A stretch of DNA of 64,000 nt from contig WGMG01000002.1 in assembly GCA_016125185.1 (NCBI GenBank), positions 310,001 to 374,000 of the forward strand. Direction: 5' to 3'. Origin of the DNA: Armatimonadota bacterium. GTDB taxonomy: Bacteria; Armatimonadota; Fimbriimonadia; Fimbriimonadales; Fimbriimonadaceae. Below are positions 1-64,000 of this stretch, one piece after another. A program made the translations under genes and the position numbers. The notes beneath the pieces are model-generated. The model was not told the origin of the DNA. It ran no database searches and saw nothing but the letters and a program-made list of their open reading frames with translations. Position 1 is the stretch's first letter; the number at the start of each line of letters is the position of its first letter.

Positions 1-98
1 TGCGCCGATCGCAGATTATCGACAAGTTGAAGAGCCACGCGCTTCGAGTGGGAGAGCTCTCCGCGCGGGCTCGAGGTAAGGAAAAGGATTTTCTTCAT
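1..98 (-). CDS. azoR: FMN-dependent NADH-azoreductase, N-terminus only
   Basis: Partial gene running off the left edge; 32 codons are visible from an ATG at 98. The peptide begins MKKILFLTSSPRG and continues ELSHSK, which matches the start of the AzoR/AcpD flavodoxin-fold family: a first beta strand followed by the FMN-phosphate loop SSPRG.xSxS. Family members reduce azo dyes and quinones with NADH. The gene is divergent from the TetR gene at 248, a common arrangement for quinone- or electrophile-inducible azoreductases, so TetR control is likely. The ribosome-binding site is weak. The identification rests on about 30 residues. Confidence 0.72.
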   Translation of the reverse strand, partial: MKKILFLTSSPRGELSHSKRVALQLVDNLRSA

Positions 99-151
99 AG
101 TCGCTGGTTCCGCTGCCTACCATTTCCGTCAGGCGATGGTTAAGCAACAGA

Positions 152-169
152 TGTCGTATAACTACGATA
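152..169. promoter_or_regulatory. Candidate TetR operator in the azoR/tetR intergenic region
   Basis: TGTCGTA-taac-TACGATA is an 18-bp near-palindrome with one mismatched pair. It sits between the two divergent starts at 98 and 248. An extra ACGACA at 173-178 also mirrors TGTCGT at 152-157. The size and placement suit a TetR-family operator; binding is inferred. Confidence 0.45.
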
Positions 170-247
170 GGCACGACAAAACTCTGACCATCACATTGGC
201 CCGTCTGTCGCCTAAGCAACACAATCGACCAACTGTCGCGAAAAAAG

Positions 248-823
248 ATGGAATGTCCCAATCAAACAACCGATCCCCGCGTGAAAAGAACCCGCGCTCT
301 GCTCCAAAATGCCCTGCGGGACTTGCTTCGCGAGCGAGCCATTTCCGATATCTCGGTGCTCGACATCGCCGAACGCGCCACCGTCAATCGCGCGACGTTT
401 TACGCCCACTTCGACGACAAACAGGCTATCATGACTAGCGTGCTCAGGGACGACCTGCACCAAGCCTTTCAAGCCCAGTTTCCCGAGTGCCCGGACTTCA
501 ACCGCGCCAACGTCCTCAAGGTCGCCATCGTGGTCTACAAGTTCCTCTACTCGCTTCGGTCCAACTGCCCCGCTACCGCCCGTGAAATCACAGGCCCGCT
601 ATCGAGCGCCGTGCAGGAAACCGTTTTCGACATGATGATGTACTGGTCCAAGCATCATCCGCCCGTCGGCATTCCTGATGGCTACACCGTCGAATCCCTG
701 GCGACCGTTCTGAGTTGGAGCATCTTTGGTGGCGCGTCCCAATGGGCACAAAGCGACCGCAAAACGACCGCCGAAAAGCACGCTTCTGGCCTTCTTGATC
801 TGATCTTTCGCGAAGCGGCTTAG
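248..823 (+). CDS. TetR/AcrR-family transcriptional regulator
   Basis: A 191-residue one-domain repressor of normal TetR length. Residues 12-60 form the helix-turn-helix, with the typical order of a helix (RALLQNALRDLL), the segment DISVLDIAERATVNRATFY, and AHFDDKQAI, which closely follows the family's 'T..DIA..AGVS..TFY.HF..K' pattern. The C-terminal all-helical part would bind an unknown ligand. It is divergent from the azoreductase gene, so it probably represses that gene and itself. The ATG at 248 has no strong Shine-Dalgarno sequence. The stop overlaps the convergent ATP-grasp stop by 4 bp. Confidence 0.9.
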   Translation: MECPNQTTDPRVKRTRALLQNALRDLLRERAISDISVLDIAERATVNRATFYAHFDDKQAIMTSVLRDDLHQAFQAQFPECPDFNRANVLKVAIVVYKFLYSLRSNCPATAREITGPLSSAVQETVFDMMMYWSKHHPPVGIPDGYTVESLATVLSWSIFGGASQWAQSDRKTTAEKHASGLLDLIFREAA

Positions 824-1653
824 GACAAGAGAGCTTCCGCACGTCGCACAAAGACATCAAGTGCGTCCGGCTTCTGGCGAAAGAACAACGAGGGCTCGAT
901 CATCTCCAACTCCGATAAAACCCACTTCCCGTCAGCGTCCATCATCAGGTCCACGCGGGCGTACAGAACTCGGTCTCGAACCGGCTCGACGATTCGCTTC
1001 GCCAGTTCGGCGAACTCGGCCGATACTTCAAATGGTCCCTCGACATTCTCCTCACCGTCCGCATATCGAGGATGCTTGTGGATGCGATGGCTCGGCTCGC
1101 CTCCGATCATGATGATCGATTGCTCGCCCACTGTCTCCACCGAGGCAACGAACGGCTGAATCATGAACTCTCGCTCCGGGTTCTGCGACCCCAACCACGC
1201 GATCGCCGATTCGATATCCGCCGGTTCAAACACCCGTGTATCCATCGAGCCGACCCCAATCGTCGGCTTGATCACGGACTTCTCGGTAAGCATCTCGGCT
1301 AAGCGTCCTGCCTCCGAGGGCCAAATCCATACGCTCGGCACGACCGGAACTCCGCGTGCCTCCATATCTGCCAGGTACCGCTTGTTTAGGTTGCCTAGCA
1401 TGATGTCCGGCGGATTCAAGAGGCGAGTCTTATTTCCCGTTTCGCGAATCCACGTGGCGAAGTCCTCAACCACGTCCGGGTAGTTCCAGGTTGATCGAAC
1501 GATCACGCCGTCGTACTCCGATAGGTCTCGACTTGGAGCCTCCCACGGCTCCATCTTCACCTCGTGGCCGCGGCGTCGAAACGCCTCAAGTGTAATCTCC
1601 TCGTCGTGATCGACCTCGGGGATCGTCGTGCAAGTAGCGATCGCGATCTTCAT
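820..1653 (-). CDS. ATP-grasp protein, DcsG/RimK-like
   Basis: A 277-residue cytosolic protein resembling the ATP-grasp ligases related to DcsG of D-cycloserine synthesis. Visible pieces are an N-terminal Rossmann-like strand (MKIAIATCT), the family-typical IVRSTWNY near residue 51, the central nucleotide-binding strand [11 protein letters not shown], and the C-terminal metal-binding block [19 protein letters not shown] followed by IEPSLFF. ATP-grasp enzymes join a carboxylate to an amine or thiol; the substrate cannot be told here. It overlaps galT by 4 bp (ATGA), so it is translationally coupled to it. No other cycloserine genes are nearby, so a real DcsG role is unlikely. Confidence 0.75.
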
Positions 1654-2681
1654 GCTTGCTTGTAGTGAACGGACGATACGTCGCGCAGCCGCGACGCCGC
1701 CTGCTCAGCCGTCAGATCGCGCTGTGGCTCCGCCATCATCTCGTATCCCACCATGAACTTCTTCACCGATGCCGACCGCAGGAGCGGCGGATAGAAGTGC
1801 GCATGCAGAGTCCACGCCTGCGGCTGGTCGATGCTTTTCGGTGCGTTGTGCCAGCCCATGCTGTACGGAAAGCTCGTCTCAAAGAGGTTGTCGTACCGAA
1901 TCAATAACTGCGACATCACATTCGGCAAGTCGGCTCGAACGGCGTCCGACATATCCAGCAGCGTCGGCACCGACCGCTTCGGCAACAGGAGAATTTCAAA
2001 CGGCCAAACCGCCCAAAACGGGACCAGTGCGGCCCAATGCTCCGTCTCTACCACAACTCGCTCACGTCTGGCAAGTTCTTCGTCAATAACCGACTGAAGC
2101 ATCGGAATTCCATGTTTTTGGAAGTACTGAAGCTGGGATTTCGTTTCATTTTGTGCCAAAGTTGGCGCAACATCGCTGGCCCAAATCTGTCCGTGCGGAT
2201 GCGGATTCGAACAGCCCATCACCGCCCCCTTGTTCTCGAAAATCTGCACCCATTCGTACTTCGCCGAGAGCTCTCGATACTGGTCGCACCAAACCGAAAC
2301 CACGCTTGAAATTTCTTCCGTCGACATCTCCGCCAATGTCAAGTCGTGACGCGGCGAAAAACAGATCACCCGACACTCACCCGTCACCGGCTCAGCATGA
2401 AATAGCGGATGACCGCCCGGCTCAACCGTCGCCGACTCACTCAGCAGGGCCGAATAGTCGTTCTGAAAAACAAACGTGGAGTCGTAAGCCGGATTCGTTT
2501 CCCCATTCGCCCGCGTGTTTCCAGGACACAGATAGCAAGTCGGATCGTACGAAGGCCGATCCTCCACCCCTGCTTCCCGTTGCCCCTGCCATGGCCGCTG
2601 AGTGCGGTGGGGCGACACCAAAACCCATTCGTCGAGCAATGGGTTATACCGGCGATGTGGATAGCTTTCGAGGTTTGCCAC
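1650..2681 (-). CDS. galT: Galactose-1-phosphate uridylyltransferase
   Basis: GalT swaps UMP between UDP-glucose and galactose-1-phosphate in the Leloir pathway. The 343-residue length is normal. Near residues 46-52 is CYLCPGN, the zinc-site cysteine pair. Near residue 162 is the active-site HPHGQ, where the middle His is uridylylated. [11 protein letters not shown] and [12 protein letters not shown] are the C-terminal family signatures. The start is a GTG at 2681, preceded by only a weak AGG. It is probably cotranscribed with the DUF6886-like gene 24 bp upstream and the ATP-grasp gene downstream. No galK or galE is visible in the window. Confidence 0.93.
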
Positions 2682-2705
2682 GCGAGAAGAAAGAGTACCT
2701 GGCGA

Positions 2706-3272
2706 TCACCGAGCCCGAGGGGCCACTGGCTTGCCACCTTCATGCTCCCAATCCGGCAACAGCGACATCCGAATCATCGAGACATGCAAAGTGGTTCGAA
2801 ACTGCTTCTTGTCGAAGTCGAAGAACTCCCGCGCGGCTTCGGCCAGCGAAGGCACAACCTCTACTTCGATCCCTTGCCGCCGCAGGGCCTCCTGCATGTC
2901 GAAAATAATCTCAATGCTAGTCGGAACCACGTCCTGACGGCTCACCCACACTCCATGGTCTTGGCAGTCGATAAATCCCTGCGCGGGATCGAATTCGTAT
3001 CGGAAGATGGTCTCCCGGTGCAAAGCCTCCTCAAACTCCCGGTCGATCAGCAGCCGCATCCGGCCAGGACCCGAAAACGCTTCTCGATCCGCCGCCGAAG
3101 TCGTGTTCGTGGGCCAGAGGCCGATCCGTGGGCAGTCGCGCGGAAACAGGTAGAGCGGCGAATGCCACTCGTCGATGGCATAGACCAAAGGCTCCGCGCC
3201 AGGGTGCCGCACTGGCGGACGCGGAGAAAACCTCAAGATATCGCCTCGATCGCTGAAATGAAAGAGCCCCAC
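2706..3272 (-). CDS. DUF6886-like protein
   Basis: A 188-residue protein with a start GLFHFSDRGDILRFSPRPP and a following block YAIDEWHSPLYLFPRDCPR. I associate this layout with the DUF6886 family of small cytosolic proteins of unknown function; the match is from memory and moderate. The C-terminal half (residues 120-180) is an ordinary alpha/beta sequence with no known active site. The start is GTG at 3270-3272, and that codon lies exactly in the loop of a perfect 10-bp hairpin (3260-3282). It is followed by galT after 24 bp, so it may belong to sugar metabolism. Confidence 0.65.
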   Translation of the reverse strand: MGLFHFSDRGDILRFSPRPPVRHPGAEPLVYAIDEWHSPLYLFPRDCPRIGLWPTNTTSAADREAFSGPGRMRLLIDREFEEALHRETIFRYEFDPAQGFIDCQDHGVWVSRQDVVPTSIEIIFDMQEALRRQGIEVEVVPSLAEAAREFFDFDKKQFRTTLHVSMIRMSLLPDWEHEGGKPVAPRAR

Positions 3273-3282
3273 GGGCTCTTTC
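3260..3282 (-). terminator. 10-bp hairpin: end of the response-regulator operon and start of the DUF6886 gene
   Basis: GAAAGAGCCC / GGGCTCTTTC form a perfect 10-bp stem with a 3-nt loop. It begins 10 nt after the stop codon of the response regulator (3293), as an intrinsic terminator would, but lacks a T-run. The loop is the GTG start codon of the next gene, so it could also act as an attenuator or hide the start. Confidence 0.6.
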
Positions 3283-3292
3283 TACCCCAGGA

Positions 3293-4438
3293 TTACGCGG
3301 CTTCGGATTTTGACAGGACTTGAACTCGAATCGGCTTGGCGAACGCGCTGTCGCCAAAATTGCGGATTCGTTCCACCAGACTCTCCGTGACGCGGTAGCC
3401 ACGCGGCGCAAACAGACTGCCGTTCGGAAGTACGATGTCCTCCAGAATCACCATATCGACCCGGAGCTTCGAAGCTGGCAGCGCCGTTTGATCCCCCGAT
3501 TCTTCCGTGTCGTGGCAAACCTGCCCGAGAATCTCCAGAAGACTCAAATCGAACTCGTTTCCGAAGTGTCCGAGTCGCTGGATGGCTTCCTCAGCCGTCG
3601 ATCCTGTCGACGTGAATCGCTCATACATCGTCGCGATCTTCAAGATTTGTGCAAGTTGAAGGGCGGTTCCTGGCGCACCCGGAATAGGGTGGTCGTGGCA
3701 GGGCAGGCTTAATTCGAGGATTTCTCGAATTCCTTCCAAGCGAGGAATATGCTCGATGAGCTTTACACCCACAAGCGGAAGCTGCTCGATCTGCTTTTGC
3801 TCGGGAAAGGTCAAGTCCTTGCCCAGGCAGATTCGATCCATCAGTTCGTGAGGCAAAGTAATCAACCCAAGTTGAGCGACCACCGCCGCGATTTCAACTT
3901 GCCAGCGGTTTTCCAAGTGCAATTTTGCACCCATGTCCCGCACCGTCTTCTTGATGCGATTAGCACGCCCAAACAGATTCGGGCTGATCAATCCCATAAC
4001 ATCTGCCATCGCCGAAATGCTGCCGAGAAGCGTCTTCTCTAGCAGAACCTTTTCCGCCGTCATCAACCGATGTTGTTGGTAAGCCGCCTGAAAGGAACTT
4101 ATGAGCTCCGGCGGCGCGCAAGGCTTTTTCAGAAATCGGAAAATATGCCCCTCATTGACGGCCAGAATGGCCGAATTGAGGTCTGTCTCACCGGTTAAGA
4201 GCATGCGGACGGTTGACGGATGCGATGTCGAGACCTGTTGTAGGAATTCGGCTCCGTTCATGTTCGGCATTCGCATGTCCGATAGCACCACGGCCACATC
4301 CGGCTTGCGTTGCAAGATTTCGAGTCCCTCGGCTCCCGAGGTCGCTGTCAGCACGTCGAATTGCCGACCCAAAGTCAGGGCCAGCGAGTCCAAAATCATC
4401 GGTTCGTCGTCGACACAGAGAATTGTTGGTTTCATCAC
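3293..4438 (-). CDS. Response regulator with degenerate HD-GYP-like output domain
   Basis: Residues 1-125 are a receiver domain: acidic pair DDE at 10-12, phosphoacceptor Asp54 in LSDMRMP, switch Thr in LLTGE and Lys in FLKKP. Residues 140-340 align by eye with HD-GYP phosphodiesterase domains, but the catalytic motifs are gone. The usual LLHDIGKIG reads VVAQLGLIT, and the HHExxDGxGYP stretch reads LSLPCHDHPIPG. It is therefore unlikely to hydrolyse cyclic-di-GMP and may be a binding or scaffold domain. It lies 5 bp after the HDOD response regulator and is last in a four-gene operon led by the RedB-like gene. Confidence 0.83.
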   Translation of the reverse strand: MMKPTILCVDDEPMILDSLALTLGRQFDVLTATSGAEGLEILQRKPDVAVVLSDMRMPNMNGAEFLQQVSTSHPSTVRMLLTGETDLNSAILAVNEGHIFRFLKKPCAPPELISSFQAAYQQHRLMTAEKVLLEKTLLGSISAMADVMGLISPNLFGRANRIKKTVRDMGAKLHLENRWQVEIAAVVAQLGLITLPHELMDRICLGKDLTFPEQKQIEQLPLVGVKLIEHIPRLEGIREILELSLPCHDHPIPGAPGTALQLAQILKIATMYERFTSTGSTAEEAIQRLGHFGNEFDLSLLEILGQVCHDTEESGDQTALPASKLRVDMVILEDIVLPNGSLFAPRGYRVTESLVERIRNFGDSAFAKPIRVQVLSKSEAA

Positions 4439-4443
4439 ACTCC

Positions 4444-5625
4444 TTAAGCGGCCTGAAGGTCCGTGTCATCCATGGCCAGCCAATCCTTGATAACGGTCTC
4501 CATCTGGTGGAGGTCGATGAACTCCCAATTCAGCTTGGCCAATATTTCTTCCTGAGACTGTCCAGGGTTTGCGGCAACGACGTCGGCCAGATGAACGGCC
4601 GCCATCACAAAGGGATCGATCGTCGCCTCATCGGGCGTATGATGGCAGGTCACCGCCTCCACGACCGTCATCGGCGTTCCCCACAAAGCGAGCAGGTGAC
4701 CGCCTATTTCGGCATGGGTCACACCAAGGCTTCGAATCTCCAAATCAAGAAGTTCTTCAGTCGAGACAAATGGATCCAACGCCATTTTGTAGATCGACGC
4801 ATGAGCCCCTGCGGAAACGATAAGCCCGACATCTCTCAAAAGCGCCGATGTCATCGCGACCGAAAAGTCAGCCCGTTCAGACATATAGAGGGCGGCCAGC
4901 TTCGCACCATGAAATGCTTCGTCGTAGGTCTTATCGATGAGCCGTGAAATCTGATGCATCGACGCATTGCTGCTAAAGACGTCGTTCGCCATGGCCAAAG
5001 CCTGAGTACTCTCCAAGCCGACGCAAGAAACCGCCTCAGCGATGCTCGTGACCTCCCTTGTGCGCCCCATCACCGCCGAATTTGCCACCTGCAATACACG
5101 AGCGCTCAGGCCGGGGTCGTGCTCGACGATCTCGGAGACTTCGCGAAGCGAAGTTTGGCTAGAGGCCATGATCTGCCCAATTTTTTGAGCCGTCTTGGGG
5201 GCACTGGGCACGCTCCTAGCGGCACTGACAAGCTGTCGTACTTCCTCGCTTTGAATTCGCTCATGCAGGGAGCAGGTGCGATCCAGCAGTGACAATAGGT
5301 CGGTCGGACTGCACGGCTTGTAAATAAACTGGTGAGTGACGGGAATCGCGCGCAGAATGGCATCGCGGTCCGCTTGGCCCGTTAGAATGAACCGAGTCAT
5401 GTACGGATACATCTCCTGAATCTTCGTCAGGAGGCTGGCGCCATCCATGCCCGGCATCCGCATGTCCGACACGATAATGTCGAACTTGGCTTTCGACAAA
5501 ACGTCCAGGGCCTCGGGGCCTGACTGAGCGAACGCCAACTTCCATTGGCTCGTCCGCTTGCGGAGCGAGTTTCGTATCCCCTCAAGGATATTCACCTCAT
5601 CGTCTACAAAAAGAATCGATATCAT
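4444..5625 (-). CDS. Response regulator with HDOD output domain
   Basis: A 393-residue two-domain protein. Residues 1-120 are a CheY-like receiver (FVDDE, Asp54 in VSDMRMPGMDG, FILTGQ, IYKPC). Residues 145-345 are an HDOD domain, recognisable by VPSAPKTAQKIGQIM, VEHDPGLSARVLQVANSA, SIAEAVSCVGLE and the C-terminal HAEIGGHLLALWG. HDOD is a metal-free relative of HD domains used in signalling; it has no known catalysis. Its start overlaps the histidine-kinase stop by 4 bp, so the kinase is the natural phosphodonor. Together with the next gene, one kinase seems to feed two different regulators. Confidence 0.9.
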   Translation of the reverse strand: MISILFVDDEVNILEGIRNSLRKRTSQWKLAFAQSGPEALDVLSKAKFDIIVSDMRMPGMDGASLLTKIQEMYPYMTRFILTGQADRDAILRAIPVTHQFIYKPCSPTDLLSLLDRTCSLHERIQSEEVRQLVSAARSVPSAPKTAQKIGQIMASSQTSLREVSEIVEHDPGLSARVLQVANSAVMGRTREVTSIAEAVSCVGLESTQALAMANDVFSSNASMHQISRLIDKTYDEAFHGAKLAALYMSERADFSVAMTSALLRDVGLIVSAGAHASIYKMALDPFVSTEELLDLEIRSLGVTHAEIGGHLLALWGTPMTVVEAVTCHHTPDEATIDPFVMAAVHLADVVAANPGQSQEEILAKLNWEFIDLHQMETVIKDWLAMDDTDLQAA

Positions 5626-7178
5626 GCTGCCTCTGCTTGATTGGTTCGTTCAATGGGGATGGTCAGGCGGAAGCTTGTCCCTTCCCCAACTTTGGACTCG
5701 ATGGCAACCGTGCCACCGAGCTTTTGCACCACGACGCCATGGACCACCGCTAGTCCCTGCCCCGTGCCACGCCCGACCGCCTTCGTAGTGAAGAACGGCT
5801 CGAAAATGCGATCAAGGTTCTCTTCGGGAACTCCACAGCCCGTATCCCGAACCTCGATCAAAACGTTTTCGTCCTGAGCGTATGTGCGAATCGTAATAGT
5901 GCCCATCATCGATGGGTCGATGAGCTGCTCGGAGATCGCGTGAGCAGCATTGATGATCAGGTTGATCAGAACCTGGTTGATCTCGCCTGCATGGCAGGTC
6001 ACCAACGGAATATTTCCGAGATCGGTCTCAATGTTGGCAATGTACTTGTACTCGTTGCGGCAGACGACGAGGGTCGTTCGAATCGCCTCATTCAAGTCAG
6101 TCGGAACCATTTCTTGCCGATCTGGATAAGCAAACGACTTCATCGAACGAACAATCTTAGCCACTCGGTTAAGACCGTCCGTCGAGCGTTCCAACGCCTG
6201 GGGTAGATTCTCGCGGAGGTATCCGACTTCAGATTCGGCCACCATTTGATGAACCCACTCAAGTAGGCGTGCGCCTTCTTCTTCGGTTACTCCCTCTGGT
6301 GTATTCGTCTCTAGCTTTTCGACCAAACCCAAAAGATCGGAGACTCCTTCTCGCGCAAAATGCACGCTGTCCGTCACGTACTGGATTGGCGTGTTGATCT
6401 CATGGGCGATACCAGAGGCTAGTCGTCCAACCGACTCCAGCTTTTGAGCCTGTAGGAGTTCAAGCTGCAGCTTTTCGCGCATTGTGCTCGATTCGAGCAG
6501 TTCGGCCGTCTTGGTCTCAACTTCTTCCTGAATCTTGTCTTGGATCGACTCAAGTTCGGCTTGGCGCTCCGCGCCGACTTCTAGTTCTCGGAAGCCGCGA
6601 AGACATGCCATCACCAAGAAGATATCTTCGAATACCACCCACGCCGAGTGTTCCAAAAAACGCCACCATTCCGGGCGCGACACGCCGTAGATTGACTCGG
6701 AAAAAATGTAGATTCCGGCAAAGTGGACAACCGCGATAATGACAGTCGCCGGTATCAACAGCTTCCAATTTCGATAGAACGAAATGAAGGCCAATGATCC
6801 GAAAACGTGGAAGTGTGTTTCGATCCGCCCGCCGGTCAAATGGATGAGCAGAATTGACCAGAATGCTTGCGCAATGGTCACCACGTAGCGCGTGGTCGCG
6901 TTGTTGCCGTGCTTTCGGAGCAGCCAGACAGGAAAGAGAGTGAGTGTGCCCCCAAGAACAATGGCCGTCTCCAGATGAAAATTAAGGCTTCGCTGATGAC
7001 CAGACCACGTGTAAGGTGAAACGAAGGCAGCTAGGACAATGGCGAGCACCCACTCGGCCACCAAGACGTACACGAAGATGCGATCGGTATCCCGGTAAAG
7101 CTCGCTCAAATTCGACTTGAGAATGGCCCGCCCAAGGCTGGTTCGTTTGAAGTCGGATCGTAGGGAGGAAAACTTCAT
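5622..7178 (-). CDS. Membrane sensor histidine kinase
   Basis: A 518-residue membrane kinase. Residues 33-195 hold about five or six transmembrane segments with the conserved loop GGRIETHFHVFGSLAF near 116-132, whose His and Glu residues may bind a metal or cofactor. Residues 200-250 are a coiled-coil linker. The phosphoacceptor is His259 in GIAHEINTPIQYV. The ATPase domain shows the N box (NLIINAAHAI), DTGCGVPEENLDRIFEPFFTT and GTGQGLAV. It follows the RedB-like gene by 9 bp and overlaps the HDOD regulator by 4 bp. What it senses is unknown; the neighbouring thioredoxin-fold protein hints at redox or metals. Confidence 0.93.
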   Translation of the reverse strand: MKFSSLRSDFKRTSLGRAILKSNLSELYRDTDRIFVYVLVAEWVLAIVLAAFVSPYTWSGHQRSLNFHLETAIVLGGTLTLFPVWLLRKHGNNATTRYVVTIAQAFWSILLIHLTGGRIETHFHVFGSLAFISFYRNWKLLIPATVIIAVVHFAGIYIFSESIYGVSRPEWWRFLEHSAWVVFEDIFLVMACLRGFRELEVGAERQAELESIQDKIQEEVETKTAELLESSTMREKLQLELLQAQKLESVGRLASGIAHEINTPIQYVTDSVHFAREGVSDLLGLVEKLETNTPEGVTEEEGARLLEWVHQMVAESEVGYLRENLPQALERSTDGLNRVAKIVRSMKSFAYPDRQEMVPTDLNEAIRTTLVVCRNEYKYIANIETDLGNIPLVTCHAGEINQVLINLIINAAHAISEQLIDPSMMGTITIRTYAQDENVLIEVRDTGCGVPEENLDRIFEPFFTTKAVGRGTGQGLAVVHGVVVQKLGGTVAIESKVGEGTSFRLTIPIERTNQAEAA

Positions 7179-7187
7179 CGACCAATC

Positions 7188-7835
7188 CTAAAGAAGTGAG
7201 CACCCGAAGACTGGTGCCTTCTGCAAAGACGTTGCGCCGTTCAGCGCGTTTTCGATAAGTTCTCGCTCTCGCCCGGTCCACGTCGCTCCCCGACCGGGAG
7301 TGACACCGCCTGAATACACGAGTTGCCCGGTTGCACTGTAGATGAAAGCCTGGCCGGAAGTCTTCGCGCCAAACTGCTTGGCCTCCACTCCGTCCTGATC
7401 CACCAATGTCGTGAGCCTGGGTTCGGCTTTGCAGTTTTGATAAAGGCGGGTCTCTTCCCACTTAGCTTCAACCCCTGCAGGTCGGACGAAGACGGCATAA
7501 AACTTTGCCTTTGGGTGTTTGGCGATCTGATCCTTGACGACATCAAAGCTTGCGTCGGAACAAGGGCAGTGCGGGTGCATAAAGATCAGAAAAGTCGGCA
7601 TCCCACATGCAGCCTGAATCTTCGATTGGGACGGCCATTGGCTAGACAAGGTACCGACCGGCGCTGGAGTCTGGGAGTATGCGCTCATGCGGGCGAAGCC
7701 GGCAACTGCGAAGACAAACCAAACTGCCGACAACATCGGAACCGAATACTTCGAAAAATACGTCATGGCCATGCGCCAGGCGTGTTGCTTGTGCACCCCA
7801 AAAAGCCCCTTAGCGCTACCAAAAATTGTCGGCAC
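7188..7835 (-). CDS. RedB-like thioredoxin-fold membrane-anchored protein
   Basis: A 215-residue protein with one N-terminal membrane anchor (about residues 31-50) and an exported thioredoxin-like domain. The active-site region reads HPHCPCS near residue 87, a CPC arrangement that I associate with RedB proteins found next to sensor kinases. Later parts (DQDGVEAKQFGAKTSGQAFIYS, YSGGVTPGRG) follow the thioredoxin fold. The GTG at 7835 has a distant GAGGAA; an ATG at 7772 is a possible alternative and keeps the anchor. It is the first gene of the signalling operon and is the likely sensor partner or redox input. Confidence 0.75.
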   Translation of the reverse strand: MPTIFGSAKGLFGVHKQHAWRMAMTYFSKYSVPMLSAVWFVFAVAGFARMSAYSQTPAPVGTLSSQWPSQSKIQAACGMPTFLIFMHPHCPCSDASFDVVKDQIAKHPKAKFYAVFVRPAGVEAKWEETRLYQNCKAEPRLTTLVDQDGVEAKQFGAKTSGQAFIYSATGQLVYSGGVTPGRGATWTGRERELIENALNGATSLQKAPVFGCSLL

Positions 7836-7944
7836 GCCTAAAGCGTTTCCTCATTGCCTGCGCGGGAAGATGAGAGAATGATTTATCACATACGGCATTC
7901 TTGCTAGCCCCATTTCCTTGTACTTCTGATTGAGAATCCTTTGC

Positions 7945-7950
7945 TACAAT
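7945..7950 (+). promoter_or_regulatory. -10 box of a leaderless promoter
   Basis: TACAAT is followed by 7 nt and then the ATG at 7958, so transcription should begin at or next to the start codon. No Shine-Dalgarno sequence is present. Confidence 0.55.
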
Positions 7951-7957
7951 ACATCGA

Positions 7958-8317
7958 ATGGACCACGCCGACCTACTCGCCGAGAACAATCGACTCATGC
8001 AGCAGCTTCTGGATTTCCATGCTGAGCAGAAGAGCGAAGCCGAGAAAGCAAAGTCCGATTTTGATGGTCGAATGGCCGAAATGAAGTCTCGTCGAGAGTC
8101 TGAGATGAACGCAAAACTCGCTGAAATAGGGGCATCGAAAGAAGCCGCTCAGGGTTCTGAAGAGGACTGGGAAAAGCGAATGAAAGATGCCCAACAACAG
8201 ACCCGCGAAAGGACGGAAGCCATCCTTGCCAAGGATCGACAATACAAGGATGAGCTCCTTCGAATTCTCGATGAGCAAACTTCCCTTCTCCGCCAAATCA
8301 GCGAGAAACTCGGATGA
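7958..8317 (+). CDS. Small coiled-coil protein, first of three
   Basis: I do not recognise a family. The 119 residues are strongly charged and helix-forming: a short N-terminal leucine-rich stretch (LLAENNRLMQQLLDFH), a long Glu/Lys/Arg-rich helix (25-90) and a C-terminal leucine-heptad segment (LLRILDEQTSLLRQISEKL). No signal peptide or membrane segment is seen. The stop overlaps the next start by 4 bp (ATGA). The leaderless -10 box at 7945 fixes the start. The whole operon looks designed to make small interacting helical proteins. Confidence 0.8.
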   Translation: MDHADLLAENNRLMQQLLDFHAEQKSEAEKAKSDFDGRMAEMKSRRESEMNAKLAEIGASKEAAQGSEEDWEKRMKDAQQQTRERTEAILAKDRQYKDELLRILDEQTSLLRQISEKLG

Positions 8318-8625
8318 CCGAAGAACAGCTCCTGGCGCAAAACAAGATGCTTCGCGAGCAGGTTGCGAGGATAGAGCGTCGGCGTACGACCGGCCAAATG
8401 ATGTCGTCGGTGATGTCTGCCTTTACGACCTTTAATAATGAGAACATTCCCGGATTGCTTGCTGGTCCCGAGGCAAGGGTGCGGCAATCGACGATCAAGC
8501 TTGAGGAATCGCTAGCGAAGATGGATGAGCGAGAAAAGGAAGCCGAAGCGAAAATTCAAGAGGGTCTTGCTCTTTTCCAGCGGCGAACCGACCTCCTCAA
8601 GGCATGGCTGGAGGCATTGAGCTAG
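8314..8625 (+). CDS. Small coiled-coil protein, second of three
   Basis: A 103-residue protein of unknown function. Its N-terminus (LLAQNKMLREQVARIERRR) echoes that of the preceding gene (LLAENNRLMQQLLD), so the two may be paralogous or share a docking helix. The middle has TGQMMSSVMSAFTTFNNENIPGLLAGPEARVRQ, which is less charged and may fold, followed by a long charged helix to the C-terminus. It overlaps both neighbours (4 bp upstream, 22 bp or 1 bp downstream), so expression is coupled. Confidence 0.8.
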   Translation: MTEEQLLAQNKMLREQVARIERRRTTGQMMSSVMSAFTTFNNENIPGLLAGPEARVRQSTIKLEESLAKMDEREKEAEAKIQEGLALFQRRTDLLKAWLEALS

Positions 8626-8936
8626 TGGACCCCGAAGCCCTCAAGCGCAAGCTAGAAGAGATCATCAGTCAGTCGAAGGACCAAGACCCCGAGCGTACGG
8701 CCCGCCGACAACAAACTGTCGGTCGAATTATGGAGTCCTTCGAGACGATGAAGGAACAGATCGCAAACGCCATGTCCGAACAGCAAAAGGCCGTTGATCG
8801 TTGGCCGACAAAGCGGGAAGCCATTCTAGAACAAGGCAAGGTCAACCAGGAAGCGTCCGAAGCCCTGATATCTGGCCTGCGAGTTCACAACGACCTTCTG
8901 GAAGAGATCGTCGCGAAGACAAAACAAAAGGGCTGA
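8604..8936 (+). CDS. Small coiled-coil protein, third of three
   Basis: A 110-residue helical protein of unknown function. A segment RRQQTVGRIMESFETMKEQIANAM parallels RRTTGQMMSSVMSAFTTF of the second protein, again suggesting duplication. The ATG at 8604 overlaps the upstream gene by 22 bp. A better-placed start is GTG at 8625, overlapping the upstream stop by 1 bp and preceded by GGAGG at 8610-8614 with a 10-nt spacer; it would shorten the protein by seven residues. The gene ends in the first bases of a strong hairpin shared with the convergent GH92 gene. Confidence 0.78.
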   Translation: MAGGIELVDPEALKRKLEEIISQSKDQDPERTARRQQTVGRIMESFETMKEQIANAMSEQQKAVDRWPTKREAILEQGKVNQEASEALISGLRVHNDLLEEIVAKTKQKG

Positions 8937-8955
8937 GGAAGCATCCTCAGCCCTT
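8928..8955. terminator. Bidirectional terminator, coiled-coil operon / GH92
   Basis: A perfect 12-bp stem (AAGGGCTGAGGA / TCCTCAGCCCTT) with loop AGCA. On the minus strand it is followed by TTTTGTTTT, a good U-tract for the GH92 transcript ending at 8968. It overlaps the last codons of the plus-strand operon. Confidence 0.88.
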
Positions 8956-8967
8956 CAAGAAGATCAG

Positions 8968-11679
8968 CTAGAAGATTTCGATTCCGCTGATCTTCGCGTT
9001 CTGATCCGGGCTGCCGTCGGCGGCTTGAATCCGAATTGTAATCGTGCCGTCGGCATTCGGCTTCACATCCTTGAACTCCCGCACGACCGCCTTATTCATG
9101 CCTGCGATCGCGAAAATGTCGAAGTTCGGCAACACAACTTTGCCATTGATCGAAATCTTCTCGACCCGCATTCCCGCATTCCCATCGAAGATTTCGGCGA
9201 AGTGGAGGCGAACCGTGTAGGTTCGATCCTTTGGTACCGGGAACCGGTAAGTGAAGTCGTCGCCGTATCGCTCGCTCGCGTAGACCCGCGCTGGGGCCGA
9301 ATTCGGCGCGGTAGTGTCCACGCGGACCTGCGCTCGGTTCGTCGAACCTTCGAGCATGTTGGGATCGGGAACAAAGTTGCCGACCGGATCGTCTTCACCG
9401 CAGACCACGCGGATCGGGAGAGAAAGGACAACCGGCTTGTTGGTGGCCGGTTCCGGCAACGGCGCATAATCGAAGCCCTTCGGCATCGTGGCCGCCGGTC
9501 GATCGGCCGGCTTGGAGCCCCACTTAATGTTCGGGTTCGGACCCATTACGAGTCGAAGCGTTCCGCCCGCCAAGAGTTCCTTGTGGGTGATCCAATCGCG
9601 ATTCATCTTCACGCCGTTCAGCGTCGCCGATTGAATGTAGATGTTCTTGGCTGAGTTACCAACCGCGTCGACCACAAACTTCTTGCCGTTGGCAAGATTG
9701 AACTGCGCATGATCGACCGCCGGACTGCCGAGGACGTACACGCCATTCGCCGGGTTAACGGGGTAGAAGCCGACCGCGCTGAACACATACCATGCCGACA
9801 TCTGGCCACAGTCGTTGTTGCCGATTTGACCGTCCGCTTTGTCGTCGTAGAACGCCGACATCACTTGGCGAACGCGCATCTGCGTCTTCCATGGCTGACC
9901 CGAGAAGTCGTACAGGTAGGCCTGGTGGTGGCACTGCTCGTTGCCTTGCGCGTACTGCCCGATCATGCCCGTGATATCCGGGATGCCGGTGTGAATCTTG
10001 GCGTCGTTGGCGAACATTTCGTCCATTCGTGCGCTGAATTTGGCGTCACCGCCATACAGGTCGATAATTCCGGGAATATCGTGCTGAGCGGCAAACGCGT
10101 ACTGCCAGGCGCAAGCCTCGGTGTACTCGTCGCCAACCTGGCCGAGGGTGTCGAACGGGGCTCGCCAGTCGCCATTTGCCTTGCGACCGCGGATGAACAT
10201 CGACGTGCGATCGAATAGATTCCGATAGTTCGACGACCGCTTAAAGAACATCTTGGCGTCTTCGGTGTGCCCCAGGGCCTTCGCCATGGTGGCGATGCAC
10301 CAGTCGTCGACCGAGTACTCCACGGTCTTCGAAGCCGCCTGCGCGCCACCCTGCGAGGCCACGTAGCCAAGTTCGCGATACGAAGTCAGACCGTTGTGAT
10401 CGCCCATCGCCGTCGCCTTCAGCGCCTGATAGGCAGTCTCAGCATCTGGTCCCAGGAGACCCTTAAAATAGGCGTCCACGATCACCGGAGCCGTGTGGTA
10501 GCCGATCATGCACCAGGTTTCGTTACCGCACAGCGGCCAAATCGGGGTGGTTTTCAACCCGTTCTCGCCGTATTCAGAGATCAGCGACCGCGTGAGGTCC
10601 GGCACTCGCTTCGGCTGAGTGATGGTCAGGAGCGGATGCAGAGCACGGTAGGTGTCCCACAGCGAAAACGTCGTATAGTTGTTGAACTTCGCGTTTTGGT
10701 GGACCTTGTGGTCCATGCCGTAGTACGAACCATCGACGTCGTTGAACAGGCTCGGCGCGATGTAGCAGAGGTACGCGTTGGAGTAGAACGTGCGAGTGAC
10801 CGACGGGTCCTTCGACTGAACGGTGATCGCGCCCAAGGCATCGTTCCACTGCTTCTCGGCGCTCTTGCGGACACCGGCGAAGTCCCACGCAGGAATTTCG
10901 GTGTGAAGGTTCTTGGCTGCGCCCTCGACGCTGGTCGACGAGATGCCGACCTTCACCAGAACGCTCTCCTGGTTGCCGGTTGAGAAGTTCGCCCAAGCGC
11001 GGATGCGGCCGCTTGCTTCGGTCAGATCCGATTCCTTGTTACCGTCCTTCTCGATCGTCACGCTGTCGAACGGCTTGGAAAACTCGGCCACGAAGTAGAC
11101 CGTTCGCTCGCCGCCCCAGCCGCTAGAGGTTCGCGAGCCAGAGATTCGGTTCTTCCCTTCCACCTTGATCGTCATCCGGCGAGGATCGTTGGAAATGCCG
11201 TGAATGAGGTCGATGAAGACGTGAGCCTGATCGCTCTTCGGGAACGTGTACTTGTGCAGTCCGGCCCGAGCCGTCGCCGTCAGTTCAACCGTGACCTTGG
11301 GGTCATCGAGGAAGACCTTGTAGTAGCCCGGCTTCGCGATTTCGTTCTTGTGCTCGAATCGCGACTCGGTCGGACCATCGCCCACCGTCGGCATGAGCAT
11401 GATGTCGCCCAGGCATCCGACGCCGGTGCCGGAAAGGTGCGTGTGGCTGAAGCCAAGAATCTTCTTGTCGCTGTAGTGGTAGCCAGACGATCCGTCCCAG
11501 GTTCCGGTACGGGTGTCAGGGCTGAGTTGAACCATACCGAACGGCACTGTCGGGCCTGGAAAAGTGTGTCCGTGACCGTCAGAACCCACCATCGGATTCA
11601 CATATTCGATCGGGGAGTGAGCGGGTGCCCCGGAGAGGAGCGAGCAAGCTGCAAATAACGTGCCTAGGATCGCGGCCAT
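8968..11679 (-). CDS. GH92 alpha-mannosidase with C-terminal malectin-like domain
   Basis: A 903-residue secreted glycosidase; residues 1-22 are a signal peptide. Residues 25-720 are GH92, a calcium-dependent exo-alpha-mannosidase family. Visible signatures are YVNPMVGSDGHGHTFPGP, GYHYSD, FSHTHLSGTG and, near residue 580, GNEQCHHQAYLYDFSGQ, which carries the family's catalytic-region Glu, then GQIGNNDCGQMSAWYVFSAVGFYPVNP. Residues 745-903 look like a malectin/carbohydrate-binding fold (VRLHFAEIFDGNAGMR, FDIFAIAG, ISGIEIF). It would trim mannose from glycans outside the cytoplasm. It is a single-gene unit with a leaderless-type promoter at 11687. Confidence 0.93.
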   Translation of the reverse strand: MAAILGTLFAACSLLSGAPAHSPIEYVNPMVGSDGHGHTFPGPTVPFGMVQLSPDTRTGTWDGSSGYHYSDKKILGFSHTHLSGTGVGCLGDIMLMPTVGDGPTESRFEHKNEIAKPGYYKVFLDDPKVTVELTATARAGLHKYTFPKSDQAHVFIDLIHGISNDPRRMTIKVEGKNRISGSRTSSGWGGERTVYFVAEFSKPFDSVTIEKDGNKESDLTEASGRIRAWANFSTGNQESVLVKVGISSTSVEGAAKNLHTEIPAWDFAGVRKSAEKQWNDALGAITVQSKDPSVTRTFYSNAYLCYIAPSLFNDVDGSYYGMDHKVHQNAKFNNYTTFSLWDTYRALHPLLTITQPKRVPDLTRSLISEYGENGLKTTPIWPLCGNETWCMIGYHTAPVIVDAYFKGLLGPDAETAYQALKATAMGDHNGLTSYRELGYVASQGGAQAASKTVEYSVDDWCIATMAKALGHTEDAKMFFKRSSNYRNLFDRTSMFIRGRKANGDWRAPFDTLGQVGDEYTEACAWQYAFAAQHDIPGIIDLYGGDAKFSARMDEMFANDAKIHTGIPDITGMIGQYAQGNEQCHHQAYLYDFSGQPWKTQMRVRQVMSAFYDDKADGQIGNNDCGQMSAWYVFSAVGFYPVNPANGVYVLGSPAVDHAQFNLANGKKFVVDAVGNSAKNIYIQSATLNGVKMNRDWITHKELLAGGTLRLVMGPNPNIKWGSKPADRPAATMPKGFDYAPLPEPATNKPVVLSLPIRVVCGEDDPVGNFVPDPNMLEGSTNRAQVRVDTTAPNSAPARVYASERYGDDFTYRFPVPKDRTYTVRLHFAEIFDGNAGMRVEKISINGKVVLPNFDIFAIAGMNKAVVREFKDVKPNADGTITIRIQAADGSPDQNAKISGIEIF

Positions 11680-11686
11680 CGGTGGC

Positions 11687-11692
11687 AGTCTA
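11687..11692 (-). promoter_or_regulatory. -10 box of a leaderless promoter for the GH92 gene
   Basis: On the minus strand TAGACT lies 7 nt before the ATG at 11679 with no Shine-Dalgarno sequence between. Confidence 0.5.
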
Positions 11693-11762
11693 CCTACGGA
11701 CCCAGTCAGAGCCCCATTAGAAGGTTAGTGGAAATGCCGGAAAGAAAAATGCATCACACAAA

Positions 11763-11785
11763 TTACTATGTGCGTATAGTAAAAT
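11763..11785 (+). promoter_or_regulatory. MarR-type palindromic operator overlapping the -10 box
   Basis: TTACTAT-gtgcgt-ATAGTAA (11763-11782) is a perfect inverted repeat with 7-bp arms, 20 bp in all, a typical MarR-family site size. It overlaps the -10 box TAAAAT (11780-11785), which is 7 nt before the ATG at 11793. Binding of the MarR protein encoded two genes later would block RNA polymerase. Confidence 0.7.
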
Positions 11786-11792
11786 ATTCACG

Positions 11793-13385
11793 ATGTCCCA
11801 AGAGAATCAAGAATCGAATACCCCCAAAACCGCCGATGCTCTCGGGGAGACTCCATCCACGCCCACTTCTCCGGTTAAGAAGAAGAACCCGTTTCGCCTT
11901 GTTGCGCTCAGCGTGATCGCCATTGCTGGCCTCGCCTATGGGTTCCGCACCTGGCAGTACAACTCGGTGCACGCTTCGACGGATGACGCTTTTCTGACCT
12001 CTGATCTTGTTCCTGTCAACTCGACGATTTCGGGTTCGGTCAAAAAGGTCTACGTTTCCGACAACCAACATGTCAACGTCGGCGATATGCTCGTCGAGCT
12101 CGACTCGGATTCCCGACAAGCCGATGTGGACCAAGCCGAAGCCAATCTTGCCGCCGCCAAAGCTGCCGCCGGCGGTGCCGACGCCGACGTTCAGTTGGCC
12201 GAGCAGACTGGATACGCGCAAGTTAGCCAAGCTCAGCAGGCCGTGACCCTAAGTGCATCCGACATCGCGGTCGCCCAGGCCAACGCCGTCAAAGCCGCTT
12301 CCAACGTCGCGACCGCGAGAGCCAACATCGACAAGGCTGGTTCGGACATTCAGGCCGCAAATGCTATCGTCGATGCTCGAAAGTCGACGGCTCGTCGCTC
12401 GCGCGAACAGCTCACTTCGCTGAAGGCTCAGATCACCAGTGCGCAAGCAAGCCTCAAGGCTGCACAGGCTAATTTGGTCAGTGCGCAAGCCATCGCCTCA
12501 AATGCAAACCGCGACGCTGAGCGAGCCACTTCGCTGAAGGAAGAAGGCGCGACTGCTGCCGCAACCGCCGATGCTCGGCAAACCGCGGCCACGACCGCAA
12601 AGGCATCCGTCGAGGCTGCTCGCCAGCAGGTGGACGCCGCCAAGGCGCTGGTCGCCCAACGTCAGGCCGACCTCGCCACCGCCCAAGAGGCGGTGAAGGA
12701 AGCCGATGCCGGAGTGGTTCAGGCGCAAGCCCAACTCGCATCGGTCGTCAATTCCAAGAAGGCTAGCGAGGCTCAGGCGGTCGAAGCAAGCAGCTCACTG
12801 ACCGCCGCAAAGGAAGCCGTGTCGGCCGCTTCGATCCGTCGAGCCCAGTCGCAGGCGAAGCTCCTGGAGACCCAAGCATCGCTGAAGAAAGTGAACATCA
12901 GCCAGAACTCGCGTGAAAGCGCTCTGGCCAAGATTAAGCAAGCGGCGGCGGCTTTGGAAACGGCCCGCATCAACCTCGACAGCACGAAGATTCGTTCGCT
13001 GGTGTCAGGAACCGTGAGCATGAAGACAGTTCAGATTGGCCAGCAGTTGGCCCCTGGACAAGAGATGATGGCGATCATTCCGGTTGAAGAACCGTGGATT
13101 GTGGCTAACTTTAAGGAAACTCAGCTCGCCGAAATTCGTCCAGGCTTACCGGTGGAGATCGAAGTCGACGCCTTGCCCGGATACTCGTTCAAAGGTCGCG
13201 TGGATTCGATCGCCCGTGGAACAGGATCGACATTTGCGCTTCTTCCGCCCGACAATGCAACCGGAAACTTCACGAAAGTGGTACAAAGAGTGCCGGTGAA
13301 GATCGTGCTGGACGAGGACCAACCGAACCTCGACAAACTGCGCGCGGGGCTCTCTACCAAAGTATCTGTTTCGCTTCGAGGCTAA
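11793..13385 (+). CDS. HlyD/EmrA-family membrane-fusion (adaptor) protein
   Basis: A 530-residue periplasmic adaptor. A cytoplasmic N-terminus (1-33) is followed by one transmembrane helix (about 35-52). The first half of the biotinyl-lipoyl domain is near 70-105 (STISGSVKKVYVSDNQHVNVGDMLVELD), and an unusually long Ala/Gln-rich coiled-coil hairpin covers 107-390. The second lipoyl half (IRSLVSGTVSMKTVQIGQQLAPGQ) and a beta-barrel end the protein. Adaptors of this type join an inner-membrane exporter to an outer-membrane channel. The expected EmrB-type permease and outer-membrane factor are not beside it. A MarR regulator follows after 4 bp. Confidence 0.9.
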   Translation: MSQENQESNTPKTADALGETPSTPTSPVKKKNPFRLVALSVIAIAGLAYGFRTWQYNSVHASTDDAFLTSDLVPVNSTISGSVKKVYVSDNQHVNVGDMLVELDSDSRQADVDQAEANLAAAKAAAGGADADVQLAEQTGYAQVSQAQQAVTLSASDIAVAQANAVKAASNVATARANIDKAGSDIQAANAIVDARKSTARRSREQLTSLKAQITSAQASLKAAQANLVSAQAIASNANRDAERATSLKEEGATAAATADARQTAATTAKASVEAARQQVDAAKALVAQRQADLATAQEAVKEADAGVVQAQAQLASVVNSKKASEAQAVEASSSLTAAKEAVSAASIRRAQSQAKLLETQASLKKVNISQNSRESALAKIKQAAAALETARINLDSTKIRSLVSGTVSMKTVQIGQQLAPGQEMMAIIPVEEPWIVANFKETQLAEIRPGLPVEIEVDALPGYSFKGRVDSIARGTGSTFALLPPDNATGNFTKVVQRVPVKIVLDEDQPNLDKLRAGLSTKVSVSLRG

Positions 13386-13389
13386 CCGA

Positions 13390-13851
13390 TTGAAGTACAT
13401 CGACAAATCCGCCAGTCCCGCCTACCAGCTTTGGCTGGTCACGAACACCTGGCAACGGGCCGTCCGCAAAATTCTAGAGCCGTTCGAGATCACCCACTGC
13501 CAGTTTGTGATCATGGCGTCGGTCAACCTGCTGGAGAACGAAGGCAAGCTGCCGACGCAGGTGGCGGTGCACCGCTTTGCCGCCATCGACGAAAACATGA
13601 CCTCTCAGGTCGTGAAGACTCTGATCAATAAGGGATTGGTGGTGCGTCATCCGCACCCGACTGACGGTCGCGGGCACGTGCTCGGGCTCACGGAGTCGGG
13701 CGAGAAGCTGTTGGACGAGGTCCGAGGCGTCATCCGCCCTGCTGCGGATGAGTTCTTCTCGCCCTTGGGCGACGACGTGAAGCAACTGACCGGGTTGCTT
13801 CATCGGCTGAACGAGAACCACATGGGCGCTCGCGGGTGTGGGGACAAATAG
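13390..13851 (+). CDS. MarR-family transcriptional regulator
   Basis: A 153-residue winged-helix regulator starting with TTG, 4 bp after the adaptor gene. The helix-turn-helix covers residues 30-90, with the family-typical VAVHRFAAIDENMTSQVVKTLINKGLVVR followed by the wing HPTDGRGHVLGLTESG. MarR proteins act as dimers and are released from DNA by phenolic or other lipophilic ligands. The palindrome over the promoter at 11763 is the likely operator, so the operon is probably self-repressed and induced by a toxic compound. Confidence 0.92.
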   Translation: MKYIDKSASPAYQLWLVTNTWQRAVRKILEPFEITHCQFVIMASVNLLENEGKLPTQVAVHRFAAIDENMTSQVVKTLINKGLVVRHPHPTDGRGHVLGLTESGEKLLDEVRGVIRPAADEFFSPLGDDVKQLTGLLHRLNENHMGARGCGDK

Positions 13852-13903
13852 TTTGCAGTTAGCAGTCGGCAGTTGACAGGCCCTTGCCCTTCAAAAACAG
13901 TGC

Positions 13904-13909
13904 TATCCT
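13904..13909 (+). promoter_or_regulatory. -10 box of a leaderless promoter
   Basis: TATCCT ends 6 nt before the TTG at 13916 and 9 nt before the GTG at 13919; no Shine-Dalgarno sequence precedes either. Confidence 0.45.
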
Positions 13910-13915
13910 GAGACC

Positions 13916-14242
13916 TTGGTGATCCGTCAGACCTGGTTCCAACTCGTGGCCGCCGCCCTCATCCTCCTGATGATTGCGGGCGGAACGTGGAGCGTGCCGG
14001 TCATCAGTCGCACCTTTATCTTCTTTTCGGGGGCATGCCTCGTGTTGGCCATCGGAGCCGGAATTCGAAAGATCCGCGAGCGGGACAAGTACGACCTCAA
14101 TGTACTGCGGGAAATGGTCATCGAAGGGACGTTCGACGAAGAAAACGTGCCCGACATTCCAGAAGATGCGGACATCTATTGCATGTACTGCAACCAGGTC
14201 TACGGCGCGCATCTCAAGGTCTGCCCGCGCTGCGGACGCTAA
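13916..14242 (+). CDS. Small membrane protein with C-terminal zinc ribbon
   Basis: A 108-residue protein of unknown function. Two hydrophobic helices span about residues 9-26 and 33-50. They are followed by a basic patch (RKIRERDKYD), a short acidic region, and a C-terminal CMYC...CPRC pair separated by 12 residues that should bind zinc. The zinc ribbon would lie in the cytoplasm. The start is TTG at 13916 or GTG at 13919, differing by one residue; promoter spacing favours the former. It stands alone between the MarR operon and the DUF1592 operon. Confidence 0.7.
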   Translation: MVIRQTWFQLVAAALILLMIAGGTWSVPVISRTFIFFSGACLVLAIGAGIRKIRERDKYDLNVLREMVIEGTFDEENVPDIPEDADIYCMYCNQVYGAHLKVCPRCGR

Positions 14243-14272
14243 ACCTGGCAAACCTTTCGGCTTGAATCGCGT

Positions 14273-14278
14273 TATACT
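14273..14278 (+). promoter_or_regulatory. -10 box before the DUF1592 gene
   Basis: TATACT ends 8 nt before the GTG at 14287; no ribosome-binding site is visible. Confidence 0.45.
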
Positions 14279-14286
14279 GACAGCGG

Positions 14287-16635
14287 GTGTCGCCGGTGCT
14301 GTCGAACCTTTCCCCTCGTCCTATCGGGTTTATGGTCGCGTCAGCCATGCTGATGACCCTCGGTCTTGCCTTACCGGTGGACGCGCACCAGAAGTCGAAA
14401 CCCAAAACCATCGACGGAGCCGCCGTCTTCAAAAACCGCTGTGCGGGATGCCATGGCGACAAAGGGCAGGGCGGCGACGGATATTCCAAACCGCTGATCG
14501 GCAAGCTTTCCGCCCCCGAACTCGCGAACTTCATTAAGAAGTCGATGCCGCCCGGCACCAAGAAGTGCCCAGCCGACGAAGCCGACAAAGTCGCGCAGTT
14601 CATGTTCGACGCCTTCTATTCGCCGATCGCCCAGGAGCGCAACAAGCCAGCCCGCATCGCGCTCGCCCGGCTGACCGTGCGACAGTATCGAAACGCCGTC
14701 GCAGACCTGGTGGGCAACTACCACGCCGCCTCGCCTTCGCAAGCGCCAGTCGGATTGCATGCGCAGTACTTCAACGCCCGCAACTTCGACCAAAAGACCA
14801 AACTCATCGACCGCGTCGACCCGGAAATCAAGTTCGACTTTGGCAATCAGGGCCCCGATCCGGCCAAGTTCGATGCCCGCAATTTCTCGATCATGTGGGA
14901 CGGAAGCATCCTTGCTCCCGACACTGGCGAGTATGAATTTGTGCTCAAAAGCGACCAGGCAGTTCGACTCTTTGTGAACGGTGGACAGCCGATCATCGAC
15001 GGTTTCATCCGCTCGGGCAATCAGAAAGAATTCCACGGCACCATCACCCTGCTCGGGGGGCGCGCCTACTACATGCGGCTGGAATTCTCAAAGGCGACCC
15101 AGGGCGTTAAGGACGAAAAGAAGGAAAACGAGCGACCGCCTGGCCACGCGGAGATAACCCTCATGTGGCGGCGACCCAAGCAGGCGCTGGAGGTCGTTCC
15201 CACCCGCTTCCTATACAACCAGTGGAGCCCGAACGGCTTCGTAGTTACAACGCCTTTCCCGCCCGACGACCGAAGCATGGGGTACGAGCGCGGCAACGCT
15301 GTTTCGAAATCGTGGGACGACGCCGTGACCTCCGCCGCAATCGAGACAGCCAACTACGTCGCCGACCATCGATTTGAGCTTTCCGGCACGAAGGAAGACG
15401 ACCCGCAGGTCAAGGACAAGTTGACCCAATACTGCGACCGGTTTGTGACCCGGGCCTTCCGCAGTCCCATCGACGCGGGGACAGAACGGCTTTACGTCAA
15501 GAAGCAATTCGACTCCGCGCCGAACCTAGAGACTGCCGTCAAGCGGTCGGTCATGCTCACGCTGATGTCGCCTCGGTTCCTGTATCGCGAGATCGGCACC
15601 GGCCAGAAAGACGCCTACCGCATCGCCGCCGACCTCTCATTCGGACTGTGGGACACCCTGCCCGACCCCGAGTTAGAGCGAGCGGCCGCCAACGGCGCGC
15701 TCACGACCAGCGAGCAGATCACCAAGCAAGCCGAGCGCATGGTACGGGACCCGCGAGCCTGGGTGAAGCTAAAGGAATTCCTTCTCCTCTGGCTGAAGGT
15801 CGACGACGTGCCCGAGATCGTCAAGAGCCCCAAGCTGTTTCCTGCGTTTGATGCCAATACGACCGACGACCTGCGGTCGTCGCTGGAGCTTTTCCTGGAA
15901 AACACGGCCTGGAGCGAGGCGTCTGACTATCGCCAGATGATGATGAGCCCGACGGTCTACCTCAATGGCGAACTCGCCAAGCTATATGGCGTGAACCTTC
16001 CCGCCGATGCACCCTTCCAAGCCGTGCAGATGGATAGCGGTAAGCGGACCGGCCTTATCACCCAACCCTACATCCTGTCACGATTTGCCTATTTGGAAAC
16101 GAGTTCGCCCATCCACCGAGGCGTACTGATCGTCAGAAATCTGTTGGGCAAAACACTGAATCCGCCTCCGTCGGCATTTGCACCTGATCCGGTGAGTCTG
16201 CACCCGAACCTGACGACCCGCGAGCGGGTCGCGCTCCAGACGAAGCCGGAGATGTGCAACAACTGCCACGGCATCATCAACCCGATCGGCTTCACCCTCG
16301 AAAACTACGACGCCATCGGACGCTGGCGCGACAAAGAGAACGGCAAGCCGGTTGATGATAGCGGCTACTACCGAAATCGCACCGGTAACATGGTCAAGTT
16401 CTCCGGCTCGGCCGATCTGGCCAAGTACTTGGCGGACAGCGACGAGTGCCACGACGCGTTCATCGAGAAGCTCTTCCTCCATCTCGTGAAGCAACCCGTA
16501 CTGGCGTATGGACCAAAGACCTTGCCGACATTGGAGCAATCCTTTGCCCAAAATAGCTTTAGCATTCGTAAACTGATGGTTGAGATCATGGTCGCAACCA
16601 CTGCCCGCGACGTCGGTCGCACCCCGGACAAGTAA
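14287..16635 (+). CDS. Planctomycete-type cytochrome c protein with PA14 and DUF1592/DUF1588/DUF1585 domains
   Basis: A 782-residue exported protein. An N-terminal signal peptide precedes a cytochrome-c domain with heme motif CAGCH at residues 52-56. A DUF1587-like stretch ([17 protein letters not shown]) follows, then a PA14-like sugar-binding insert (about 155-320; [22 protein letters not shown]). DUF1592 (about 400-530), DUF1588 with CNNCHG near 656 and the C-terminal DUF1585 complete the usual order. These proteins pair with DUF1552 partners and are thought to handle complex carbohydrates through redox chemistry, but no reaction is proven. The start is GTG at 14287; an ATG at 14332 is possible. 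DUF1552 follows after 11 bp. Confidence 0.9.
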
Positions 16636-16646
16636 GGAGCCACACA

Positions 16647-17966
16647 ATGCACGTCGAAAAGTCTCGTCGGGAATTTCTCAGGAATCTCGGTCTTGGAGCG
16701 GCCATGATGCCGTTCGTCAATAACCTCCCGAGCTTCCTGGTGCCGCCGCGCAACCAACGACGGCAACGTCTAGTGATCATCTTCAGCCCGGACGGCGTCA
16801 TTCCCGAAACTTTTTGGCCAGACGCCGAAGGTGCAAACTTTGCTTTCAAGCGAAGCCTTTCTCCGTTGGAAGAGTTCAAGAATCGAACCCTGGTTTTGAA
16901 GGGAGTTTCCGACCGGGTGCGTGGCGATGGCGACAACCATATGCGGGGCATCGGGTGTCTGCTAACGGGAACCGAGCTCTTTCCCGGAAACGTACAGGGT
17001 GGCTCGGACACACCGGCGGGGTGGTCCAGCGGAATCTCGATCGACCAGGAGATCGCCAACTACCTGCAGTCGCAAGCCGCAACGAGAACGCGATTCGGTT
17101 CGCTGGAGTTTGGCGTCATGGTTCCCGAGCGGGCCGACACGTGGACCCGCATGTCCTACGCGGGGCCGAACAAGCCGGTCGCGCCGATCGATGATCCGTA
17201 CCAGATGTTCAACAAGCTCTACGGTCAACTAAAGGATCAGGAGTCCCTGAAGAGCGTGCTGGACGACCTGAAGGACGACATCGCCAAGGTACGCGCGGAA
17301 GTCGGAACCCAGGATCGGCAAATCCTCGACGAACATACGACGCTGGTTCGGGAAATGGAGCGAGAAATCCTGGCTGCACGCACCAATAATGTTGGGCATG
17401 CGGTGCCAGTGATCGAGCCCGGCGTGCGGAAGGTCAACGACAACATTCCGAAGATCAGCAAGCTTCAGATCGACCTGATGGTGAGCGCATTCGTCGCCGA
17501 TTCGGCCCGAGTCGCGACTCTCCAGTACACCAACTCGGTAGGACAAGCGCGGTTCACTTGGCTCGGCATCAAAGAAGGTCAGCATGACCTTTCGCATGAG
17601 CCGGATTCGAACGCCGAAGCCGCAGATAAGCTGACGCGCATCAACGAGTGGTACTGCACCCAGCTTGCCTACCTTGCCAAGCGATTGGCCGAGACCAAGG
17701 AGCCGGACGGCTCCGGTTCGCTGCTGGACAACACCTTGATCCTCTGGACGAACGAGCTTGGCAAAGGCAATTCGCACACCTTGGAAGACATCCCCTTCGT
17801 GCTGGTCGGCAACGGTTTGGACTTCCATATGGGAAGGTCGCTGAAGTACAACCATGTACCCCATAACCGACTGCTAATGGCCCTGGCCGGAGGCTTTGGA
17901 CACCACATCGACAAGTTCGGCGATCCGAACTTCTGCGGTGCGGGCGCTCTGGATCGTCTGACTTAG
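16647..17966 (+). CDS. DUF1552 protein with Tat signal
   Basis: A 439-residue protein with a strong AAGGAG site before the ATG. The N-terminus has the twin-arginine motif SRREFL (Arg7-Arg8) followed by a hydrophobic stretch, so it is exported folded. The body matches DUF1552 ([37 protein letters not shown], the [11 protein letters not shown] region, [12 protein letters not shown]). The fold resembles alkaline-phosphatase/sulfatase-like DUF1501 relatives. It is the usual partner of the DUF1592 cytochrome upstream and should be cotranscribed with it. The biochemical role of the pair is unknown. Confidence 0.9.
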
Positions 17967-18028
17967 CCGTCTTATCGACCGGAAAAAATCACAAAGTACA
18001 AAAGTTATCCTTGCTTGGCAGGGTAGCG

Positions 18029-18070
18029 TAAGATGATGAAACCAGGGCACTTGGGTGCCCGGTCAAGGGG
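18029..18070 (+). promoter_or_regulatory. Promoter and 5' leader of the propeller gene
   Basis: A -10 box TAAGAT (18029-18034) is followed by a leader with a 6-bp hairpin GGGCAC-ttgg-GTGCCC (18045-18060) and the ribosome-binding site AGGGG (18066-18070) 8 nt before the ATG at 18079. The leader hairpin lies just upstream of the site and may tune translation. Confidence 0.5.
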
Positions 18071-18078
18071 AAGTCATC

Positions 18079-21000
18079 ATGATTCGGCCGTTTTTTCTTC
18101 GTCCACTGCTCGTAGGAGGCGCGGCACTGCTTCTATCGGCGGCGAGCCAAGCCCAGGCCCCCGATCCATCCCTCTACCAAGGTATGGTTTGGCGCAACAT
18201 CGGACCGTTCCGTGGCGGGCGTGTTGCGGCGGTCACCGGCGTCATTGGGCAGCCGGGCACATTCTACATGGGCATGCCGCTCGGTGGGGTTTGGAAGACC
18301 ACGAGCGCAGGCGTAACCTGGTACCCGATCATGGATTCGGTCAAGGAAGCTTCGTCGGTCGGCTCGATCGAAGTCGCGCCCAGCGATCCGAATGTGATCT
18401 ACGTCGGCATGGGTGACCTCATCACCGGCGGGGGCATCAACGAAGGCAATGGCGTATACAAGTCGACCGACGCAGGCAAGACCTGGATTCACCTCGGCCT
18501 CGATGAGACCAAGCAGATTCCGTCGATTCTCGTCGATCCTCACGATCCCAACCTCGTGATGATTGCGGCGCAAGGCAACATGCACGTTAAGTCCGACACT
18601 CGAGGGCTTTATCGAAGCACCGACGGCGGCAAAACGTGGACCAAGACCCTCTACATCGACGACGAGACCGGAATTCAGAAGATCGCATGGGCGCCAGACA
18701 ACCCCAAGGTCATGCTCGCCACGACGGTTCGGCACTATAGCGATCCGACGGCCGCGAGGGCCCCAAGAGGAGTGCCCGGCGCGGGCCGTCAAACCGGACC
18801 TTCGGGCACCGCTCTCTACAAATCCACCGATGAAGGCTTGACCTGGAAAGAGGTCAAGGGCGGCGGGCTCCCAGCCCTTTCTGGTCGAACCAGTATTGCG
18901 GTGGCGATGGGCACCAATTCACAGCGAATGTTCATCGTGGGCAACTTTGGCCTCTATCGATCCGATGACGGAGGGCAGAAGTGGAAGCAGATGGACTCGG
19001 AAGATCGGCGAGTGGCCAACGGACAGGGCGGATATAATTGCGGGGTCTACGTCAATCCGAAGGACCCCGACACGGTCTACGTCGTCAACACTTGTAGCTA
19101 CATCTCCCACGACGGCGGCAAGACCTTTACCGGATTCAAGGGGGCTCCGGGCGGAGATGATCCTCAGCAGTTTTGGTTCGACCCGACCGACGGAAAAAGA
19201 ATCTTCCTCGGCTCGGACCAAGGTGCGACAATCTCGCTGGACGGCGGACTGAACTGGAGCTCGTGGTATAACCAGCCGACCGGCCAGGTCTATCACATCT
19301 CCACCGACAACCAATATCCGTTTTGGGTTTACGCCACTCAGCAGGACAGCGGGTGCATTGCCACCAGCAGTCGAGGCAACCTCGGCGCGGTGACCGCACT
19401 GGACTGGTCGCCCCATCCTGGCTACGAGTTTGGTTATATCGTGGCCGATCCACTCAATCCCAAGATTAGCTATGCCGGTGGTCCCGGCGGTGGCATCGTC
19501 AAGGTGACAAACCCCAGCGGGCAGTGGATCAACGTCAGCCCGAATCTCGACTCGAAAGCGAATCTGCGAAAGGTCGGCAATCAGCCGCTCATGTTCTCGC
19601 CGACGAACCCGCACGAACTGTTTGCCGGATTCCAATGCCTGATGTCCACCACCGACGGCGGCATGCATTGGAAGGCGCTCAGCCCCGACCTCGGTTTTCC
19701 AAAAGGCTACGTTCCGCCCAAACCGGAAGCCAAGCCGACAACGCCGCCTGCCGCCAAGAGCGGAGGCAACGTCGATAACGACATGGATGACATCGACGAG
19801 GATGAGGAGCCGACGGAACAGTTCGGCCCGAACGGCGGAGGCTCCATCGAGTCGTTCTCGCCGTCGAGCGTCGATGGACGCATCATCTGGGTCGGCACGA
19901 GCAACGGTCTGATCAAGTTGACCAAGGACCACGGGAAGACGTGGGAAGATGTCACGATTCCGAAGTTAGAGAATCCAACTCGGGCGGATATCTCGTGCAT
20001 CGACGCCTCGCACACCGACCCGGGGACCGCTTACGTCGCCATCGATTACCATTCTCTGGCCGACTACAAGCCGTACTTCTACCGAACCCACGACTTCGGC
20101 AAGACTTGGACCAAGATCGTCACGGGCTTGCCAGACGACCAGCCAAGCGGAAGCTTTGCGCGGGTGATCCGGGCCGACACAAAGAAGGCAAACCTGCTGT
20201 TTGCTGGAACCGAGAGTTCGATGTACGTGTCGTTCAACGACGGCGACACTTGGCAGTCGCTGATGCTGAACCTGCCCAACACGTCGTATCGCGACATCGC
20301 CATCAACGGTAACGACCTCGTGGTCGGAACCTACGGGCGAAGCTTCTGGGTGCTGGACGACATTACGCCGCTTCGACAAATCGAGGCGTCGATGAAGAGC
20401 GAACCGGCCCACCTGTTCGCTCCGGGCGATGCCGTCCGAGTTCGGCGAAACGTCAACGGGGACACGCCGTTCCCGCCGGAAATCCCGCATGCAGTGAACC
20501 CACCCGTCGGCGCCCTCATCTACTACTATCTGGGCTCCAAGCCGAACGGCATAGTCACCCTCGATGTCACAGACGCGAACGGCAAGCCGGTTCGGCATAT
20601 GTCCAGCGCGGAGATTCCACCTTCGGACGATCCGCTTCCCCCGGTGCCCGACTTTTGGATCGAAAAGCCGGAGCCGATGCCGACCGAGGTTGGCACGAAC
20701 CGTATCCATTGGGATTTGCGATACGACAATCCTCCGTCGCAGTCCCATAGCTACGAGATCAACGCGAATCCGGGCGAGACTCCGGCGTCGCCCGAGGGGC
20801 CGCTGGTTCTTCCCGGGGTTTACACCCTGACTCTAACGGTCGATGGAAAGCAGTACGTTCAAAAGGTCACGGTCAAGAACGATCCTCGATCACCGGCGTC
20901 GATGAGCAATCTTCGAGCCCAACATGACCTCCAGATGAAGCTGTATGAAGGAGCCAAGCAATCCTTCGATCTCTACAACCAAGTTGCCGAGATGCGAAAG

Positions 21001-21393
21001 GCGGTCACCAACATCCTTGACTCTGAACCGTCCGCTGACCTCGCGACCGCGGCTGAAGACTTTGAGTCGAAGCTGACGGCGATTGGGGGAACAAGCGGAG
21101 GCGGACGACGTTTCGGCGGATTCCAGCGACCAGGCGGACCGGCTCCCGCACCGACATTTGCTGGCGTCAGCAGTAGCTTCGTTCGCGAGCTTGGAACGCT
21201 CGACTCGGGCGATATGGCTCCAAACCAGCCAGTAGTGAGCGCCTGTAAGACCATCGCGGATGAACTGAAGGACACGATGGCACGATGGCAGGCGTTTCTG
21301 GCGAAGGACCTCCCGGCATTCAACGCGGTGTTGGCGAAGTCCAACACAAAGCCGATCCCGGCTCCAAAGACCGTCACGGCCCACCGAGGCTAA
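18079..21393 (+). CDS. Large secreted Asp-box beta-propeller (VPS10/sortilin-like)
   Basis: A 1104-residue exported protein with signal peptide to about residue 27. Residues 35-780 carry at least eleven Asp-box repeats of the type S-T-D-x-G-x-T-W (for example STDAGKTW, STDGGKTW, SHDGGKTF, THDFGKTW), the pattern of VPS10/sortilin and GH74-like propellers. An acidic insert (DNDMDDIDEDEEPTEQ) sits near 575. The C-terminal third has a beta domain and a helical tail. Such proteins are often annotated as glycosyl hydrolases, but no catalytic acids can be assigned. An in-frame ATG at 18055 exists; the AGGGG site supports 18079. Confidence 0.88.
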   Translation: MIRPFFLRPLLVGGAALLLSAASQAQAPDPSLYQGMVWRNIGPFRGGRVAAVTGVIGQPGTFYMGMPLGGVWKTTSAGVTWYPIMDSVKEASSVGSIEVAPSDPNVIYVGMGDLITGGGINEGNGVYKSTDAGKTWIHLGLDETKQIPSILVDPHDPNLVMIAAQGNMHVKSDTRGLYRSTDGGKTWTKTLYIDDETGIQKIAWAPDNPKVMLATTVRHYSDPTAARAPRGVPGAGRQTGPSGTALYKSTDEGLTWKEVKGGGLPALSGRTSIAVAMGTNSQRMFIVGNFGLYRSDDGGQKWKQMDSEDRRVANGQGGYNCGVYVNPKDPDTVYVVNTCSYISHDGGKTFTGFKGAPGGDDPQQFWFDPTDGKRIFLGSDQGATISLDGGLNWSSWYNQPTGQVYHISTDNQYPFWVYATQQDSGCIATSSRGNLGAVTALDWSPHPGYEFGYIVADPLNPKISYAGGPGGGIVKVTNPSGQWINVSPNLDSKANLRKVGNQPLMFSPTNPHELFAGFQCLMSTTDGGMHWKALSPDLGFPKGYVPPKPEAKPTTPPAAKSGGNVDNDMDDIDEDEEPTEQFGPNGGGSIESFSPSSVDGRIIWVGTSNGLIKLTKDHGKTWEDVTIPKLENPTRADISCIDASHTDPGTAYVAIDYHSLADYKPYFYRTHDFGKTWTKIVTGLPDDQPSGSFARVIRADTKKANLLFAGTESSMYVSFNDGDTWQSLMLNLPNTSYRDIAINGNDLVVGTYGRSFWVLDDITPLRQIEASMKSEPAHLFAPGDAVRVRRNVNGDTPFPPEIPHAVNPPVGALIYYYLGSKPNGIVTLDVTDANGKPVRHMSSAEIPPSDDPLPPVPDFWIEKPEPMPTEVGTNRIHWDLRYDNPPSQSHSYEINANPGETPASPEGPLVLPGVYTLTLTVDGKQYVQKVTVKNDPRSPASMSNLRAQHDLQMKLYEGAKQSFDLYNQVAEMRKAVTNILDSEPSADLATAAEDFESKLTAIGGTSGGGRRFGGFQRPGGPAPAPTFAGVSSSFVRELGTLDSGDMAPNQPVVSACKTIADELKDTMARWQAFLAKDLPAFNAVLAKSNTKPIPAPKTVTAHRG

Positions 21394-21401
21394 GGTTCAA
21401 C

Positions 21402-21434
21402 GTCCCCTCTCACCCAAAAAAAGTGAGAGGGGAC
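21402..21434. terminator. Strong hairpin between convergent genes
   Basis: GTCCCCTCTCAC / GTGAGAGGGGAC pair over 12 perfect bases with a 9-nt loop (ccaaaaaaa). It lies between the convergent propeller and CHRD genes and probably ends both transcripts, although there is no classic T-run immediately after the stem. Confidence 0.75.
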
Positions 21435-21441
21435 AAACCTG

Positions 21442-21948
21442 TTACCTTTTTCGTCGCTTCAACATGGCCAGCGCGCCGAACCCTAACACCGCCAACGACG
21501 CTGGTTCGGGGACAGTACTAGCCGCCAGTTGACCGCGAATTTCACCGCCCGGAAAAACGGTGGAATGAACGTTGACGTACAGCATTCCGCCAAGCAAATC
21601 GAGCTCACTGGCGTCGGTCAACACGAACATGTCGTGGCTGAGATAGGTGGTGCTACCGACCGTTCCCGTCAGGGGAAAGAGCACTGCACCCGAAGTTCCA
21701 GGGGCTCCAGTGTGGATATGCGCCGCCGTCGAGGGGCCAAGTAACCCCGACGCACTCGTGTCCATTGTCAACGTATTCGTCACATCGTCGTAGATGCCCG
21801 CGACGACTCCGACGGCTGGAGAGGCGTTGGGCGGCACCTCCGAAATTCCGTCAAGAGTCGACGTGACCGCCCACAAGCTCGCGAATGAGGACGCGCTCAG
21901 ACCCATTCCAATGCCAAACAAAATCACAGTTTTCTTCATGAGATTCAA
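21442..21948 (-). CDS. CHRD-domain PEP-CTERM protein
   Basis: A 168-residue secreted protein. A signal peptide (to about residue 23) is followed by a CHRD domain (about 25-143) with the hallmark EVPPN, AHIHTGAPGTSG and YVNVHSTVFPGGEIRGQL. The C-terminus is a sorting tail: VPEPAS, a hydrophobic helix and KRRKR. PEP-CTERM tails are cut by an exosortase/archaeosortase system that joins proteins to surface polymers; no exosortase gene is in the window. A -10 box TATCAT and a GAGG site precede the start on the minus strand. Confidence 0.92.
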   Translation of the reverse strand: MNLMKKTVILFGIGMGLSASSFASLWAVTSTLDGISEVPPNASPAVGVVAGIYDDVTNTLTMDTSASGLLGPSTAAHIHTGAPGTSGAVLFPLTGTVGSTTYLSHDMFVLTDASELDLLGGMLYVNVHSTVFPGGEIRGQLAASTVPEPASLAVLGFGALAMLKRRKR

Positions 21949-22046
21949 ACCTCACCGGCATGATACGCCCTTTATAGACGCATCGAAAGGTCTACCAGCC
22001 CAATCCGCACAAACGGTCAGATTGGCTTAAACATGTCTTAACCGCC

Positions 22047-22898
22047 CTAGCGGAAGAAGCGCACCGACTTTACGGAGCCGACGACCAGTTGGCCATTTGC
22101 GTCAGTCAAGAAGGTCGTTTCACCATCTCCGAGCGGCTTCCATTCACCCCCGGCCAGCATCCAGGTGCCATCGAGCGATCCCAGGACGAGGTTTCCTTGC
22201 CATTGAGTCAGACTACGTACGCGCTTACTGGGCGACTGAACTGACTTGGCGACTCCGTCGGCAAGCTCATAGAGGCCACTCGTGTAGGTTCCGACAAAGA
22301 CTTTGCTGCCAACCAAGGCCATGGAGGTGATCCAGGTATCGCCCAAACCGTTGCCAAAGCCGAGCCGCTTCTCGCCGCCCTTTGCGAATACGAACAGACC
22401 ATCTTGAGTGCCGACATGGCGGGTGCCATCGAGGACCAGTTGGCAGGTGACTTCCTGCTTACTCATCGCCGGAGGATAGGACTCCTGGAGCGGCTTGTCC
22501 GACGTCCGATCGAACCAGCCGCCGTGGCTGCCGAAGGTCAATCCCTTGCCGACCGACGACATCGACGAAACCCACGGCCGCTTAACCGCGCCGTGGAAGA
22601 CGTCGTAATAAAGGCGATCTTGGGGAACCACGACCTTATCGACCGACCCGTTTCCGTACAGAATCCAGGTTCCATCGGCGTTCGTCGCAACCTGTCGCAC
22701 GGCCTGATCGCTGACCAGTTTCCACTGCCCATTCGGTTCTCCGATATAGAGGCCCCGCATACCACCCGCAAGCCACTTTCGACCGGAGATGGAGAGGCCC
22801 GCAACCCGTTCGCACGGAAATTGGGAGGTAGGAATCTCAGTGACGAGGCTGGGAGCCCGTCCGGCTCCCAGTGCGAGAAGCATCCCTATGGCGAGCAT
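22047..22898 (-). CDS. Secreted propeller-like protein, unknown function
   Basis: A 283-residue protein with an N-terminal hydrophobic segment likely to be a signal peptide. The rest is a series of beta-rich repeats such as GTQDGLFVFAKGGEKR, VFVGTYTSGLYELADG and LVLGSLDGTWMLAGGEW, which resembles a ligand-binding propeller (two-component-regulator or YCF48 style). The start overlaps the end of the VIT-domain gene by 13 bp, so the two are coupled. I cannot name a function. Confidence 0.72.
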   Translation of the reverse strand: MLAIGMLLALGAGRAPSLVTEIPTSQFPCERVAGLSISGRKWLAGGMRGLYIGEPNGQWKLVSDQAVRQVATNADGTWILYGNGSVDKVVVPQDRLYYDVFHGAVKRPWVSSMSSVGKGLTFGSHGGWFDRTSDKPLQESYPPAMSKQEVTCQLVLDGTRHVGTQDGLFVFAKGGEKRLGFGNGLGDTWITSMALVGSKVFVGTYTSGLYELADGVAKSVQSPSKRVRSLTQWQGNLVLGSLDGTWMLAGGEWKPLGDGETTFLTDANGQLVVGSVKSVRFFR

Positions 22899-24463
22899 TT
22901 CATTTCGCCAATGTTGTGGGCTTGGTCGATCAGCATGACCTTGACGATCCGCCCTTTCTTGGCCGGAAGCTCCAGTCGCCCGTCGTCGGTGGGAATGAAG
23001 TCGGTCTCTTCCCCACTGCCAAACACGGCCACCGCACGAGCCAAAGTCTCGCTCGGCTTGAGGTAGTAAAAGCCCTTTTCGACTGATATCTCGCCGGTCG
23101 GCGCGGTTCGATCCACTGTGTAGTTCAGCGTCTCTTCGAAGTTCGAGCCGTCGGCTTTGGTCCCTACGATCCGCACCGTGTAATCACCTTCGGCGGCGCT
23201 GGCAGGGATATCGAAATTTCCGCCCCAGAACCCTTTGGCGTCCTTCTTCAGATCAAACTCGCGACCATCGGGCAGAATCGCCTTGACCGAAATCGCATCG
23301 GGCATTTGGATTCGAATTTCGGGGTCGCCGCCGGTCGAGTTGTTCCAGTTGAGCCTTCGATTCTTTTCCCACTCACGCTTCTGGCGAGCCTCTTCGCGCT
23401 GTTGGCGCTGGTACTCGGCTGCCTTTTCGCGGAACAGCTTCATCTCTTCCTGCGGCACCGCCAGGAGGGCGGTTTCCGACGATGGAATCTGATACTTCAT
23501 GCTGAACTTCAGAATGTCCTTGGGCCGGGCGTATTCCATGTGGACAAGCTTTTGATTGGCCCACAGCTTGGCGGTGTCGTCCCCGCGTTCATTCGCTCGG
23601 ACCACGCCTTTGAGGATTTCGGTGCTGTGGGGCAGGTCGCTCACCACTTCGAATTTGCCCGCGCCGTCGCGGCGACCCATGAATAGCTTGACGGTGCCGT
23701 CTTGCGGACCGTTTTCGGGTCGCGCCCAATAGACGTTGGTGAGACCCCGAATCTCGAACGGATCGTTGGGGCGGTTCGTGTGGATCATGCCGACCACGTA
23801 CGTGTGGCCGTCCTTGTGACGCTGGGCATAGTACTGAACCCAGGTCGGATCGGTCGAAGGGTTGCCGATCGCGGTTCGACTTGCGCCATCGACCGTCACC
23901 TTCTTGGTCGTCTGAGACTTTGGAACCGACACCGTACTCGTGAAGTTTTCCAGGCGTCCGTCCAGGCTCTCGACGTCCGGCTCCGGAATTAGGAGCCCTT
24001 CGGGACTGTATTCGAGGAAGCCGACGCTAGTCAGTTCGACCTTCAGGTCATACCCTTGGGCCAACGGGAAAATCTGCGCGTGGTAGCTGGATGGCGAGGT
24101 CTGGACCATGATGCCCGGGTCCTCGTTCCGGCTTGTGATGGCAGTGTAGATGAACCAAGCCTTGTTCTTGTCCATCAGGGTTCCCGGCACGAATTCGTTC
24201 TTGTACCAATAGGCGAACCCGCTGAGGACCGACGGCGCGGGGAGCGAGAACCAGTAGGACGCCTCGGTCAGCTTCTTGGCCGGATTGTCGTAGATGAACA
24301 AGCTCTTCTGCTTGACCATCGGCCCCTTCACCACCGTGTCCGTGTGGTGCGATTTCAGCTTGAAAGATTCGTGCGTGTCGCGGTCGTAGACTTGTTCGAT
24401 TTGTTGAGCAAAAGCCGACAAGCAGATGGACGAGATCAAAACCCCGGAGATGATTCGCTTCAT
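22886..24463 (-). CDS. VIT-domain secreted protein without a VWA domain
   Basis: A 525-residue exported protein; the signal peptide ends after SAFAQ near residue 19. The N-terminal part (about 20-150) looks like a VIT (vault/inter-alpha-trypsin) domain, with the SYWFSLPAPSVLSGFAYW, PGTLMDKNKAWFIYTAITSRNEDPG and FPLAQGYDLKVELTS stretches. The usual VWA domain with a DxSxS metal site is not seen after it. A helix rich in Gln/Glu/Arg (about 355-380) and a C-terminal Ig-like domain (DYTVRIVGTKADGSNF, TVDRTAPTGEISV) follow. The ATG at 24463 has an AAGGTG site; longer upstream frames are unlikely. Confidence 0.75.
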   Translation of the reverse strand: MKRIISGVLISSICLSAFAQQIEQVYDRDTHESFKLKSHHTDTVVKGPMVKQKSLFIYDNPAKKLTEASYWFSLPAPSVLSGFAYWYKNEFVPGTLMDKNKAWFIYTAITSRNEDPGIMVQTSPSSYHAQIFPLAQGYDLKVELTSVGFLEYSPEGLLIPEPDVESLDGRLENFTSTVSVPKSQTTKKVTVDGASRTAIGNPSTDPTWVQYYAQRHKDGHTYVVGMIHTNRPNDPFEIRGLTNVYWARPENGPQDGTVKLFMGRRDGAGKFEVVSDLPHSTEILKGVVRANERGDDTAKLWANQKLVHMEYARPKDILKFSMKYQIPSSETALLAVPQEEMKLFREKAAEYQRQQREEARQKREWEKNRRLNWNNSTGGDPEIRIQMPDAISVKAILPDGREFDLKKDAKGFWGGNFDIPASAAEGDYTVRIVGTKADGSNFEETLNYTVDRTAPTGEISVEKGFYYLKPSETLARAVAVFGSGEETDFIPTDDGRLELPAKKGRIVKVMLIDQAHNIGEMKCSP

Positions 24464-24518
24464 GGCTACACCTTGTTTGAGGACAACCCCGCAATTTTGT
24501 CGGCGGTTCCAGGGATTT

Positions 24519-25517
24519 TTAGTCGATTCGCAAAATGGCGTGGCAGATGCGGCGACGGTTCCAGGTGTAGACGATATGCACGAGTCCATCCCGGGCCTGA
24601 ACCAGCGACGGGTAGGAGAACTCGCCGGGAATGTCCTCCAGGGTCAGCACCTTCTTCCAATGCGTGGCATCGGTCGAGATGGCGACGCAGAGCGGTGTGC
24701 GCTGGGTCTTGCTATCGTTGTAGACCAGCAGGTGGCGACCATCATGGAGGGTGATCGCATCGGTGCCAGAGTTAGGATTCGGAACATCGGTCAACGACAT
24801 CGGACCCCATATCCGACCATTATCGGGCGAGTCGATGGTAAACAGTTCGCCCTGGCGGGTTCGACCGACGGCTCGCAAATGCGTCCCGCTCAGGTGGAGA
24901 ATCGATGGCTGGATGGCTCCGATCGTCTTGCCGTCGTTCAGCGGTTCGGTCTTGGTCCAGGACTTCCCGTTATCTTTCGTGGACTCGAAATGAACCTGCC
25001 AACCGTGGTCCTCGGCGCTCGATGGGCAAAGGAGCGTCCCGTCTGGAAGCTCGTACGGCTTATTCTTGATCGGCCCAAGGATTCCGTCAGGCAAGCGCAT
25101 CGAGGCTAACCATGTCTTGCCGTCATCCCTGGACTCGGTTAGCAAGCCCCACCACGTTTGCGGCCCGGTTCCCGCCTTGTAAAACAGGAGCAAAGGGCCG
25201 TGCTTGGGCTGGAACAGCACGGGGTTGTAGCAGGCTCGGGGTTCGCCCTCTGGCGAGAGGCCTTTTGCCACTTCTCGCGGCGGGCTCCAGGTCTGGCCAT
25301 CAAGTTCGGAGAAGTAGATTTTGACGTCGGGGTTACTTTCGGCGGTGCCGCCAAACCAGGCGGCGACGATCTTTCCGCTGTGAGTTTGGGCGATGGTCGC
25401 GGCGTGGCACGACGGGAACGGCGCGGACTGGTAGATGAACGACGATCGAACGAGGGTCACGGTCGGCTCCGGCGGTCGCAATCCTGCCGCGACAACAATC
25501 AATGTGGGCAGGATCAC
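24519..25517 (-). CDS. Sialidase-family BNR/Asp-box protein
   Basis: A 332-residue protein with a hydrophobic N-terminus. It has three clear Asp boxes (SRDDGKTW, STKDNGKSW, SPDNGRIW) and the region CHAATIAQTHSGKIVAAWFGGTAE, typical of the exo-alpha-sialidase/BNR superfamily used by environmental bacteria on glycans. GEPRACYNPVLF and the final YTWNRRRICHAIL are conserved edges of that fold. The substrate may not be sialic acid. The start is GTG at 25517. It lies 55 bp before the VIT gene and 27 bp after the TlpA gene. Confidence 0.85.
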   Translation of the reverse strand: MILPTLIVVAAGLRPPEPTVTLVRSSFIYQSAPFPSCHAATIAQTHSGKIVAAWFGGTAESNPDVKIYFSELDGQTWSPPREVAKGLSPEGEPRACYNPVLFQPKHGPLLLFYKAGTGPQTWWGLLTESRDDGKTWLASMRLPDGILGPIKNKPYELPDGTLLCPSSAEDHGWQVHFESTKDNGKSWTKTEPLNDGKTIGAIQPSILHLSGTHLRAVGRTRQGELFTIDSPDNGRIWGPMSLTDVPNPNSGTDAITLHDGRHLLVYNDSKTQRTPLCVAISTDATHWKKVLTLEDIPGEFSYPSLVQARDGLVHIVYTWNRRRICHAILRID

Positions 25518-25544
25518 GCCTTTATTATGCTTCCCGTGCGGGGT

Positions 25545-26591
25545 CTACTTTTTCTCGTACTTCGCCAGATTCTTGCGCATCAGCTCTTTGATCTCGTCAC
25601 TCGCATAGGGTTCCTTTTCAGCCATCGCAATGGCATCCTTGGCCCAGGTGATCGCATCGTTCTTTTGGTTCAGGGAGAAGAAGACTTCCGCTTTCATCGC
25701 CTTGAACATGAACGCGTTCTGATTCTGCTTCAGGGCATCATCGATGAGGCCAAGTGAAAATCGGTAAGCCTCGGGCGAGAGGTCCTTTTGCGTGGCGAAG
25801 ATCGAGGACATCATTTGATAAGCGCCGATGGCACCATCAGAATCCTTGAGAATCTTGGCAGACAGGCTTTTGCCCCGGGCAAAGTCGCAATGGTACAGCG
25901 ACAGCAGTAAGGGGTAGGTCAGCGTGTACTCCAGCTTCGGGCGAAGCTGGACGGCGGAGTCGATGGCCTTCACCGCGCTCTTGTAGTCCTTCTTCTGGAC
26001 CGCCTCGTCGATGGGCCGAAGCACGCTCACCTGCACCTCTCGCTGTTCGCGGGCGGAGGCAACATCGAACTTTCCTTCGACGACCTTTTCGAGCACGGAA
26101 TCGAGCTGGGTTAAGCCGCCAATCCACGCGATCTTTCCGTCGCCGTCGATGATGAAGCTGGTGGGCAATCCACCTTCGCTGGCGCGCTTCATCCACGCGT
26201 CGGCGATCACATTCTTCGGGCTATCGGCAGCGACGTGGTAATCCATTTGGTCACCCTCGGATTTCACGAATTCCTTCACCTTCTCGGTGGCGTCCTTGTT
26301 GTCGGCCAGCGACTCCCAAACGCTCACGCCTACGAACGTCACTTTGCCATCGTACTGCTTGGCCAGCTTAGTCAGGTGAGGGATGTTTTCGCGGCACGGA
26401 TGGCACCAGGTCGCCCAGAATTCGACGACGTAGAGTTTGCCTTTTTCGAATTCGGGGACCGATCCACCCTTGATCCAGGTAGCGGTTTTGAGAGAGGGGG
26501 CGGGGTCGCCGATGGTGATGTACGAATCGGAAGCCGAAGCCATCGAGCAAGCCGCGGCAAGCGCAAATATGGAAGCAAGAATTGGTTTCAT
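25545..26591 (-). CDS. TlpA-like thioredoxin with C-terminal TPR-like helices
   Basis: A 348-residue exported protein. A signal peptide (1-21) is followed by a TlpA/AhpC-TSA-type thioredoxin domain (25-175) with redox motif WCHPC (Cys63, Cys66), the family insert FVGVSVWES and the cis-Pro region GGLPTSFIIDGDGKIAWIGG. Residues 185-345 are helical and TPR-like (KDYKSAVKAIDSAVQLRP and similar). It should work as a periplasmic disulfide reductase or a resident thiol partner. Its start overlaps the stop of the small lipoprotein by 4 bp. Confidence 0.9.
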   Translation of the reverse strand: MKPILASIFALAAACSMASASDSYITIGDPAPSLKTATWIKGGSVPEFEKGKLYVVEFWATWCHPCRENIPHLTKLAKQYDGKVTFVGVSVWESLADNKDATEKVKEFVKSEGDQMDYHVAADSPKNVIADAWMKRASEGGLPTSFIIDGDGKIAWIGGLTQLDSVLEKVVEGKFDVASAREQREVQVSVLRPIDEAVQKKDYKSAVKAIDSAVQLRPKLEYTLTYPLLLSLYHCDFARGKSLSAKILKDSDGAIGAYQMMSSIFATQKDLSPEAYRFSLGLIDDALKQNQNAFMFKAMKAEVFFSLNQKNDAITWAKDAIAMAEKEPYASDEIKELMRKNLAKYEKK

Positions 26592-26842
26592 CGTTGGTTT
26601 TGGGCTCCAGCCTGCGGTCCAGAGACTCCGCCAAAGGTGCCCTTAATCTCGTCTGGATGCTCCTGGACGTATCGGGCGCGCTCTTCGGGGCTCATGGACT
26701 TTAGTTTGGCCGAAAGCTCGTTCTTTTCGGGAGTCGTGCTCTGCACACCCGAAGCTGTAGTCTCCGCCGGCTTGGTTCCGCATCCGTACGAGCACCAAGC
26801 AACGGTCAGAGTGGCAATGATCAAAAGAAGGTTCGTTTTCAT
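26588..26842 (-). CDS. Small lipoprotein
   Basis: An 84-residue protein of unknown function. The N-terminus has a basic/hydrophobic signal and a lipobox-like SYGCG, so it should be a lipoprotein. The mature part is short and charged, with SMSPEERARYVQEHPDEIKGTFGG, a helix-turn reminiscent of small stalk or scaffold proteins. The ATG at 26842 begins at MKTNLL; an in-frame longer reading exists but lacks a signal. It is coupled by a 4-bp overlap to the TlpA gene. Confidence 0.72.
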   Translation of the reverse strand: MKTNLLLIIATLTVAWCSYGCGTKPAETTASGVQSTTPEKNELSAKLKSMSPEERARYVQEHPDEIKGTFGGVSGPQAGAQNQR

Positions 26843-26890
26843 AGACGGTGGGACGCCGGGCTCGGCAAGCGAGCCCCGACGTCGGATCAC

Positions 26891-27709
26891 TCAGGGTTTA
26901 TCGATGCGGTAGTAGTAATTCTCCCAAGCGCTGCCATAGGGGTATTGGCCGTTGATGATGTCGCCAAGATGATTGGCTTCAGACCATTGCTGAATCTGCG
27001 AACTGCCGTAGTGGTCGGCGGGGCGTTTGGAAACCGGCATGTTCTTGGCGTGGCCGTCGACCCATGCAACGTTGGCTTTGTCGGCGTGGACGCCGTAGGT
27101 GCTCGGCTGGTAATAGTCGACGCCGCCGATTCCGATGGCCATGTTGAGCTTGCCGGTGTAATCCACCGTGGCGGCATCGACCAAGAGAATCGTCTCGGCG
27201 ACCGAGTCGACTTGGCTCATGTTTACGGCCTGCCCACTGGCCTTCCACACGTTGGTGTTGGAGGCGTAGCCGAGCGGAACGTTTTGGAAGTTCACCAAGT
27301 TGAACGGCGGGTTGGGCCACAGGCCCGAACCGGCGAGTGTCAGGTTGGTGGATGACGGGCATCCGGTGATCGCCTGGTTCTTCATGTATGGATACAGGAG
27401 ACCGAAGTCGGATCGGAAGGTGGCGGTGAGCGAGCTAAAGTCCACCTGGAAGCCGCCAAACCAGTAGCTTTGGCTCATGACGGGGCCGTTGAAGGTGGCA
27501 AGGACGGTCAGCGGAGCGACGTCGTCGTAGTCGCCGTTGTACATGAATGAGGCGGTGCCCGCCTGCTTCATATTGGAGAGACAAGAGGCCTTCTTCGCCG
27601 CCGCTTTGGCCTGGGCAAAAACGGGGAAAAGAATGGCGGCCAAGATCGCGATAATGGCGATCACAACCAAAAGTTCGATGAGTGTGAAGGCTCGGATGAT
27701 TCGTTTCAT
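26891..27709 (-). CDS. Type IV pseudopilin-like protein (DUF1559 style)
   Basis: A 272-residue protein with the class III signal [27 protein letters not shown]: a prepilin-peptidase cleavage site before FTLIE with Glu at mature position 5. A mostly beta C-terminal domain ends with [18 protein letters not shown], the H-x-DG-H type tail seen in prepilin-like proteins of Planctomycetes and Armatimonadota. These proteins form pseudopili or are secreted; the role is not known here. A GGGG site supports the ATG at 27709. Confidence 0.9.
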
Positions 27710-27779
27710 GATGAAACCCCGGATGATTTCATGCCTAATAGGCACCAGATAACCTTACAAGCGAGGTGTCAACCGAGCG

Positions 27780-30700
27780 TCAACACGCGATTGGGAGGCT
27801 GCCCAGAGCGAGGTCCATCGCCGCATCGATGTCCATTGCCAAGCCCGCCGCCCACGCGGCTTCAAACTTGGCCGAGGAGATTTCGCTTCGCACCTTTTCG
27901 AGAGCCCGGGCAGACTCGCGGCGGTCCACTTGCTTCTCCATCGAGCTCAAACCTTGGGTGGCGGCGATGAGGGTCACGGCGATTTCGCCCGCGCCGCTCT
28001 CGGCGAGAATCAGCGAATGACAGCGCACCACCTCCATGCACATCACAGAAATGGCGACGTCCCGGACCTTTTGAAGCGCTTCGCGACTGGTGGCGATCGC
28101 CGCATCAAGGTTGCCTTTCAGGCGATGGTAACGAGCCACCACCACAAGACCAGCCGCAAGGCTGATGGCGTTATGGTGCCGCTGACTGGCCCGAATCGCT
28201 TCGCCCGCTAGGGTCATCGCTTCGTCAAACCGACCTTGATCGAGATAGAGACCGGCAATGTGAACCAGGATCAGCGGATCGGCTTCGCCGTCACGAAATC
28301 TCTCCGAGACCTCCCGCGCCTTACCAAAAGCCGCTTCCGCCTCGTCGAGTCGATCCTGGACCCAGAGGGCGCTTCCGATATTCACATAGGTCCGCTCTTG
28401 CACCACGCCATTCGTCGCGGAGGCATACTCTAAGGTCTTCTCACAGAGGTCGACGCAGTGCGCGACCTCGCCAAGGTAGCCGGCGCACAGGGCCATGCCG
28501 AAGTAGCCAGCAGCGATTTGGTCGCGATCGTCGGTCGCCAACGCCACCTCCAGCGACCGCTTGCACGCCTGATACGCGGCTCGAAATTCGGACTTCCTCA
28601 GGTGGGTCGTGCCCAGCATCCGAAGCAAAGACATTTGGGCCTTGGGCTCGACCGGGTGAAATTCAGCCAATTGCGCGAGGTGGCGGATGCAGTACTCCTC
28701 GCTGGCCTTAGTGCCGCGCCCATCCCAAACGGTGGAGAGCGAAACCAGGAGGCGAATCGCAGATTCGAGTTGGCGATCCTGGGCCAGCCAGTCGAGGGCG
28801 GCAAAGAAGTTTTGGTAGTCGCACTCGATTTCCGCCGTAAGGCGGCCTCGTGCCTCGGCATCTCGATAGACATCGTCCTTGGTCGCGACTTGGAGAAAGT
28901 GTTGGGCGTGGCTTGCCCGCAACTGCGCCGCTTCATCGCTGGACAAAACCTCCTCGCCGTACTCGCGAAGCGTTTCGAGCATTCGAAATCGCATCTCGTC
29001 AACGATCGGGCATTCGTCGGTTGCCACTAGCGATCGCTCTTGCAGGTCGAGAACCATGTCTCGCCACGCTTCGAACGCGGGAGGCTCCTCGTGGTCCAGA
29101 AAGGGAGCACACACGGCGAACGACGACTCGATGCTGAACCCACCTCGAAAGATCGAAAGCGACGCGAAGAGTCGCCGGTACTTCGGCGAAAGACACTCAT
29201 AGCCATAGTCGATGGCGGCGCGCAGGCTCCGATGGCGCGGCGTGACATCGCGGCGGCGGCTCGTGAGAGCGGCCAGTCGGTTATCGAGTTGGCGAACAAT
29301 CTGGGCCGGAGTGGCGGAACTCGAGAGTCCGGCCGCAATTTCGATAGCCAGCGGAATTCCTTCCAGCTTATGGCAGATCGCGGCGAAATGCCGGGCGTTA
29401 TTGAGGGTCAGTTGGACGTCCGGCCGGATCGCCTGACATCGGTCGAGCATCATCTGTATACTGGGCAATTCAGCAAGGTGGGCAACCTCTTCTCGTGTCT
29501 TGTAGGTCCGCTTGTCGTCGGGCACAGGAAGCGGCGCGAGAGGGACCTGACTCTCGCCTTCGATGCCCAGAACTTGTCGCGAGGTGACGATGCAACGAAA
29601 CTCCGGGGCTTTGTGGAGCAGGTCCGCCACCACGAGCGCGCCATCGTCGACCAGGTGCTCGAAGTTGTCGAGGATGACCAGCGCGCGACCGTCCTTGACC
29701 GCTTCTCGAATTTGGACGATGGGGTTCTGGCGCACCCGGGCTCGCGGAGCCAAAGTGCTGAGGACGCGGTCGAGAATCTGGTTGGCGTTCTCGATCTCCG
29801 CCAGGGAAACGAACCAAACCTTCCAGCTTGGGTCACGCATCAAAGCGCGCCCTACCTCGATAGAGAGGCGGGTTTTGCCGGTCCCGGCGGGCCCAAGGAG
29901 AGTGAGAAGGCGGGTTCCTTCGCCTCGAAAGTGGTTAGCCACCATGTCGATTTCGGCTTCGCGCCCGAAAAAGCGTGTGATTTGGACAGGAAGGCTCGGC
30001 TCGGCCCAACTTGGCTCCTTCGCTTCCGGCTCGGTTTCCACCACGGGCCCCAACTCGGTAGCCGGTTGGGCGCTCCGAGTAGTCATCGCACGAGCCCGGC
30101 GAACGAGCCCCTGGGCCGGATCGTCCGGCTCGCAGTCTAACTCTTGCCGTAGGATGCGCACCAACTCCTCGTACTGCTGGACCGCGCTAGTCGGCCGATT
30201 GACCTGCAGATAATGCCGCATAAGGTCCACATGCCAATCCTCGTTCAGCGGCTCCTTGGCGAGGGCGAGGCGCAGGTAATGGATGGCGTCCTCAGACCTC
30301 CCCATGGCTTCGCAAGACTCAATCATTGTGCCCAGGAGCGATAGGTACAGGTCCTCCAATTCAAATCGGAATCCAAACAGCCAGTCGTCATCGAAGCCTG
30401 GCATCAGAGGTCCGCGATACAGCGCGATGGCTTCTCGCAGGAGTTCAAATTTGGCGGACGGCTCTCGTTCATCACGGGCACGGTTTGCCAATCGCTCGAA
30501 CTCGGCGACGTCCGTGACAATCGCTTCCGGGTTCAACGAAAGCATGGCCTGATTGATTCTGAGGATCGACCCCGCCGGTACTTCAGGCGGCTCAATGACT
30601 TGTCGGAGCGAGAACAGAGCCTGACGAAGGTTGCGGCGAGCGACGCCAGGGTCGAGGTCTGGCCAGAGCAACTCCGCTACCTCGTCGCGCGAATGCAGAT

Positions 30701-30827
30701 GATTGCGACTGAGGGTGAGAAAGGCAAGCAAGGCGGCGACGCGACGAGTCCGAAAGCGGTCAGTGACTCGCCCTTGGCTCCGAAGCTGGTACGTGCCGAG
30801 CATCTCGACCCGCCACATTGCACCCAT
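27780..30827 (-). CDS. SARP/BTAD transcriptional activator with AAA-type NTPase and TPR repeats
   Basis: A 1015-residue activator. Residues 1-90 are an OmpR-like winged helix (WRVEMLGTYQLRSQG, RVAALLAFLTLSRN). Residues 95-240 are a BTAD helical domain (DPGVARRNLRQALFSLRQVIEPP). Near residue 310 is the P-loop LLGPAGTGKTRLS of an NB-ARC/AAA module, with Walker B LVILDNFEHLV and the later LEGIPLAIEIAA segment. The C-terminal 400 residues are TPR repeats. The ATG at 30827 has a -10 box 5 nt upstream (30833-30838), suggesting a leaderless message; a TTG at 30863 lies inside a terminator hairpin and is less likely. Target genes are unknown; the pseudopilin gene lies downstream. Confidence 0.88.
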   Translation of the reverse strand: MGAMWRVEMLGTYQLRSQGRVTDRFRTRRVAALLAFLTLSRNHLHSRDEVAELLWPDLDPGVARRNLRQALFSLRQVIEPPEVPAGSILRINQAMLSLNPEAIVTDVAEFERLANRARDEREPSAKFELLREAIALYRGPLMPGFDDDWLFGFRFELEDLYLSLLGTMIESCEAMGRSEDAIHYLRLALAKEPLNEDWHVDLMRHYLQVNRPTSAVQQYEELVRILRQELDCEPDDPAQGLVRRARAMTTRSAQPATELGPVVETEPEAKEPSWAEPSLPVQITRFFGREAEIDMVANHFRGEGTRLLTLLGPAGTGKTRLSIEVGRALMRDPSWKVWFVSLAEIENANQILDRVLSTLAPRARVRQNPIVQIREAVKDGRALVILDNFEHLVDDGALVVADLLHKAPEFRCIVTSRQVLGIEGESQVPLAPLPVPDDKRTYKTREEVAHLAELPSIQMMLDRCQAIRPDVQLTLNNARHFAAICHKLEGIPLAIEIAAGLSSSATPAQIVRQLDNRLAALTSRRRDVTPRHRSLRAAIDYGYECLSPKYRRLFASLSIFRGGFSIESSFAVCAPFLDHEEPPAFEAWRDMVLDLQERSLVATDECPIVDEMRFRMLETLREYGEEVLSSDEAAQLRASHAQHFLQVATKDDVYRDAEARGRLTAEIECDYQNFFAALDWLAQDRQLESAIRLLVSLSTVWDGRGTKASEEYCIRHLAQLAEFHPVEPKAQMSLLRMLGTTHLRKSEFRAAYQACKRSLEVALATDDRDQIAAGYFGMALCAGYLGEVAHCVDLCEKTLEYASATNGVVQERTYVNIGSALWVQDRLDEAEAAFGKAREVSERFRDGEADPLILVHIAGLYLDQGRFDEAMTLAGEAIRASQRHHNAISLAAGLVVVARYHRLKGNLDAAIATSREALQKVRDVAISVMCMEVVRCHSLILAESGAGEIAVTLIAATQGLSSMEKQVDRRESARALEKVRSEISSAKFEAAWAAGLAMDIDAAMDLALGSLPIAC

Positions 30828-30832
30828 AGCCA

Positions 30833-30838
30833 AGTATA
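30833..30838 (-). promoter_or_regulatory. -10 box before the SARP gene
   Basis: TATACT on the minus strand ends 5 nt before the ATG at 30827, suggesting a leaderless transcript starting inside the gap after the previous gene's terminator hairpin. Confidence 0.45.
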
Positions 30839-30849
30839 CGACAGGGCTC

Positions 30850-30874
30850 AAAGGGGACGACAAAGGTCCCCTTT
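30850..30874 (-). terminator. Hairpin after the second PEP-CTERM gene
   Basis: AAAGGGGAC / GTCCCCTTT form a perfect 9-bp stem with a 7-nt loop, 18 nt after the stop of the PEP-CTERM gene (30893). It ends that transcript before the SARP gene begins. The trailing T-run is short. Confidence 0.65.
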
Positions 30875-30892
30875 AAGCTGATCCCAACGAGG

Positions 30893-31822
30893 TTACTTTC
30901 TTCGGCGTCGAGCCAAGGCGAGAAGGCCAAGGCCGAGAACTGCAAAGCTGGCTGGCTCGGGAGCCGGTGTTGCGAAGCCCTGTACGACCACCACACGGTT
31001 GCCACCGCCGAAAGTCGAGAACAGGAAGTCACCGGTTACCGGATCGATGAACGCGCCCTCTGCTCCGCTCAGGCCATTCATGAAGACCTTACGCGACGCT
31101 TCGATCGGATCGCCATTCGCATCGACGTCGTAGGTGCTGACCACGCCCGCCGAATACTCAGACACGAGCATCGAATCGCCAAACAGAGCCGATCCAAGCG
31201 GAACATAGACGAAGCCCTCAGGGCCACCCGACAGAGTCGCGGTCTGCGTGAGCGCCGTAATGTCGAAGAGCCCCATCCCATCGGGAGAATAGGTGGCATC
31301 ATAGAACTGGCCGCCGCTCCAACTGGAGACCTTCATTCGTCCGGCAAATGTCCGACCGGCAGGTCCGAAATTGACCGCGCTGTGCGAACTGGCCGCGCCG
31401 AGAGCGCCCATGTCGATCACCTTATCGGGAGATGTGCTTCCGGGAAGGTATTCGCTGAGCATGTTCACTGGCCACTGGGATGCAAAGAGCACGCCTCCGG
31501 GTCCATAGCAAACGCCACCGTCGTTGTAAGGAGCCTCAGCATACGTCGATGCAGTGCCCGTGAAGCCGTTGATGTGTCCATTCACATCGCGGGTCACTCC
31601 CACCGAGTAGAGCATTCCGGCCGAGCCGTTTGCGGCCCCACCGATGAGAAGCGTATTGTTGTCGCCCGCCAACAAAGTCAGGCCGCCGTAATTGGCGGGA
31701 ACGCCGTCGATGGACCCCAAGTCCGTGTAGCTGTAGGAACCCGCAAAATACGGGTCGATGGTTTGCGCATGCGCCATTGGAACCACCACGAACAAAGGAA
31801 ATGCATAAAGCAGTCTTTTCAT
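30893..31822 (-). CDS. PEP-CTERM secreted propeller-like protein
   Basis: A 309-residue secreted protein. It has a signal peptide (residues 1-19, ending AHA), a beta-rich body with repeated YSYTDLGSIDGVPANYGGL-like blades, and a C-terminal PEP-CTERM tail (PEPASFAVLGLGLLALARRRRK). The tail should target it to an exosortase for surface attachment. The ribosome-binding site is GAGGGG and a -10 box TATACT lies at 31847-31852 on the minus strand. No enzymatic motif is seen. Confidence 0.88.
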   Translation of the reverse strand: MKRLLYAFPLFVVVPMAHAQTIDPYFAGSYSYTDLGSIDGVPANYGGLTLLAGDNNTLLIGGAANGSAGMLYSVGVTRDVNGHINGFTGTASTYAEAPYNDGGVCYGPGGVLFASQWPVNMLSEYLPGSTSPDKVIDMGALGAASSHSAVNFGPAGRTFAGRMKVSSWSGGQFYDATYSPDGMGLFDITALTQTATLSGGPEGFVYVPLGSALFGDSMLVSEYSAGVVSTYDVDANGDPIEASRKVFMNGLSGAEGAFIDPVTGDFLFSTFGGGNRVVVVQGFATPAPEPASFAVLGLGLLALARRRRK

Positions 31823-31846
31823 GAGTTTTTAACCCCTCAAAACCTC

Positions 31847-31852
31847 AGTATA
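31847..31852 (-). promoter_or_regulatory. -10 box of the PEP-CTERM gene
   Basis: TATACT on the minus strand is 24 nt before the ATG at 31822; the leader contains the GAGGGG ribosome-binding site. Confidence 0.5.
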
Positions 31853-32083
31853 AATGCGAGGATGGATTTTTTCCGCAGAAAAACCTTTTCTCCACCGAAT
31901 TGACCAGAAAATCTTGACACGAACTCGCAATTTTGCTGGTGAATCCCTCCCAATTCGGCTTCAAAACGCGAGAAGAAAATGCCGCACTGGTGTGGAGATT
32001 TAGAGACAAAAAGATGCGTCTCATTTAGCCCCGTCTTCGGGTCGACAAGGCTATCTACAGGCTCGTTCAGATTCAAAATCTGA
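31853..32083. other. Intergenic stretch, no gene seen
   Basis: About 230 bases between divergent promoters, somewhat AT-richer than the surroundings. I see no convincing reading frame. An isolated TTGACA at 31914-31919 has no matching -10 box. Confidence 0.5.
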
Positions 32084-32089
32084 TATACT
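32084..32089 (+). promoter_or_regulatory. -10 box for the osmolyte operon
   Basis: TATACT here puts the transcription start near 32096, at the 5' edge of the riboswitch. No good -35 hexamer is visible at the usual distance. Confidence 0.6.
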
Positions 32090-32094
32090 GTTCC

Positions 32095-32280
32095 TCAATG
32101 CCGAATCGGTCCCGAAGGGCCGAACGGGGGAACCGAACCGAATTTCTTGGGGTGTATCGCAGTTTGATGCGTAGGACAGCACTCAGTCCAAACCCGACAG
32201 CTAACCTCGTAGGCGATCATATAGGTGCAGCTGAGGCGAAATCTCGTCCCTTTGTACCTCACGACTAAAAACCGGGAGGT
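32095..32280 (+). ncRNA. Cyclic-di-AMP riboswitch (ydaO/yuaA type)
   Basis: The leader has the conserved pieces of the ydaO/yuaA class in order: GGGGGAACCG (32126-32135), GGGGTG (32149-32154) and the diagnostic CCCGACAGCTAACCTCGT (32193-32210) followed by AGGCG. CCTCA (32093-32097) can pair with TGAGG (32232-32236) as a possible outer stem. This RNA class binds cyclic-di-AMP and usually turns expression off. In the 3' part ACCTC (32256-32260) can pair with GAGGT (32276-32280) in the ribosome-binding site, so control may be at translation. It precedes an osmolyte-transport operon, a known target class of this riboswitch. Confidence 0.9.
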
Positions 32281-32283
32281 TAA

Positions 32284-33162
32284 ATGCAAACAAATCAGGA
32301 CCGATCGATAGGCGGTTCGGTGTTGCCGCATAACAACACCAGTCATAAGCCATTTTCGGGCGAACTTCTGCTCGATGGTCCACTTCCAACCCCAGGTCGG
32401 CGACACGCCGTCCAGTTCCCACGAACGGACAATCATCGCCTGGACCAGGACGAGGCGTACTTCTATCTCGTCGAGGATGGCGAACGCAAGCGGATCCGCT
32501 TCCACGACTATGGAGAAATTTACCGACGCAAGGGCTTGTACGAACAGCTCTTCTACAGTCGGTTGAAGTGCTCGTCGCCTAAGCGAATGGCGGAATGGCT
32601 CTCGAAAGCGTGCATCGAAGCAGGCGAGCCGATGCAGACCATGCGCGTGCTTGACCTCGGAGCAGGCAACGGCATGATGGCCGAAGCGCTGCAGGCTTAT
32701 GGCGTGGCAAGAATCGTCGGTGTGGACATTCTGCCCGAAGCCAAACTGGCGGCCGATCGCGACCGTGCGGGAGTCTACGACACGTATTACGTTGCCGACC
32801 TTACGGCGCCCGGCACCAAACTCCAGTCCGAGTTGGAAGAGTGGGAATTTGACTGCCTGACCACCATCGCCGCCCTTGGCTTTGGCGATATTCCGCCTGC
32901 CGCGTTCATCAACTGCTACAACTTGGTGCGCGATGGAGGCTGGGTGTGCTTCAACATCAAGACTTCCTTTATGAGTGAGGCGGACCAAACCGGATTTTCC
33001 ACGCTCATAAGGCGAATGATGCTGAACGAAGCGATCGAAATCCACCGGATGATTCGCTACCGCCACCGATTCTCCATCGATGGCGAACCGCTGAGCTACT
33101 ACGGAATCGTGGGCCGCAAGCGAGGGGACATTCCGGAAACGGACTATGTCTCAATTGCCTGA
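32284..33162 (+). CDS. Class I SAM-dependent methyltransferase
   Basis: A 292-residue cytosolic enzyme. The SAM-binding motif I is LDLGAGNGMMAEAL near residue 124, followed by the acidic motif II (IVGVDILPEA) and the Asp of YYVADLT. An N-terminal extension contains IRFHDYGEIYRRKGLYEQLFY, shared by a set of related methyltransferases found near ABC transporters. It has GGGAGG 4 nt before the start, inside the riboswitch expression platform. Its substrate is unknown. As first gene of an osmolyte operon it could make or modify a methylated compatible solute. It overlaps the ATPase gene by 17 bp. Confidence 0.85.
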   Translation: MQTNQDRSIGGSVLPHNNTSHKPFSGELLLDGPLPTPGRRHAVQFPRTDNHRLDQDEAYFYLVEDGERKRIRFHDYGEIYRRKGLYEQLFYSRLKCSSPKRMAEWLSKACIEAGEPMQTMRVLDLGAGNGMMAEALQAYGVARIVGVDILPEAKLAADRDRAGVYDTYYVADLTAPGTKLQSELEEWEFDCLTTIAALGFGDIPPAAFINCYNLVRDGGWVCFNIKTSFMSEADQTGFSTLIRRMMLNEAIEIHRMIRYRHRFSIDGEPLSYYGIVGRKRGDIPETDYVSIA

Positions 33163-33931
33163 TCAGGGCGAACCCGTCGTAAGTCTTCGCAACGTTAGCA
33201 AGTCTTACGACGACGGTCAGACCTTTGCGGTGAAGGATGTCAGTTTCGACATCGAACGGGGAGAAGCGCTGGTGCTTCTCGGCTCTTCCGGCAGTGGCAA
33301 GAGCACCGTACTAAAGACCATCAACCGTTTGGTCTATCCGACTTCGGGGGAGGTCGTGATCCGTGGTCAGGATACGGCGAATGTCTCCACGGTCGAGCTG
33401 CGGCGCTCGATCGGGTACGTCGCCCAAGGCATCGCCCTCTTCCCTTTCCTTCCCGTCTGGGAAAACCTCGGGTTGCCGTTGCGGCTGAAGAATGTGGGCA
33501 AAGCCGAACGGCGGTCGCGCGCGATCGAGGCGATGTCCTGGGTGAGTCTCGCTCCCGAACTCGCCGACCGCATGCCTCAACAACTTTCTGGTGGTCAGCA
33601 GCAGCGCGTAGGCGTAGCGCGCGCGCTCTTGGCGGGGGCCGATCTTCTGCTGATGGATGAACCCTTCGGTGCTCTCGACGCAGTGACTCGAGAGTCTTTG
33701 CAGGAAGAGGTCGTGCGCCTAAAGACGGAGCGAAACGTGACTGTTCTCTTCGTGACCCACGACCTTTTTGAGGCACTCACCATCGCCGATCGAATCGGCG
33801 TCATGCACGAAGGCGTGCTAGAGCAGATCGGTCGTCCGGCGGAGATCATGGCGAATCCGGCAACGGACTTTGTCCGCAAGCTATTCGAGAAGCCACTTCA
33901 GCAACTTCAGACTCTGGGGAACCGCCAATGA
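33146..33931 (+). CDS. Osmoprotectant (glycine betaine/choline/carnitine type) ABC transporter ATP-binding protein
   Basis: A 261-residue OpuCA/ProV-like ATPase. It shows Walker A GSSGSGKST (46-54), a Q-loop near GYVAQGIALFPF, signature LSGGQQQR (about 146-153), Walker B LLLMDEPFGALD and switch His in FVTHD. OpuCA proteins usually continue into two CBS domains that sense osmotic state or cyclic-di-AMP; this one stops after the ATPase core, so that sensor is missing. It overlaps the methyltransferase (17 bp) and the permease fusion (4 bp). Confidence 0.92.
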   Translation: MSQLPDQGEPVVSLRNVSKSYDDGQTFAVKDVSFDIERGEALVLLGSSGSGKSTVLKTINRLVYPTSGEVVIRGQDTANVSTVELRRSIGYVAQGIALFPFLPVWENLGLPLRLKNVGKAERRSRAIEAMSWVSLAPELADRMPQQLSGGQQQRVGVARALLAGADLLLMDEPFGALDAVTRESLQEEVVRLKTERNVTVLFVTHDLFEALTIADRIGVMHEGVLEQIGRPAEIMANPATDFVRKLFEKPLQQLQTLGNRQ

Positions 33932-35478
33932 AGCTCTTCGACCTGCTCCACAGCCGAGCCGATGAGCTCAGTCTTCGCCTGGTAGAACATCTCAAACTCG
34001 CCTTGACGGCGACAGGGATCGCCGTCGTAGTCGGAGTCTCGCTGGGCTACCTCGCCGTCCGGTCGAAGCATCTGCGCGACACCGTTCTCGGCGTCGCCAG
34101 CATCCTGCAGACGATCCCTAGCCTTGCGCTTCTCACCTTTCTGCTTCCCTTTCTGGGCATTGGCACCACGCCAGCCATCGTGGCGCTGACGCTTTACGCC
34201 CTCCTGCCCATCGTGCGGAACACCTATGCAGGTCTCAGCCAGGCACCGCCCGCGATGATCGAGATGGCGAACGCGCTCGGCCTTTCGGGAACGCAAAAAC
34301 TGTTTTGGATCGAGGCCCGCTTTGCCCTGCCGTTCATCATCGCAGGCATTCGCACCGCGGCGGTCGTCAGCGTTGGCATCGCCACCCTTTCGGCCTTTAT
34401 CGGTGCCGGTGGGCTCGGCGTGTTCATCAACCGTGGACTCGCCATCAACAACACCGATCTCGTACTATTCGGCGCAGTTCCGGCCGGTCTGCTGGCCCTG
34501 TATATCGACTTCTGCCTGGCCACCGCCGAGGGCTATCTTAAGCCGCTACCCAAAAAGCTTCCGCTTGGCATCCAGTCCGGTGTGCTCGCTTTTCTCGCTC
34601 TGTTCACGGTTGTCGGACTACATTCACTGACCAAGCCCAAACTGGCGGCCATGAACACGGGCGACAAGGTCGTCGTTGGTTCGAAAAACTTCACCGAACA
34701 ATTGATTCTTGGACACATGATGGCGATTCTGCTGGAAGACAAATCCAACCTGCGTGTTGAACGAAAGCTCAACCTCGCCGGGACGGCAGTTTGCCAGCAG
34801 GCTCTGGTCGATGGCGGCATCGACATGTATCCGGAATACACCGGCACCGCGCTCCTGTCGGTCCTTAAAGTCGACGCTCCATCGGACGCCGACGAGGCTT
34901 GGAAGGTCGTTCAGGAGGAATACTCGAAGAAGTTCAACCTCGACTGGCTCCCCAAATTGGGTTTTGCTAACACGTATGCGCTGGCCGTACGATCAGAGCA
35001 AGCGGAGAAGAACAATTGGGAGACCGTTTCCGATCTTCAGCCCCAGGCAGGCAAACTCAAGGCAGGTTTCACCGCCGAATTCTTGGAGCGTGATGATGGC
35101 TATCCGGGCCTCAGCAAGCGGTACGGATTCAAGTTTGGGTCCACCGTCGATGTCGATCCCGGGCTGATGTACGACGCGGTTCACCTCAAGAAGGTGGACA
35201 TCGTTTCCGCCTTTTCAACCGATGGGCGAATCGCCGCCTACAATCTGAAACTTCTTGAGGACAATCGGCATTTCTTCCCACCTTACGACGCCGCCATCGT
35301 GGTTCGGCATGCTCTGCTCGAAAAACACCCCGAGGTTCGGGATATCCTTGAAAAGCTGTCGGGAAAGCTCGATGAGGCCACGATGCAGAAGCTAAACCTG
35401 GCCGTGGACCGAGATAAGCGCCAGCCCCGGGACGTCGCTCGCGAGTTCCTGGTCAAACAAGGCTTAATCGACAAATGA
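33928..35478 (+). CDS. Osmoprotectant ABC transporter permease fused to substrate-binding protein
   Basis: A 516-residue fusion of two normally separate parts. Residues 1-215 are a BPD-type permease with about five or six transmembrane helices and the EAA-like loop MANALGLSGTQKLFWIEARFALP. Residues 250-516 are an OpuCC/ProX-like binding protein, starting GSKNFTEQLILGHM and with the DMYPEYTGTALLSVL ligand-site region. The tether places the binding protein on the outer face of the membrane. It should import a quaternary-ammonium solute with the upstream ATPase. Start and stop both overlap neighbours by 4 bp. Confidence 0.93.
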   Translation: MKLFDLLHSRADELSLRLVEHLKLALTATGIAVVVGVSLGYLAVRSKHLRDTVLGVASILQTIPSLALLTFLLPFLGIGTTPAIVALTLYALLPIVRNTYAGLSQAPPAMIEMANALGLSGTQKLFWIEARFALPFIIAGIRTAAVVSVGIATLSAFIGAGGLGVFINRGLAINNTDLVLFGAVPAGLLALYIDFCLATAEGYLKPLPKKLPLGIQSGVLAFLALFTVVGLHSLTKPKLAAMNTGDKVVVGSKNFTEQLILGHMMAILLEDKSNLRVERKLNLAGTAVCQQALVDGGIDMYPEYTGTALLSVLKVDAPSDADEAWKVVQEEYSKKFNLDWLPKLGFANTYALAVRSEQAEKNNWETVSDLQPQAGKLKAGFTAEFLERDDGYPGLSKRYGFKFGSTVDVDPGLMYDAVHLKKVDIVSAFSTDGRIAAYNLKLLEDNRHFFPPYDAAIVVRHALLEKHPEVRDILEKLSGKLDEATMQKLNLAVDRDKRQPRDVAREFLVKQGLIDK

Positions 35479-36584
35479 TACCGACGTTCACCGTGGCAAC
35501 CCTCGTTGTAAAGCAGGAATGGCTCCGCGCCGGAGGCATCATGCTCGCGTTCCTCCTCGGGTGGCTGATCATCGCCGTCATCGGCAAGAAGATCTTCAAG
35601 AAACTGGTCGCCAAGACTAATTCCCAACTGGACGACATCATCCTTTCGGCCCTTCATGGGCTTGCCCAGTGGGCGGTCATCATCGCGGGCGCGTTCTTCG
35701 CCTTCCGCGAAGTCTCGGCCGCCGAACCGGAGACGACGATTTGGACGATGATCGGACGGGGTTTCACGATCGCCTGGATCATCCTGGCCATCGCCTCCGC
35801 GATCCGAATTTTCAATGCTTACTCGCAATGGAAGATCGAGCAGACGCTGGAGGTCCATGCCGACTCGCTTCGCGACGTAGCCACCCGAGTCCACTTCTTC
35901 CGCAAACTGCTTATTGCGGTCGTTGGCATCATCGGCGGACTCTACATTTTGTCGGTAGCCGGGGTCGATACGAGTCCGATCGTGGCGGGCGGCGCGGTTG
36001 GCGGTATCGTCATCGGTATTGCCCTACAGGACACGCTTTCGAACGTGTTCGCCGGGTTCTTCCTCAACATCGACCGCCCGGTCAAGATCGGCGACTTTAT
36101 TCGCCTCGAAAGCGGGCAAGAGGGGTTCGTCGAGGAAGTCGGCTGGCGCTACACCAAGGTTCGGCTTTATGCCAACAACCTCGTCATCGTCCCCAACCAT
36201 AAGCTGAGCCAGAGTACGATCACCAATTTCAACCTACCCAGCGGGCCGCTGTCGGTGTACATGACCTGCGGCGTTTCGTACGATAGTGACCTGGAATATG
36301 TCGAAGAAGTGGCGATCCGGGTCGCGCGGAACGTGCTTGAGACGGAGCCCGGCGGCGACACCGAGTGGGACCCGGTCGTGCGGTTCAAGGAGTTTGGCGA
36401 TTCCTCGATCAACTTCACAACCGTGCTTCGTGCGCTAGATGTGGACTCGCAGTACCGAATCCAACACCAGTTTGTGAAACAGCTTCATCGAGCGTTCAAC
36501 GAGGAAGGCATCGAAATTCCGTTCCCAATTCGGACCGTGATCATGAAGAACGATGGTCCGAAGAAGGAAGGGCCCTCACAGTAG
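35475..36584 (+). CDS. MscS-family mechanosensitive channel
   Basis: A 369-residue membrane protein. Three to four hydrophobic helices (roughly 18-40, 60-80, 90-110 and 135-165) are followed by the MscS pore-helix and beta-domain signatures: GGAVGGIVIGIALQDTLSNVFAGFFLNIDRPVKIGD, then the vestibule motif NLVIVPNHKLSQSTITNF. MscS channels release solutes on sudden osmotic downshift. Its ATGA overlap with the transporter gene and shared riboswitch put solute uptake and emergency release in one operon. Confidence 0.92.
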   Translation: MIPTFTVATLVVKQEWLRAGGIMLAFLLGWLIIAVIGKKIFKKLVAKTNSQLDDIILSALHGLAQWAVIIAGAFFAFREVSAAEPETTIWTMIGRGFTIAWIILAIASAIRIFNAYSQWKIEQTLEVHADSLRDVATRVHFFRKLLIAVVGIIGGLYILSVAGVDTSPIVAGGAVGGIVIGIALQDTLSNVFAGFFLNIDRPVKIGDFIRLESGQEGFVEEVGWRYTKVRLYANNLVIVPNHKLSQSTITNFNLPSGPLSVYMTCGVSYDSDLEYVEEVAIRVARNVLETEPGGDTEWDPVVRFKEFGDSSINFTTVLRALDVDSQYRIQHQFVKQLHRAFNEEGIEIPFPIRTVIMKNDGPKKEGPSQ

Positions 36585-36630
36585 GGCGGGAACTAAAAAT
36601 TTCCTGACCTTGTCTGCATTGGTTAACGAG

Positions 36631-36648
36631 GCCCGCAATTGTGCGGGC
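36631..36648 (+). terminator. GC-rich hairpin after the osmolyte operon
   Basis: GCCCGCA-attg-TGCGGGC forms a 7-bp perfect stem 46 nt after the MscS stop and just before the ribosome-binding site of the next gene. It lacks a T-run, so it may be a weak terminator or a leader structure. Confidence 0.4.
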
Positions 36649-36670
36649 GGAGTTGGGAAGGAGTGGTCAT

Positions 36671-37210
36671 ATGTTGCTTGCCGCCGTCGCAGTCGGATTC
36701 ATGCTCGTATCTGAGCCGAACTCGCAGGCCGTGTTTGCCTACGACGCCGTCAAAGCTATCCTCAGCGGCGAATCGCCCCAGCTCCCCACCACCAAGACCG
36801 CCAGCCACGGTGTATTCATTACCATCGAATCCCAAGGCAAGATTCTCGCTTGCCGAGGTGCACTCGAAGCCACCGAGCCAACCCTCGAACAAGAAATCCT
36901 CTCGACCACACGCTCGGCTTGCCAATTCGACCCTCGCTACCATCAGGTTCGAATCGACCCCGGCAAGCCATTCAATGTCACCATCACCATCGTCCGACGC
37001 CAAGAAGCGATCGACTCAGTCCGAACTCTTCAGCCGAAGGACGGGCTCGTGCTGCGCTCATCGTCGGGAGTCGGAGTCGTCCTCCCGTGGGAAGGTCGCA
37101 ACCCCGACACCCGCCTGTCCTGGGCGTACCGGAAGGCTAAAACGCCCGAAGGAACCTCCGTCAGCCTCAAACGCCTGATCGCCGACCGTTATCGCTACCC
37201 GGAACCCTAA
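36671..37210 (+). CDS. Exported AMMECR1-like protein
   Basis: A 179-residue protein. The N-terminal MLLAAVAVGFMLVSEP is hydrophobic like a signal segment. The body follows the AMMECR1 fold: KILACRGALE, a helix leading to STTRSACQFDPRYHQVRI, FNVTITIVRRQEAI and the C-terminal GLVLRSSSGVGVVLPWEG. AMMECR1 proteins are normally cytosolic and of unclear chemistry, so an exported form is unusual. The ATG at 36671 has AAGGAG 8 nt upstream; a GTG at 36641 would add a basic leader. The alpha-2-macroglobulin gene follows after 4 bp, so they are likely one operon. Confidence 0.78.
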   Translation: MLLAAVAVGFMLVSEPNSQAVFAYDAVKAILSGESPQLPTTKTASHGVFITIESQGKILACRGALEATEPTLEQEILSTTRSACQFDPRYHQVRIDPGKPFNVTITIVRRQEAIDSVRTLQPKDGLVLRSSSGVGVVLPWEGRNPDTRLSWAYRKAKTPEGTSVSLKRLIADRYRYPEP

Positions 37211-37214
37211 AACC

Positions 37215-40200
37215 ATGCTTGCCGCCATTACGCTTGCCGCTATCCTTGCTTCGCAGACACCCCAGGCCAAAGCCGCCAAAGCCGCCAAAGTCGCGAAGCC
37301 AGTCTCAACCGAGGTCAACCTCTTCATCGCTGGCAACGTGGCTCCATCAGCCAAGATTCACCTCTTCGTGAACTCGAAGAACGTACGCCAGGTTCCCATT
37401 CGCATCTACAAACTACCGCTCGAAGATCTGCGACACCAGTACGACCCCCGGCGGACCAAACCAACACCTGGTGGCCGCCCCGTTCGAAGTTTCAGTCTGG
37501 ATGTCGCGGGCAAAAAGAAGACCCTGCCCGCTCCGCAGGACACATACTATCAGCGGCAATCCAATATCCTGAACTTGCCACCCGGCTACTATCTGATTGA
37601 AGCGCCCGGCTACAAAGGCCAAGCGTGGGCGACGATGAACGTGACTAACCTGTCGATCATCGTGAAGCGCGGCGAGAAGCACGCCCTCACCTGGGTGACC
37701 GACTATAAGTCGGGCCGAGCGGTCTCCGGTGCGACGATCATCACATACCGCGATGGAAAACAGTCAAAGACCGGACAAACCGATCGCGAAGGCATTTCGA
37801 CTCTCGACATTCCGCCTGGGCAGGACGTTGTGGTCGTGAAGACGGGCCGCGACGCGGCGGCGGTCAGTGTGGTCGGCACGACCCGCGAGGGGCAAGTGGT
37901 CAGCCATATGCAGTTCGACCGGCCAGTCTACCGACCCGGCCAAACCGGCATGTTCAAGGCGATTCTGCGCCGCATCCACGGCCTTGGCTACTCGCCCATC
38001 GCGAACGATTCAGTCACGATGGAGCTGTTCGATTCGCAATCGACCTTGCTGGACCGCCAAGAACTCAAAACGACAGCGATGGGCACGGTCGCCGGTAGCT
38101 TCAAGCTCCCCAAAGAAGGCGGCCTCGGCTACTACTCGGTCCATCTTCGTAAAGGCGACGAAAGTCTTGCCTACGAAGACTTCCAGGTCTCCGAATACCG
38201 CAAGCCTGAATTCAAAGCGACGTCCGAGTTCTCGCAAAAGCGATACCTGTCCGGTGAGCCGATCAAGCTGAAACTGTCAACCGAATACTACTTCGGGGCT
38301 AAGGTGCCCAACGCCCGCGTGCAAGTGATGGTTCGCCGCTCGCCGATGTCGTGGGGCGGAGGTGGATTCGAGTATTCGGATGGCAACCTCTATGCGGGCG
38401 ACACCTACGCGGCCAACCAGGTCGTTCTGAACGACTTTCGGACCACGGCGGCGGACGGTACGCTCCAGATCGAGATTCCAACGACCAGCGAAGCGACCGA
38501 TTTTCAATACTCGTTCGACTTCACGATCACTGACGGCGCAAATCGGCAGATCAAGAATGCGGCCTCGATTCCGGTCTACGCTGCCTCAATCCGCACCTCG
38601 GCCGAGCCGACGGTCGGCTATGTGCCGCTTGGCCGCCTGCTCCCGCTCGAAGTCCGGCTCGCCGACCTCGATGGCAGACCAGTTAGCGGACAAGTGACCG
38701 TCGAGCTTCGCCACAGTGTGTGGGACGAAAAGCAGAAGCGCAACATCGAGCAGACGCTGGAAAGTACGACGGTGCAGGTTCCCGTGAGCGGAAAGGTGAA
38801 GGCATCCATCCCCGCCAAGGAGCGCGGCTACCTCTCGATCGTCGCAACGGCCAAAGACTCCGGCGGTCGTGTAACCCGATCCCGAAGCGGAATCTATGTC
38901 GCCGATCCGTTCTCCGAGCCCGACGAGCAGAAGAAGCCGCCGAACGTCAATGTCCGATTGGAAAAGAAGGACTACGTGTTGGGCGATACGGCTCAGGGGT
39001 TTGTCGAATCGAACCGTCCCGGCCATCCGATCCTGCTCACGATGGAGAGTTCGGACCTGATCTCGTACAAGATATTGAGCAAGCCGGGCCCGTTTTCCTT
39101 CAAGCTGGACGCCCCTTCCAGCCCGAATATGACCTTCGCCGTCAGCCAATGGGTTGAGGGCGGGCACTACTCGGGTGGAACCATGGTTCGCGTGGTTGAC
39201 CCGGCCCGACGCCTTCAGGTCTCGGTAAAGCCGGACAAGACCGAAGTCGCCCCAGGCGACCACACCAAGTACACCGTCGAGACCCGCGACTCCAACGGCA
39301 GACCGATCAGCGCCGAGGTTGGACTTCAGGTCATCGACGAAGCGATCTATGCCGTGCAACCCGACCAAACCGCTAACCTGATCGATACATTCTGGGGCTA
39401 CCGCGAACCGGGCGTGCAGACCGTCGATTCGGCCCCGCAGGAAATGTCAGGCGGCGCGTACCAGATGCAGAAAAATGCGAACAAGGACGCTCCGATGCGA
39501 ACTCAGTTCGTAGACACCGCCTATTGGAACCCGTTCGTCCAAACCGGTTCCGACGGCGAAGCGACGGTTGAATTCGATATGCCGGGCAATCTGACGGCTT
39601 GGCACACGACCGCCCGAGCGGTCACCGAGAGCACACAAGTCGGTCAAGCCGAAGCGATGACGCGCTCAAGCCGACCGATTACCTTGCGCCTCGCCACTCC
39701 TCGCCAGATGGTGGTCGGCGACAAGCTCGACCTGATCGGCACCGTCACCAACCGAACGACCAATCCGCAAAGCGTTCGGGTGCAGGTCAAAGTTGGCGAC
39801 GAGACGCAGAACTACCAGGTCTCGGCTCCGGCCACCGGCGACGCAAAGGTTCATATCCCGCTCGATGCCAAGGCGTTGGGCAACCTACCCGTACGCGGCG
39901 AAGTGTTCGACGCTAGCGGAACCCGGTTGGATGGGCTCGAAGTCGGCGTGCCGGTCAACCCGAACGGCGTTCCCTTCCGCGAGGTCACCGCAGGACGAAC
40001 CAAGGGCGGAAAGATTCCCTATACCGTGCCTGCCGACGGCATCTTCGGGTCCCAAAGCGCCAAGGTGCGCTTCTATCCAGGGGCGAAAGCCATGCTTCCC
40101 GTCATCGAGCGAAACCTTCTCGATTCGTCGCGGTACACGCCAATCGTCGCGGCCGAACAGGTCGAAGTCGCGGCGGGCCAGAACATTCCCTGGATGGATG

Positions 40201-41423
40201 ACCGAATCCGCGAGCCGATCGCGATGCTGGGTCGCACTCACCAGTCGACCGGCTGGGGATGGTGGGACGAAGGTTCGCCCGATCCGGTGATCACCGCCCG
40301 CGTCCTGCGCGGACTGGCAGCGACAAAGAACTATCCCGAATGGGAGGCTCTGCGCGGCAGTGCCCGCTCGGCGGCTGAGTACCAGTACGGTCACGTGCAG
40401 TTTGCCGAATACCGGGCGCTCCTGGTCGAAGCCCTCGCCTTGGACGGTTCGGATAAGGCCAAGCCATGGACGGCCGAGGTGGACGAATCCAAGACGCCGA
40501 TTTCGCCGACGGCCCAGCTTGCCCTTGCCAATGCGCTCGCGCTCACCGGCAATACGGCCCGGGCCAAAGAGAGGGTGACCGCCCTCACGGCACTCGTGTC
40601 GCGAGGTACGACCAGCTTCCTGCCCGTTGGCAACGGCGTGGGATGGACCGGAAGCGAGTTGGAAGCCAACGCTCGCTTGCTCGACCTTCTGCTCCGCCTT
40701 GATTCTGACAACCCGATCATTGACGGGCTCGCCGATTGGGTCATCGCTCACGCCTCCTCGTACATGGGTCCCGGCGACTCCATCGCCGTCCTTCGGGCGA
40801 TCCACCGGTATTCGGACGCTCGACCGTCCGCCGACCGCGTCGGAACCCTGCACGTCAAGGCCAACGGCGTCGAGGTTCCGGTAACCCGACAGCCCGACGG
40901 AGAGTGGGCCGAAGCCGACATTCCTGCCGACGCGGTCGGAAAAGCAATCGAAGTCGATGGCGTCGATCAGCCTCTACGCTACGTGCTGGAAGCAAAGGCC
41001 TACCACAAGGCCGAGAACGAGGTCAGTAACGGCATCCGAACGATGATCCGCTGGGAGGTCATGAACCAGGCGGGATCATGGGAAGAGCTGAACCGCGCGA
41101 TCAAACCGAACGAACCCATTCGGGTTTCGGCGATCGCCTGGGGCGACTCGGTGACCGACGCCGTTCGCGTCGTGATTCCGATTCCCGCTGGGTTCGAATA
41201 CGTCGATCAGGATCGACTGACCTACGCTCGCCAAGAGGTTCGCGATGGAGCCGTGATCTACTACACCGTGCTGGCCAACAGCTTGCCCGCCACCTTCCGC
41301 TTCTACCTCCGCGCCGAATCGGACGGAACAATATCCGTTCCCGCCGCCATGGTCGAGGCGATTCGCCGAGCCGAGGTACACGGCAACAGCAACGCCCTCA
41401 GCGTAACCGTCAAGGGAGAGTAA
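37215..41423 (+). CDS. Bacterial alpha-2-macroglobulin family protein lacking the thioester
   Basis: A 1402-residue exported protein. A signal peptide is followed by macroglobulin-type beta domains (KPVYRPGQTGMFKAILRR-like FDRPVYRPGQTGMFKA near 235; SEYRKPEFKA near 330), a bait-region-like area, the A2M core (AYWNPFVQTGSDGEATVEFDMPGNLTAWHTTARAVT near 775) and the helical TED domain. Where a thioester protein has GCxEQ, this one has VAAEQ (about 976-981), with the reactive Cys replaced by Ala. It would trap or bind proteins without covalent capture, like the thioester-less YfaS type. It ends in an A2M receptor-like domain. Confidence 0.92.
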   Translation: MLAAITLAAILASQTPQAKAAKAAKVAKPVSTEVNLFIAGNVAPSAKIHLFVNSKNVRQVPIRIYKLPLEDLRHQYDPRRTKPTPGGRPVRSFSLDVAGKKKTLPAPQDTYYQRQSNILNLPPGYYLIEAPGYKGQAWATMNVTNLSIIVKRGEKHALTWVTDYKSGRAVSGATIITYRDGKQSKTGQTDREGISTLDIPPGQDVVVVKTGRDAAAVSVVGTTREGQVVSHMQFDRPVYRPGQTGMFKAILRRIHGLGYSPIANDSVTMELFDSQSTLLDRQELKTTAMGTVAGSFKLPKEGGLGYYSVHLRKGDESLAYEDFQVSEYRKPEFKATSEFSQKRYLSGEPIKLKLSTEYYFGAKVPNARVQVMVRRSPMSWGGGGFEYSDGNLYAGDTYAANQVVLNDFRTTAADGTLQIEIPTTSEATDFQYSFDFTITDGANRQIKNAASIPVYAASIRTSAEPTVGYVPLGRLLPLEVRLADLDGRPVSGQVTVELRHSVWDEKQKRNIEQTLESTTVQVPVSGKVKASIPAKERGYLSIVATAKDSGGRVTRSRSGIYVADPFSEPDEQKKPPNVNVRLEKKDYVLGDTAQGFVESNRPGHPILLTMESSDLISYKILSKPGPFSFKLDAPSSPNMTFAVSQWVEGGHYSGGTMVRVVDPARRLQVSVKPDKTEVAPGDHTKYTVETRDSNGRPISAEVGLQVIDEAIYAVQPDQTANLIDTFWGYREPGVQTVDSAPQEMSGGAYQMQKNANKDAPMRTQFVDTAYWNPFVQTGSDGEATVEFDMPGNLTAWHTTARAVTESTQVGQAEAMTRSSRPITLRLATPRQMVVGDKLDLIGTVTNRTTNPQSVRVQVKVGDETQNYQVSAPATGDAKVHIPLDAKALGNLPVRGEVFDASGTRLDGLEVGVPVNPNGVPFREVTAGRTKGGKIPYTVPADGIFGSQSAKVRFYPGAKAMLPVIERNLLDSSRYTPIVAAEQVEVAAGQNIPWMDDRIREPIAMLGRTHQSTGWGWWDEGSPDPVITARVLRGLAATKNYPEWEALRGSARSAAEYQYGHVQFAEYRALLVEALALDGSDKAKPWTAEVDESKTPISPTAQLALANALALTGNTARAKERVTALTALVSRGTTSFLPVGNGVGWTGSELEANARLLDLLLRLDSDNPIIDGLADWVIAHASSYMGPGDSIAVLRAIHRYSDARPSADRVGTLHVKANGVEVPVTRQPDGEWAEADIPADAVGKAIEVDGVDQPLRYVLEAKAYHKAENEVSNGIRTMIRWEVMNQAGSWEELNRAIKPNEPIRVSAIAWGDSVTDAVRVVIPIPAGFEYVDQDRLTYARQEVRDGAVIYYTVLANSLPATFRFYLRAESDGTISVPAAMVEAIRRAEVHGNSNALSVTVKGE

Positions 41424-42409
41424 TGATCTCGGTCGTCCTAGCGCTGGCTTTGGCAGGTGGTCCCTCGGGAGGGCCGCCGCTGAAAGGCGACTCAGTGTCG
41501 CCCTTCGAGATGGTTCGGCCCGAGGGCGGCATCTACGAATGGAAGCCTGGGCGGGTCACGGTTCTGTGTGCCTTTGCCTACTGGTGCGACACCTGGAAGA
41601 CCCAGCGAGTGCGACTCATCCAGTCCCGAAACAAGCTGTCGGGATTGCCGGTCGATTACCTGGGAATCAGCGTGGATGGGCACTGGCTGGACGTCGATAA
41701 GAAAGCGGATTGGTCTCAGCGTCTGATCGACTCGGGAAGCCGTTGGAGCCAGAAGCATGGCATTGACCGCGTTCCCTATACGCTCGTGATCGACCCGAGC
41801 GGTACGGTTACGTGGGCTGGTTACGGCATCTCGCGAAGCGAGGACATCGTGCGCGAGGTTCGCAACGCCATGGCCGAACCTGAGCCGACAAGCGGCGCCG
41901 TATATCTCACGTTCGACGACTTCCCTGCCAAAGCCAACAATGCGGAATTGCTCGATACGCTTCGGAGGCTCGACGTTCACGCGAATTTCTTCGTCATCGG
42001 TGAAAATGCGTCGGCTGACCCCAAATGGGTCGATCGCGCGGTGGCCGATGGCCACCAGATGGACGTACACGCATGGCATCACGACGCCAAGAACGACGAC
42101 CCCGCCCGGTGTCGAACCTGGCTGGCCAAGCGGACCGGCATTAACCCGACCTGGGTGCGCGGTCCGGGGTCAAGCGTGATCCAAGACTTTTCGGGCTCGA
42201 CGTTCTCCGCAACCGAAGTCGATCCGTACGACTTCCTCCGACCTGGAGTAGGTGAGCTCGAGCGGCGAATCTTTGGTCGCCTGAAGCCGAATTCGGTATT
42301 GCACCTCCACGCTGGAGTGGTGGATACGATTCAGGCCCTACCGGACATCGTCGAGCGGGCACAGAAGTTGGGACTACATTTTGAGCTATTGCCGCAGGCA
42401 ACTAACTGA
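41423..42409 (+). CDS. Thioredoxin-like domain fused to polysaccharide-deacetylase-like domain
   Basis: A 328-residue protein whose ATG overlaps the upstream TAA by 1 bp. A short hydrophobic leader precedes a TlpA/AhpC-like thioredoxin fold (about 25-150: VTVLCAFAYWCDTWKTQ, YLGISVDGHW, YTLVIDPSGTVTWAGYG). Only one Cys (WCDTW) remains, so it cannot make an internal disulfide. Residues 158-325 resemble a NodB polysaccharide deacetylase (LTFDDFP, GHQMDVHAWHHDAKND, RGPGSS, HLHAG). The pairing is unusual. It probably acts in the envelope together with the macroglobulin protein. Confidence 0.82.
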   Translation: MISVVLALALAGGPSGGPPLKGDSVSPFEMVRPEGGIYEWKPGRVTVLCAFAYWCDTWKTQRVRLIQSRNKLSGLPVDYLGISVDGHWLDVDKKADWSQRLIDSGSRWSQKHGIDRVPYTLVIDPSGTVTWAGYGISRSEDIVREVRNAMAEPEPTSGAVYLTFDDFPAKANNAELLDTLRRLDVHANFFVIGENASADPKWVDRAVADGHQMDVHAWHHDAKNDDPARCRTWLAKRTGINPTWVRGPGSSVIQDFSGSTFSATEVDPYDFLRPGVGELERRIFGRLKPNSVLHLHAGVVDTIQALPDIVERAQKLGLHFELLPQATN

Positions 42410-42435
42410 ATGGATTTCGTCCTCCACTTCGTAGC

Positions 42436-43197
42436 TTAATATTCGGAACAGCTAAACCCAAGCCCTTGAAGATCACGCCGAAGAGCCAGGGCCTGAGTGC
42501 CCAGTAATTCGTCCCCCATGTTGCGAAACATCATTGCTGCAAATTCGTTTGCTATCGTTGATCGAGGCGAGCGAAGCATGAGGCCGCAAGCTTCCTCAAA
42601 CAGGTCGGGAGCAACTCGGGCTTTATGCTGGGTGGCTCGAAACAAGGCGTAGACAAACTGCTCGTCGGGTCCATTCAGACTCTGCGCGAAGCTCGCGAGG
42701 AACGACTTCGGATTGGAGAGGGAAATCCCAACGATTAGCAGTGGGTAGTAAAACTGCCCAGCGTCATTGAACCAACAACGGGCAATCATATCGCCATGCT
42801 CTTCCTCTTCCAGAACATCGATTAGCGTTGTAATCGCTCGGTCATCTCCTTGGAGGATTCCTTCCTTGAACCTTTCGAGCTCTGCGAATAACACTTCGCG
42901 GCGGAGTTCAGACATGGCCGGAAACGGAATTGGAGTTGAAGGTCCCGTCGGCTTCCGAGGCTGATAGAACTCACCTGGATGACGGACTCGAACCGCCTCT
43001 TCGGCATCCGCCTTCCTTTTCCGCCGTTCAGACAGCCAGACGCCAAAACCGGCCGAGATTACTAACAAAACGTACATCCAGACTTCCGAACTGGAATCGC
43101 TCCTTTCAGACCCACAGCCGACGACGAAACCTACCACAGGCAAGATCGCCACGATTCGCAAAGGGAAGCTCATTCGTGGCGACATGGCTAGTTCCAT
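42436..43197 (-). CDS. Lipoprotein-like membrane protein, unknown function
   Basis: A 253-residue protein. Hydrophobic residues lead to VVGCGSE, a lipobox-like site near residue 28, and a second hydrophobic helix (WMYVLLVISAGFGVWLS) follows, so it may be a signal-anchored membrane protein. The soluble part is helical and TPR/HEAT-like (LRREVLFAELERFKEGILQGDDRAITTLIDVLEEEEHGD). The ATG at 43197 has AGAGG 10 nt upstream; GTG at 43221 and ATG at 43185 are alternatives. The CHY zinc-finger gene is just upstream. Confidence 0.68.
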   Translation of the reverse strand: MELAMSPRMSFPLRIVAILPVVGFVVGCGSERSDSSSEVWMYVLLVISAGFGVWLSERRKRKADAEEAVRVRHPGEFYQPRKPTGPSTPIPFPAMSELRREVLFAELERFKEGILQGDDRAITTLIDVLEEEEHGDMIARCWFNDAGQFYYPLLIVGISLSNPKSFLASFAQSLNGPDEQFVYALFRATQHKARVAPDLFEEACGLMLRSPRSTIANEFAAMMFRNMGDELLGTQALALRRDLQGLGFSCSEY

Positions 43198-43224
43198 TTT
43201 GTCACTAACCTCTGGCACCACAAC

Positions 43225-43596
43225 CTAGAAATCGAAATACAGATGTCGATGGCTTCGGCAACCCGGATTGAACCCTTGCCCGCAGTTCGGACATTGGCTC
43301 TCGCCCTCCAAGTACTCGCGGATCGTCAGCCGATGTCCGCACGCTCCGCAGAGAATCACCTCTTCATCCTGGTCGCTCTCGCTCCACCGCAGAGCCGGAT
43401 GTCCGGCCAAAGCCTCGTGGCAGTCCCAACAGCACCAAAAGGTTCCACAACACGGAAATTTCAGGGCGACGACATCGGTCGGACCATGCCAATGGGCGCA
43501 CTCAGACCGGGGTCCAACTTCGACCCCGAAGACCTCGGTTCCGAATAGTTTGATCACAAGAGTAATTGATCCATAGATTTTGGGACGTAGTGCCAT
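43225..43596 (-). CDS. CHY zinc-finger protein
   Basis: A 123-residue cytosolic protein rich in Cys and His. CAHWHGPTDVVALKFPCCGTFWCCWDCHEALAGH is the classic CHY zinc-finger signature, followed by VILCGACGHRLTIREYLEGESQCPNCGQGFNPGCRSHRHLYF, a second set of zinc ligands. The family is widespread but its role in bacteria is unknown. ATG at 43596 and TTG at 43599 differ by one residue. It is coupled to the lipoprotein-like gene downstream. Confidence 0.88.
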   Translation of the reverse strand: MALRPKIYGSITLVIKLFGTEVFGVEVGPRSECAHWHGPTDVVALKFPCCGTFWCCWDCHEALAGHPALRWSESDQDEEVILCGACGHRLTIREYLEGESQCPNCGQGFNPGCRSHRHLYFDF

Positions 43597-43667
43597 CAAC
43601 GTGACTTGCCCCGGACTTCAAGTCAGAGATACCTCGACACATATACCGATTACTTGGCATGCCACCT

Positions 43668-45134
43668 CTAATCTTGGGCTTCCAACCGCCGCTTTATGAT
43701 TTTGTCATATGCTCCAACGCCTTCACTTCTGACTAACCTACCATCTGCAGCGTTCTCTCTTTCACCGCAAAGCTGAGCCACGATTTCGTGAAAGTTTCTC
43801 AAGGATTTTGCTTGTGAGAGCGCGGTCTCGAAAACGGACTGCCTTAAGTTGGCACCAAATGCAGGAATAAAGTTTGCGTAAACGCTAAAGGCGTCCAATC
43901 GCTGGTCGATCGGCAATTGAAATACTACGACGAAGGCCACAGTCCCTTTCACGTGTATAGGAACGTAGACCTGAAAGCAACCTTGGTCAAGGCCCAACAT
44001 CTTTCGAAGGCACTCGATTCCTTGCTGGCGGTCCAGATTCATCTTGCCGCAAATTCGCGGACCAATTTCGGAGGGTCGCCGATTGTGAGTTGTCAAGCTA
44101 CCGCTCTCAAATGTAGTGTCCAATCGGCATTTGTACGGTTCGCGAAGTGGAGATTCTAGGGCAACCCGGGAAACTTCGTCCAACGCCTTCCACTGTTGAG
44201 GGGCAAGTATATATCTGTAACTGTAGGCATAATCCCCAATTCCATGAACGCTTCTTTGAACTGGTGTCCTCTGAGCAAGAAGAATAAGCGGCATCGCTTG
44301 ATGGCCAATACGCTTATCGCTAAGACGCACATGCTCGCCCTGCGATTCAATAACGTAACGAACTCTCAACGTCAACTCTCGATAGAGATCATCATTGGGA
44401 AGTGTTTCCAAGGGCTTTGGCTTGCGACCAGCCACGCCACCCGAAAGAAAACGAATTGCTTCAAACGTAATCTCCGCAACCTTCCTCCGTCCGAATAGCA
44501 TCGAAATGATGTTTGGGTAATCGTCAAAAGTTTTCTCAACTTCACGATCTAGAGGGAAAACGCGTATTCGGAATGCAAGCTTAGAGTCATCAAAGGAATG
44601 GCCCGAGAGGATGAACTCATGAAAGGGCCGCTTCGACCAATTTTTGACTTGTTCAATTTCCCTTTTTCCTATTGACCTCCAGGTCGGGTCCTTCCCCACA
44701 TTATTTGCGCTTGACTTGGTTCCTCCATAAACTTCGATGTATGCTGCCCCGACCGTCATGCCGTAAAGCAGGAGAATGGTGTCCATGACAGCATAGAATG
44801 CAATGCCTTTAGCTCCGTAGGTCATCGGAAGGCATCTAATCGAGTCTGCGGCCTCATTAGCAGCAAGAGATAAATAGTTGTAGTCTAACTCCCCAATTTC
44901 TGGAAAACAATGCACGTTCACAGTTCCAAATTTACCCCTTTCAATGGGGTTAATTTGCCATATATTGAACTCGAACGGGAGCGCTTGGTTCACTATTTGC
45001 CCGGCCATCATCGGCAATTTCTCGGAATACGTTACATGAGGAATTGCACTTATTGACTCCTCATGCCGGTGTAAATACCGGGCCGATCGGAAGAGGGACG
45101 AAATTTGGTGTAAAAAATAGGTAGGTTCCTCCAA
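43668..45134 (-). CDS. Unknown protein with GAF-like C-terminal region
   Basis: A 488-residue protein I do not recognise. The base composition is clearly AT-richer than the flanking genes. The C-terminal region (QVYVPIHVKGTVAFVVVFQLP, then a long helix FSVYANFIPAFGANLRQSVFETALSQAKSLRNFHEI) looks like the last strands and exit helix of a GAF-type domain. The middle has an FGRRKVAEITFEAIRFLSGG stretch. The start is TTG at 45134 by frame extent; the next in-frame Met is residue 42. It is divergent from the small gene at 45163, with overlapping -10 boxes. Confidence 0.65.
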   Translation of the reverse strand: MEEPTYFLHQISSLFRSARYLHRHEESISAIPHVTYSEKLPMMAGQIVNQALPFEFNIWQINPIERGKFGTVNVHCFPEIGELDYNYLSLAANEAADSIRCLPMTYGAKGIAFYAVMDTILLLYGMTVGAAYIEVYGGTKSSANNVGKDPTWRSIGKREIEQVKNWSKRPFHEFILSGHSFDDSKLAFRIRVFPLDREVEKTFDDYPNIISMLFGRRKVAEITFEAIRFLSGGVAGRKPKPLETLPNDDLYRELTLRVRYVIESQGEHVRLSDKRIGHQAMPLILLAQRTPVQRSVHGIGDYAYSYRYILAPQQWKALDEVSRVALESPLREPYKCRLDTTFESGSLTTHNRRPSEIGPRICGKMNLDRQQGIECLRKMLGLDQGCFQVYVPIHVKGTVAFVVVFQLPIDQRLDAFSVYANFIPAFGANLRQSVFETALSQAKSLRNFHEIVAQLCGERENAADGRLVRSEGVGAYDKIIKRRLEAQD

Positions 45135-45151
45135 GAAAGGAACCTAGGATA
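45123..45151. promoter_or_regulatory. Overlapping divergent -10 boxes with inverted repeat
   Basis: Plus-strand TAGGAT (45145-45150) and minus-strand TATCCT (45146-45151) overlap, a symmetric bidirectional promoter. AGGTTCCT (45123-45130) and AGGAACCT (45138-45145) form an 8-bp inverted repeat with 7-nt spacer on the side of the leftward gene, overlapping its start region. It could be an operator or a leader hairpin. Confidence 0.5.
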
Positions 45152-45162
45152 GGAATCAAGAA

Positions 45163-45525
45163 ATGAACAAGTTCTTCATCAAAGCTTGGGGCTTTGCCGG
45201 CGAAACCCCAACGTCGTTACTGCCGGATAATTCCACGAGCCTCGTGGCAATTGGACGTGAAAGCAATGAAATCAAGGTAAAACTTGAGCAAATTCGCGAG
45301 CAACAGGGCCTCGAGCCAGTCGTGGTTTGGAAATATACGGGGTACGTCGGAGACATAGGAATGATCCCGATTTACGTCGTTGCAACCGGCCACTTCAAAT
45401 CTCTAACTATCAATGAAATCTTCGTCCTTGACGAGGCCGGGCCGCACCAGGCTCGTCAGGAAGCCTATCGCCAAATGCATCATTATGTAACCGGCGTACT
45501 GGGCTACCGAGTCATCCTAAAGTAG
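45163..45525 (+). CDS. Small protein of unknown function
   Basis: A 120-residue soluble protein with no recognisable family. It has mixed alpha/beta character: FFIKAWGFAGETPTSLL, a charged helix ESNEIKVKLEQIREQQGLEP, two hydrophobic strands (GDIGMIPIYVVATGHF, SLTINEIFVLDEAG) and an amphipathic C-terminal helix. The ATG has AGGA 9 nt upstream. It is divergent from the 488-residue unknown gene through a shared promoter, so the two probably work together. A hairpin at 45555-45591 follows. Confidence 0.65.
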   Translation: MNKFFIKAWGFAGETPTSLLPDNSTSLVAIGRESNEIKVKLEQIREQQGLEPVVVWKYTGYVGDIGMIPIYVVATGHFKSLTINEIFVLDEAGPHQARQEAYRQMHHYVTGVLGYRVILK

Positions 45526-45554
45526 AATAATCGGAGCCACGAAACCAACTCCTT

Positions 45555-45591
45555 CCTCAAGCGCTTTGACTCACGTGCGTAGCGTTTGAGG
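45555..45591 (+). terminator. Hairpin terminator after the small unknown gene
   Basis: CCTCAAGCGCT / AGCGTTTGAGG pair over 11 bases including one G-T, with a 15-nt loop, then a T-rich run (CGTTTCGTTTCTTT). It lies 29 nt after the stop at 45525 and 20 nt before the convergent oxidoreductase gene ends. Confidence 0.6.
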
Positions 45592-45610
45592 GAGCGTTTC
45601 GTTTCTTTGC

Positions 45611-47035
45611 CTAGAGCTTGTAGTACTGCTCCCAATCTTTGCGGGGCACGGCTCCGTTCAGCAGTTCGTCGGCCACCTTGTTGTTTGTGATGCGCTTGGT
45701 GGCACGGTCGAACTCCAGCTTTGTGTTCATGCGCTGAGCGAGGACGCCCAGAACCAGGACCTGCGACAACGGACCGGCGACGGCAAAATTGGACCGGCAC
45801 TTTTCCTCGCCCTTACAGGCGCGGATGAAGTTGAGATAGTGGTTCGACGGCGACTTTGGAACCTCGGGAAGCTTAAGGTCCTTGTCCGCGCCCTTGGGAA
45901 TGATTTCTAATGTCGAGCCGTGGGTGCCGCCCTTGAAGGTCAGCCCCTCGCCGTAGATCACCTTGCCCGGAGCAAGGGTCTTGGTCGCCAACGTGCCCGA
46001 CGTAGGAGGCGGAATGTTGGGATCGACCGGACTGCCATCGAAGCCAGGGGGAAGCGGCGGGAGATTCTTCTGCCCGTCGTACCAAGTGATGTCCACCGGC
46101 GGCATCGATCCACGCTTCGGGAAGCGGAACAGCAGGGTCGAGGCTTGCGGGAAGATGACCGGGCTGTAGCCGTCCAAAGTCGGAGCGATCTCGTATGGCA
46201 GGCCAAGGTCGAGGAATTCATGCGCGGTATCGATGATATGCGCGCCCCAGTCGCCGAGGGCACCGTTGCCAAAGTCGTACCACGACCGCCAGTCGCCGTT
46301 GATGTACTTCCGGCTGTACGGGTGCTCGTGGGCGGTGGCGATCCACACGTCCCAGTCCATCGATTCCGGTTTGAATTCAGCGGGCATGTACTCGGTGTAA
46401 GTCATCCCATGCCAGCGCCGCCAGGCGTTCATGAACGCGGTGATCCGCGTCACGTTCTTGATGATTCCGGCTTCTTTCCAAGCCTTGAATTGGAAGTAGT
46501 TCGCCTCGCTGTGGCCTTGGTTGCCCATCTGGCATGCGACCTTGTACTTCTTCTCACCCGCGATCATGAGTTCGATCTGGCGGAAGCTGTGGCCCATCGG
46601 CTTTTCGACGTAGACGTGTTTGCCTTCGGACATCGCGAGCATCGTCGCGGGGAAATGCGCGTGGTCGGGAATGGCGATGGAGACCGCGTCGAACTGGTGC
46701 CCAATCTCGTCGAACATCTTGCGGAAATCCTGATACGTCTTGGCATCCGGGAACTTGCCGAGGGCGTCCAGCGTGTGCTTCTCACCCAGTTGGGTGTCGC
46801 ACAGCGCCACGATGTTGACCAGCCCGGTGGCGGCCAAACCGCGAATGTCATCCCAACCTCGATTGCCGATTCCAATGCAGGCGATGTTGACCTTTTCATT
46901 CGGCGAAATCGGCCGAATGCTCGATGCCGCACCGAAGACGCCAGTCTTAGGCAGGGCCGCATAGCCGCCCGCCGCGAGCAGACCGGTCAGGAAGGATCGC
47001 CGATTGATTTCTGGGGTGGATTTCTTGTCGTTCAT
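45611..47035 (-). CDS. Gfo/Idh/MocA-family oxidoreductase with Tat signal
   Basis: A 474-residue NAD(P)-dependent sugar oxidoreductase. The N-terminus has twin arginines in NRRSFLTG (Arg12-Arg13), so it is exported by Tat. The Rossmann motif ACIGIGNRGWDDIRGL is near 52-66, and the family EKPMGHS (about 148) holds the catalytic-region Lys. The C-terminal beta domain contains WGAHIIDTAHEFLDLGLP. Family members oxidise or epimerise sugars, often at C3. It is followed, 9 bp away on the same strand, by a DUF1080 protein, so a shared 3-keto-glycoside pathway is likely. Confidence 0.93.
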   Translation of the reverse strand: MNDKKSTPEINRRSFLTGLLAAGGYAALPKTGVFGAASSIRPISPNEKVNIACIGIGNRGWDDIRGLAATGLVNIVALCDTQLGEKHTLDALGKFPDAKTYQDFRKMFDEIGHQFDAVSIAIPDHAHFPATMLAMSEGKHVYVEKPMGHSFRQIELMIAGEKKYKVACQMGNQGHSEANYFQFKAWKEAGIIKNVTRITAFMNAWRRWHGMTYTEYMPAEFKPESMDWDVWIATAHEHPYSRKYINGDWRSWYDFGNGALGDWGAHIIDTAHEFLDLGLPYEIAPTLDGYSPVIFPQASTLLFRFPKRGSMPPVDITWYDGQKNLPPLPPGFDGSPVDPNIPPPTSGTLATKTLAPGKVIYGEGLTFKGGTHGSTLEIIPKGADKDLKLPEVPKSPSNHYLNFIRACKGEEKCRSNFAVAGPLSQVLVLGVLAQRMNTKLEFDRATKRITNNKVADELLNGAVPRKDWEQYYKL

Positions 47036-47044
47036 AGCTCTCGT

Positions 47045-48451
47045 TTAGTGGATGACTCGGATTTTGACGTTCTTGAAGGAGACCTGATTGCCGTGGTCCT
47101 GAAGAAGGATATGCCCGTCGGACCACTCGCCGAAACCGGGAATGTTCTTGTACTTGCTCTCGGCGACCAAGGCTCGAAAATCGGCCGATCCGCGCTCATA
47201 TTCGAGGACCTTTTTGCCGTTCAGCCAATGTTCGACGTGACTTCCCTGGACGAGGATTCGCGCCGTATTCCAGGAGCCGACCGGGTTGGTCAGCTTCGAT
47301 TTATCCGCCGAGATCAGGTCGTACAGCGACCCAACCGTGCGGTCTCCGTCGCGCCCCAGTTTGGCGTCGGGATGATGCTCGTCGTCGAGGATTTGGAACT
47401 CCAAACCGATCGCTGAGCCGGTCGCCGCCTTGGCCCCCGTGCCCGTAATCGGGTCGAGATTGGGTTGGCAGAAGTATTTGACGCCGCTGTTGGCCCCTTC
47501 CGTGATCTTGAAATCGACCGTTAGCTCGAATTGACTGTAGCGTTGGGTCGTGACGATATCGCCGCCCGCACCACCCTCCGCGCCGCCAGATGCCAGAACC
47601 GTCAGCACGCCGTCCTTGATCACCCAACCCTTGGCGGGAAAAGTGTCGAGCTTGGCCCCACGCCAACCCTTTGTAGTCTTGCCGTCCCACAACAGTTGCC
47701 AGCCCGCCGACTTTTCTTCCTTCGTGATCGTGTTGTCCTTGGGCGAAAGGTCGGTGATTTTCAGATTTCGCCAGCGAACCTCGGCCCCCTCTTTCGACTT
47801 ATCGTTACCGATGGTGTGGACCTGTAGGGCAATAAGGCCGCGAAGCGTCATCGAATCTTTGATGGCGGCGCAGGGCTTACCGTTGAACCATGTCTTGATG
47901 GAATCGCCGATAGCTTCCACCTTTACATGGTTCCAGTCGCCCTGCTTGAACATTTTGCGACCAGTGTCGGTGAAGACTTTTGGGTCGCCGCCGAGTTGGC
48001 CGGGATAGAGCCAGTCGCGCCGGGCTTCGTCGTAGATTCCACCCGACCACCAGCGGTCGCGAGTTGGATCCGGGTCGATCTCGATTTGGTACCCATGAAC
48101 TCGTTTGGCGGGAACATTGATCGTCTTCCCTTTCCACTCCACCTGCGACTTTTGGTCGAAGCATTCGCTTCGAATCTGCACACCCGAGTTCAATCGCGGA
48201 TCAACCTTGAAGTCGTATTCGAGGATGAAGTCGCCGTAGGTCCGCTCCGTGCAGAGGAATGAGTTCTGCGTGTTGAGCACGCACGATCCCACGATTTCGT
48301 TGCCTTCAATCCAATACTTTGCGTTTCCGCCTCGCTGAACCCAGCCGGTCAGGTCCTTGCCGATCAGGCTCACTGGCTTCTGGGCCAGGGCAGCCGTGGG
48401 GAGGAATATTGCGACGCCGAGAGCGCCCAGGAGAAATCGCCATTGCCTCAT
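47045..48451 (-). CDS. DUF1080 (3-keto-disaccharide hydrolase family) protein, two domains
   Basis: A 468-residue secreted protein with a signal peptide (to about residue 23). It holds two tandem concanavalin-like DUF1080 domains, about 28-215 and 235-465. Matching landmarks in both are LTGWVQRGG and TKGWRGAKL near the domain starts, [21 protein letters not shown] and [20 protein letters not shown], then [11 protein letters not shown] and [11 protein letters not shown]. The family includes hydrolases acting on 3-keto-disaccharides made by partner oxidoreductases, matching the Gfo/Idh/MocA gene next to it. A TATACT box at 48496-48501 on the minus strand is a possible promoter. Confidence 0.9.
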
Positions 48452-48495
48452 AAGTGACCATCCGAGGGTCGCCCTTGACCCACACGAATGCCCCC

Positions 48496-48501
48496 AGTAT
48501 A
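48496..48501 (-). promoter_or_regulatory. Possible -10 box of the DUF1080-oxidoreductase operon
   Basis: TATACT on the minus strand about 45 nt before the ATG at 48451. This would give a leadered message, unlike many neighbours. Confidence 0.35.
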
Positions 48502-48586
48502 CAGTTCGTTTTCGCGAGAATGGGGTTTGGCGGCTTGGAACTTCGCCACCGAATTACTCTACAAAAGTACTTATCTACTCTACGGC

Positions 48587-49753
48587 CTAACGGGAAGCCG
48601 AGAACGGATTCTGAGCCTCGTCCTTCACTAAGGATTCGAACCGCGCCCGCAGAGCCTTGTCACCGGACTTCCGCATCGCCTCTCCCAGCACAACGCTCCT
48701 CGCCAGGCACACGAAACGGTAGCCGAGCACGGGCAGAGGTCGTTCCTCCTGCACCGTGATCCGAGCGTATTTTTCATACGCGACGCTCAGCCGATCCTCG
48801 CCATCGAGTTCAAGCCGACTCGAAAGTCCTTCCAGTGCCGCCTTTTGGGCCGGATTGGCCCACTTCAGCACGTCCGCGTACCGGGTTCGAAAGACGTCCG
48901 AGTCCGGCATTTGAGCCGTGGTTTTCAAAAGGACATCCGACGTACACACGGGCGTGTCGATCGAGTCGTCATTGATCAGCGACCAGCAGAACGCCTCGTT
49001 CATGCCCACCATCCCGTTGTGGTCGAAATCGGCCCCATCCACCTTGCGGTCAACACGGTCTCGCCCGGTCAGCGCGGCCAGGAAGTAGCTAGAGAAGTCC
49101 TTGTAATACTCTTCCTGCAGAGCGGGAGTACAGCCCGCGGCGGGCCGAGCCGAGATGCTGGCAAAGAAGCCGCAGACCCGGTTCTTGGCGAGTCCGAGCC
49201 CAGGGTTGGCGTCCTGATAGATGACATTCGCAAAGTCGCTGGAGTGGCACTGCACCATCAGGATCGTCACCGGCTTATCGCTTGCGTAATCCCGAATCGA
49301 GTCCACGAGGTCGGGCACGGCGAACCGCTGTTGCGACCACAGGTCGAACTCGCTGACTTTAAGATCGGGCGCGATGCTTCCATGACCCGTGAAGTAGATG
49401 AAGGCCGGAGCCTTGGGGTCACGACCCAAGGCCACGATCTCTTTTCGGACGTTCTCAAGGATGGCCGCGCCGTCCTGCCGAGGGATGTGAGGCTCACGAT
49501 ATTGGATGACCGAGCCGGGAACCGTGAACGGTCCGATCTTGGTCTCACCCACCGGCTTTTCGCCCCGAAACTGGACGGTCTTTGCGGTGAGCGTGCCATC
49601 GGCGAACAACACCCGGAAAGGATCGTTCGGATGGACGATTTTGCCCATGTAGCGAACGTTGCTCTCGATCGCCACCTGGTTGTACTGCGGCTCAGGGCCA
49701 CCTCCGATTACGAGGGTCTGAAGCGCGGGCAGGAGAAGCAGGGCCGTTATCAC
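48587..49753 (-). CDS. Secreted caspase-like (clan CD) protein
   Basis: A 388-residue protein with an N-terminal signal-like hydrophobic segment and a GTG start. The catalytic dyad of a caspase/legumain fold is visible: His in FIYFTGHGS near residue 122 and Cys in ILMVQCHSSDF near residue 168, each after a hydrophobic beta strand as in clan CD. The domain covers about 25-240. The remainder is helical. Unlike classical metacaspases it is exported. The substrate is unknown; it may process secreted or surface proteins. Confidence 0.8.
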   Translation of the reverse strand: MITALLLLPALQTLVIGGGPEPQYNQVAIESNVRYMGKIVHPNDPFRVLFADGTLTAKTVQFRGEKPVGETKIGPFTVPGSVIQYREPHIPRQDGAAILENVRKEIVALGRDPKAPAFIYFTGHGSIAPDLKVSEFDLWSQQRFAVPDLVDSIRDYASDKPVTILMVQCHSSDFANVIYQDANPGLGLAKNRVCGFFASISARPAAGCTPALQEEYYKDFSSYFLAALTGRDRVDRKVDGADFDHNGMVGMNEAFCWSLINDDSIDTPVCTSDVLLKTTAQMPDSDVFRTRYADVLKWANPAQKAALEGLSSRLELDGEDRLSVAYEKYARITVQEERPLPVLGYRFVCLARSVVLGEAMRKSGDKALRARFESLVKDEAQNPFSASR

Positions 49754-49851
49754 CGTGGTTTGTCCTTATCTTAATGGAATTGCGGGCAAAGCGCGCAATT
49801 AATTTGGAGTACGCAGGATTTGGCCCTCAGTTCGCCGAAGAAGTCGCTCGA

Positions 49852-50358
49852 CTAACCACCACTCGCAATTCGCAGTTGGGTCATCAGCATCTGAGCGCAT
49901 CCATAGAGAGGACTATATCGGTGGGTGCCCTCTATTGCTGACTTCTCCGGGGCGTCCAGGAAACGGAGGCCATCGAATCCCATCAAGTAAAAGCGCACCG
50001 TGCCAGTGGGCGGGTATGCCGTATCTTGGGCTGGAGTTGCCTCGTCGCAGAATTCGTTCGCTTTGCGAGTGAGTTCGAGCGCGGCTTTGCGAGCGCCTTC
50101 GTGTTGGCATCCGCCGATGATTCCAAACTGAGAAGACGTATAGAGACTCCCGTCGGCAGTAGCCGAACCAAAGATCGACACCTCGATGCCGGACATCGGC
50201 ATGTCGGCAATGACTCCGGCGACCTTAGGAAATTCGTCGCTTGGCTCGAATCCCATTTCTCGGGGTGAGCCCTCCAGCATCTTCCTTCTTAGAAGCTGAC
50301 CTTCCGACGTTTGCGGTTCGTCGCCTTTCTTTCCGAATATCCGTCCAAGTAATCCCAT
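49852..50358 (-). CDS. Small cytosolic protein of unknown function
   Basis: A 168-residue protein with no known family. A short basic N-terminus (LLGRIFGKKGDEP) precedes an alpha/beta domain: VIADMPMSGIEVSIFGSATADGSLYTSSQFGIIGG, a helix EGARKAALELTRKANEFCDEA, and GTVRFYLMGFDGLRFLD. No signal peptide. It is divergent from the lipoprotein gene at 50478 with a short spacer. AAGG occurs in front of the ATG. Confidence 0.65.
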   Translation of the reverse strand: MGLLGRIFGKKGDEPQTSEGQLLRRKMLEGSPREMGFEPSDEFPKVAGVIADMPMSGIEVSIFGSATADGSLYTSSQFGIIGGCQHEGARKAALELTRKANEFCDEATPAQDTAYPPTGTVRFYLMGFDGLRFLDAPEKSAIEGTHRYSPLYGCAQMLMTQLRIASGG

Positions 50359-50477
50359 TGCCGACCTTATTTATCAGACGTAAGCGAAAGCCGATTCGGC
50401 GGAAAAGTCGCTGCGAGAAAGTGAGTGAACCTTGGAGGCTTCGAAAACATCTCATATGATAAGAATGGTTGGGAAAA

Positions 50478-52703
50478 ATGAAGCTCACATTTTTACTCGT
50501 GGTGACTAGTTTTGGACCTGGATGTCAACAGCCTCCTACACCTTTCGAGACCCAAGGCGCCGGTATTCAGACGCCAATTCCGGTTGCGAATGACTGGAAG
50601 GCGCCGACCAAGTCCACGATTCCCGCCAACTATCTAACCGCCACAAAATCGCTCTTGGGCAACGGATTAGCCGACCCTCGCGGCGGAAAGTTCCACAAGG
50701 TCTTGGTCATGCTTGGCAACGCGACCGGCTGGGGAAAGCAGTCGCTTTACGAGAAGCAGGGATACGGATGGATCATGCCCGACCACCAGGTCGTGCTCAT
50801 CGACGGCCTCAAGTATCCGCTCAAATCGGACCTCGGCGAGGCAAACCCGGCCGACCTGTTCCCGCCCAGCAAGACGAAGGTTTTCGGCAACTTTACGACT
50901 GATGGAATTGAAATTCAGCGAGCCACGATTGCCATGCCCGCTCTCTTGCTGGTGCGTGGCGAAAATGCCCTTGCCGAACAATGTTGGGACCAAGTCGGCG
51001 CCCATCAACTCGACCCCGTTCTCAACTTCTACGCCGAGCTAACCTACCGCTACTATATGCAGACCGCCCAGTGCCTCATCGAGCGCCGAGACGCGGATGC
51101 CCTCCCGTGGGCTAAACAGCTCGCCCTGGTTTCTGAACTTCGCGAGAAAGCTGGTGTCAATTATGGCAAGGACAACATCGGCTGGCGATTCGACCCCAAC
51201 GAAGCCAGCCAAATCCTGCGCGACATTGCCCGTCGCGTGGCCCATCCAAAGCCCCCATTCGACCTTCAGGCGAATGCAAAATTGGACCAACCAGCTCGAA
51301 TCGCTGGTCTGATCGATGCTCTCGATGAAGTCTCGGCCAAACAATGGGGACAGCCAGGGGGAATCAATTGGTCGATAGATCCGATCATCAAAGCCATCAC
51401 CCAGGAAGGTTCGGCGGCAGTGCCTGCCCTCCTCGATGCAATGGAAAACGATGACCGCATGACAAGGTCCGTATCCTTCGGACGAGATTTCTTTCCCAGT
51501 CGCACTCTCCACACGGTGCGAACCGCCGCCTACCAATGCCTCATGATGGTTTGGCCGTCCAGCTCGACCTTAAGAAACGACGACCCCAAAGATCGCGTGG
51601 CAAAACTGCGAGCCTTGTGGAAGACCTCGGCCAACCTTTCTGAACCGGAGCGGTGGCTCAACGTGTTGCGAGACGACCAAGCAAGCCGGGAGTCTTGGCT
51701 TCGGGCGGCTCAATGCATCACCGATCCTCTTCACGTTATTCGACAGGGGCAAGGCGGCATGTCGGTTTTGCCCAACAAGAGCGAGGTCATGCACGGCGAA
51801 CCTCTGCGAGAGCGTTACGGCAAGGAAATCACCGCGTTGATGAACAAGAGAATTGAGGCGCTGACCAAGGTGGCCGAATTTTCAAGCTCCATGCAACTCT
51901 TTGAATTCGCCGACGGGCTTTCGATCGCTCATTGCCTCTATCGATGGGACAAGGAAGGTGCCATTCCATCTCTCAAAGCGGCAACAGACCGAACTATTAG
52001 GATGATGAAGGAGTGGAAGCAAAAGCACAACGATGCCGGGCAAATGATCGCACGGCCCTTCGGAAAGCTCATCGCGGATCGGTCAAATTCTGGGGATAAG
52101 ACGGCGGGGCAAGATTACGCGGAAGCGGTGCAACTCTTCACCTTTGAATCCTTTGAGGCCAAGTACGTTCTTTCACCCTTGTGGAGATGCCCAACCGATG
52201 CCACCGTGCAGGCGGCAGGGGCAATCTACTTGGAGAGGATCGCTTCCGAGACAAGTGACAATGCCAAGCCTCGACGGTTTACCGGCATCTTTCCCATCGA
52301 TGACCTCCTTCAGTCGCCTATGCTGATTTCTCCCGAGTTCCGCAAGTTTCTTGTTCAGTCGATGGATTCGACTAGGGAGATCGGCAAGTTCTCGGTTCGC
52401 GACGATCCCAATCAGGGCCAGTTTGTTATCTCATACGGCAATAACGGAGGAGGTTCGATGGCCTTGCCCAAATCAGTATCCGTTGCGGGCTACCTTGTCA
52501 AAGACCAACCCCTGACCGCAGGCGGACTCATTACCCAGACAATTGCTTCTTCGAAAGGCGCTCCACCGTTCCTGCTGTCATGGCCGGGCCCAAAGCGATC
52601 CGAAGCAAAGCGGCAAGTCATCGCTTGGCTAGAAGACTCAGAAGTCGATTGGGTGGCAGTGGCGAAGGCCAATCCGTTTAGCAACATGGATTTTGATTAC
52701 TAG
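50478..52703 (+). CDS. Large lipoprotein-like secreted protein of unknown function
   Basis: A 741-residue protein. The N-terminus KLTFLLVVTSFGPGCQQ ends in an atypical lipobox (GPGC). The rest has no domain I recognise: helical stretches with HEAT-like repeats (for example VPALLDAMENDDRMTRS) and a linker rich in Pro/Gln near the start. The ATG at 50478 follows GGGA closely; a TTG at 50469 with TATGAT 8 nt upstream would add three residues. It is divergent from the gene ending at 49852. Confidence 0.7.
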   Translation: MKLTFLLVVTSFGPGCQQPPTPFETQGAGIQTPIPVANDWKAPTKSTIPANYLTATKSLLGNGLADPRGGKFHKVLVMLGNATGWGKQSLYEKQGYGWIMPDHQVVLIDGLKYPLKSDLGEANPADLFPPSKTKVFGNFTTDGIEIQRATIAMPALLLVRGENALAEQCWDQVGAHQLDPVLNFYAELTYRYYMQTAQCLIERRDADALPWAKQLALVSELREKAGVNYGKDNIGWRFDPNEASQILRDIARRVAHPKPPFDLQANAKLDQPARIAGLIDALDEVSAKQWGQPGGINWSIDPIIKAITQEGSAAVPALLDAMENDDRMTRSVSFGRDFFPSRTLHTVRTAAYQCLMMVWPSSSTLRNDDPKDRVAKLRALWKTSANLSEPERWLNVLRDDQASRESWLRAAQCITDPLHVIRQGQGGMSVLPNKSEVMHGEPLRERYGKEITALMNKRIEALTKVAEFSSSMQLFEFADGLSIAHCLYRWDKEGAIPSLKAATDRTIRMMKEWKQKHNDAGQMIARPFGKLIADRSNSGDKTAGQDYAEAVQLFTFESFEAKYVLSPLWRCPTDATVQAAGAIYLERIASETSDNAKPRRFTGIFPIDDLLQSPMLISPEFRKFLVQSMDSTREIGKFSVRDDPNQGQFVISYGNNGGGSMALPKSVSVAGYLVKDQPLTAGGLITQTIASSKGAPPFLLSWPGPKRSEAKRQVIAWLEDSEVDWVAVAKANPFSNMDFDY

Positions 52704-52714
52704 TCTTCCCGCTA

Positions 52715-53698
52715 CTACCGAATTCCCAGCAATTTCTTGGTCGCCTGTCCCATCGCCTTGCCGATCAGGAAGTAGGTTTCCGCATTGGTATTCCAGTGGT
52801 AGCCCTGCGAGGTCGGCGACTCCTCGACCGGCCTCCAAAAGGCCTTCGTCGGCACAAAGGCCACGTTCCCTTTGAACTCGGGCAGGTCGGCTACGTCGGC
52901 CTGAGCCTTCATCAAGGCGAGGGCGCGCGGGTTCTTTTCTTCCGGCCCCGTCATGCCCGTTTCAGCAATGACGAACGGCAACTTCGGCGCGCCGAGGTCC
53001 TTGCGAATATCGCGGATGAAGCAGGCCATATTGCTCCCGTACTCGGCATTGAATTTTTCGTTGATGCGGTCGTTCCAGCCCTGATGCCACTCGAATCCGG
53101 ACAGCACATAGCGCCCATCGCTCCCCGGCACCAAGTCCTTCACGTGGGCCAGCGCGTTCTTTACCAAATCCACCGTGTCTCGGTAGTACTTGCCCAGCAT
53201 ATCTGGGTTCTCGGCGAGCGCCGCATCGCCTTTTTCGCCCAGTGAGTACGGTAGTTTGCCCGCGCTGGGTGGACGAAAGTCGACCGCCAAGCTTTTGCCG
53301 CCCCAAGCACACTTGATCAGCAAAACCGGCTCTTTGAACGTGTCGCCCATGACCTGTCCAAAGCCAAGTTCCGGTCCCATCATGTCCTTTTGCGCGCCAT
53401 AGCCAACCGTCAGCGGACCACTTCGGTCCAGGTCGGTGATGAAGACGTCGTCGCGACTTCGCCAATTCCCTTTGCCATCGACCAACTCGGAAAACTCCTT
53501 CGCCGTGGCCGGATTCTTGGCCAGATACTCCAGCGAACCTTTGCCGTCGTTGCGCTTGGGGTCGGCGGGCACGAAGCCGTGACCCTCCATGTTCGACTGT
53601 CCGGCCAGGATAAATACTCGCACCGGACCGGGCTTGCCGTTCGCAAAAGCGACGGTTGCGACGAAGGCCAACAACGAGGACCAGGCGACTTTATTCAT
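52715..53698 (-). CDS. Sialate O-acetylesterase-like (SASA/CE6) carbohydrate esterase
   Basis: A 327-residue secreted esterase with a signal peptide (1-19). The GDS-like nucleophile block is VFILAGQSNMEGHG, with the catalytic Ser in GQSNMEG. The middle holds LLIKCAWGGKSLAVDFRPPS, and the C-terminal part has the HWNTNAETYFLIGKAMG block with the likely catalytic His. Family members remove acetyl groups from glycans. A TAGAAT box 6 nt before the ATG (53705-53710) suggests leaderless transcription. It converges with the lipoprotein gene. Confidence 0.9.
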   Translation of the reverse strand: MNKVAWSSLLAFVATVAFANGKPGPVRVFILAGQSNMEGHGFVPADPKRNDGKGSLEYLAKNPATAKEFSELVDGKGNWRSRDDVFITDLDRSGPLTVGYGAQKDMMGPELGFGQVMGDTFKEPVLLIKCAWGGKSLAVDFRPPSAGKLPYSLGEKGDAALAENPDMLGKYYRDTVDLVKNALAHVKDLVPGSDGRYVLSGFEWHQGWNDRINEKFNAEYGSNMACFIRDIRKDLGAPKLPFVIAETGMTGPEEKNPRALALMKAQADVADLPEFKGNVAFVPTKAFWRPVEESPTSQGYHWNTNAETYFLIGKAMGQATKKLLGIR

Positions 53699-53704
53699 TG
53701 GCCT

Positions 53705-53710
53705 ATTCTA
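53705..53710 (-). promoter_or_regulatory. -10 box of a leaderless promoter for the SASA esterase gene
   Basis: TAGAAT on the minus strand ends 6 nt before the ATG at 53698 with no ribosome-binding site in between. Confidence 0.45.
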
Positions 53711-53768
53711 ACCGGATCGCCAGTCCGTTGCCCATCGCTGGGCACGGCATGTTAGACTGGAGCAATTC

Positions 53769-54269
53769 ATGAAATCCTCTGCAATCCTTCTTTCAGGCGC
53801 CCTCGCCCTCTTCAGCAGTTCGGCCTTCGCCGACCTCAAGTCCGACTGGCAGAAGATGCTGGACAAGTACGTAAAGCTGAATCTTGCGCGGGACGTGAAG
53901 GGCCTAGACGCCTTTATCCTCGATCACTTTGCCTCGGATTTCAAGTTCACCGGCAAGTCGGGCAAATCGCTGAACCGCCAGCAGTGGATCGACCAGACGC
54001 ACGATGAGATGAAGATGACCGGCCAGGTGACCAAGGTCGTCTTCCATATCGACAGCGTGAAGATGATGGGCAAGGACAAGGCCCTCTGCAAGACCTCGAT
54101 TGTGTTCGAGGGAACTGTCCAAATGGACCCGAAAGCCAAACCCGCCACGATGAAAGCGACGTCCAAGGCCGATCAGATCATGGTAAAGAAGGCGGGCAAG
54201 TGGTGGATTCAGTCGATGACAAACACCGAGGAAGGCATGACGATCAACGGCAAGCCGTTTAAGGGCTAG
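53769..54269 (+). CDS. Secreted NTF2/SnoaL-like protein
   Basis: A 166-residue exported protein with a signal peptide ending SSAFA. The body follows the NTF2-like (DUF4440/SnoaL) cone fold: LDKYVKLNLARDVKGLDAFILDHFASDFKF, then SLNRQQWIDQTHDEMKM, VVFHIDSVKMMGKDKALC and KAGKWWIQSMTNTEEG. No clear active site. GGAG precedes the ATG by 6 nt and TAGACT (53753-53758) is a possible -10 box. Confidence 0.85.
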   Translation: MKSSAILLSGALALFSSSAFADLKSDWQKMLDKYVKLNLARDVKGLDAFILDHFASDFKFTGKSGKSLNRQQWIDQTHDEMKMTGQVTKVVFHIDSVKMMGKDKALCKTSIVFEGTVQMDPKAKPATMKATSKADQIMVKKAGKWWIQSMTNTEEGMTINGKPFKG

Positions 54270-54281
54270 AGCGCCAGCATT

Positions 54282-54348
54282 TTTGGCGTATTCCAGAGTG
54301 AGTGTCCGGGAAACTCCAAACAAGATGCTCCACTCAGGAAACGCCAAA
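54282..54348. repeat. Imperfect inverted repeat across the start of the next gene
   Basis: Left arm TTTGGCGTATTCCAGAGTGA (54282-54301) and right arm TCCACTCAGGAAACGCCAAA (54329-54348) are largely self-complementary with a few single-base mismatches. It begins 12 nt after the stop of the NTF2-like gene and surrounds the ATG at 54325. It may terminate the upstream transcript or hide the downstream start. Confidence 0.5.
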
Positions 54349-54702
54349 CTGAGACTTTACCGAATCATCTTGCTGTTTGCCTTCGCAGCGAGTGTCGTCG
54401 CGTGGTACGCCAAACCCACATCCTTTAGGGATGAGCTGAACAATGCGCATATCCGTCTCAAACCTATTCCCGAAATGAAAGGCACTTACGAAATCTCGGA
54501 GGCACAAAGAGCCAAGATCGAAGAAATCCTTGAGAAAATGCATTTTGAAGTGCACAGTTGGACGGGATTCGATGTGGTCACGTATCGCTATCAACGCACC
54601 ACCCGTATTCTCTACTTTTGGAAGCGGACACAGGAAGTCGATCTATTTTGGCCGCAAAAATACGTCTGCTTTCACCCAGATCCTTACGGAAATTTCCCGT
54701 AA
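54325..54702 (+). CDS. Small membrane-anchored protein, unknown function
   Basis: A 125-residue protein with one N-terminal transmembrane helix (RLYRIILLFAFAASVVAWY) and a soluble domain outside: RDELNNAHIRLKPIPEM, a charged helix EAQRAKIEEILEKMHFEVHSW and several beta strands. No family is recognised. The ATG at 54325 sits inside an inverted repeat; an in-frame TTG at 54283 would add 14 residues. The local sequence is more AT-rich than average. Confidence 0.6.
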   Translation: MLHSGNAKLRLYRIILLFAFAASVVAWYAKPTSFRDELNNAHIRLKPIPEMKGTYEISEAQRAKIEEILEKMHFEVHSWTGFDVVTYRYQRTTRILYFWKRTQEVDLFWPQKYVCFHPDPYGNFP

Positions 54703-54781
54703 TCTTTGCTCCTAACCAGCCACTTGAGCGAGCGAGACTATCTTGTTGGACATCAAGGGGCCTGCTTAGTTGCTAGCCATT

Positions 54782-55186
54782 CTACATATACCGAGAGGCT
54801 TCAGGGATGTTCTCCAAAAACCATTTGAATGCAGGCTCAAACTTTGCAGTTTGAGGAGGGAGAATCACGCGAACGTCGTTGTTCATAACCAGTTGGAACG
54901 AAAAAGGATTCTGCATATATCCTCGGATTCCGGCAATTTCAGATTGTTCAAGAACGTATGCGCGCCCCGAGTGCCGCACATAGACTAAACCATTGTTTAT
55001 GCCAATATAGTCGTCTTTTAGGATGCCCTTTGAATACCAATAACTCCAGAGCACGACATGTGTTAGGCCAAAAAAGATGAAACCAGCTACGACGGATCCG
55101 TTAGACTTATTCATCCAAACAATGCCAGCAATCCCAAAAGAATAGATTAGTGAATAGACGATATACCAGGGCACAACCTTAGACAT
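54782..55186 (-). CDS. Small two-helix membrane protein, unknown function
   Basis: A 134-residue protein with two hydrophobic helices (about 7-25 and 33-52) and a cytosolic C-terminal part containing IGINNGLVYVRHSGRAYVLEQSEIAGIRGY, a PH-like/bacterial-PH style strand pair. The ATG at 55186 has GAGG upstream; a longer frame to 55246 seems less likely. It lies in an AT-rich patch (54.7-55.5 kb). Function unknown. Confidence 0.62.
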   Translation of the reverse strand: MSKVVPWYIVYSLIYSFGIAGIVWMNKSNGSVVAGFIFFGLTHVVLWSYWYSKGILKDDYIGINNGLVYVRHSGRAYVLEQSEIAGIRGYMQNPFSFQLVMNNDVRVILPPQTAKFEPAFKWFLENIPEASRYM

Positions 55187-55471
55187 GCAGAAGACCTCGA
55201 AGGTATCAGAATCTACCGATTTTCCGCCCAGAGAAGTCAAAAGCATTCTTCACCTGTTGCCCCGAACCATGTGCCTAATGATAGCTCAAAGGGATGTCGA
55301 TGGAGTCAAGCCGTATTTAGCAGGAGGAACGGACATCAAATCCTTTGGATCCGGCACGGCCAGCATATCCGGCGACGAATTCATGTGAGGTGAAGGAATT
55401 ACGGTTTCCCGATGTACTGCGCAAAGCCGCACCGGCAATTTTGCCAGGATGACTTAAAAGTGCATCCCTGA
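55187..55471. other. AT-richer gap, no convincing gene
   Basis: About 285 bases upstream of two divergent genes. A short frame at 55185-55388 exists but has no start signal or family, and I do not call it. The promoter of the following gene lies at its right end. Confidence 0.45.
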
Positions 55472-55477
55472 TATAGT
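55472..55477 (+). promoter_or_regulatory. -10 box of the PEP-CTERM-like gene
   Basis: TATAGT lies 33 nt before the ATG at 55511, whose leader has a GAGAGG ribosome-binding site. Confidence 0.5.
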
Positions 55478-55510
55478 GCCAGCAAGGAAATCCCTTCGAG
55501 AGGTCAATCC

Positions 55511-56260
55511 ATGCTAAGACGAAACATAGCAATTGGCATTTTGATCGGCGGGGCCACGAGCGTCGCATTTGGTCAGAATGGAACAAGCTCCATTATCTCA
55601 AACTTTAACGGCACGTCGATCGCGGCTGGCAACACTATTTGGTTCAACTCGGTGCTAAAGCTGTCGGGCAGCTACTCTTCGCCGGTGACCGTCTATCTGC
55701 GCAATGCAAGCGTGAGCTTCGGCTCGACGACCGTCGACATCCCAGATGCCGACATCACTTTTCTGCCGACCGGTACCACCGGAACTATTTCTTTCGGGGC
55801 AAATAAGTGGACCGAAACCGTTTCCAATCCCCTGTCGGGCAACAAGTTCCTCAGCGGTGCAGGCTACGTCGTCCCTTCGGGCGGCATCAGCGGCGGTCAG
55901 AACCCTGTGACGTGGTCGGCACAGTTCTTATCGGAATCGGATGTCGACCTGCAGTGGCAGTGGGCCGCCGCCGTCTATACGAGTTTCAGCACGGACTTGG
56001 GCTCACTGGATGTCAAACCCGTCGACGCAAATAGCGTGACGCCCTGGATGAACTCCGACCACGCGGGCACTCCCGAATCTTTCAAAAGTTCGGTCATCGG
56101 CGGCGCGCGAGGCGGCGGTGGATCGAACTTTACCGGCTCCTATTCCGGCACGGCGTCGGTTCATGCTGGCCCTGTACCTGAACCACTATCCTTTGTCGCG
56201 CTGACGCTGGGCATCGCTCCGCTGGTGAGACGCAAGAGAGCGAAGCGAAACTGCTGTTGA
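55511..56260 (+). CDS. PEP-CTERM-like secreted protein
   Basis: A 249-residue secreted protein with a signal peptide (to about residue 22). A Ser/Thr/Gly-rich beta-sandwich body is followed by a Gly-rich linker (GGARGGGGSNFTGSYSG) and a C-terminal sorting tail PVPEPLSFVALTLGIAPLVRRKRAKRNCC. This has the PEP motif, hydrophobic helix and basic end of PEP-CTERM tails, ending in two Cys. It is the third such protein in the window. Confidence 0.8.
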   Translation: MLRRNIAIGILIGGATSVAFGQNGTSSIISNFNGTSIAAGNTIWFNSVLKLSGSYSSPVTVYLRNASVSFGSTTVDIPDADITFLPTGTTGTISFGANKWTETVSNPLSGNKFLSGAGYVVPSGGISGGQNPVTWSAQFLSESDVDLQWQWAAAVYTSFSTDLGSLDVKPVDANSVTPWMNSDHAGTPESFKSSVIGGARGGGGSNFTGSYSGTASVHAGPVPEPLSFVALTLGIAPLVRRKRAKRNCC

Positions 56261-56263
56261 TCG

Positions 56264-56269
56264 TATAAT
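56264..56269 (+). promoter_or_regulatory. -10 box of a leaderless promoter for the DUF4240 gene
   Basis: TATAAT ends 7 nt before the GTG at 56277, only 4 nt after the previous stop, so it lies largely within the end of the upstream gene. Confidence 0.55.
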
Positions 56270-56276
56270 CTGCGAT

Positions 56277-56747
56277 GTGACCACCGCTTTTTGGAACACG
56301 ATTCAGCAGTCGTCGGGCGACCCTGACAAATTGAAGGTTTTGCTGGAGGCGCAGTCCGATGAGGAAGTTGTCGCCTTCGGCAAAGCGTTCTATCACGAGC
56401 TTATCCAGCTCAATCGATGGGAGATTTGGGGCGCCGGCTACGTGATGGCTGGGGGCATGAGCGATGACGGCTTCCACTACTTCCGTTCGTGGATCATTGG
56501 CAAAGGGAAAGAGGCTTTCGAAACGGCGCTCTCCACACCCGATGAGCTAGGCAAATTCGCTTCTGCCAACGACGATTTTGAGAACGAATTACTTGAGTAC
56601 GTCGCGGTCGATGTCCTCGAGGCCCGAGGCATCGGCGACCCTCGCGACGACAGCATGGGCTTTGCCGACGATCAGCCCACGGGGTCGGAATGGAGCGAAG
56701 ACGACGTTTACGATCGGTATCCCAAACTCGCGGCTCAGTTCGGATAG
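56277..56747 (+). CDS. DUF4240 domain protein
   Basis: A 156-residue cytosolic protein. The start TTAFWNTIQQS and the FYHELIQLNRWEIWGAGYVMAGGMSDDGFHYFRSWIIGKGKEAFE block match the DUF4240 family, followed by a conserved acidic/aromatic end (DDVYDRYPKLAAQF). The family occurs in bacterial small-protein or toxin-immunity-like contexts but has no proven function. The start is GTG, fixed by the nearby TATAAT. Confidence 0.82.
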   Translation: MTTAFWNTIQQSSGDPDKLKVLLEAQSDEEVVAFGKAFYHELIQLNRWEIWGAGYVMAGGMSDDGFHYFRSWIIGKGKEAFETALSTPDELGKFASANDDFENELLEYVAVDVLEARGIGDPRDDSMGFADDQPTGSEWSEDDVYDRYPKLAAQFG

Positions 56748-56841
56748 CAACTCACTTTCTGCTTCGTCTTGTGAACTCCTCCTAAGTGTAGAAAAGCATG
56801 CCCCTCCCTACTCCGGGGCCAGCCGAACCAGGATCATGGAC

Positions 56842-56847
56842 TATCCT
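56842..56847 (+). promoter_or_regulatory. -10 box of a leaderless promoter
   Basis: TATCCT ends 7 nt before the ATG at 56855, favouring this start over the upstream ATG at 56798. Confidence 0.45.
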
Positions 56848-56854
56848 GAAATCA

Positions 56855-57361
56855 ATGGAAGGTCAACACATCGACGAGTGGTGCGAACTGCGCGATGAGA
56901 CCACCGACCACCTCCGGTCGCGCGGTCATGTCCTGCAACCGAAGCATCAGCCCAAGCTCCAACTACTGGTCATGCCTTCCTTCGATGATTGGTGGTGCAT
57001 CGATCTCCTCGAAATGGGCGGCGTGCTGTCCGCCTACCTCACCACGTGGTATGCCACAAAGGACCACGAGGCATTTCGCAACGGTATCGAGCGACTTCGG
57101 CATCCCCGACCCTACGTCGTCACGCTTGAGTCGAAACGATTGGATCGAACCCACGAAGAGGTTCGCAAGATACTAGAGGTGTTCTCGTCCCTTGAGTTGC
57201 CTTTGGATTGGAAAAGTGACTCCGTCCACCTCGACGGGACTCCCATCGAGCTTCGAGTCGGCGACCAGCCCGTATTGAGCTGGAACCGCGAGACGCCAGG
57301 TGAATGGCAGACAGAGCTTCGAACCGGAATCTTAGCACTTTATGCCTGGAGCAAAGCTTAA
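56855..57361 (+). CDS. Small protein of unknown function
   Basis: A 168-residue soluble protein beginning MEGQHIDEWCELRD. Alpha/beta mix with FDDWWCIDLLEMGGVLSAYLTTWYA and a C-terminal WQTELRTGILALYAWSK. I do not recognise the family. An ATG at 56798 would add 19 residues that look non-conserved (Pro-rich); the promoter position favours 56855. It follows the DUF4240 gene and is convergent with the RCC1-type gene two bases later. Confidence 0.65.
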   Translation: MEGQHIDEWCELRDETTDHLRSRGHVLQPKHQPKLQLLVMPSFDDWWCIDLLEMGGVLSAYLTTWYATKDHEAFRNGIERLRHPRPYVVTLESKRLDRTHEEVRKILEVFSSLELPLDWKSDSVHLDGTPIELRVGDQPVLSWNRETPGEWQTELRTGILALYAWSKA

Positions 57362-57363
57362 AC

Positions 57364-58467
57364 TCACTTCAGCGAGAGGGGCGTCGGAACGCTGACTCCC
57401 TTGGAAAACGGAAACGATCCTCGGTCGCCTTTGCCCCAGGCCCAAAGCGAGCCGTCTTGCTTAATCGCATACGAATGGTTTCCCACCGCGAAGATTGCCC
57501 GAACACCCGAGATCTTCGGTGTCATGACATTGGTCTGGAACGTGCCGCTGACACCTCCGCCGAGCTGCCCCCAGTCGGTGTTTCCCCATCCTCGTAGCGA
57601 TCCGTCTTTCATGAGAGCCAAGGTGTGGCGACCTTCGATGCCGGACGATACCGCGACGGCGTTCTTGATTCCGGGCACTTGCACTGGAACCAGTTGAATC
57701 TTGTTATTGAGGCCCCCGGTGACCGGTGCGGGTGACCGATCGCCATTGCCGAATTGGCCCTGGAAGTTTGAGCCCCACACCCAGACGGTGCCGTCTCGCT
57801 TGACAGCCGTCGAGACTCCGCCACTGGCCGCTATACTGACCACTCCCGAGAGCGAAGCGACCTTGCCGGGTTTGTCGGGTTGCTCCATGCGCCCCAACGA
57901 ACCGTACATCGCTTCCCCGAAGGTCCAGACCGACCCGGCGCTGTCCAATGCCATGGTGTGGGTATCGCCAATGGAGAGCTCCTTGATGCCAGTCAAGCCC
58001 TCGATCTCGGCTGGCTTTGTACGGTCGAGACCCCGACCCCATCCAAAGACTTTTCCATCGTTGCGAATCGCGGCGACAGTCATCCCGCCTGCCGCGATCT
58101 TCACGATGCCGTTAAGCTCCGGGACGACGACCGGACTTTCTGACTTTGCGACATTTGTTCCCAGCAGTCCGCTTATGTTCGTGCCCCACGCGGCAACCGT
58201 TCCGTCGCTCAGCAGGGCAAACGAAGCTCCGTCCGCCGCTGCAATGTCGATCGCCTTCTTGGGCAGGCCAATCGCGACTGGAGCTTCGGCGAGAAAGCTT
58301 CCCTTCTTCACCAATTCGATAGGACCAATTTCGCCTCGGCCGTACATTCCCCATGCCGAGACGGCGCCATCGGCGAAAAGGGCTAATACGTGTTTGTTGC
58401 CGACGATTTTGATGGGACGATGTCCAGCTTGGGTAGCCGCACAAAGCGCGAGGTAAAGAAAAGGCAT
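57364..58467 (-). CDS. Secreted RCC1-repeat beta-propeller
   Basis: A 367-residue protein with a short hydrophobic N-terminus (possible signal). It carries about six or seven RCC1-type repeats, seen as repeating VFGWGRGLDR, VWTFGEAMYGSLG, VWVWGSNFQGQFGNGD, LRGWGNTDWGQLGGG and LWAWGKGDRG. The repeats form a seven-bladed propeller in known RCC1 proteins. There is no sign of a nucleotide-exchange role; secreted bacterial RCC1 proteins are probably binding proteins. Confidence 0.85.
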   Translation of the reverse strand: MPFLYLALCAATQAGHRPIKIVGNKHVLALFADGAVSAWGMYGRGEIGPIELVKKGSFLAEAPVAIGLPKKAIDIAAADGASFALLSDGTVAAWGTNISGLLGTNVAKSESPVVVPELNGIVKIAAGGMTVAAIRNDGKVFGWGRGLDRTKPAEIEGLTGIKELSIGDTHTMALDSAGSVWTFGEAMYGSLGRMEQPDKPGKVASLSGVVSIAASGGVSTAVKRDGTVWVWGSNFQGQFGNGDRSPAPVTGGLNNKIQLVPVQVPGIKNAVAVSSGIEGRHTLALMKDGSLRGWGNTDWGQLGGGVSGTFQTNVMTPKISGVRAIFAVGNHSYAIKQDGSLWAWGKGDRGSFPFSKGVSVPTPLSLK

Positions 58468-58792
58468 GGCGATAGATTTACCACGATCGGACTTCGTTAG
58501 CTAGACGGTCCCAGCCGCAAACTTTCTTGGTCGGGACAAGCCTTCGTTCCATGTGTAGCCTGCATACCCGACAATCTGCAACGCTACACAGGAACCCGAG
58601 GCAGCGAATTGACTTTGAAATCGCACCACCGTGCGTCTTGTACAGCCGATTGTATCGCCAAACATGAATCGGACAAAAGCGGGAACGTCGACTACGCACC
58701 CATTCTCAGGGCAAAGGGCTAGGGTTCGCTTCGCTAGGGCGAGTTAAAATAAGACTGAAGACCGAAAGCTGAAGCCCTGAAGCCAATAAATC
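58468..58792. other. Gene-free stretch between the RCC1 gene and the tRNA region
   Basis: No convincing coding frame, RNA gene or repeat is seen. A Cys-containing short frame on the minus strand (58478-58699) lacks start signals and family features. Confidence 0.5.
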
Positions 58793-58927
58793 TTGGGGGG
58801 CCAACCTCCGCAGAAGCTTCGGCGGGCAAGCAAGGGTCTCGATTCGCTTCGCTCATTTCCCTTCGGCGGGACGTCGCAAGCTCCGGATTCTAAACCCCAC
58901 AAGAGTTCTCATCCATCCTCTTGTAGT

Positions 58928-58946
58928 TTGGTGGAGGCAAGGGGAT
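58928..58946. repeat. 19-nt copy of the tRNA-Ala 3' end (att-like direct repeat)
   Basis: TTGGTGGAGGCAAGGGGAT occurs here and again at 59094-59112, where it covers the 3' end of tRNA-Ala including the encoded CCA. The copies are in the same orientation and 166 bp apart. Tyrosine-recombinase elements often leave such duplications, but no element lies between. Confidence 0.7.
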
Positions 58947-59042
58947 ACCGCTTCATTTGGACCTCCGCAGGGTTCAATCCTAACTGGCGCGGCGCTTCGC
59001 GAACGAACCCGAGAGGGCGACTCACACCCATTGCTACATCGA

Positions 59043-59092
59043 AAAATGAACAAGGGGCCACAAACGCTCCGCTGTGGCCCCTTGTTCATTTT
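59043..59092 (-). terminator. Very strong hairpin after tRNA-Ala
   Basis: AAAATGAACAAGGGGCCACA (59043-59062) and its exact complement at 59073-59092 form a perfect 20-bp stem with a 10-nt loop, directly downstream of the tRNA on the minus strand. Confidence 0.85.
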
Positions 59093-59094
59093 CT

Positions 59095-59170
59095 TGGTGG
59101 AGGCAAGGGGATTCGAACCCCTGACCCTCTGCTTGCAAAGCAGATGCTCTCCCAGCTGAGCTATGCCCCC
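59095..59170 (-). tRNA. tRNA-Ala (anticodon UGC) with encoded CCA
   Basis: A full cloverleaf is readable on the minus strand: acceptor GGGGGCA / TGCCTCC with one G-U pair, D arm GCTC-agctggga-GAGC, anticodon arm TCTGC-tttgcaa-GCAGA with anticodon TGC, T arm AGGGG-ttcgaat-CCCCT, discriminator A and genomic CCA. It is followed by a strong terminator and precedes the divergent two-component operon. Confidence 0.97.
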
Positions 59171-59274
59171 AAGTTGGAACAAGAATTGTACCTCAGAAAT
59201 CTTCGGCCACCAACCCAATCTTCATCAGCCCGAAATGCCGCCCGGCCTCAAACAATTTTCAAATAATCGGGCCG

Positions 59275-59280
59275 TATACT
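59275..59280 (+). promoter_or_regulatory. Likely -10 box of the two-component operon
   Basis: TATACT ends 9 nt before the GTG at 59290; no ribosome-binding site is clear. Confidence 0.4.
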
Positions 59281-59289
59281 GGCGGTATC

Positions 59290-59961
59290 GTGCGCGTACT
59301 GTTGGTCGAAGACGACGAAGTGATCTCTGAACGCCTGAAGCGAGCCCTGGAAAAGGAAGGCTACAACGCCGACCTCGCCCACGACGGGCAAGCCGGCCTC
59401 GAACTTGCCAAAATGGGCGAGTACAGCGTCATCATCCTCGACATCATGATGCCCAAGCGCGACGGATGGTCGGTGTGCCAAGCCCTCCGCGACGCCAAAA
59501 ATACGACCCCTATCCTTATGCTCACGGCCAAAGACGCCATCGAGGATCGCGTCAAAGGGCTCGATCTCGGCGCCGACGACTATCTCGTCAAACCCTTCTC
59601 GCTGAAAGAATTTCTCGCCCGCATCCGCGCCCTCACTCGCCGAAATAAGATCGAAAAATCGTCGGTAATCCATCTTGGCGACCTTGAAATCGATGCCAAC
59701 GCCAAGACGGTTGCCCGTAACGGCACACCGCTCAAGCTGACCAAGCGCGAATTCACCCTCCTTGAAGCCCTCGCCCGCAATCGCCGCCGAATCCTCTCGC
59801 GAGAATTCATCATCGAGCAGGTGTGGAACGACGACGAAAGCGTCTCGAACACGGTTAACTTCCACGTCACCTCGCTTCGCAAGAAGATCGACGAAGGGCG
59901 GGAGCGGAGCCTGATCGAGACCGTACACGGCTTCGGATACCGCATCGCGGAGGACGTTTAG
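59290..59961 (+). CDS. OmpR/PhoB-type response regulator
   Basis: A 223-residue regulator. The receiver (1-118) has the acidic residues in VEDDE, the phosphoacceptor Asp in VIILDIMMP (about residue 51), the Thr of MLTAKD and Lys in LVKPF. Residues 130-222 are a winged-helix DNA-binding domain (LKLTKREFTLLEALARNRRRILSREFIIEQVWNDD and LRKKIDEGRERSLIETVHGFGYRI). The start is GTG. It overlaps the sensor kinase by 1 bp. It likely controls the Spy-like gene downstream. Confidence 0.95.
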   Translation: MRVLLVEDDEVISERLKRALEKEGYNADLAHDGQAGLELAKMGEYSVIILDIMMPKRDGWSVCQALRDAKNTTPILMLTAKDAIEDRVKGLDLGADDYLVKPFSLKEFLARIRALTRRNKIEKSSVIHLGDLEIDANAKTVARNGTPLKLTKREFTLLEALARNRRRILSREFIIEQVWNDDESVSNTVNFHVTSLRKKIDEGRERSLIETVHGFGYRIAEDV

Positions 59962-61598
59962 TGTCGCTTAAGCTCCGGCTGACCTTGTTCAACACCTTCT
60001 TCGTGCTCCTCACCTTGGGGCTCGGATTCACCTTTCTCGTGCTCCAGACTCGTCGAGTATTCCTCGACTCGATCGACCACGAACTGATGAACAGGGCCAA
60101 TCGGATTCAAAACAATCCCCAAATCCGAAACCTCGATCACATCCCCACTCCCGCCGAGATGAACTTGATGGCTCAACCGGCTCCCCCGGGGCAAGAGGCA
60201 AACCCGCCGCAGGGCAACGGTAGCGATCCCAACGGCGCTAACCCCGACGGCGGCAACCCGATGGGTGGCGATCCTCAGAATCCACAAGCGAACGGCCCGC
60301 AAGGCCAGGTACGACCGGGACTACGCGGCCCGAACGGTCAACTGGGGCGAGGTCAAGAGCGGCGAGGTCCTTTCCCGGGACCAGAGTTCGCTGGTCCGCC
60401 AAACGACGATATCGCCCGGCCGATCCAACTTCGCCTTGATGGAACGCCATTCGATAGCCGAGAGCGTCAGGCGCTGGATCCCGAACCTCTGCACAACCTC
60501 AATATGCGCCGCCCGGTGCTGTCCAGCGCGTCGGTCGAGGGCATCCCGACCCGAGTCATCACCGTTCCTCTGATTGGCCGCGACAAGCTTCTTGCCTTCG
60601 CCCAGTACGGCCATGATCTCCATGATTTTGACCGTCTCAAGGAAACCCAACTCGCAACCCTCTTCCTCCTCCTGCCGTTCGCGCTGGCGGTTTCTGCTGG
60701 CGTCGGCTGGTTCCTAGCCGGAACCGCGGTCAAACCGATCCACGAAGTCGCCCAGGCTTCCGAAAAGATTTCGGGAAGCGATATGTCCACCCGTTTGACC
60801 GTGAAAGGTCAAGATGAGATTGGACGGCTCAGCCTGGCGTTCAATTCGATGGTCGATCGCCTTCAGCTTTCGTTCGAAGAGCGACAAAAACTCTTCGACG
60901 AACTCAAAGCCGCCTTGGAGCAACAGAAGCAGTTCGTAGGCGATGCCTCGCACGAGCTCCGCACGCCGTTGGCGCGGCTTCGCATCACCACCAGCAGCGC
61001 CCTCGAGCAGGAGTCCAGCCCCGCCGAGATGCGTGAGGCGCTGGAGATCGCCGACCAAGAGACGGTCCACATGTCCAGCTTGGTCGACCAACTACTCACC
61101 CTCGCCCGCCTAGACGCGGGACGAAGTCCAAGCCTCTATCCCTTAAGCCTTTCCGAAGTCGCTCGTGAGGCGGCGGCGAAGTTCCCAGCCGACCAGCCAA
61201 ACTCGGTGTCGCTCACTCTCACACCCGAAGCCACGATTCAAGGCGATCACGATGGGCTCGTCCGTGCGGCGGTCAACCTTATTGAGAATGCCCGCCGTTA
61301 CTCGCCCGACAAGCAGATCTCCGTTTCGACCCAAATATCCGATAGCGAAGTCGCCCTGACGGTTCGCGACTATGGAAGCGGCATCGCCGCCGAACATATT
61401 CCCCACCTGACCGAGCGGTTTTACCGCGTGGACGATGCACGCAACCGAAAGATGGGCGGCACTGGCCTCGGTTTGGCGATCGTCAAGTCTATCGTCGAAG
61501 CCAATAAAGGGCGATTTGTGATCCAAAGCAAGGTCGGTGAAGGCACCGCCGTTCAACTCATTTTCCCAAAAATTTCGGCGACTTCCGAAGCCAAATGA
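59961..61598 (+). CDS. Sensor histidine kinase with Gly/Pro/Asn-rich periplasmic region
   Basis: A 545-residue kinase. One transmembrane helix near 10-30 is followed by a periplasmic segment (30-230) that includes an unusual Pro/Gly/Asn/Gln-rich stretch (about 75-150). The second helix (about 231-257) leads into HAMP. HisKA has the phosphoacceptor His near residue 331 in ASHELRTPLARLRI, and the ATPase domain shows NLIENARRYSP, VRDYGSGIAAEHIPHLTERFYRVD and GTGLGLAIVKS. It phosphorylates the overlapping OmpR-type regulator; the envelope input is unknown. Confidence 0.95.
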   Translation: MSLKLRLTLFNTFFVLLTLGLGFTFLVLQTRRVFLDSIDHELMNRANRIQNNPQIRNLDHIPTPAEMNLMAQPAPPGQEANPPQGNGSDPNGANPDGGNPMGGDPQNPQANGPQGQVRPGLRGPNGQLGRGQERRGPFPGPEFAGPPNDDIARPIQLRLDGTPFDSRERQALDPEPLHNLNMRRPVLSSASVEGIPTRVITVPLIGRDKLLAFAQYGHDLHDFDRLKETQLATLFLLLPFALAVSAGVGWFLAGTAVKPIHEVAQASEKISGSDMSTRLTVKGQDEIGRLSLAFNSMVDRLQLSFEERQKLFDELKAALEQQKQFVGDASHELRTPLARLRITTSSALEQESSPAEMREALEIADQETVHMSSLVDQLLTLARLDAGRSPSLYPLSLSEVAREAAAKFPADQPNSVSLTLTPEATIQGDHDGLVRAAVNLIENARRYSPDKQISVSTQISDSEVALTVRDYGSGIAAEHIPHLTERFYRVDDARNRKMGGTGLGLAIVKSIVEANKGRFVIQSKVGEGTAVQLIFPKISATSEAK

Positions 61599-61661
61599 AA
61601 TCCAAATAAGCCGCGCGTAAATTAACCAATGTAAACGGTTAATACCGATCAGGAGTATCAA

Positions 61662-62555
61662 GTGGCAAAACGAAACAGATTTCCAATGACGCTGATCGCC
61701 CTCGTAGCCATGGCTACGGGAGCGGCAACAATCTTCGCACAAGACGGCCCCCCGCAGGACGGCTTTCAGGGTGGTCCCCAGGGCGGCTTCGGCCAAGGAG
61801 GACCCGGTCAAGGTGGCCCTCAGGGTGGTCCACGCGGCGGAATGCGCATGGGCCCTCCGCACGGTCCGATGCTTCTGCTCAATCCGCAGGTCATCAAGGA
61901 ATTGAAAGAGACCGACGACCAGGTTAAGCAGATTCAGGACCTGATGAAGAATCAGCGCGGACAAGGCGGCCCCGGCGGCCCTCCGCCACAAGGTGGAGGC
62001 GGTGAAGGTGGTCCCGGTCAGGGTGGCGAAGGCTTCCAGGGCGGACCTCCTCCCCAAGGTGGCCCCGGGCAAGGCGGGCAAGGCCGCTTCAACCCCGAAG
62101 AGGGCAAGAAGATGGAAGCCGCGATCAAGAAGATCCTCAACGACTCGCAGTACAAGCGATACAAGCAGATCGACCTTCAGGTCGATGGCCCGCGAGCCTT
62201 CCTGCGACCAGAAGTCGCCGAGGCGCTCAACCTCACCGACGACCAGAAGGATCAGATGCACCAGATCATGGAGAGCAACCGACCGCAAGGTGGGCCCGGT
62301 CAGGGCGGACCTGGCCAAGGTGGCCCCGGACAGGGCGGGCCAGGGCAGGGTGGTGACCCGGGCAAGTTCGCCGACGAACTGATGAAGAAGCTCACGGCCG
62401 TCTTGACCGACACTCAAAAGTCCAAATTCAAGGAAATGACCGGCGCGCCGTTCAAGCTTGAGCGACCGCGAGGCGGACAAGGAGGTCCTGGTGGCCAGGG
62501 CGGCCCCGGAGGACCTCCTCCGCAGGGTGGCGGCTTCGGCGGCGGACAGAGCTAG
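61662..62555 (+). CDS. Exported Spy/CpxP-like protein with GQGGP repeats
   Basis: A 297-residue exported protein with a signal peptide (1-27) and a GTG start; AGGAG lies 6 nt upstream. Two helical segments resemble Spy/CpxP LTxxQ-type repeats (ELKETDDQVKQIQDLMKNQ and ALNLTDDQKDQMHQIMESN). They are embedded in long Gly/Gln/Pro/Gly runs of GQGGP type. Spy/CpxP proteins are envelope chaperones or stress dampers. It follows a two-component system and probably belongs to its regulon or feeds back on it. A terminator follows at 62593. Confidence 0.85.
   Translation: MAKRNRFPMTLIALVAMATGAATIFAQDGPPQDGFQGGPQGGFGQGGPGQGGPQGGPRGGMRMGPPHGPMLLLNPQVIKELKETDDQVKQIQDLMKNQRGQGGPGGPPPQGGGGEGGPGQGGEGFQGGPPPQGGPGQGGQGRFNPEEGKKMEAAIKKILNDSQYKRYKQIDLQVDGPRAFLRPEVAEALNLTDDQKDQMHQIMESNRPQGGPGQGGPGQGGPGQGGPGQGGDPGKFADELMKKLTAVLTDTQKSKFKEMTGAPFKLERPRGGQGGPGGQGGPGGPPPQGGGFGGGQS
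61770..62350 (+). repeat. Region of GGNCAGGGNGGNCC-type codon repeats in the Spy-like gene
   Basis: Tandem imperfect copies encoding Gly-Gln-Gly-Gly-Pro give low-complexity DNA that can slip during replication. Copy number may vary between strains. Confidence 0.6.
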
Positions 62556-62592
62556 TTTGGTTCTCTCTTCACCAAACCTATAGAACCAATCC

Positions 62593-62616
62593 AGGGAGCC
62601 GCAAGGCTCCCTTTTT
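62593..62616 (+). terminator. Rho-independent terminator of the Spy-like gene
   Basis: GGGAGCC-gcaa-GGCTCCC (62594-62611) plus an outer A-T pair, followed by TTTTT. A textbook intrinsic terminator 38 nt after the stop. Confidence 0.93.
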
Positions 62617-62682
62617 ATTCTTTGGCGAGCAGTTCGTTGGCGCATCGTGAAGACGCCGTCTCGCATACCCAAATCACGACTC

Positions 62683-62688
62683 TATAAT
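62683..62688 (+). promoter_or_regulatory. -10 box of a leaderless promoter for the ankyrin gene
   Basis: TATAAT ends 7 nt before the GTG at 62696. The ATG at 62687 overlaps the box itself, so it is probably not the start. Confidence 0.6.
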
Positions 62689-62695
62689 GAACATC

Positions 62696-63262
62696 GTGAG
62701 CGAAGAGACACTCCAATTCATTCGTGATGTCGAAGATGGGTACATCGGTAAGGTTCGGCGTGCGTTGAAGCGAAATCCTGAACTCGTTCACGCTCGAAAT
62801 GACTACGGTGCCACTCCGTTGCACCGCGCCGCTGTCTTCGCTCAGATTGAAGTCGTGAGGTTACTCCTGGCTTTTGGTGCGAACGCAAATGCAACCGAGC
62901 GCAGTCGATCGACGCCGCTTCACTTTGCTTGCCACGACTTTTACGATTCGATTCCGGTCATGAAGCTCCTGGTCGATGCTGGCGCGCAACTGGACGCTCG
63001 CGACAAGCAATGGGATTCGGCCCTCATGACGGCCGCCAACTACTCCAACTTACCGGCCGTCTCATTTTTGTTGGCGGTAGGTGCACGCATCGACTTTCGC
63101 GATCGCCACGGCAGAACCGCTTTGGACATCGCGATCTGGCAATTCGACAGTATCCCAAGGACGGATAAGTACTTCGAGCAGTTGGCCACACAAGAGGTCG
63201 TTATCTTCCTCTTGCGCCAAGCCACAAATCTCAATCACTCAATTGCCGTTGCACCTACATAG
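62696..63262 (+). CDS. Ankyrin-repeat protein
   Basis: A 189-residue cytosolic protein with about five ankyrin repeats. The repeats have the usual (Y/S)GATPLHRAAVFAQIEVVRLLLAFGANANAT, SRSTPLHFACHDFYDSIPVMKLLVDAGAQLDAR and HGRTALDIAIWQ forms. A short N-terminal helix (EETLQFIRDVEDG) and a C-terminal helix follow. Ankyrin repeats bind other proteins; the partner is unknown. The start is GTG at 62696 by promoter position; an ATG at 62687 would add three residues. Confidence 0.88.
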   Translation: MSEETLQFIRDVEDGYIGKVRRALKRNPELVHARNDYGATPLHRAAVFAQIEVVRLLLAFGANANATERSRSTPLHFACHDFYDSIPVMKLLVDAGAQLDARDKQWDSALMTAANYSNLPAVSFLLAVGARIDFRDRHGRTALDIAIWQFDSIPRTDKYFEQLATQEVVIFLLRQATNLNHSIAVAPT

Positions 63263-63284
63263 CGACCGGCAGTCCCGAATCGAA

Positions 63285-63290
63285 TAAACT
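63285..63290 (+). promoter_or_regulatory. -10 box of a leaderless promoter for hisN
   Basis: TAAACT ends 6 nt before the GTG at 63297. The intervening AGGGGG could instead act as a close Shine-Dalgarno sequence. Confidence 0.4.
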
Positions 63291-63296
63291 AGGGGG

Positions 63297-64000
63297 GTGA
63301 GTCCGCGCCTTCGCTTTGCCCTCGGGGCCGTACGCAAAGCCGGCCAATCGACCCTCGACCATTTTCAAAACAGCGTCGTGGTCGAGATGAAGGCGGATCA
63401 CTCTCCCGTCACCGTCGCCGACAAAAACGCCGAGCAAATTCTGCGCGACGAGATCGGAAGGGAGTACCCCGGAGAAGCGATCCTTGGCGAGGAACAGGGC
63501 CTCACCGGGACCGGCACCACGCGCTGGATCATCGACCCAATCGATGGCACGAAGTCCTTCGTCGCCGGAGTCCCGCTCTACGCCACCCTCCTCAGCTTCG
63601 AGGTCGACGGCGTTCCCCAACTCGGCGTCGCCTACTTCCCTGCTCTCGACGAAATTGTCTACGCCGAGCGTGGTCTTGGATGCTTCTGGAACGACAAGCC
63701 AGTACGGGTCACTTCGCGCACCACCGTGCAAGACGGCTTTCTTGCCTGTGGCGGGCCGAACAGCATGGTCAAATACGGCCGATGGCAGGGCTTCGAAGAA
63801 CTTTCTAAGGTAGCTCTCGCCACCCGAACCTGGAGCGACGCCTACGGTCACTGTCTCGTCGCGACGGGCCGAGTGGACGCCATGATCGACCCAGTCGTTA
63901 GCCGTTGGGACCTCAGCGCCATTCGCGTCATCATCGAAGAAGCCGGTGGGCAATTCACCGACTTCAACGGAGGCGATCCGTTCGCCAAAGGCGACTTTGG
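63297..64000 (+). CDS. hisN: Histidinol-phosphatase (inositol-monophosphatase fold), N-terminal part
   Basis: At least 234 residues visible, running off the right edge. It belongs to the inositol-monophosphatase superfamily, subtype HisN: VTVADKNAEQILRDEI, metal-binding ILGEEQG, the WIIDPIDGTKSFVAG signature with metal ligands Asp/Asp, and the late WDLSAIRVIIEEAGG containing the conserved WD metal site. It should hydrolyse L-histidinol phosphate with Mg2+ in histidine synthesis; an inositol- or other sugar-phosphate substrate cannot be excluded. The GTG start is supported by TAAACT 6 nt upstream. Confidence 0.85.
   Translation, partial: MSPRLRFALGAVRKAGQSTLDHFQNSVVVEMKADHSPVTVADKNAEQILRDEIGREYPGEAILGEEQGLTGTGTTRWIIDPIDGTKSFVAGVPLYATLLSFEVDGVPQLGVAYFPALDEIVYAERGLGCFWNDKPVRVTSRTTVQDGFLACGGPNSMVKYGRWQGFEELSKVALATRTWSDAYGHCLVATGRVDAMIDPVVSRWDLSAIRVIIEEAGGQFTDFNGGDPFAKGDF

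Follow-up and report, generated by a model that had tools for sequence, protein, structure and literature searches.

Riboswitches of the ydaO/yuaA class (RF00379) bind two molecules of c-di-AMP and alter expression; in the characterised members, the OFF response works through a terminator. The c-di-AMP riboswitches characterised so far are OFF switches (PMC9337991, PMC7288161), and cell-wall hydrolases and osmolyte genes are in line with the known regulon (PMC7288161, PMC9337991, PMC3766115). In Gram-positive bacteria, c-di-AMP acts on OpuCA via its CBS domains (PMC5919688). As for betaine synthesis, gsmt-sdmt clusters have a betaine ABC transporter alongside, or the SAM-cycle genes sams and sahh, as in Methanohalophilus (PMC3176816). 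Here, we describe a locus in the window (i.e., the whole stretch of 64,000 nucleotides of Armatimonadota DNA that was analysed) which is probably a riboswitch-run osmotic operon for betaine-type methylation, betaine import and MscS release, with the c-di-AMP input on the mRNA. Neither the riboswitch class nor the transporter class is new; what varies here is that the transporter has no CBS domains, that a methyltransferase is paired with it and, in the window only, that an MscS gene is present. The features are as follows.

32089-32229, + strand: c-di-AMP (ydaO/yuaA) riboswitch aptamer (RF00379, 87.4 bits, E 5e-19)
32202-32208, + strand: UAACCUC, 3' strand of an aptamer helix; 7-nt perfect inverted repeat with 32276-32282
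32223-32260, + strand: expression-platform hairpin, arms 32223-32229 / 32253-32259 (structure predicted from ViennaRNA folds)
32274-32279, + strand: putative Shine-Dalgarno GGGAGG, ahead of ATG 32284 (from the sequence)
32284-33162, + strand: class I SAM-dependent methyltransferase, MT1 family, 292 aa (Pfam Methyltransf_23/11/25)
33146-33931, + strand: ABC ATPase, OpuC/ProV type, 261 aa (Pfam ABC_tran; no CBS match)
33928-35478, + strand: predicted betaine importer of 516 aa, a permease fused to an OpuAC substrate-binding domain (PF00528; PF04069, E 5.5e-68)
35475-36584, + strand: MscS-family mechanosensitive channel, 369 aa, YnaI/MscS-like (PF00924, E 4.3e-19; PF21082)

Judged by the covariance model, the window RNA is a real, canonical c-di-AMP riboswitch, and we infer that it binds the ligand. 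The first-pass annotation had placed a ydaO/yuaA core at 32126-32210 and named two outcomes that would refute it, no significant RF00379 hit and no diadenylate cyclase gene in the genome; neither came about. The core lies inside the RF00379 match, which is full length (model positions 1-134 of 134) and far above the gathering score of 38, and the host genome has one diadenylate cyclase (PF02457, E 9.8e-39), which is of the CdaA type with CdaA_N and DAC domains; a PgpH-type phosphodiesterase (PF07697) was not found in that genome. A genome-wide covariance search gave four RF00379 matches (71-92 bits, the window aptamer included), and these copies together with the cyclase indicate that the window match is not due to chance. 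RF00379 is present in 120 of the 291 genomes of the phylum, so a riboswitch here is normal for the lineage, and the earlier surprise at meeting it in an "unrelated phylum" was overstated. The locus resembles the class in having a full aptamer ahead of osmolyte transport genes, and differs from it in that it seemingly sits outside Bacillota and Actinomycetota and that its leader has no recognisable terminator. Among 25 genes downstream of RF00379, sampled from the best-scoring loci in the phylum, Pfam found HisB (imidazoleglycerol-phosphate dehydratase) in 8, STAS in 4, DapB in 3, NlpC/P60 in 2, and lysine 2,3-aminomutase and an MscS channel in 1 each. No sigma-70 promoter was scored upstream of the leader; TATACT at 32084-32089 is merely -10-like. 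Literature searches for c-di-AMP riboswitches in Armatimonadetes, and for ydaO riboswitches linked to methyltransferases, mechanosensitive channels and glycine betaine, found no papers in the collection searched; earlier accounts of like operons may exist.

Behind the leader, four overlapping genes on the + strand encode the methyltransferase, the ABC ATPase, the permease-OpuAC fusion and MscS. The ATPase gene overlaps the methyltransferase gene by 17 nt, and the permease-OpuAC and MscS genes each overlap the gene before them by 4 nt; the four are presumably co-transcribed as one operon. The first-pass annotation had described four tightly overlapping genes with exactly this end coordinate, 36584, and its reading of them as an operon combining methylation, uptake of quaternary amines and release through a mechanosensitive channel is supported. 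Its name for the transporter, OpuC, holds as far as the family is related; there are, however, two genes (the ATPase and the fused permease/substrate-binding protein, SBP), so the label goes by relatedness, and the ATPase is without the CBS domains of OpuCA. To call the osmotic module "self-contained" was too strong, as the operon is without a precursor pathway.

Two other riboswitch-led operons were found. G074, a genome of another genus in the same family, keeps the order riboswitch (72.9 bits), MT1, ATPase and permease/SBP, with 66%, 62% and 62% identity to the window proteins, respectively. G062 has a riboswitch (78.2 bits), a second type of methyltransferase (MT2), an ATPase 59% identical to that of the window and a permease/SBP at 54%; MT1 and MT2 are alignable over the SAM-binding region only. 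In the G062 leader, GAGGCGC...GCGCCTCTTTT looks terminator-like by eye and was left unscored by the terminator scan. The MscS gene is missing from both of these operons, and among the operons examined it belongs to the module in the window only. The window channel has both the MS_channel_2nd and 3rd domains and matches solved MscS/YnaI channels with E values down to 3.5e-27.

For the direction of the switch, OFF is the likelier reading, i.e., high c-di-AMP (high turgor or potassium) would mean less solute synthesis and uptake. This agrees with the known logic of c-di-AMP riboswitches (PMC9337991) and with OpuC inhibition (PMC5919688), and part of the phylum's leaders carry terminator-like elements; of 35 further leaders, 8 have such a hairpin 3' of the aptamer, versus 2% in shuffles. 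However, the window leader has no visible terminator or ligand-dependent sequestering structure: terminator scans found no intrinsic terminator 3' of its aptamer, and no U-run follows the 32223-32260 hairpin. We favour OFF for the window switch from prior knowledge of the family.

The role of the methyltransferase can be approached through its relatives. MT2 occurs in 6 of the 291 phylum genomes and adjoins the ATPase and permease/SBP genes in all six. In G201, metK, ahcY and an MttB homologue come after the MT2-ABC genes, and the presence of metK and ahcY, SAM-cycle genes like those that accompany gsmt-sdmt in Methanohalophilus, points to bulk SAM-dependent methylation; in G051 and G049, a ProA-like dehydrogenase (Pfam Aldedh) and a GCS2-family ligase are added. 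MT2 is also found in two Streptomyces plasmids, where no ABC transporter adjoins it, and MT1 has no match in plasmids. As to the METHYLTRANSFERASE link, MT1, the window type, is rare (3/291 phylum genomes), and in G071 it is found alone, with no betaine transporter next to it. Since the link of methyltransferase and ABC transporter recurs in relatives, it is not that of accidental neighbours, and the fact that a single transporter type is accompanied by either of two different methyltransferase families argues for one solute that is both methylated and taken up. The arrangement is like that of gsmt-sdmt clusters, which place the methyltransferases by a betaine/proline ABC transporter in marine Synechococcus/Prochlorococcus or by sams and sahh in Methanohalophilus; it differs in having one methyltransferase gene rather than two, and in the riboswitch control.

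It is possible, with a chance well short of even, that osmolyte synthesis is not the job of the methyltransferase, which instead acts on RNA, protein or a metabolite and is in the operon for the osmotic-stress value of its product or simply by chance. The nearest solved relative of MT1 is METTL27, itself of unknown substrate, and the match to the putative SDMT 2o57 is weak (E 0.0056); MT2 gave no match to solved SDMT. The AlphaFold model of MT1 (mean pLDDT 79.4) was used in a fold search, in which NodS came top (Z 15.1) with dozens of class I methyltransferases tied (Z 13.5-15.1). These generic matches span N-methyltransferases, RNA methyltransferases and C-methyltransferases, so the search is uninformative about the MT1 substrate. 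Moreover, MT1 occurs in two Betaproteobacteria/Burkholderiales MAGs and one Nitrospinia MAG with no betaine transporter adjoining. Against all this, MT1 leads the same ABC operon in two genera, and the constant company of MT2 and the ABC system in the six genomes, once with metK and ahcY, speaks for an osmolyte role as well.

Less likely than OFF is a translational ON switch, in which bound c-di-AMP would hold the 3' strand of the aptamer so that the 32223-32259 hairpin forms and the ribosome site is freed, while in the unliganded RNA either ACCUC 32256-32260 or UAACCUC 32202-32208 would mask that site. In the Rfam structure, UAACCUC is paired with 32126-32129 and adjacent bases; it is also perfectly complementary, over 7 nt, to GAGGUUA 32276-32282, which takes in the ribosome site; the 3' arm of the hairpin has a predicted alternative pairing with the same site through ACCUC (ViennaRNA). 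In our folding of the window leader (5 lengths x 2 temperatures), the accessibility of the ribosome site was 0.20-0.22 when freely folded and 0.41-0.60 once the aptamer was barred from competing, and in the predicted folds the gain comes through the 32223-32259 hairpin; the fold of this leader thus suggests ON. The lack of a terminator behind the aptamer would also suit an ON switch. However, the G074 leader showed no consistent change (0.20 free versus 0.11-0.29 with the aptamer removed), the by-eye element of G062 and the hairpins of the other leaders fit OFF, and the characterised members are OFF; the 32223-32259 hairpin may in fact be a terminator that lacks the U-run, and an ABC importer turned on by c-di-AMP would contradict the known logic.

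The transporter has all of the OpuAC domain, the BPD permease and the ABC ATPase, and it is the sole OpuAC-domain system in the host genome. Like OpuC/OpuB/ProX, it combines an ATPase, a permease and an OpuAC-type SBP with a quaternary-amine cage; it differs in that the ATPase stops before the CBS domains, the SBP is fused to the permease and c-di-AMP would act at the mRNA. The solved relatives of the permease/SBP include OpuCC, OpuBC, ProX and EgtUC. At the positions given in PMC9732360, from which the residue roles are taken, the cage is Tyr304, Asn348, Tyr350, Phe429 and Tyr453, and the pocket also keeps Lys253, Thr307 and Arg388, the carboxylate site (Lys/Thr/Arg); please note that these residues were mapped by motif spacing and not by structure alignment. 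Cage and carboxylate residues are invariant across four operons. In place of the EgtU markers Gly244, Phe293 and Tyr337, the window protein has Phe255, Tyr304 and Phe346, as in betaine-type ProX, so the predicted substrate is a betaine rather than ergothioneine. That the transporter is an EgtU-like ergothioneine importer, with the operon serving redox defence rather than osmotic balance, is very improbable: the single-chain permease-SBP architecture is shared with EgtU and OpuF and EgtUC structures match at 193-197 bits, but OpuCC/OpuBC-type chains outscore them (217-224 bits) and the EgtU-specific pocket residues are gone, on which ground we rejected this identity.

The ATPase scores 277 bits against NCBIfam proV, under the cut-off of 326.6, and Pfam finds no CBS domains on it. 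CBS is likewise missing from the ATPases of G074 and G062. In the riboswitch-less operons, the G201 ATPase has two CBS domains, those of G051 and G049 have one weak CBS each, and in that of G249 none was detected. These few cases suggest that RNA control substitutes for protein control, and we propose that c-di-AMP control lies with the mRNA and not the protein because the ATPase has none of the CBS domains through which OpuCA binds c-di-AMP.

Taken as an osmotic operon, the four genes would be controlled by the canonical c-di-AMP riboswitch; the methyltransferase would make or complete a betaine-type solute methylated on nitrogen, similar betaines would be imported or re-captured by the ABC transporter that lacks CBS domains, and on down-shock the solute would leave through MscS. 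A fuller version, i.e., an ON translational riboswitch ahead of an operon for betaine synthesis, uptake and release, with an undescribed family of osmolyte-making methyltransferases and CBS control replaced, we consider improbable as a whole.

With this locus, osmotic control by c-di-AMP would reach into a phylum in which it has apparently received little study, and the operon may offer a natural case of c-di-AMP input to an OpuC-type transporter at the mRNA rather than through CBS domains. The recurring pairing of two methyltransferase families with a betaine transporter points to an unassigned step of betaine biosynthesis.

Among the 25 loci sampled from the best-scoring RF00379 (c-di-AMP riboswitch) loci of the phylum, with downstream genes typed by Pfam, eight have hisB (imidazoleglycerol-phosphate dehydratase) downstream of the riboswitch, an arrangement for which no earlier description was found in the literature searched. 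The organism's own genome holds such a locus, whose leader carries a terminator-like hairpin in the leader scan; further riboswitch-hisB loci are L011, L014, L020, L030, L031 and L037, and in L030 hisH apparently comes next after the riboswitch-led hisB.

L006:7597-7738 (C6:1175596-1175737), minus strand: own-genome riboswitch, hisB downstream
L007:4241-4372, plus strand: own-genome riboswitch heading a small unassigned ORF, then a DUF1003 membrane protein
L008:6702-6835, minus strand: own-genome riboswitch heading a small unassigned ORF, then an orphan 132-aa ORF (Pfam search without match)
L023:195-1343, minus strand: MscS-family channel, first gene after a riboswitch in genome G241

G241 gives a second instance in the phylum, besides the window, of an MscS gene under this riboswitch.

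The permease-fused OpuAC substrate-binding domain of three loci appears, from the order of its tblastn matches, to be circularly permuted, the C-terminal half preceding the N-terminal half; Pfam concurs for L094.

L094:9428-11137, L095:5673-7319, L096:6406-8076: permease-fused domain with apparently swapped halves

In genome G201, the operon joining the second methyltransferase family (MT2) to the ABC system is followed by SAM-cycle genes; the MttB homologue matches PYLIS_3 and its gene contains runs of N.

L081:466-4462, minus strand: metK, ahcY and MttB homologue

The window operon is flanked as follows, both downstream genes (typed by Pfam) lying on its strand across an 86-nt gap.

30893-31822, minus strand: adjoining PEP-CTERM protein
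36671-37210, plus strand: AMMECR1-domain protein
37215-41423, plus strand: bacterial alpha-2-macroglobulin

By eye, the PEP-CTERM protein resembles one in a Burkholderiales MAG (L040:11112-12167, plus strand). The latter's gene lies ~2.4 kb from a gene of the window-type methyltransferase family (MT1), and a common history of transfer is possible.
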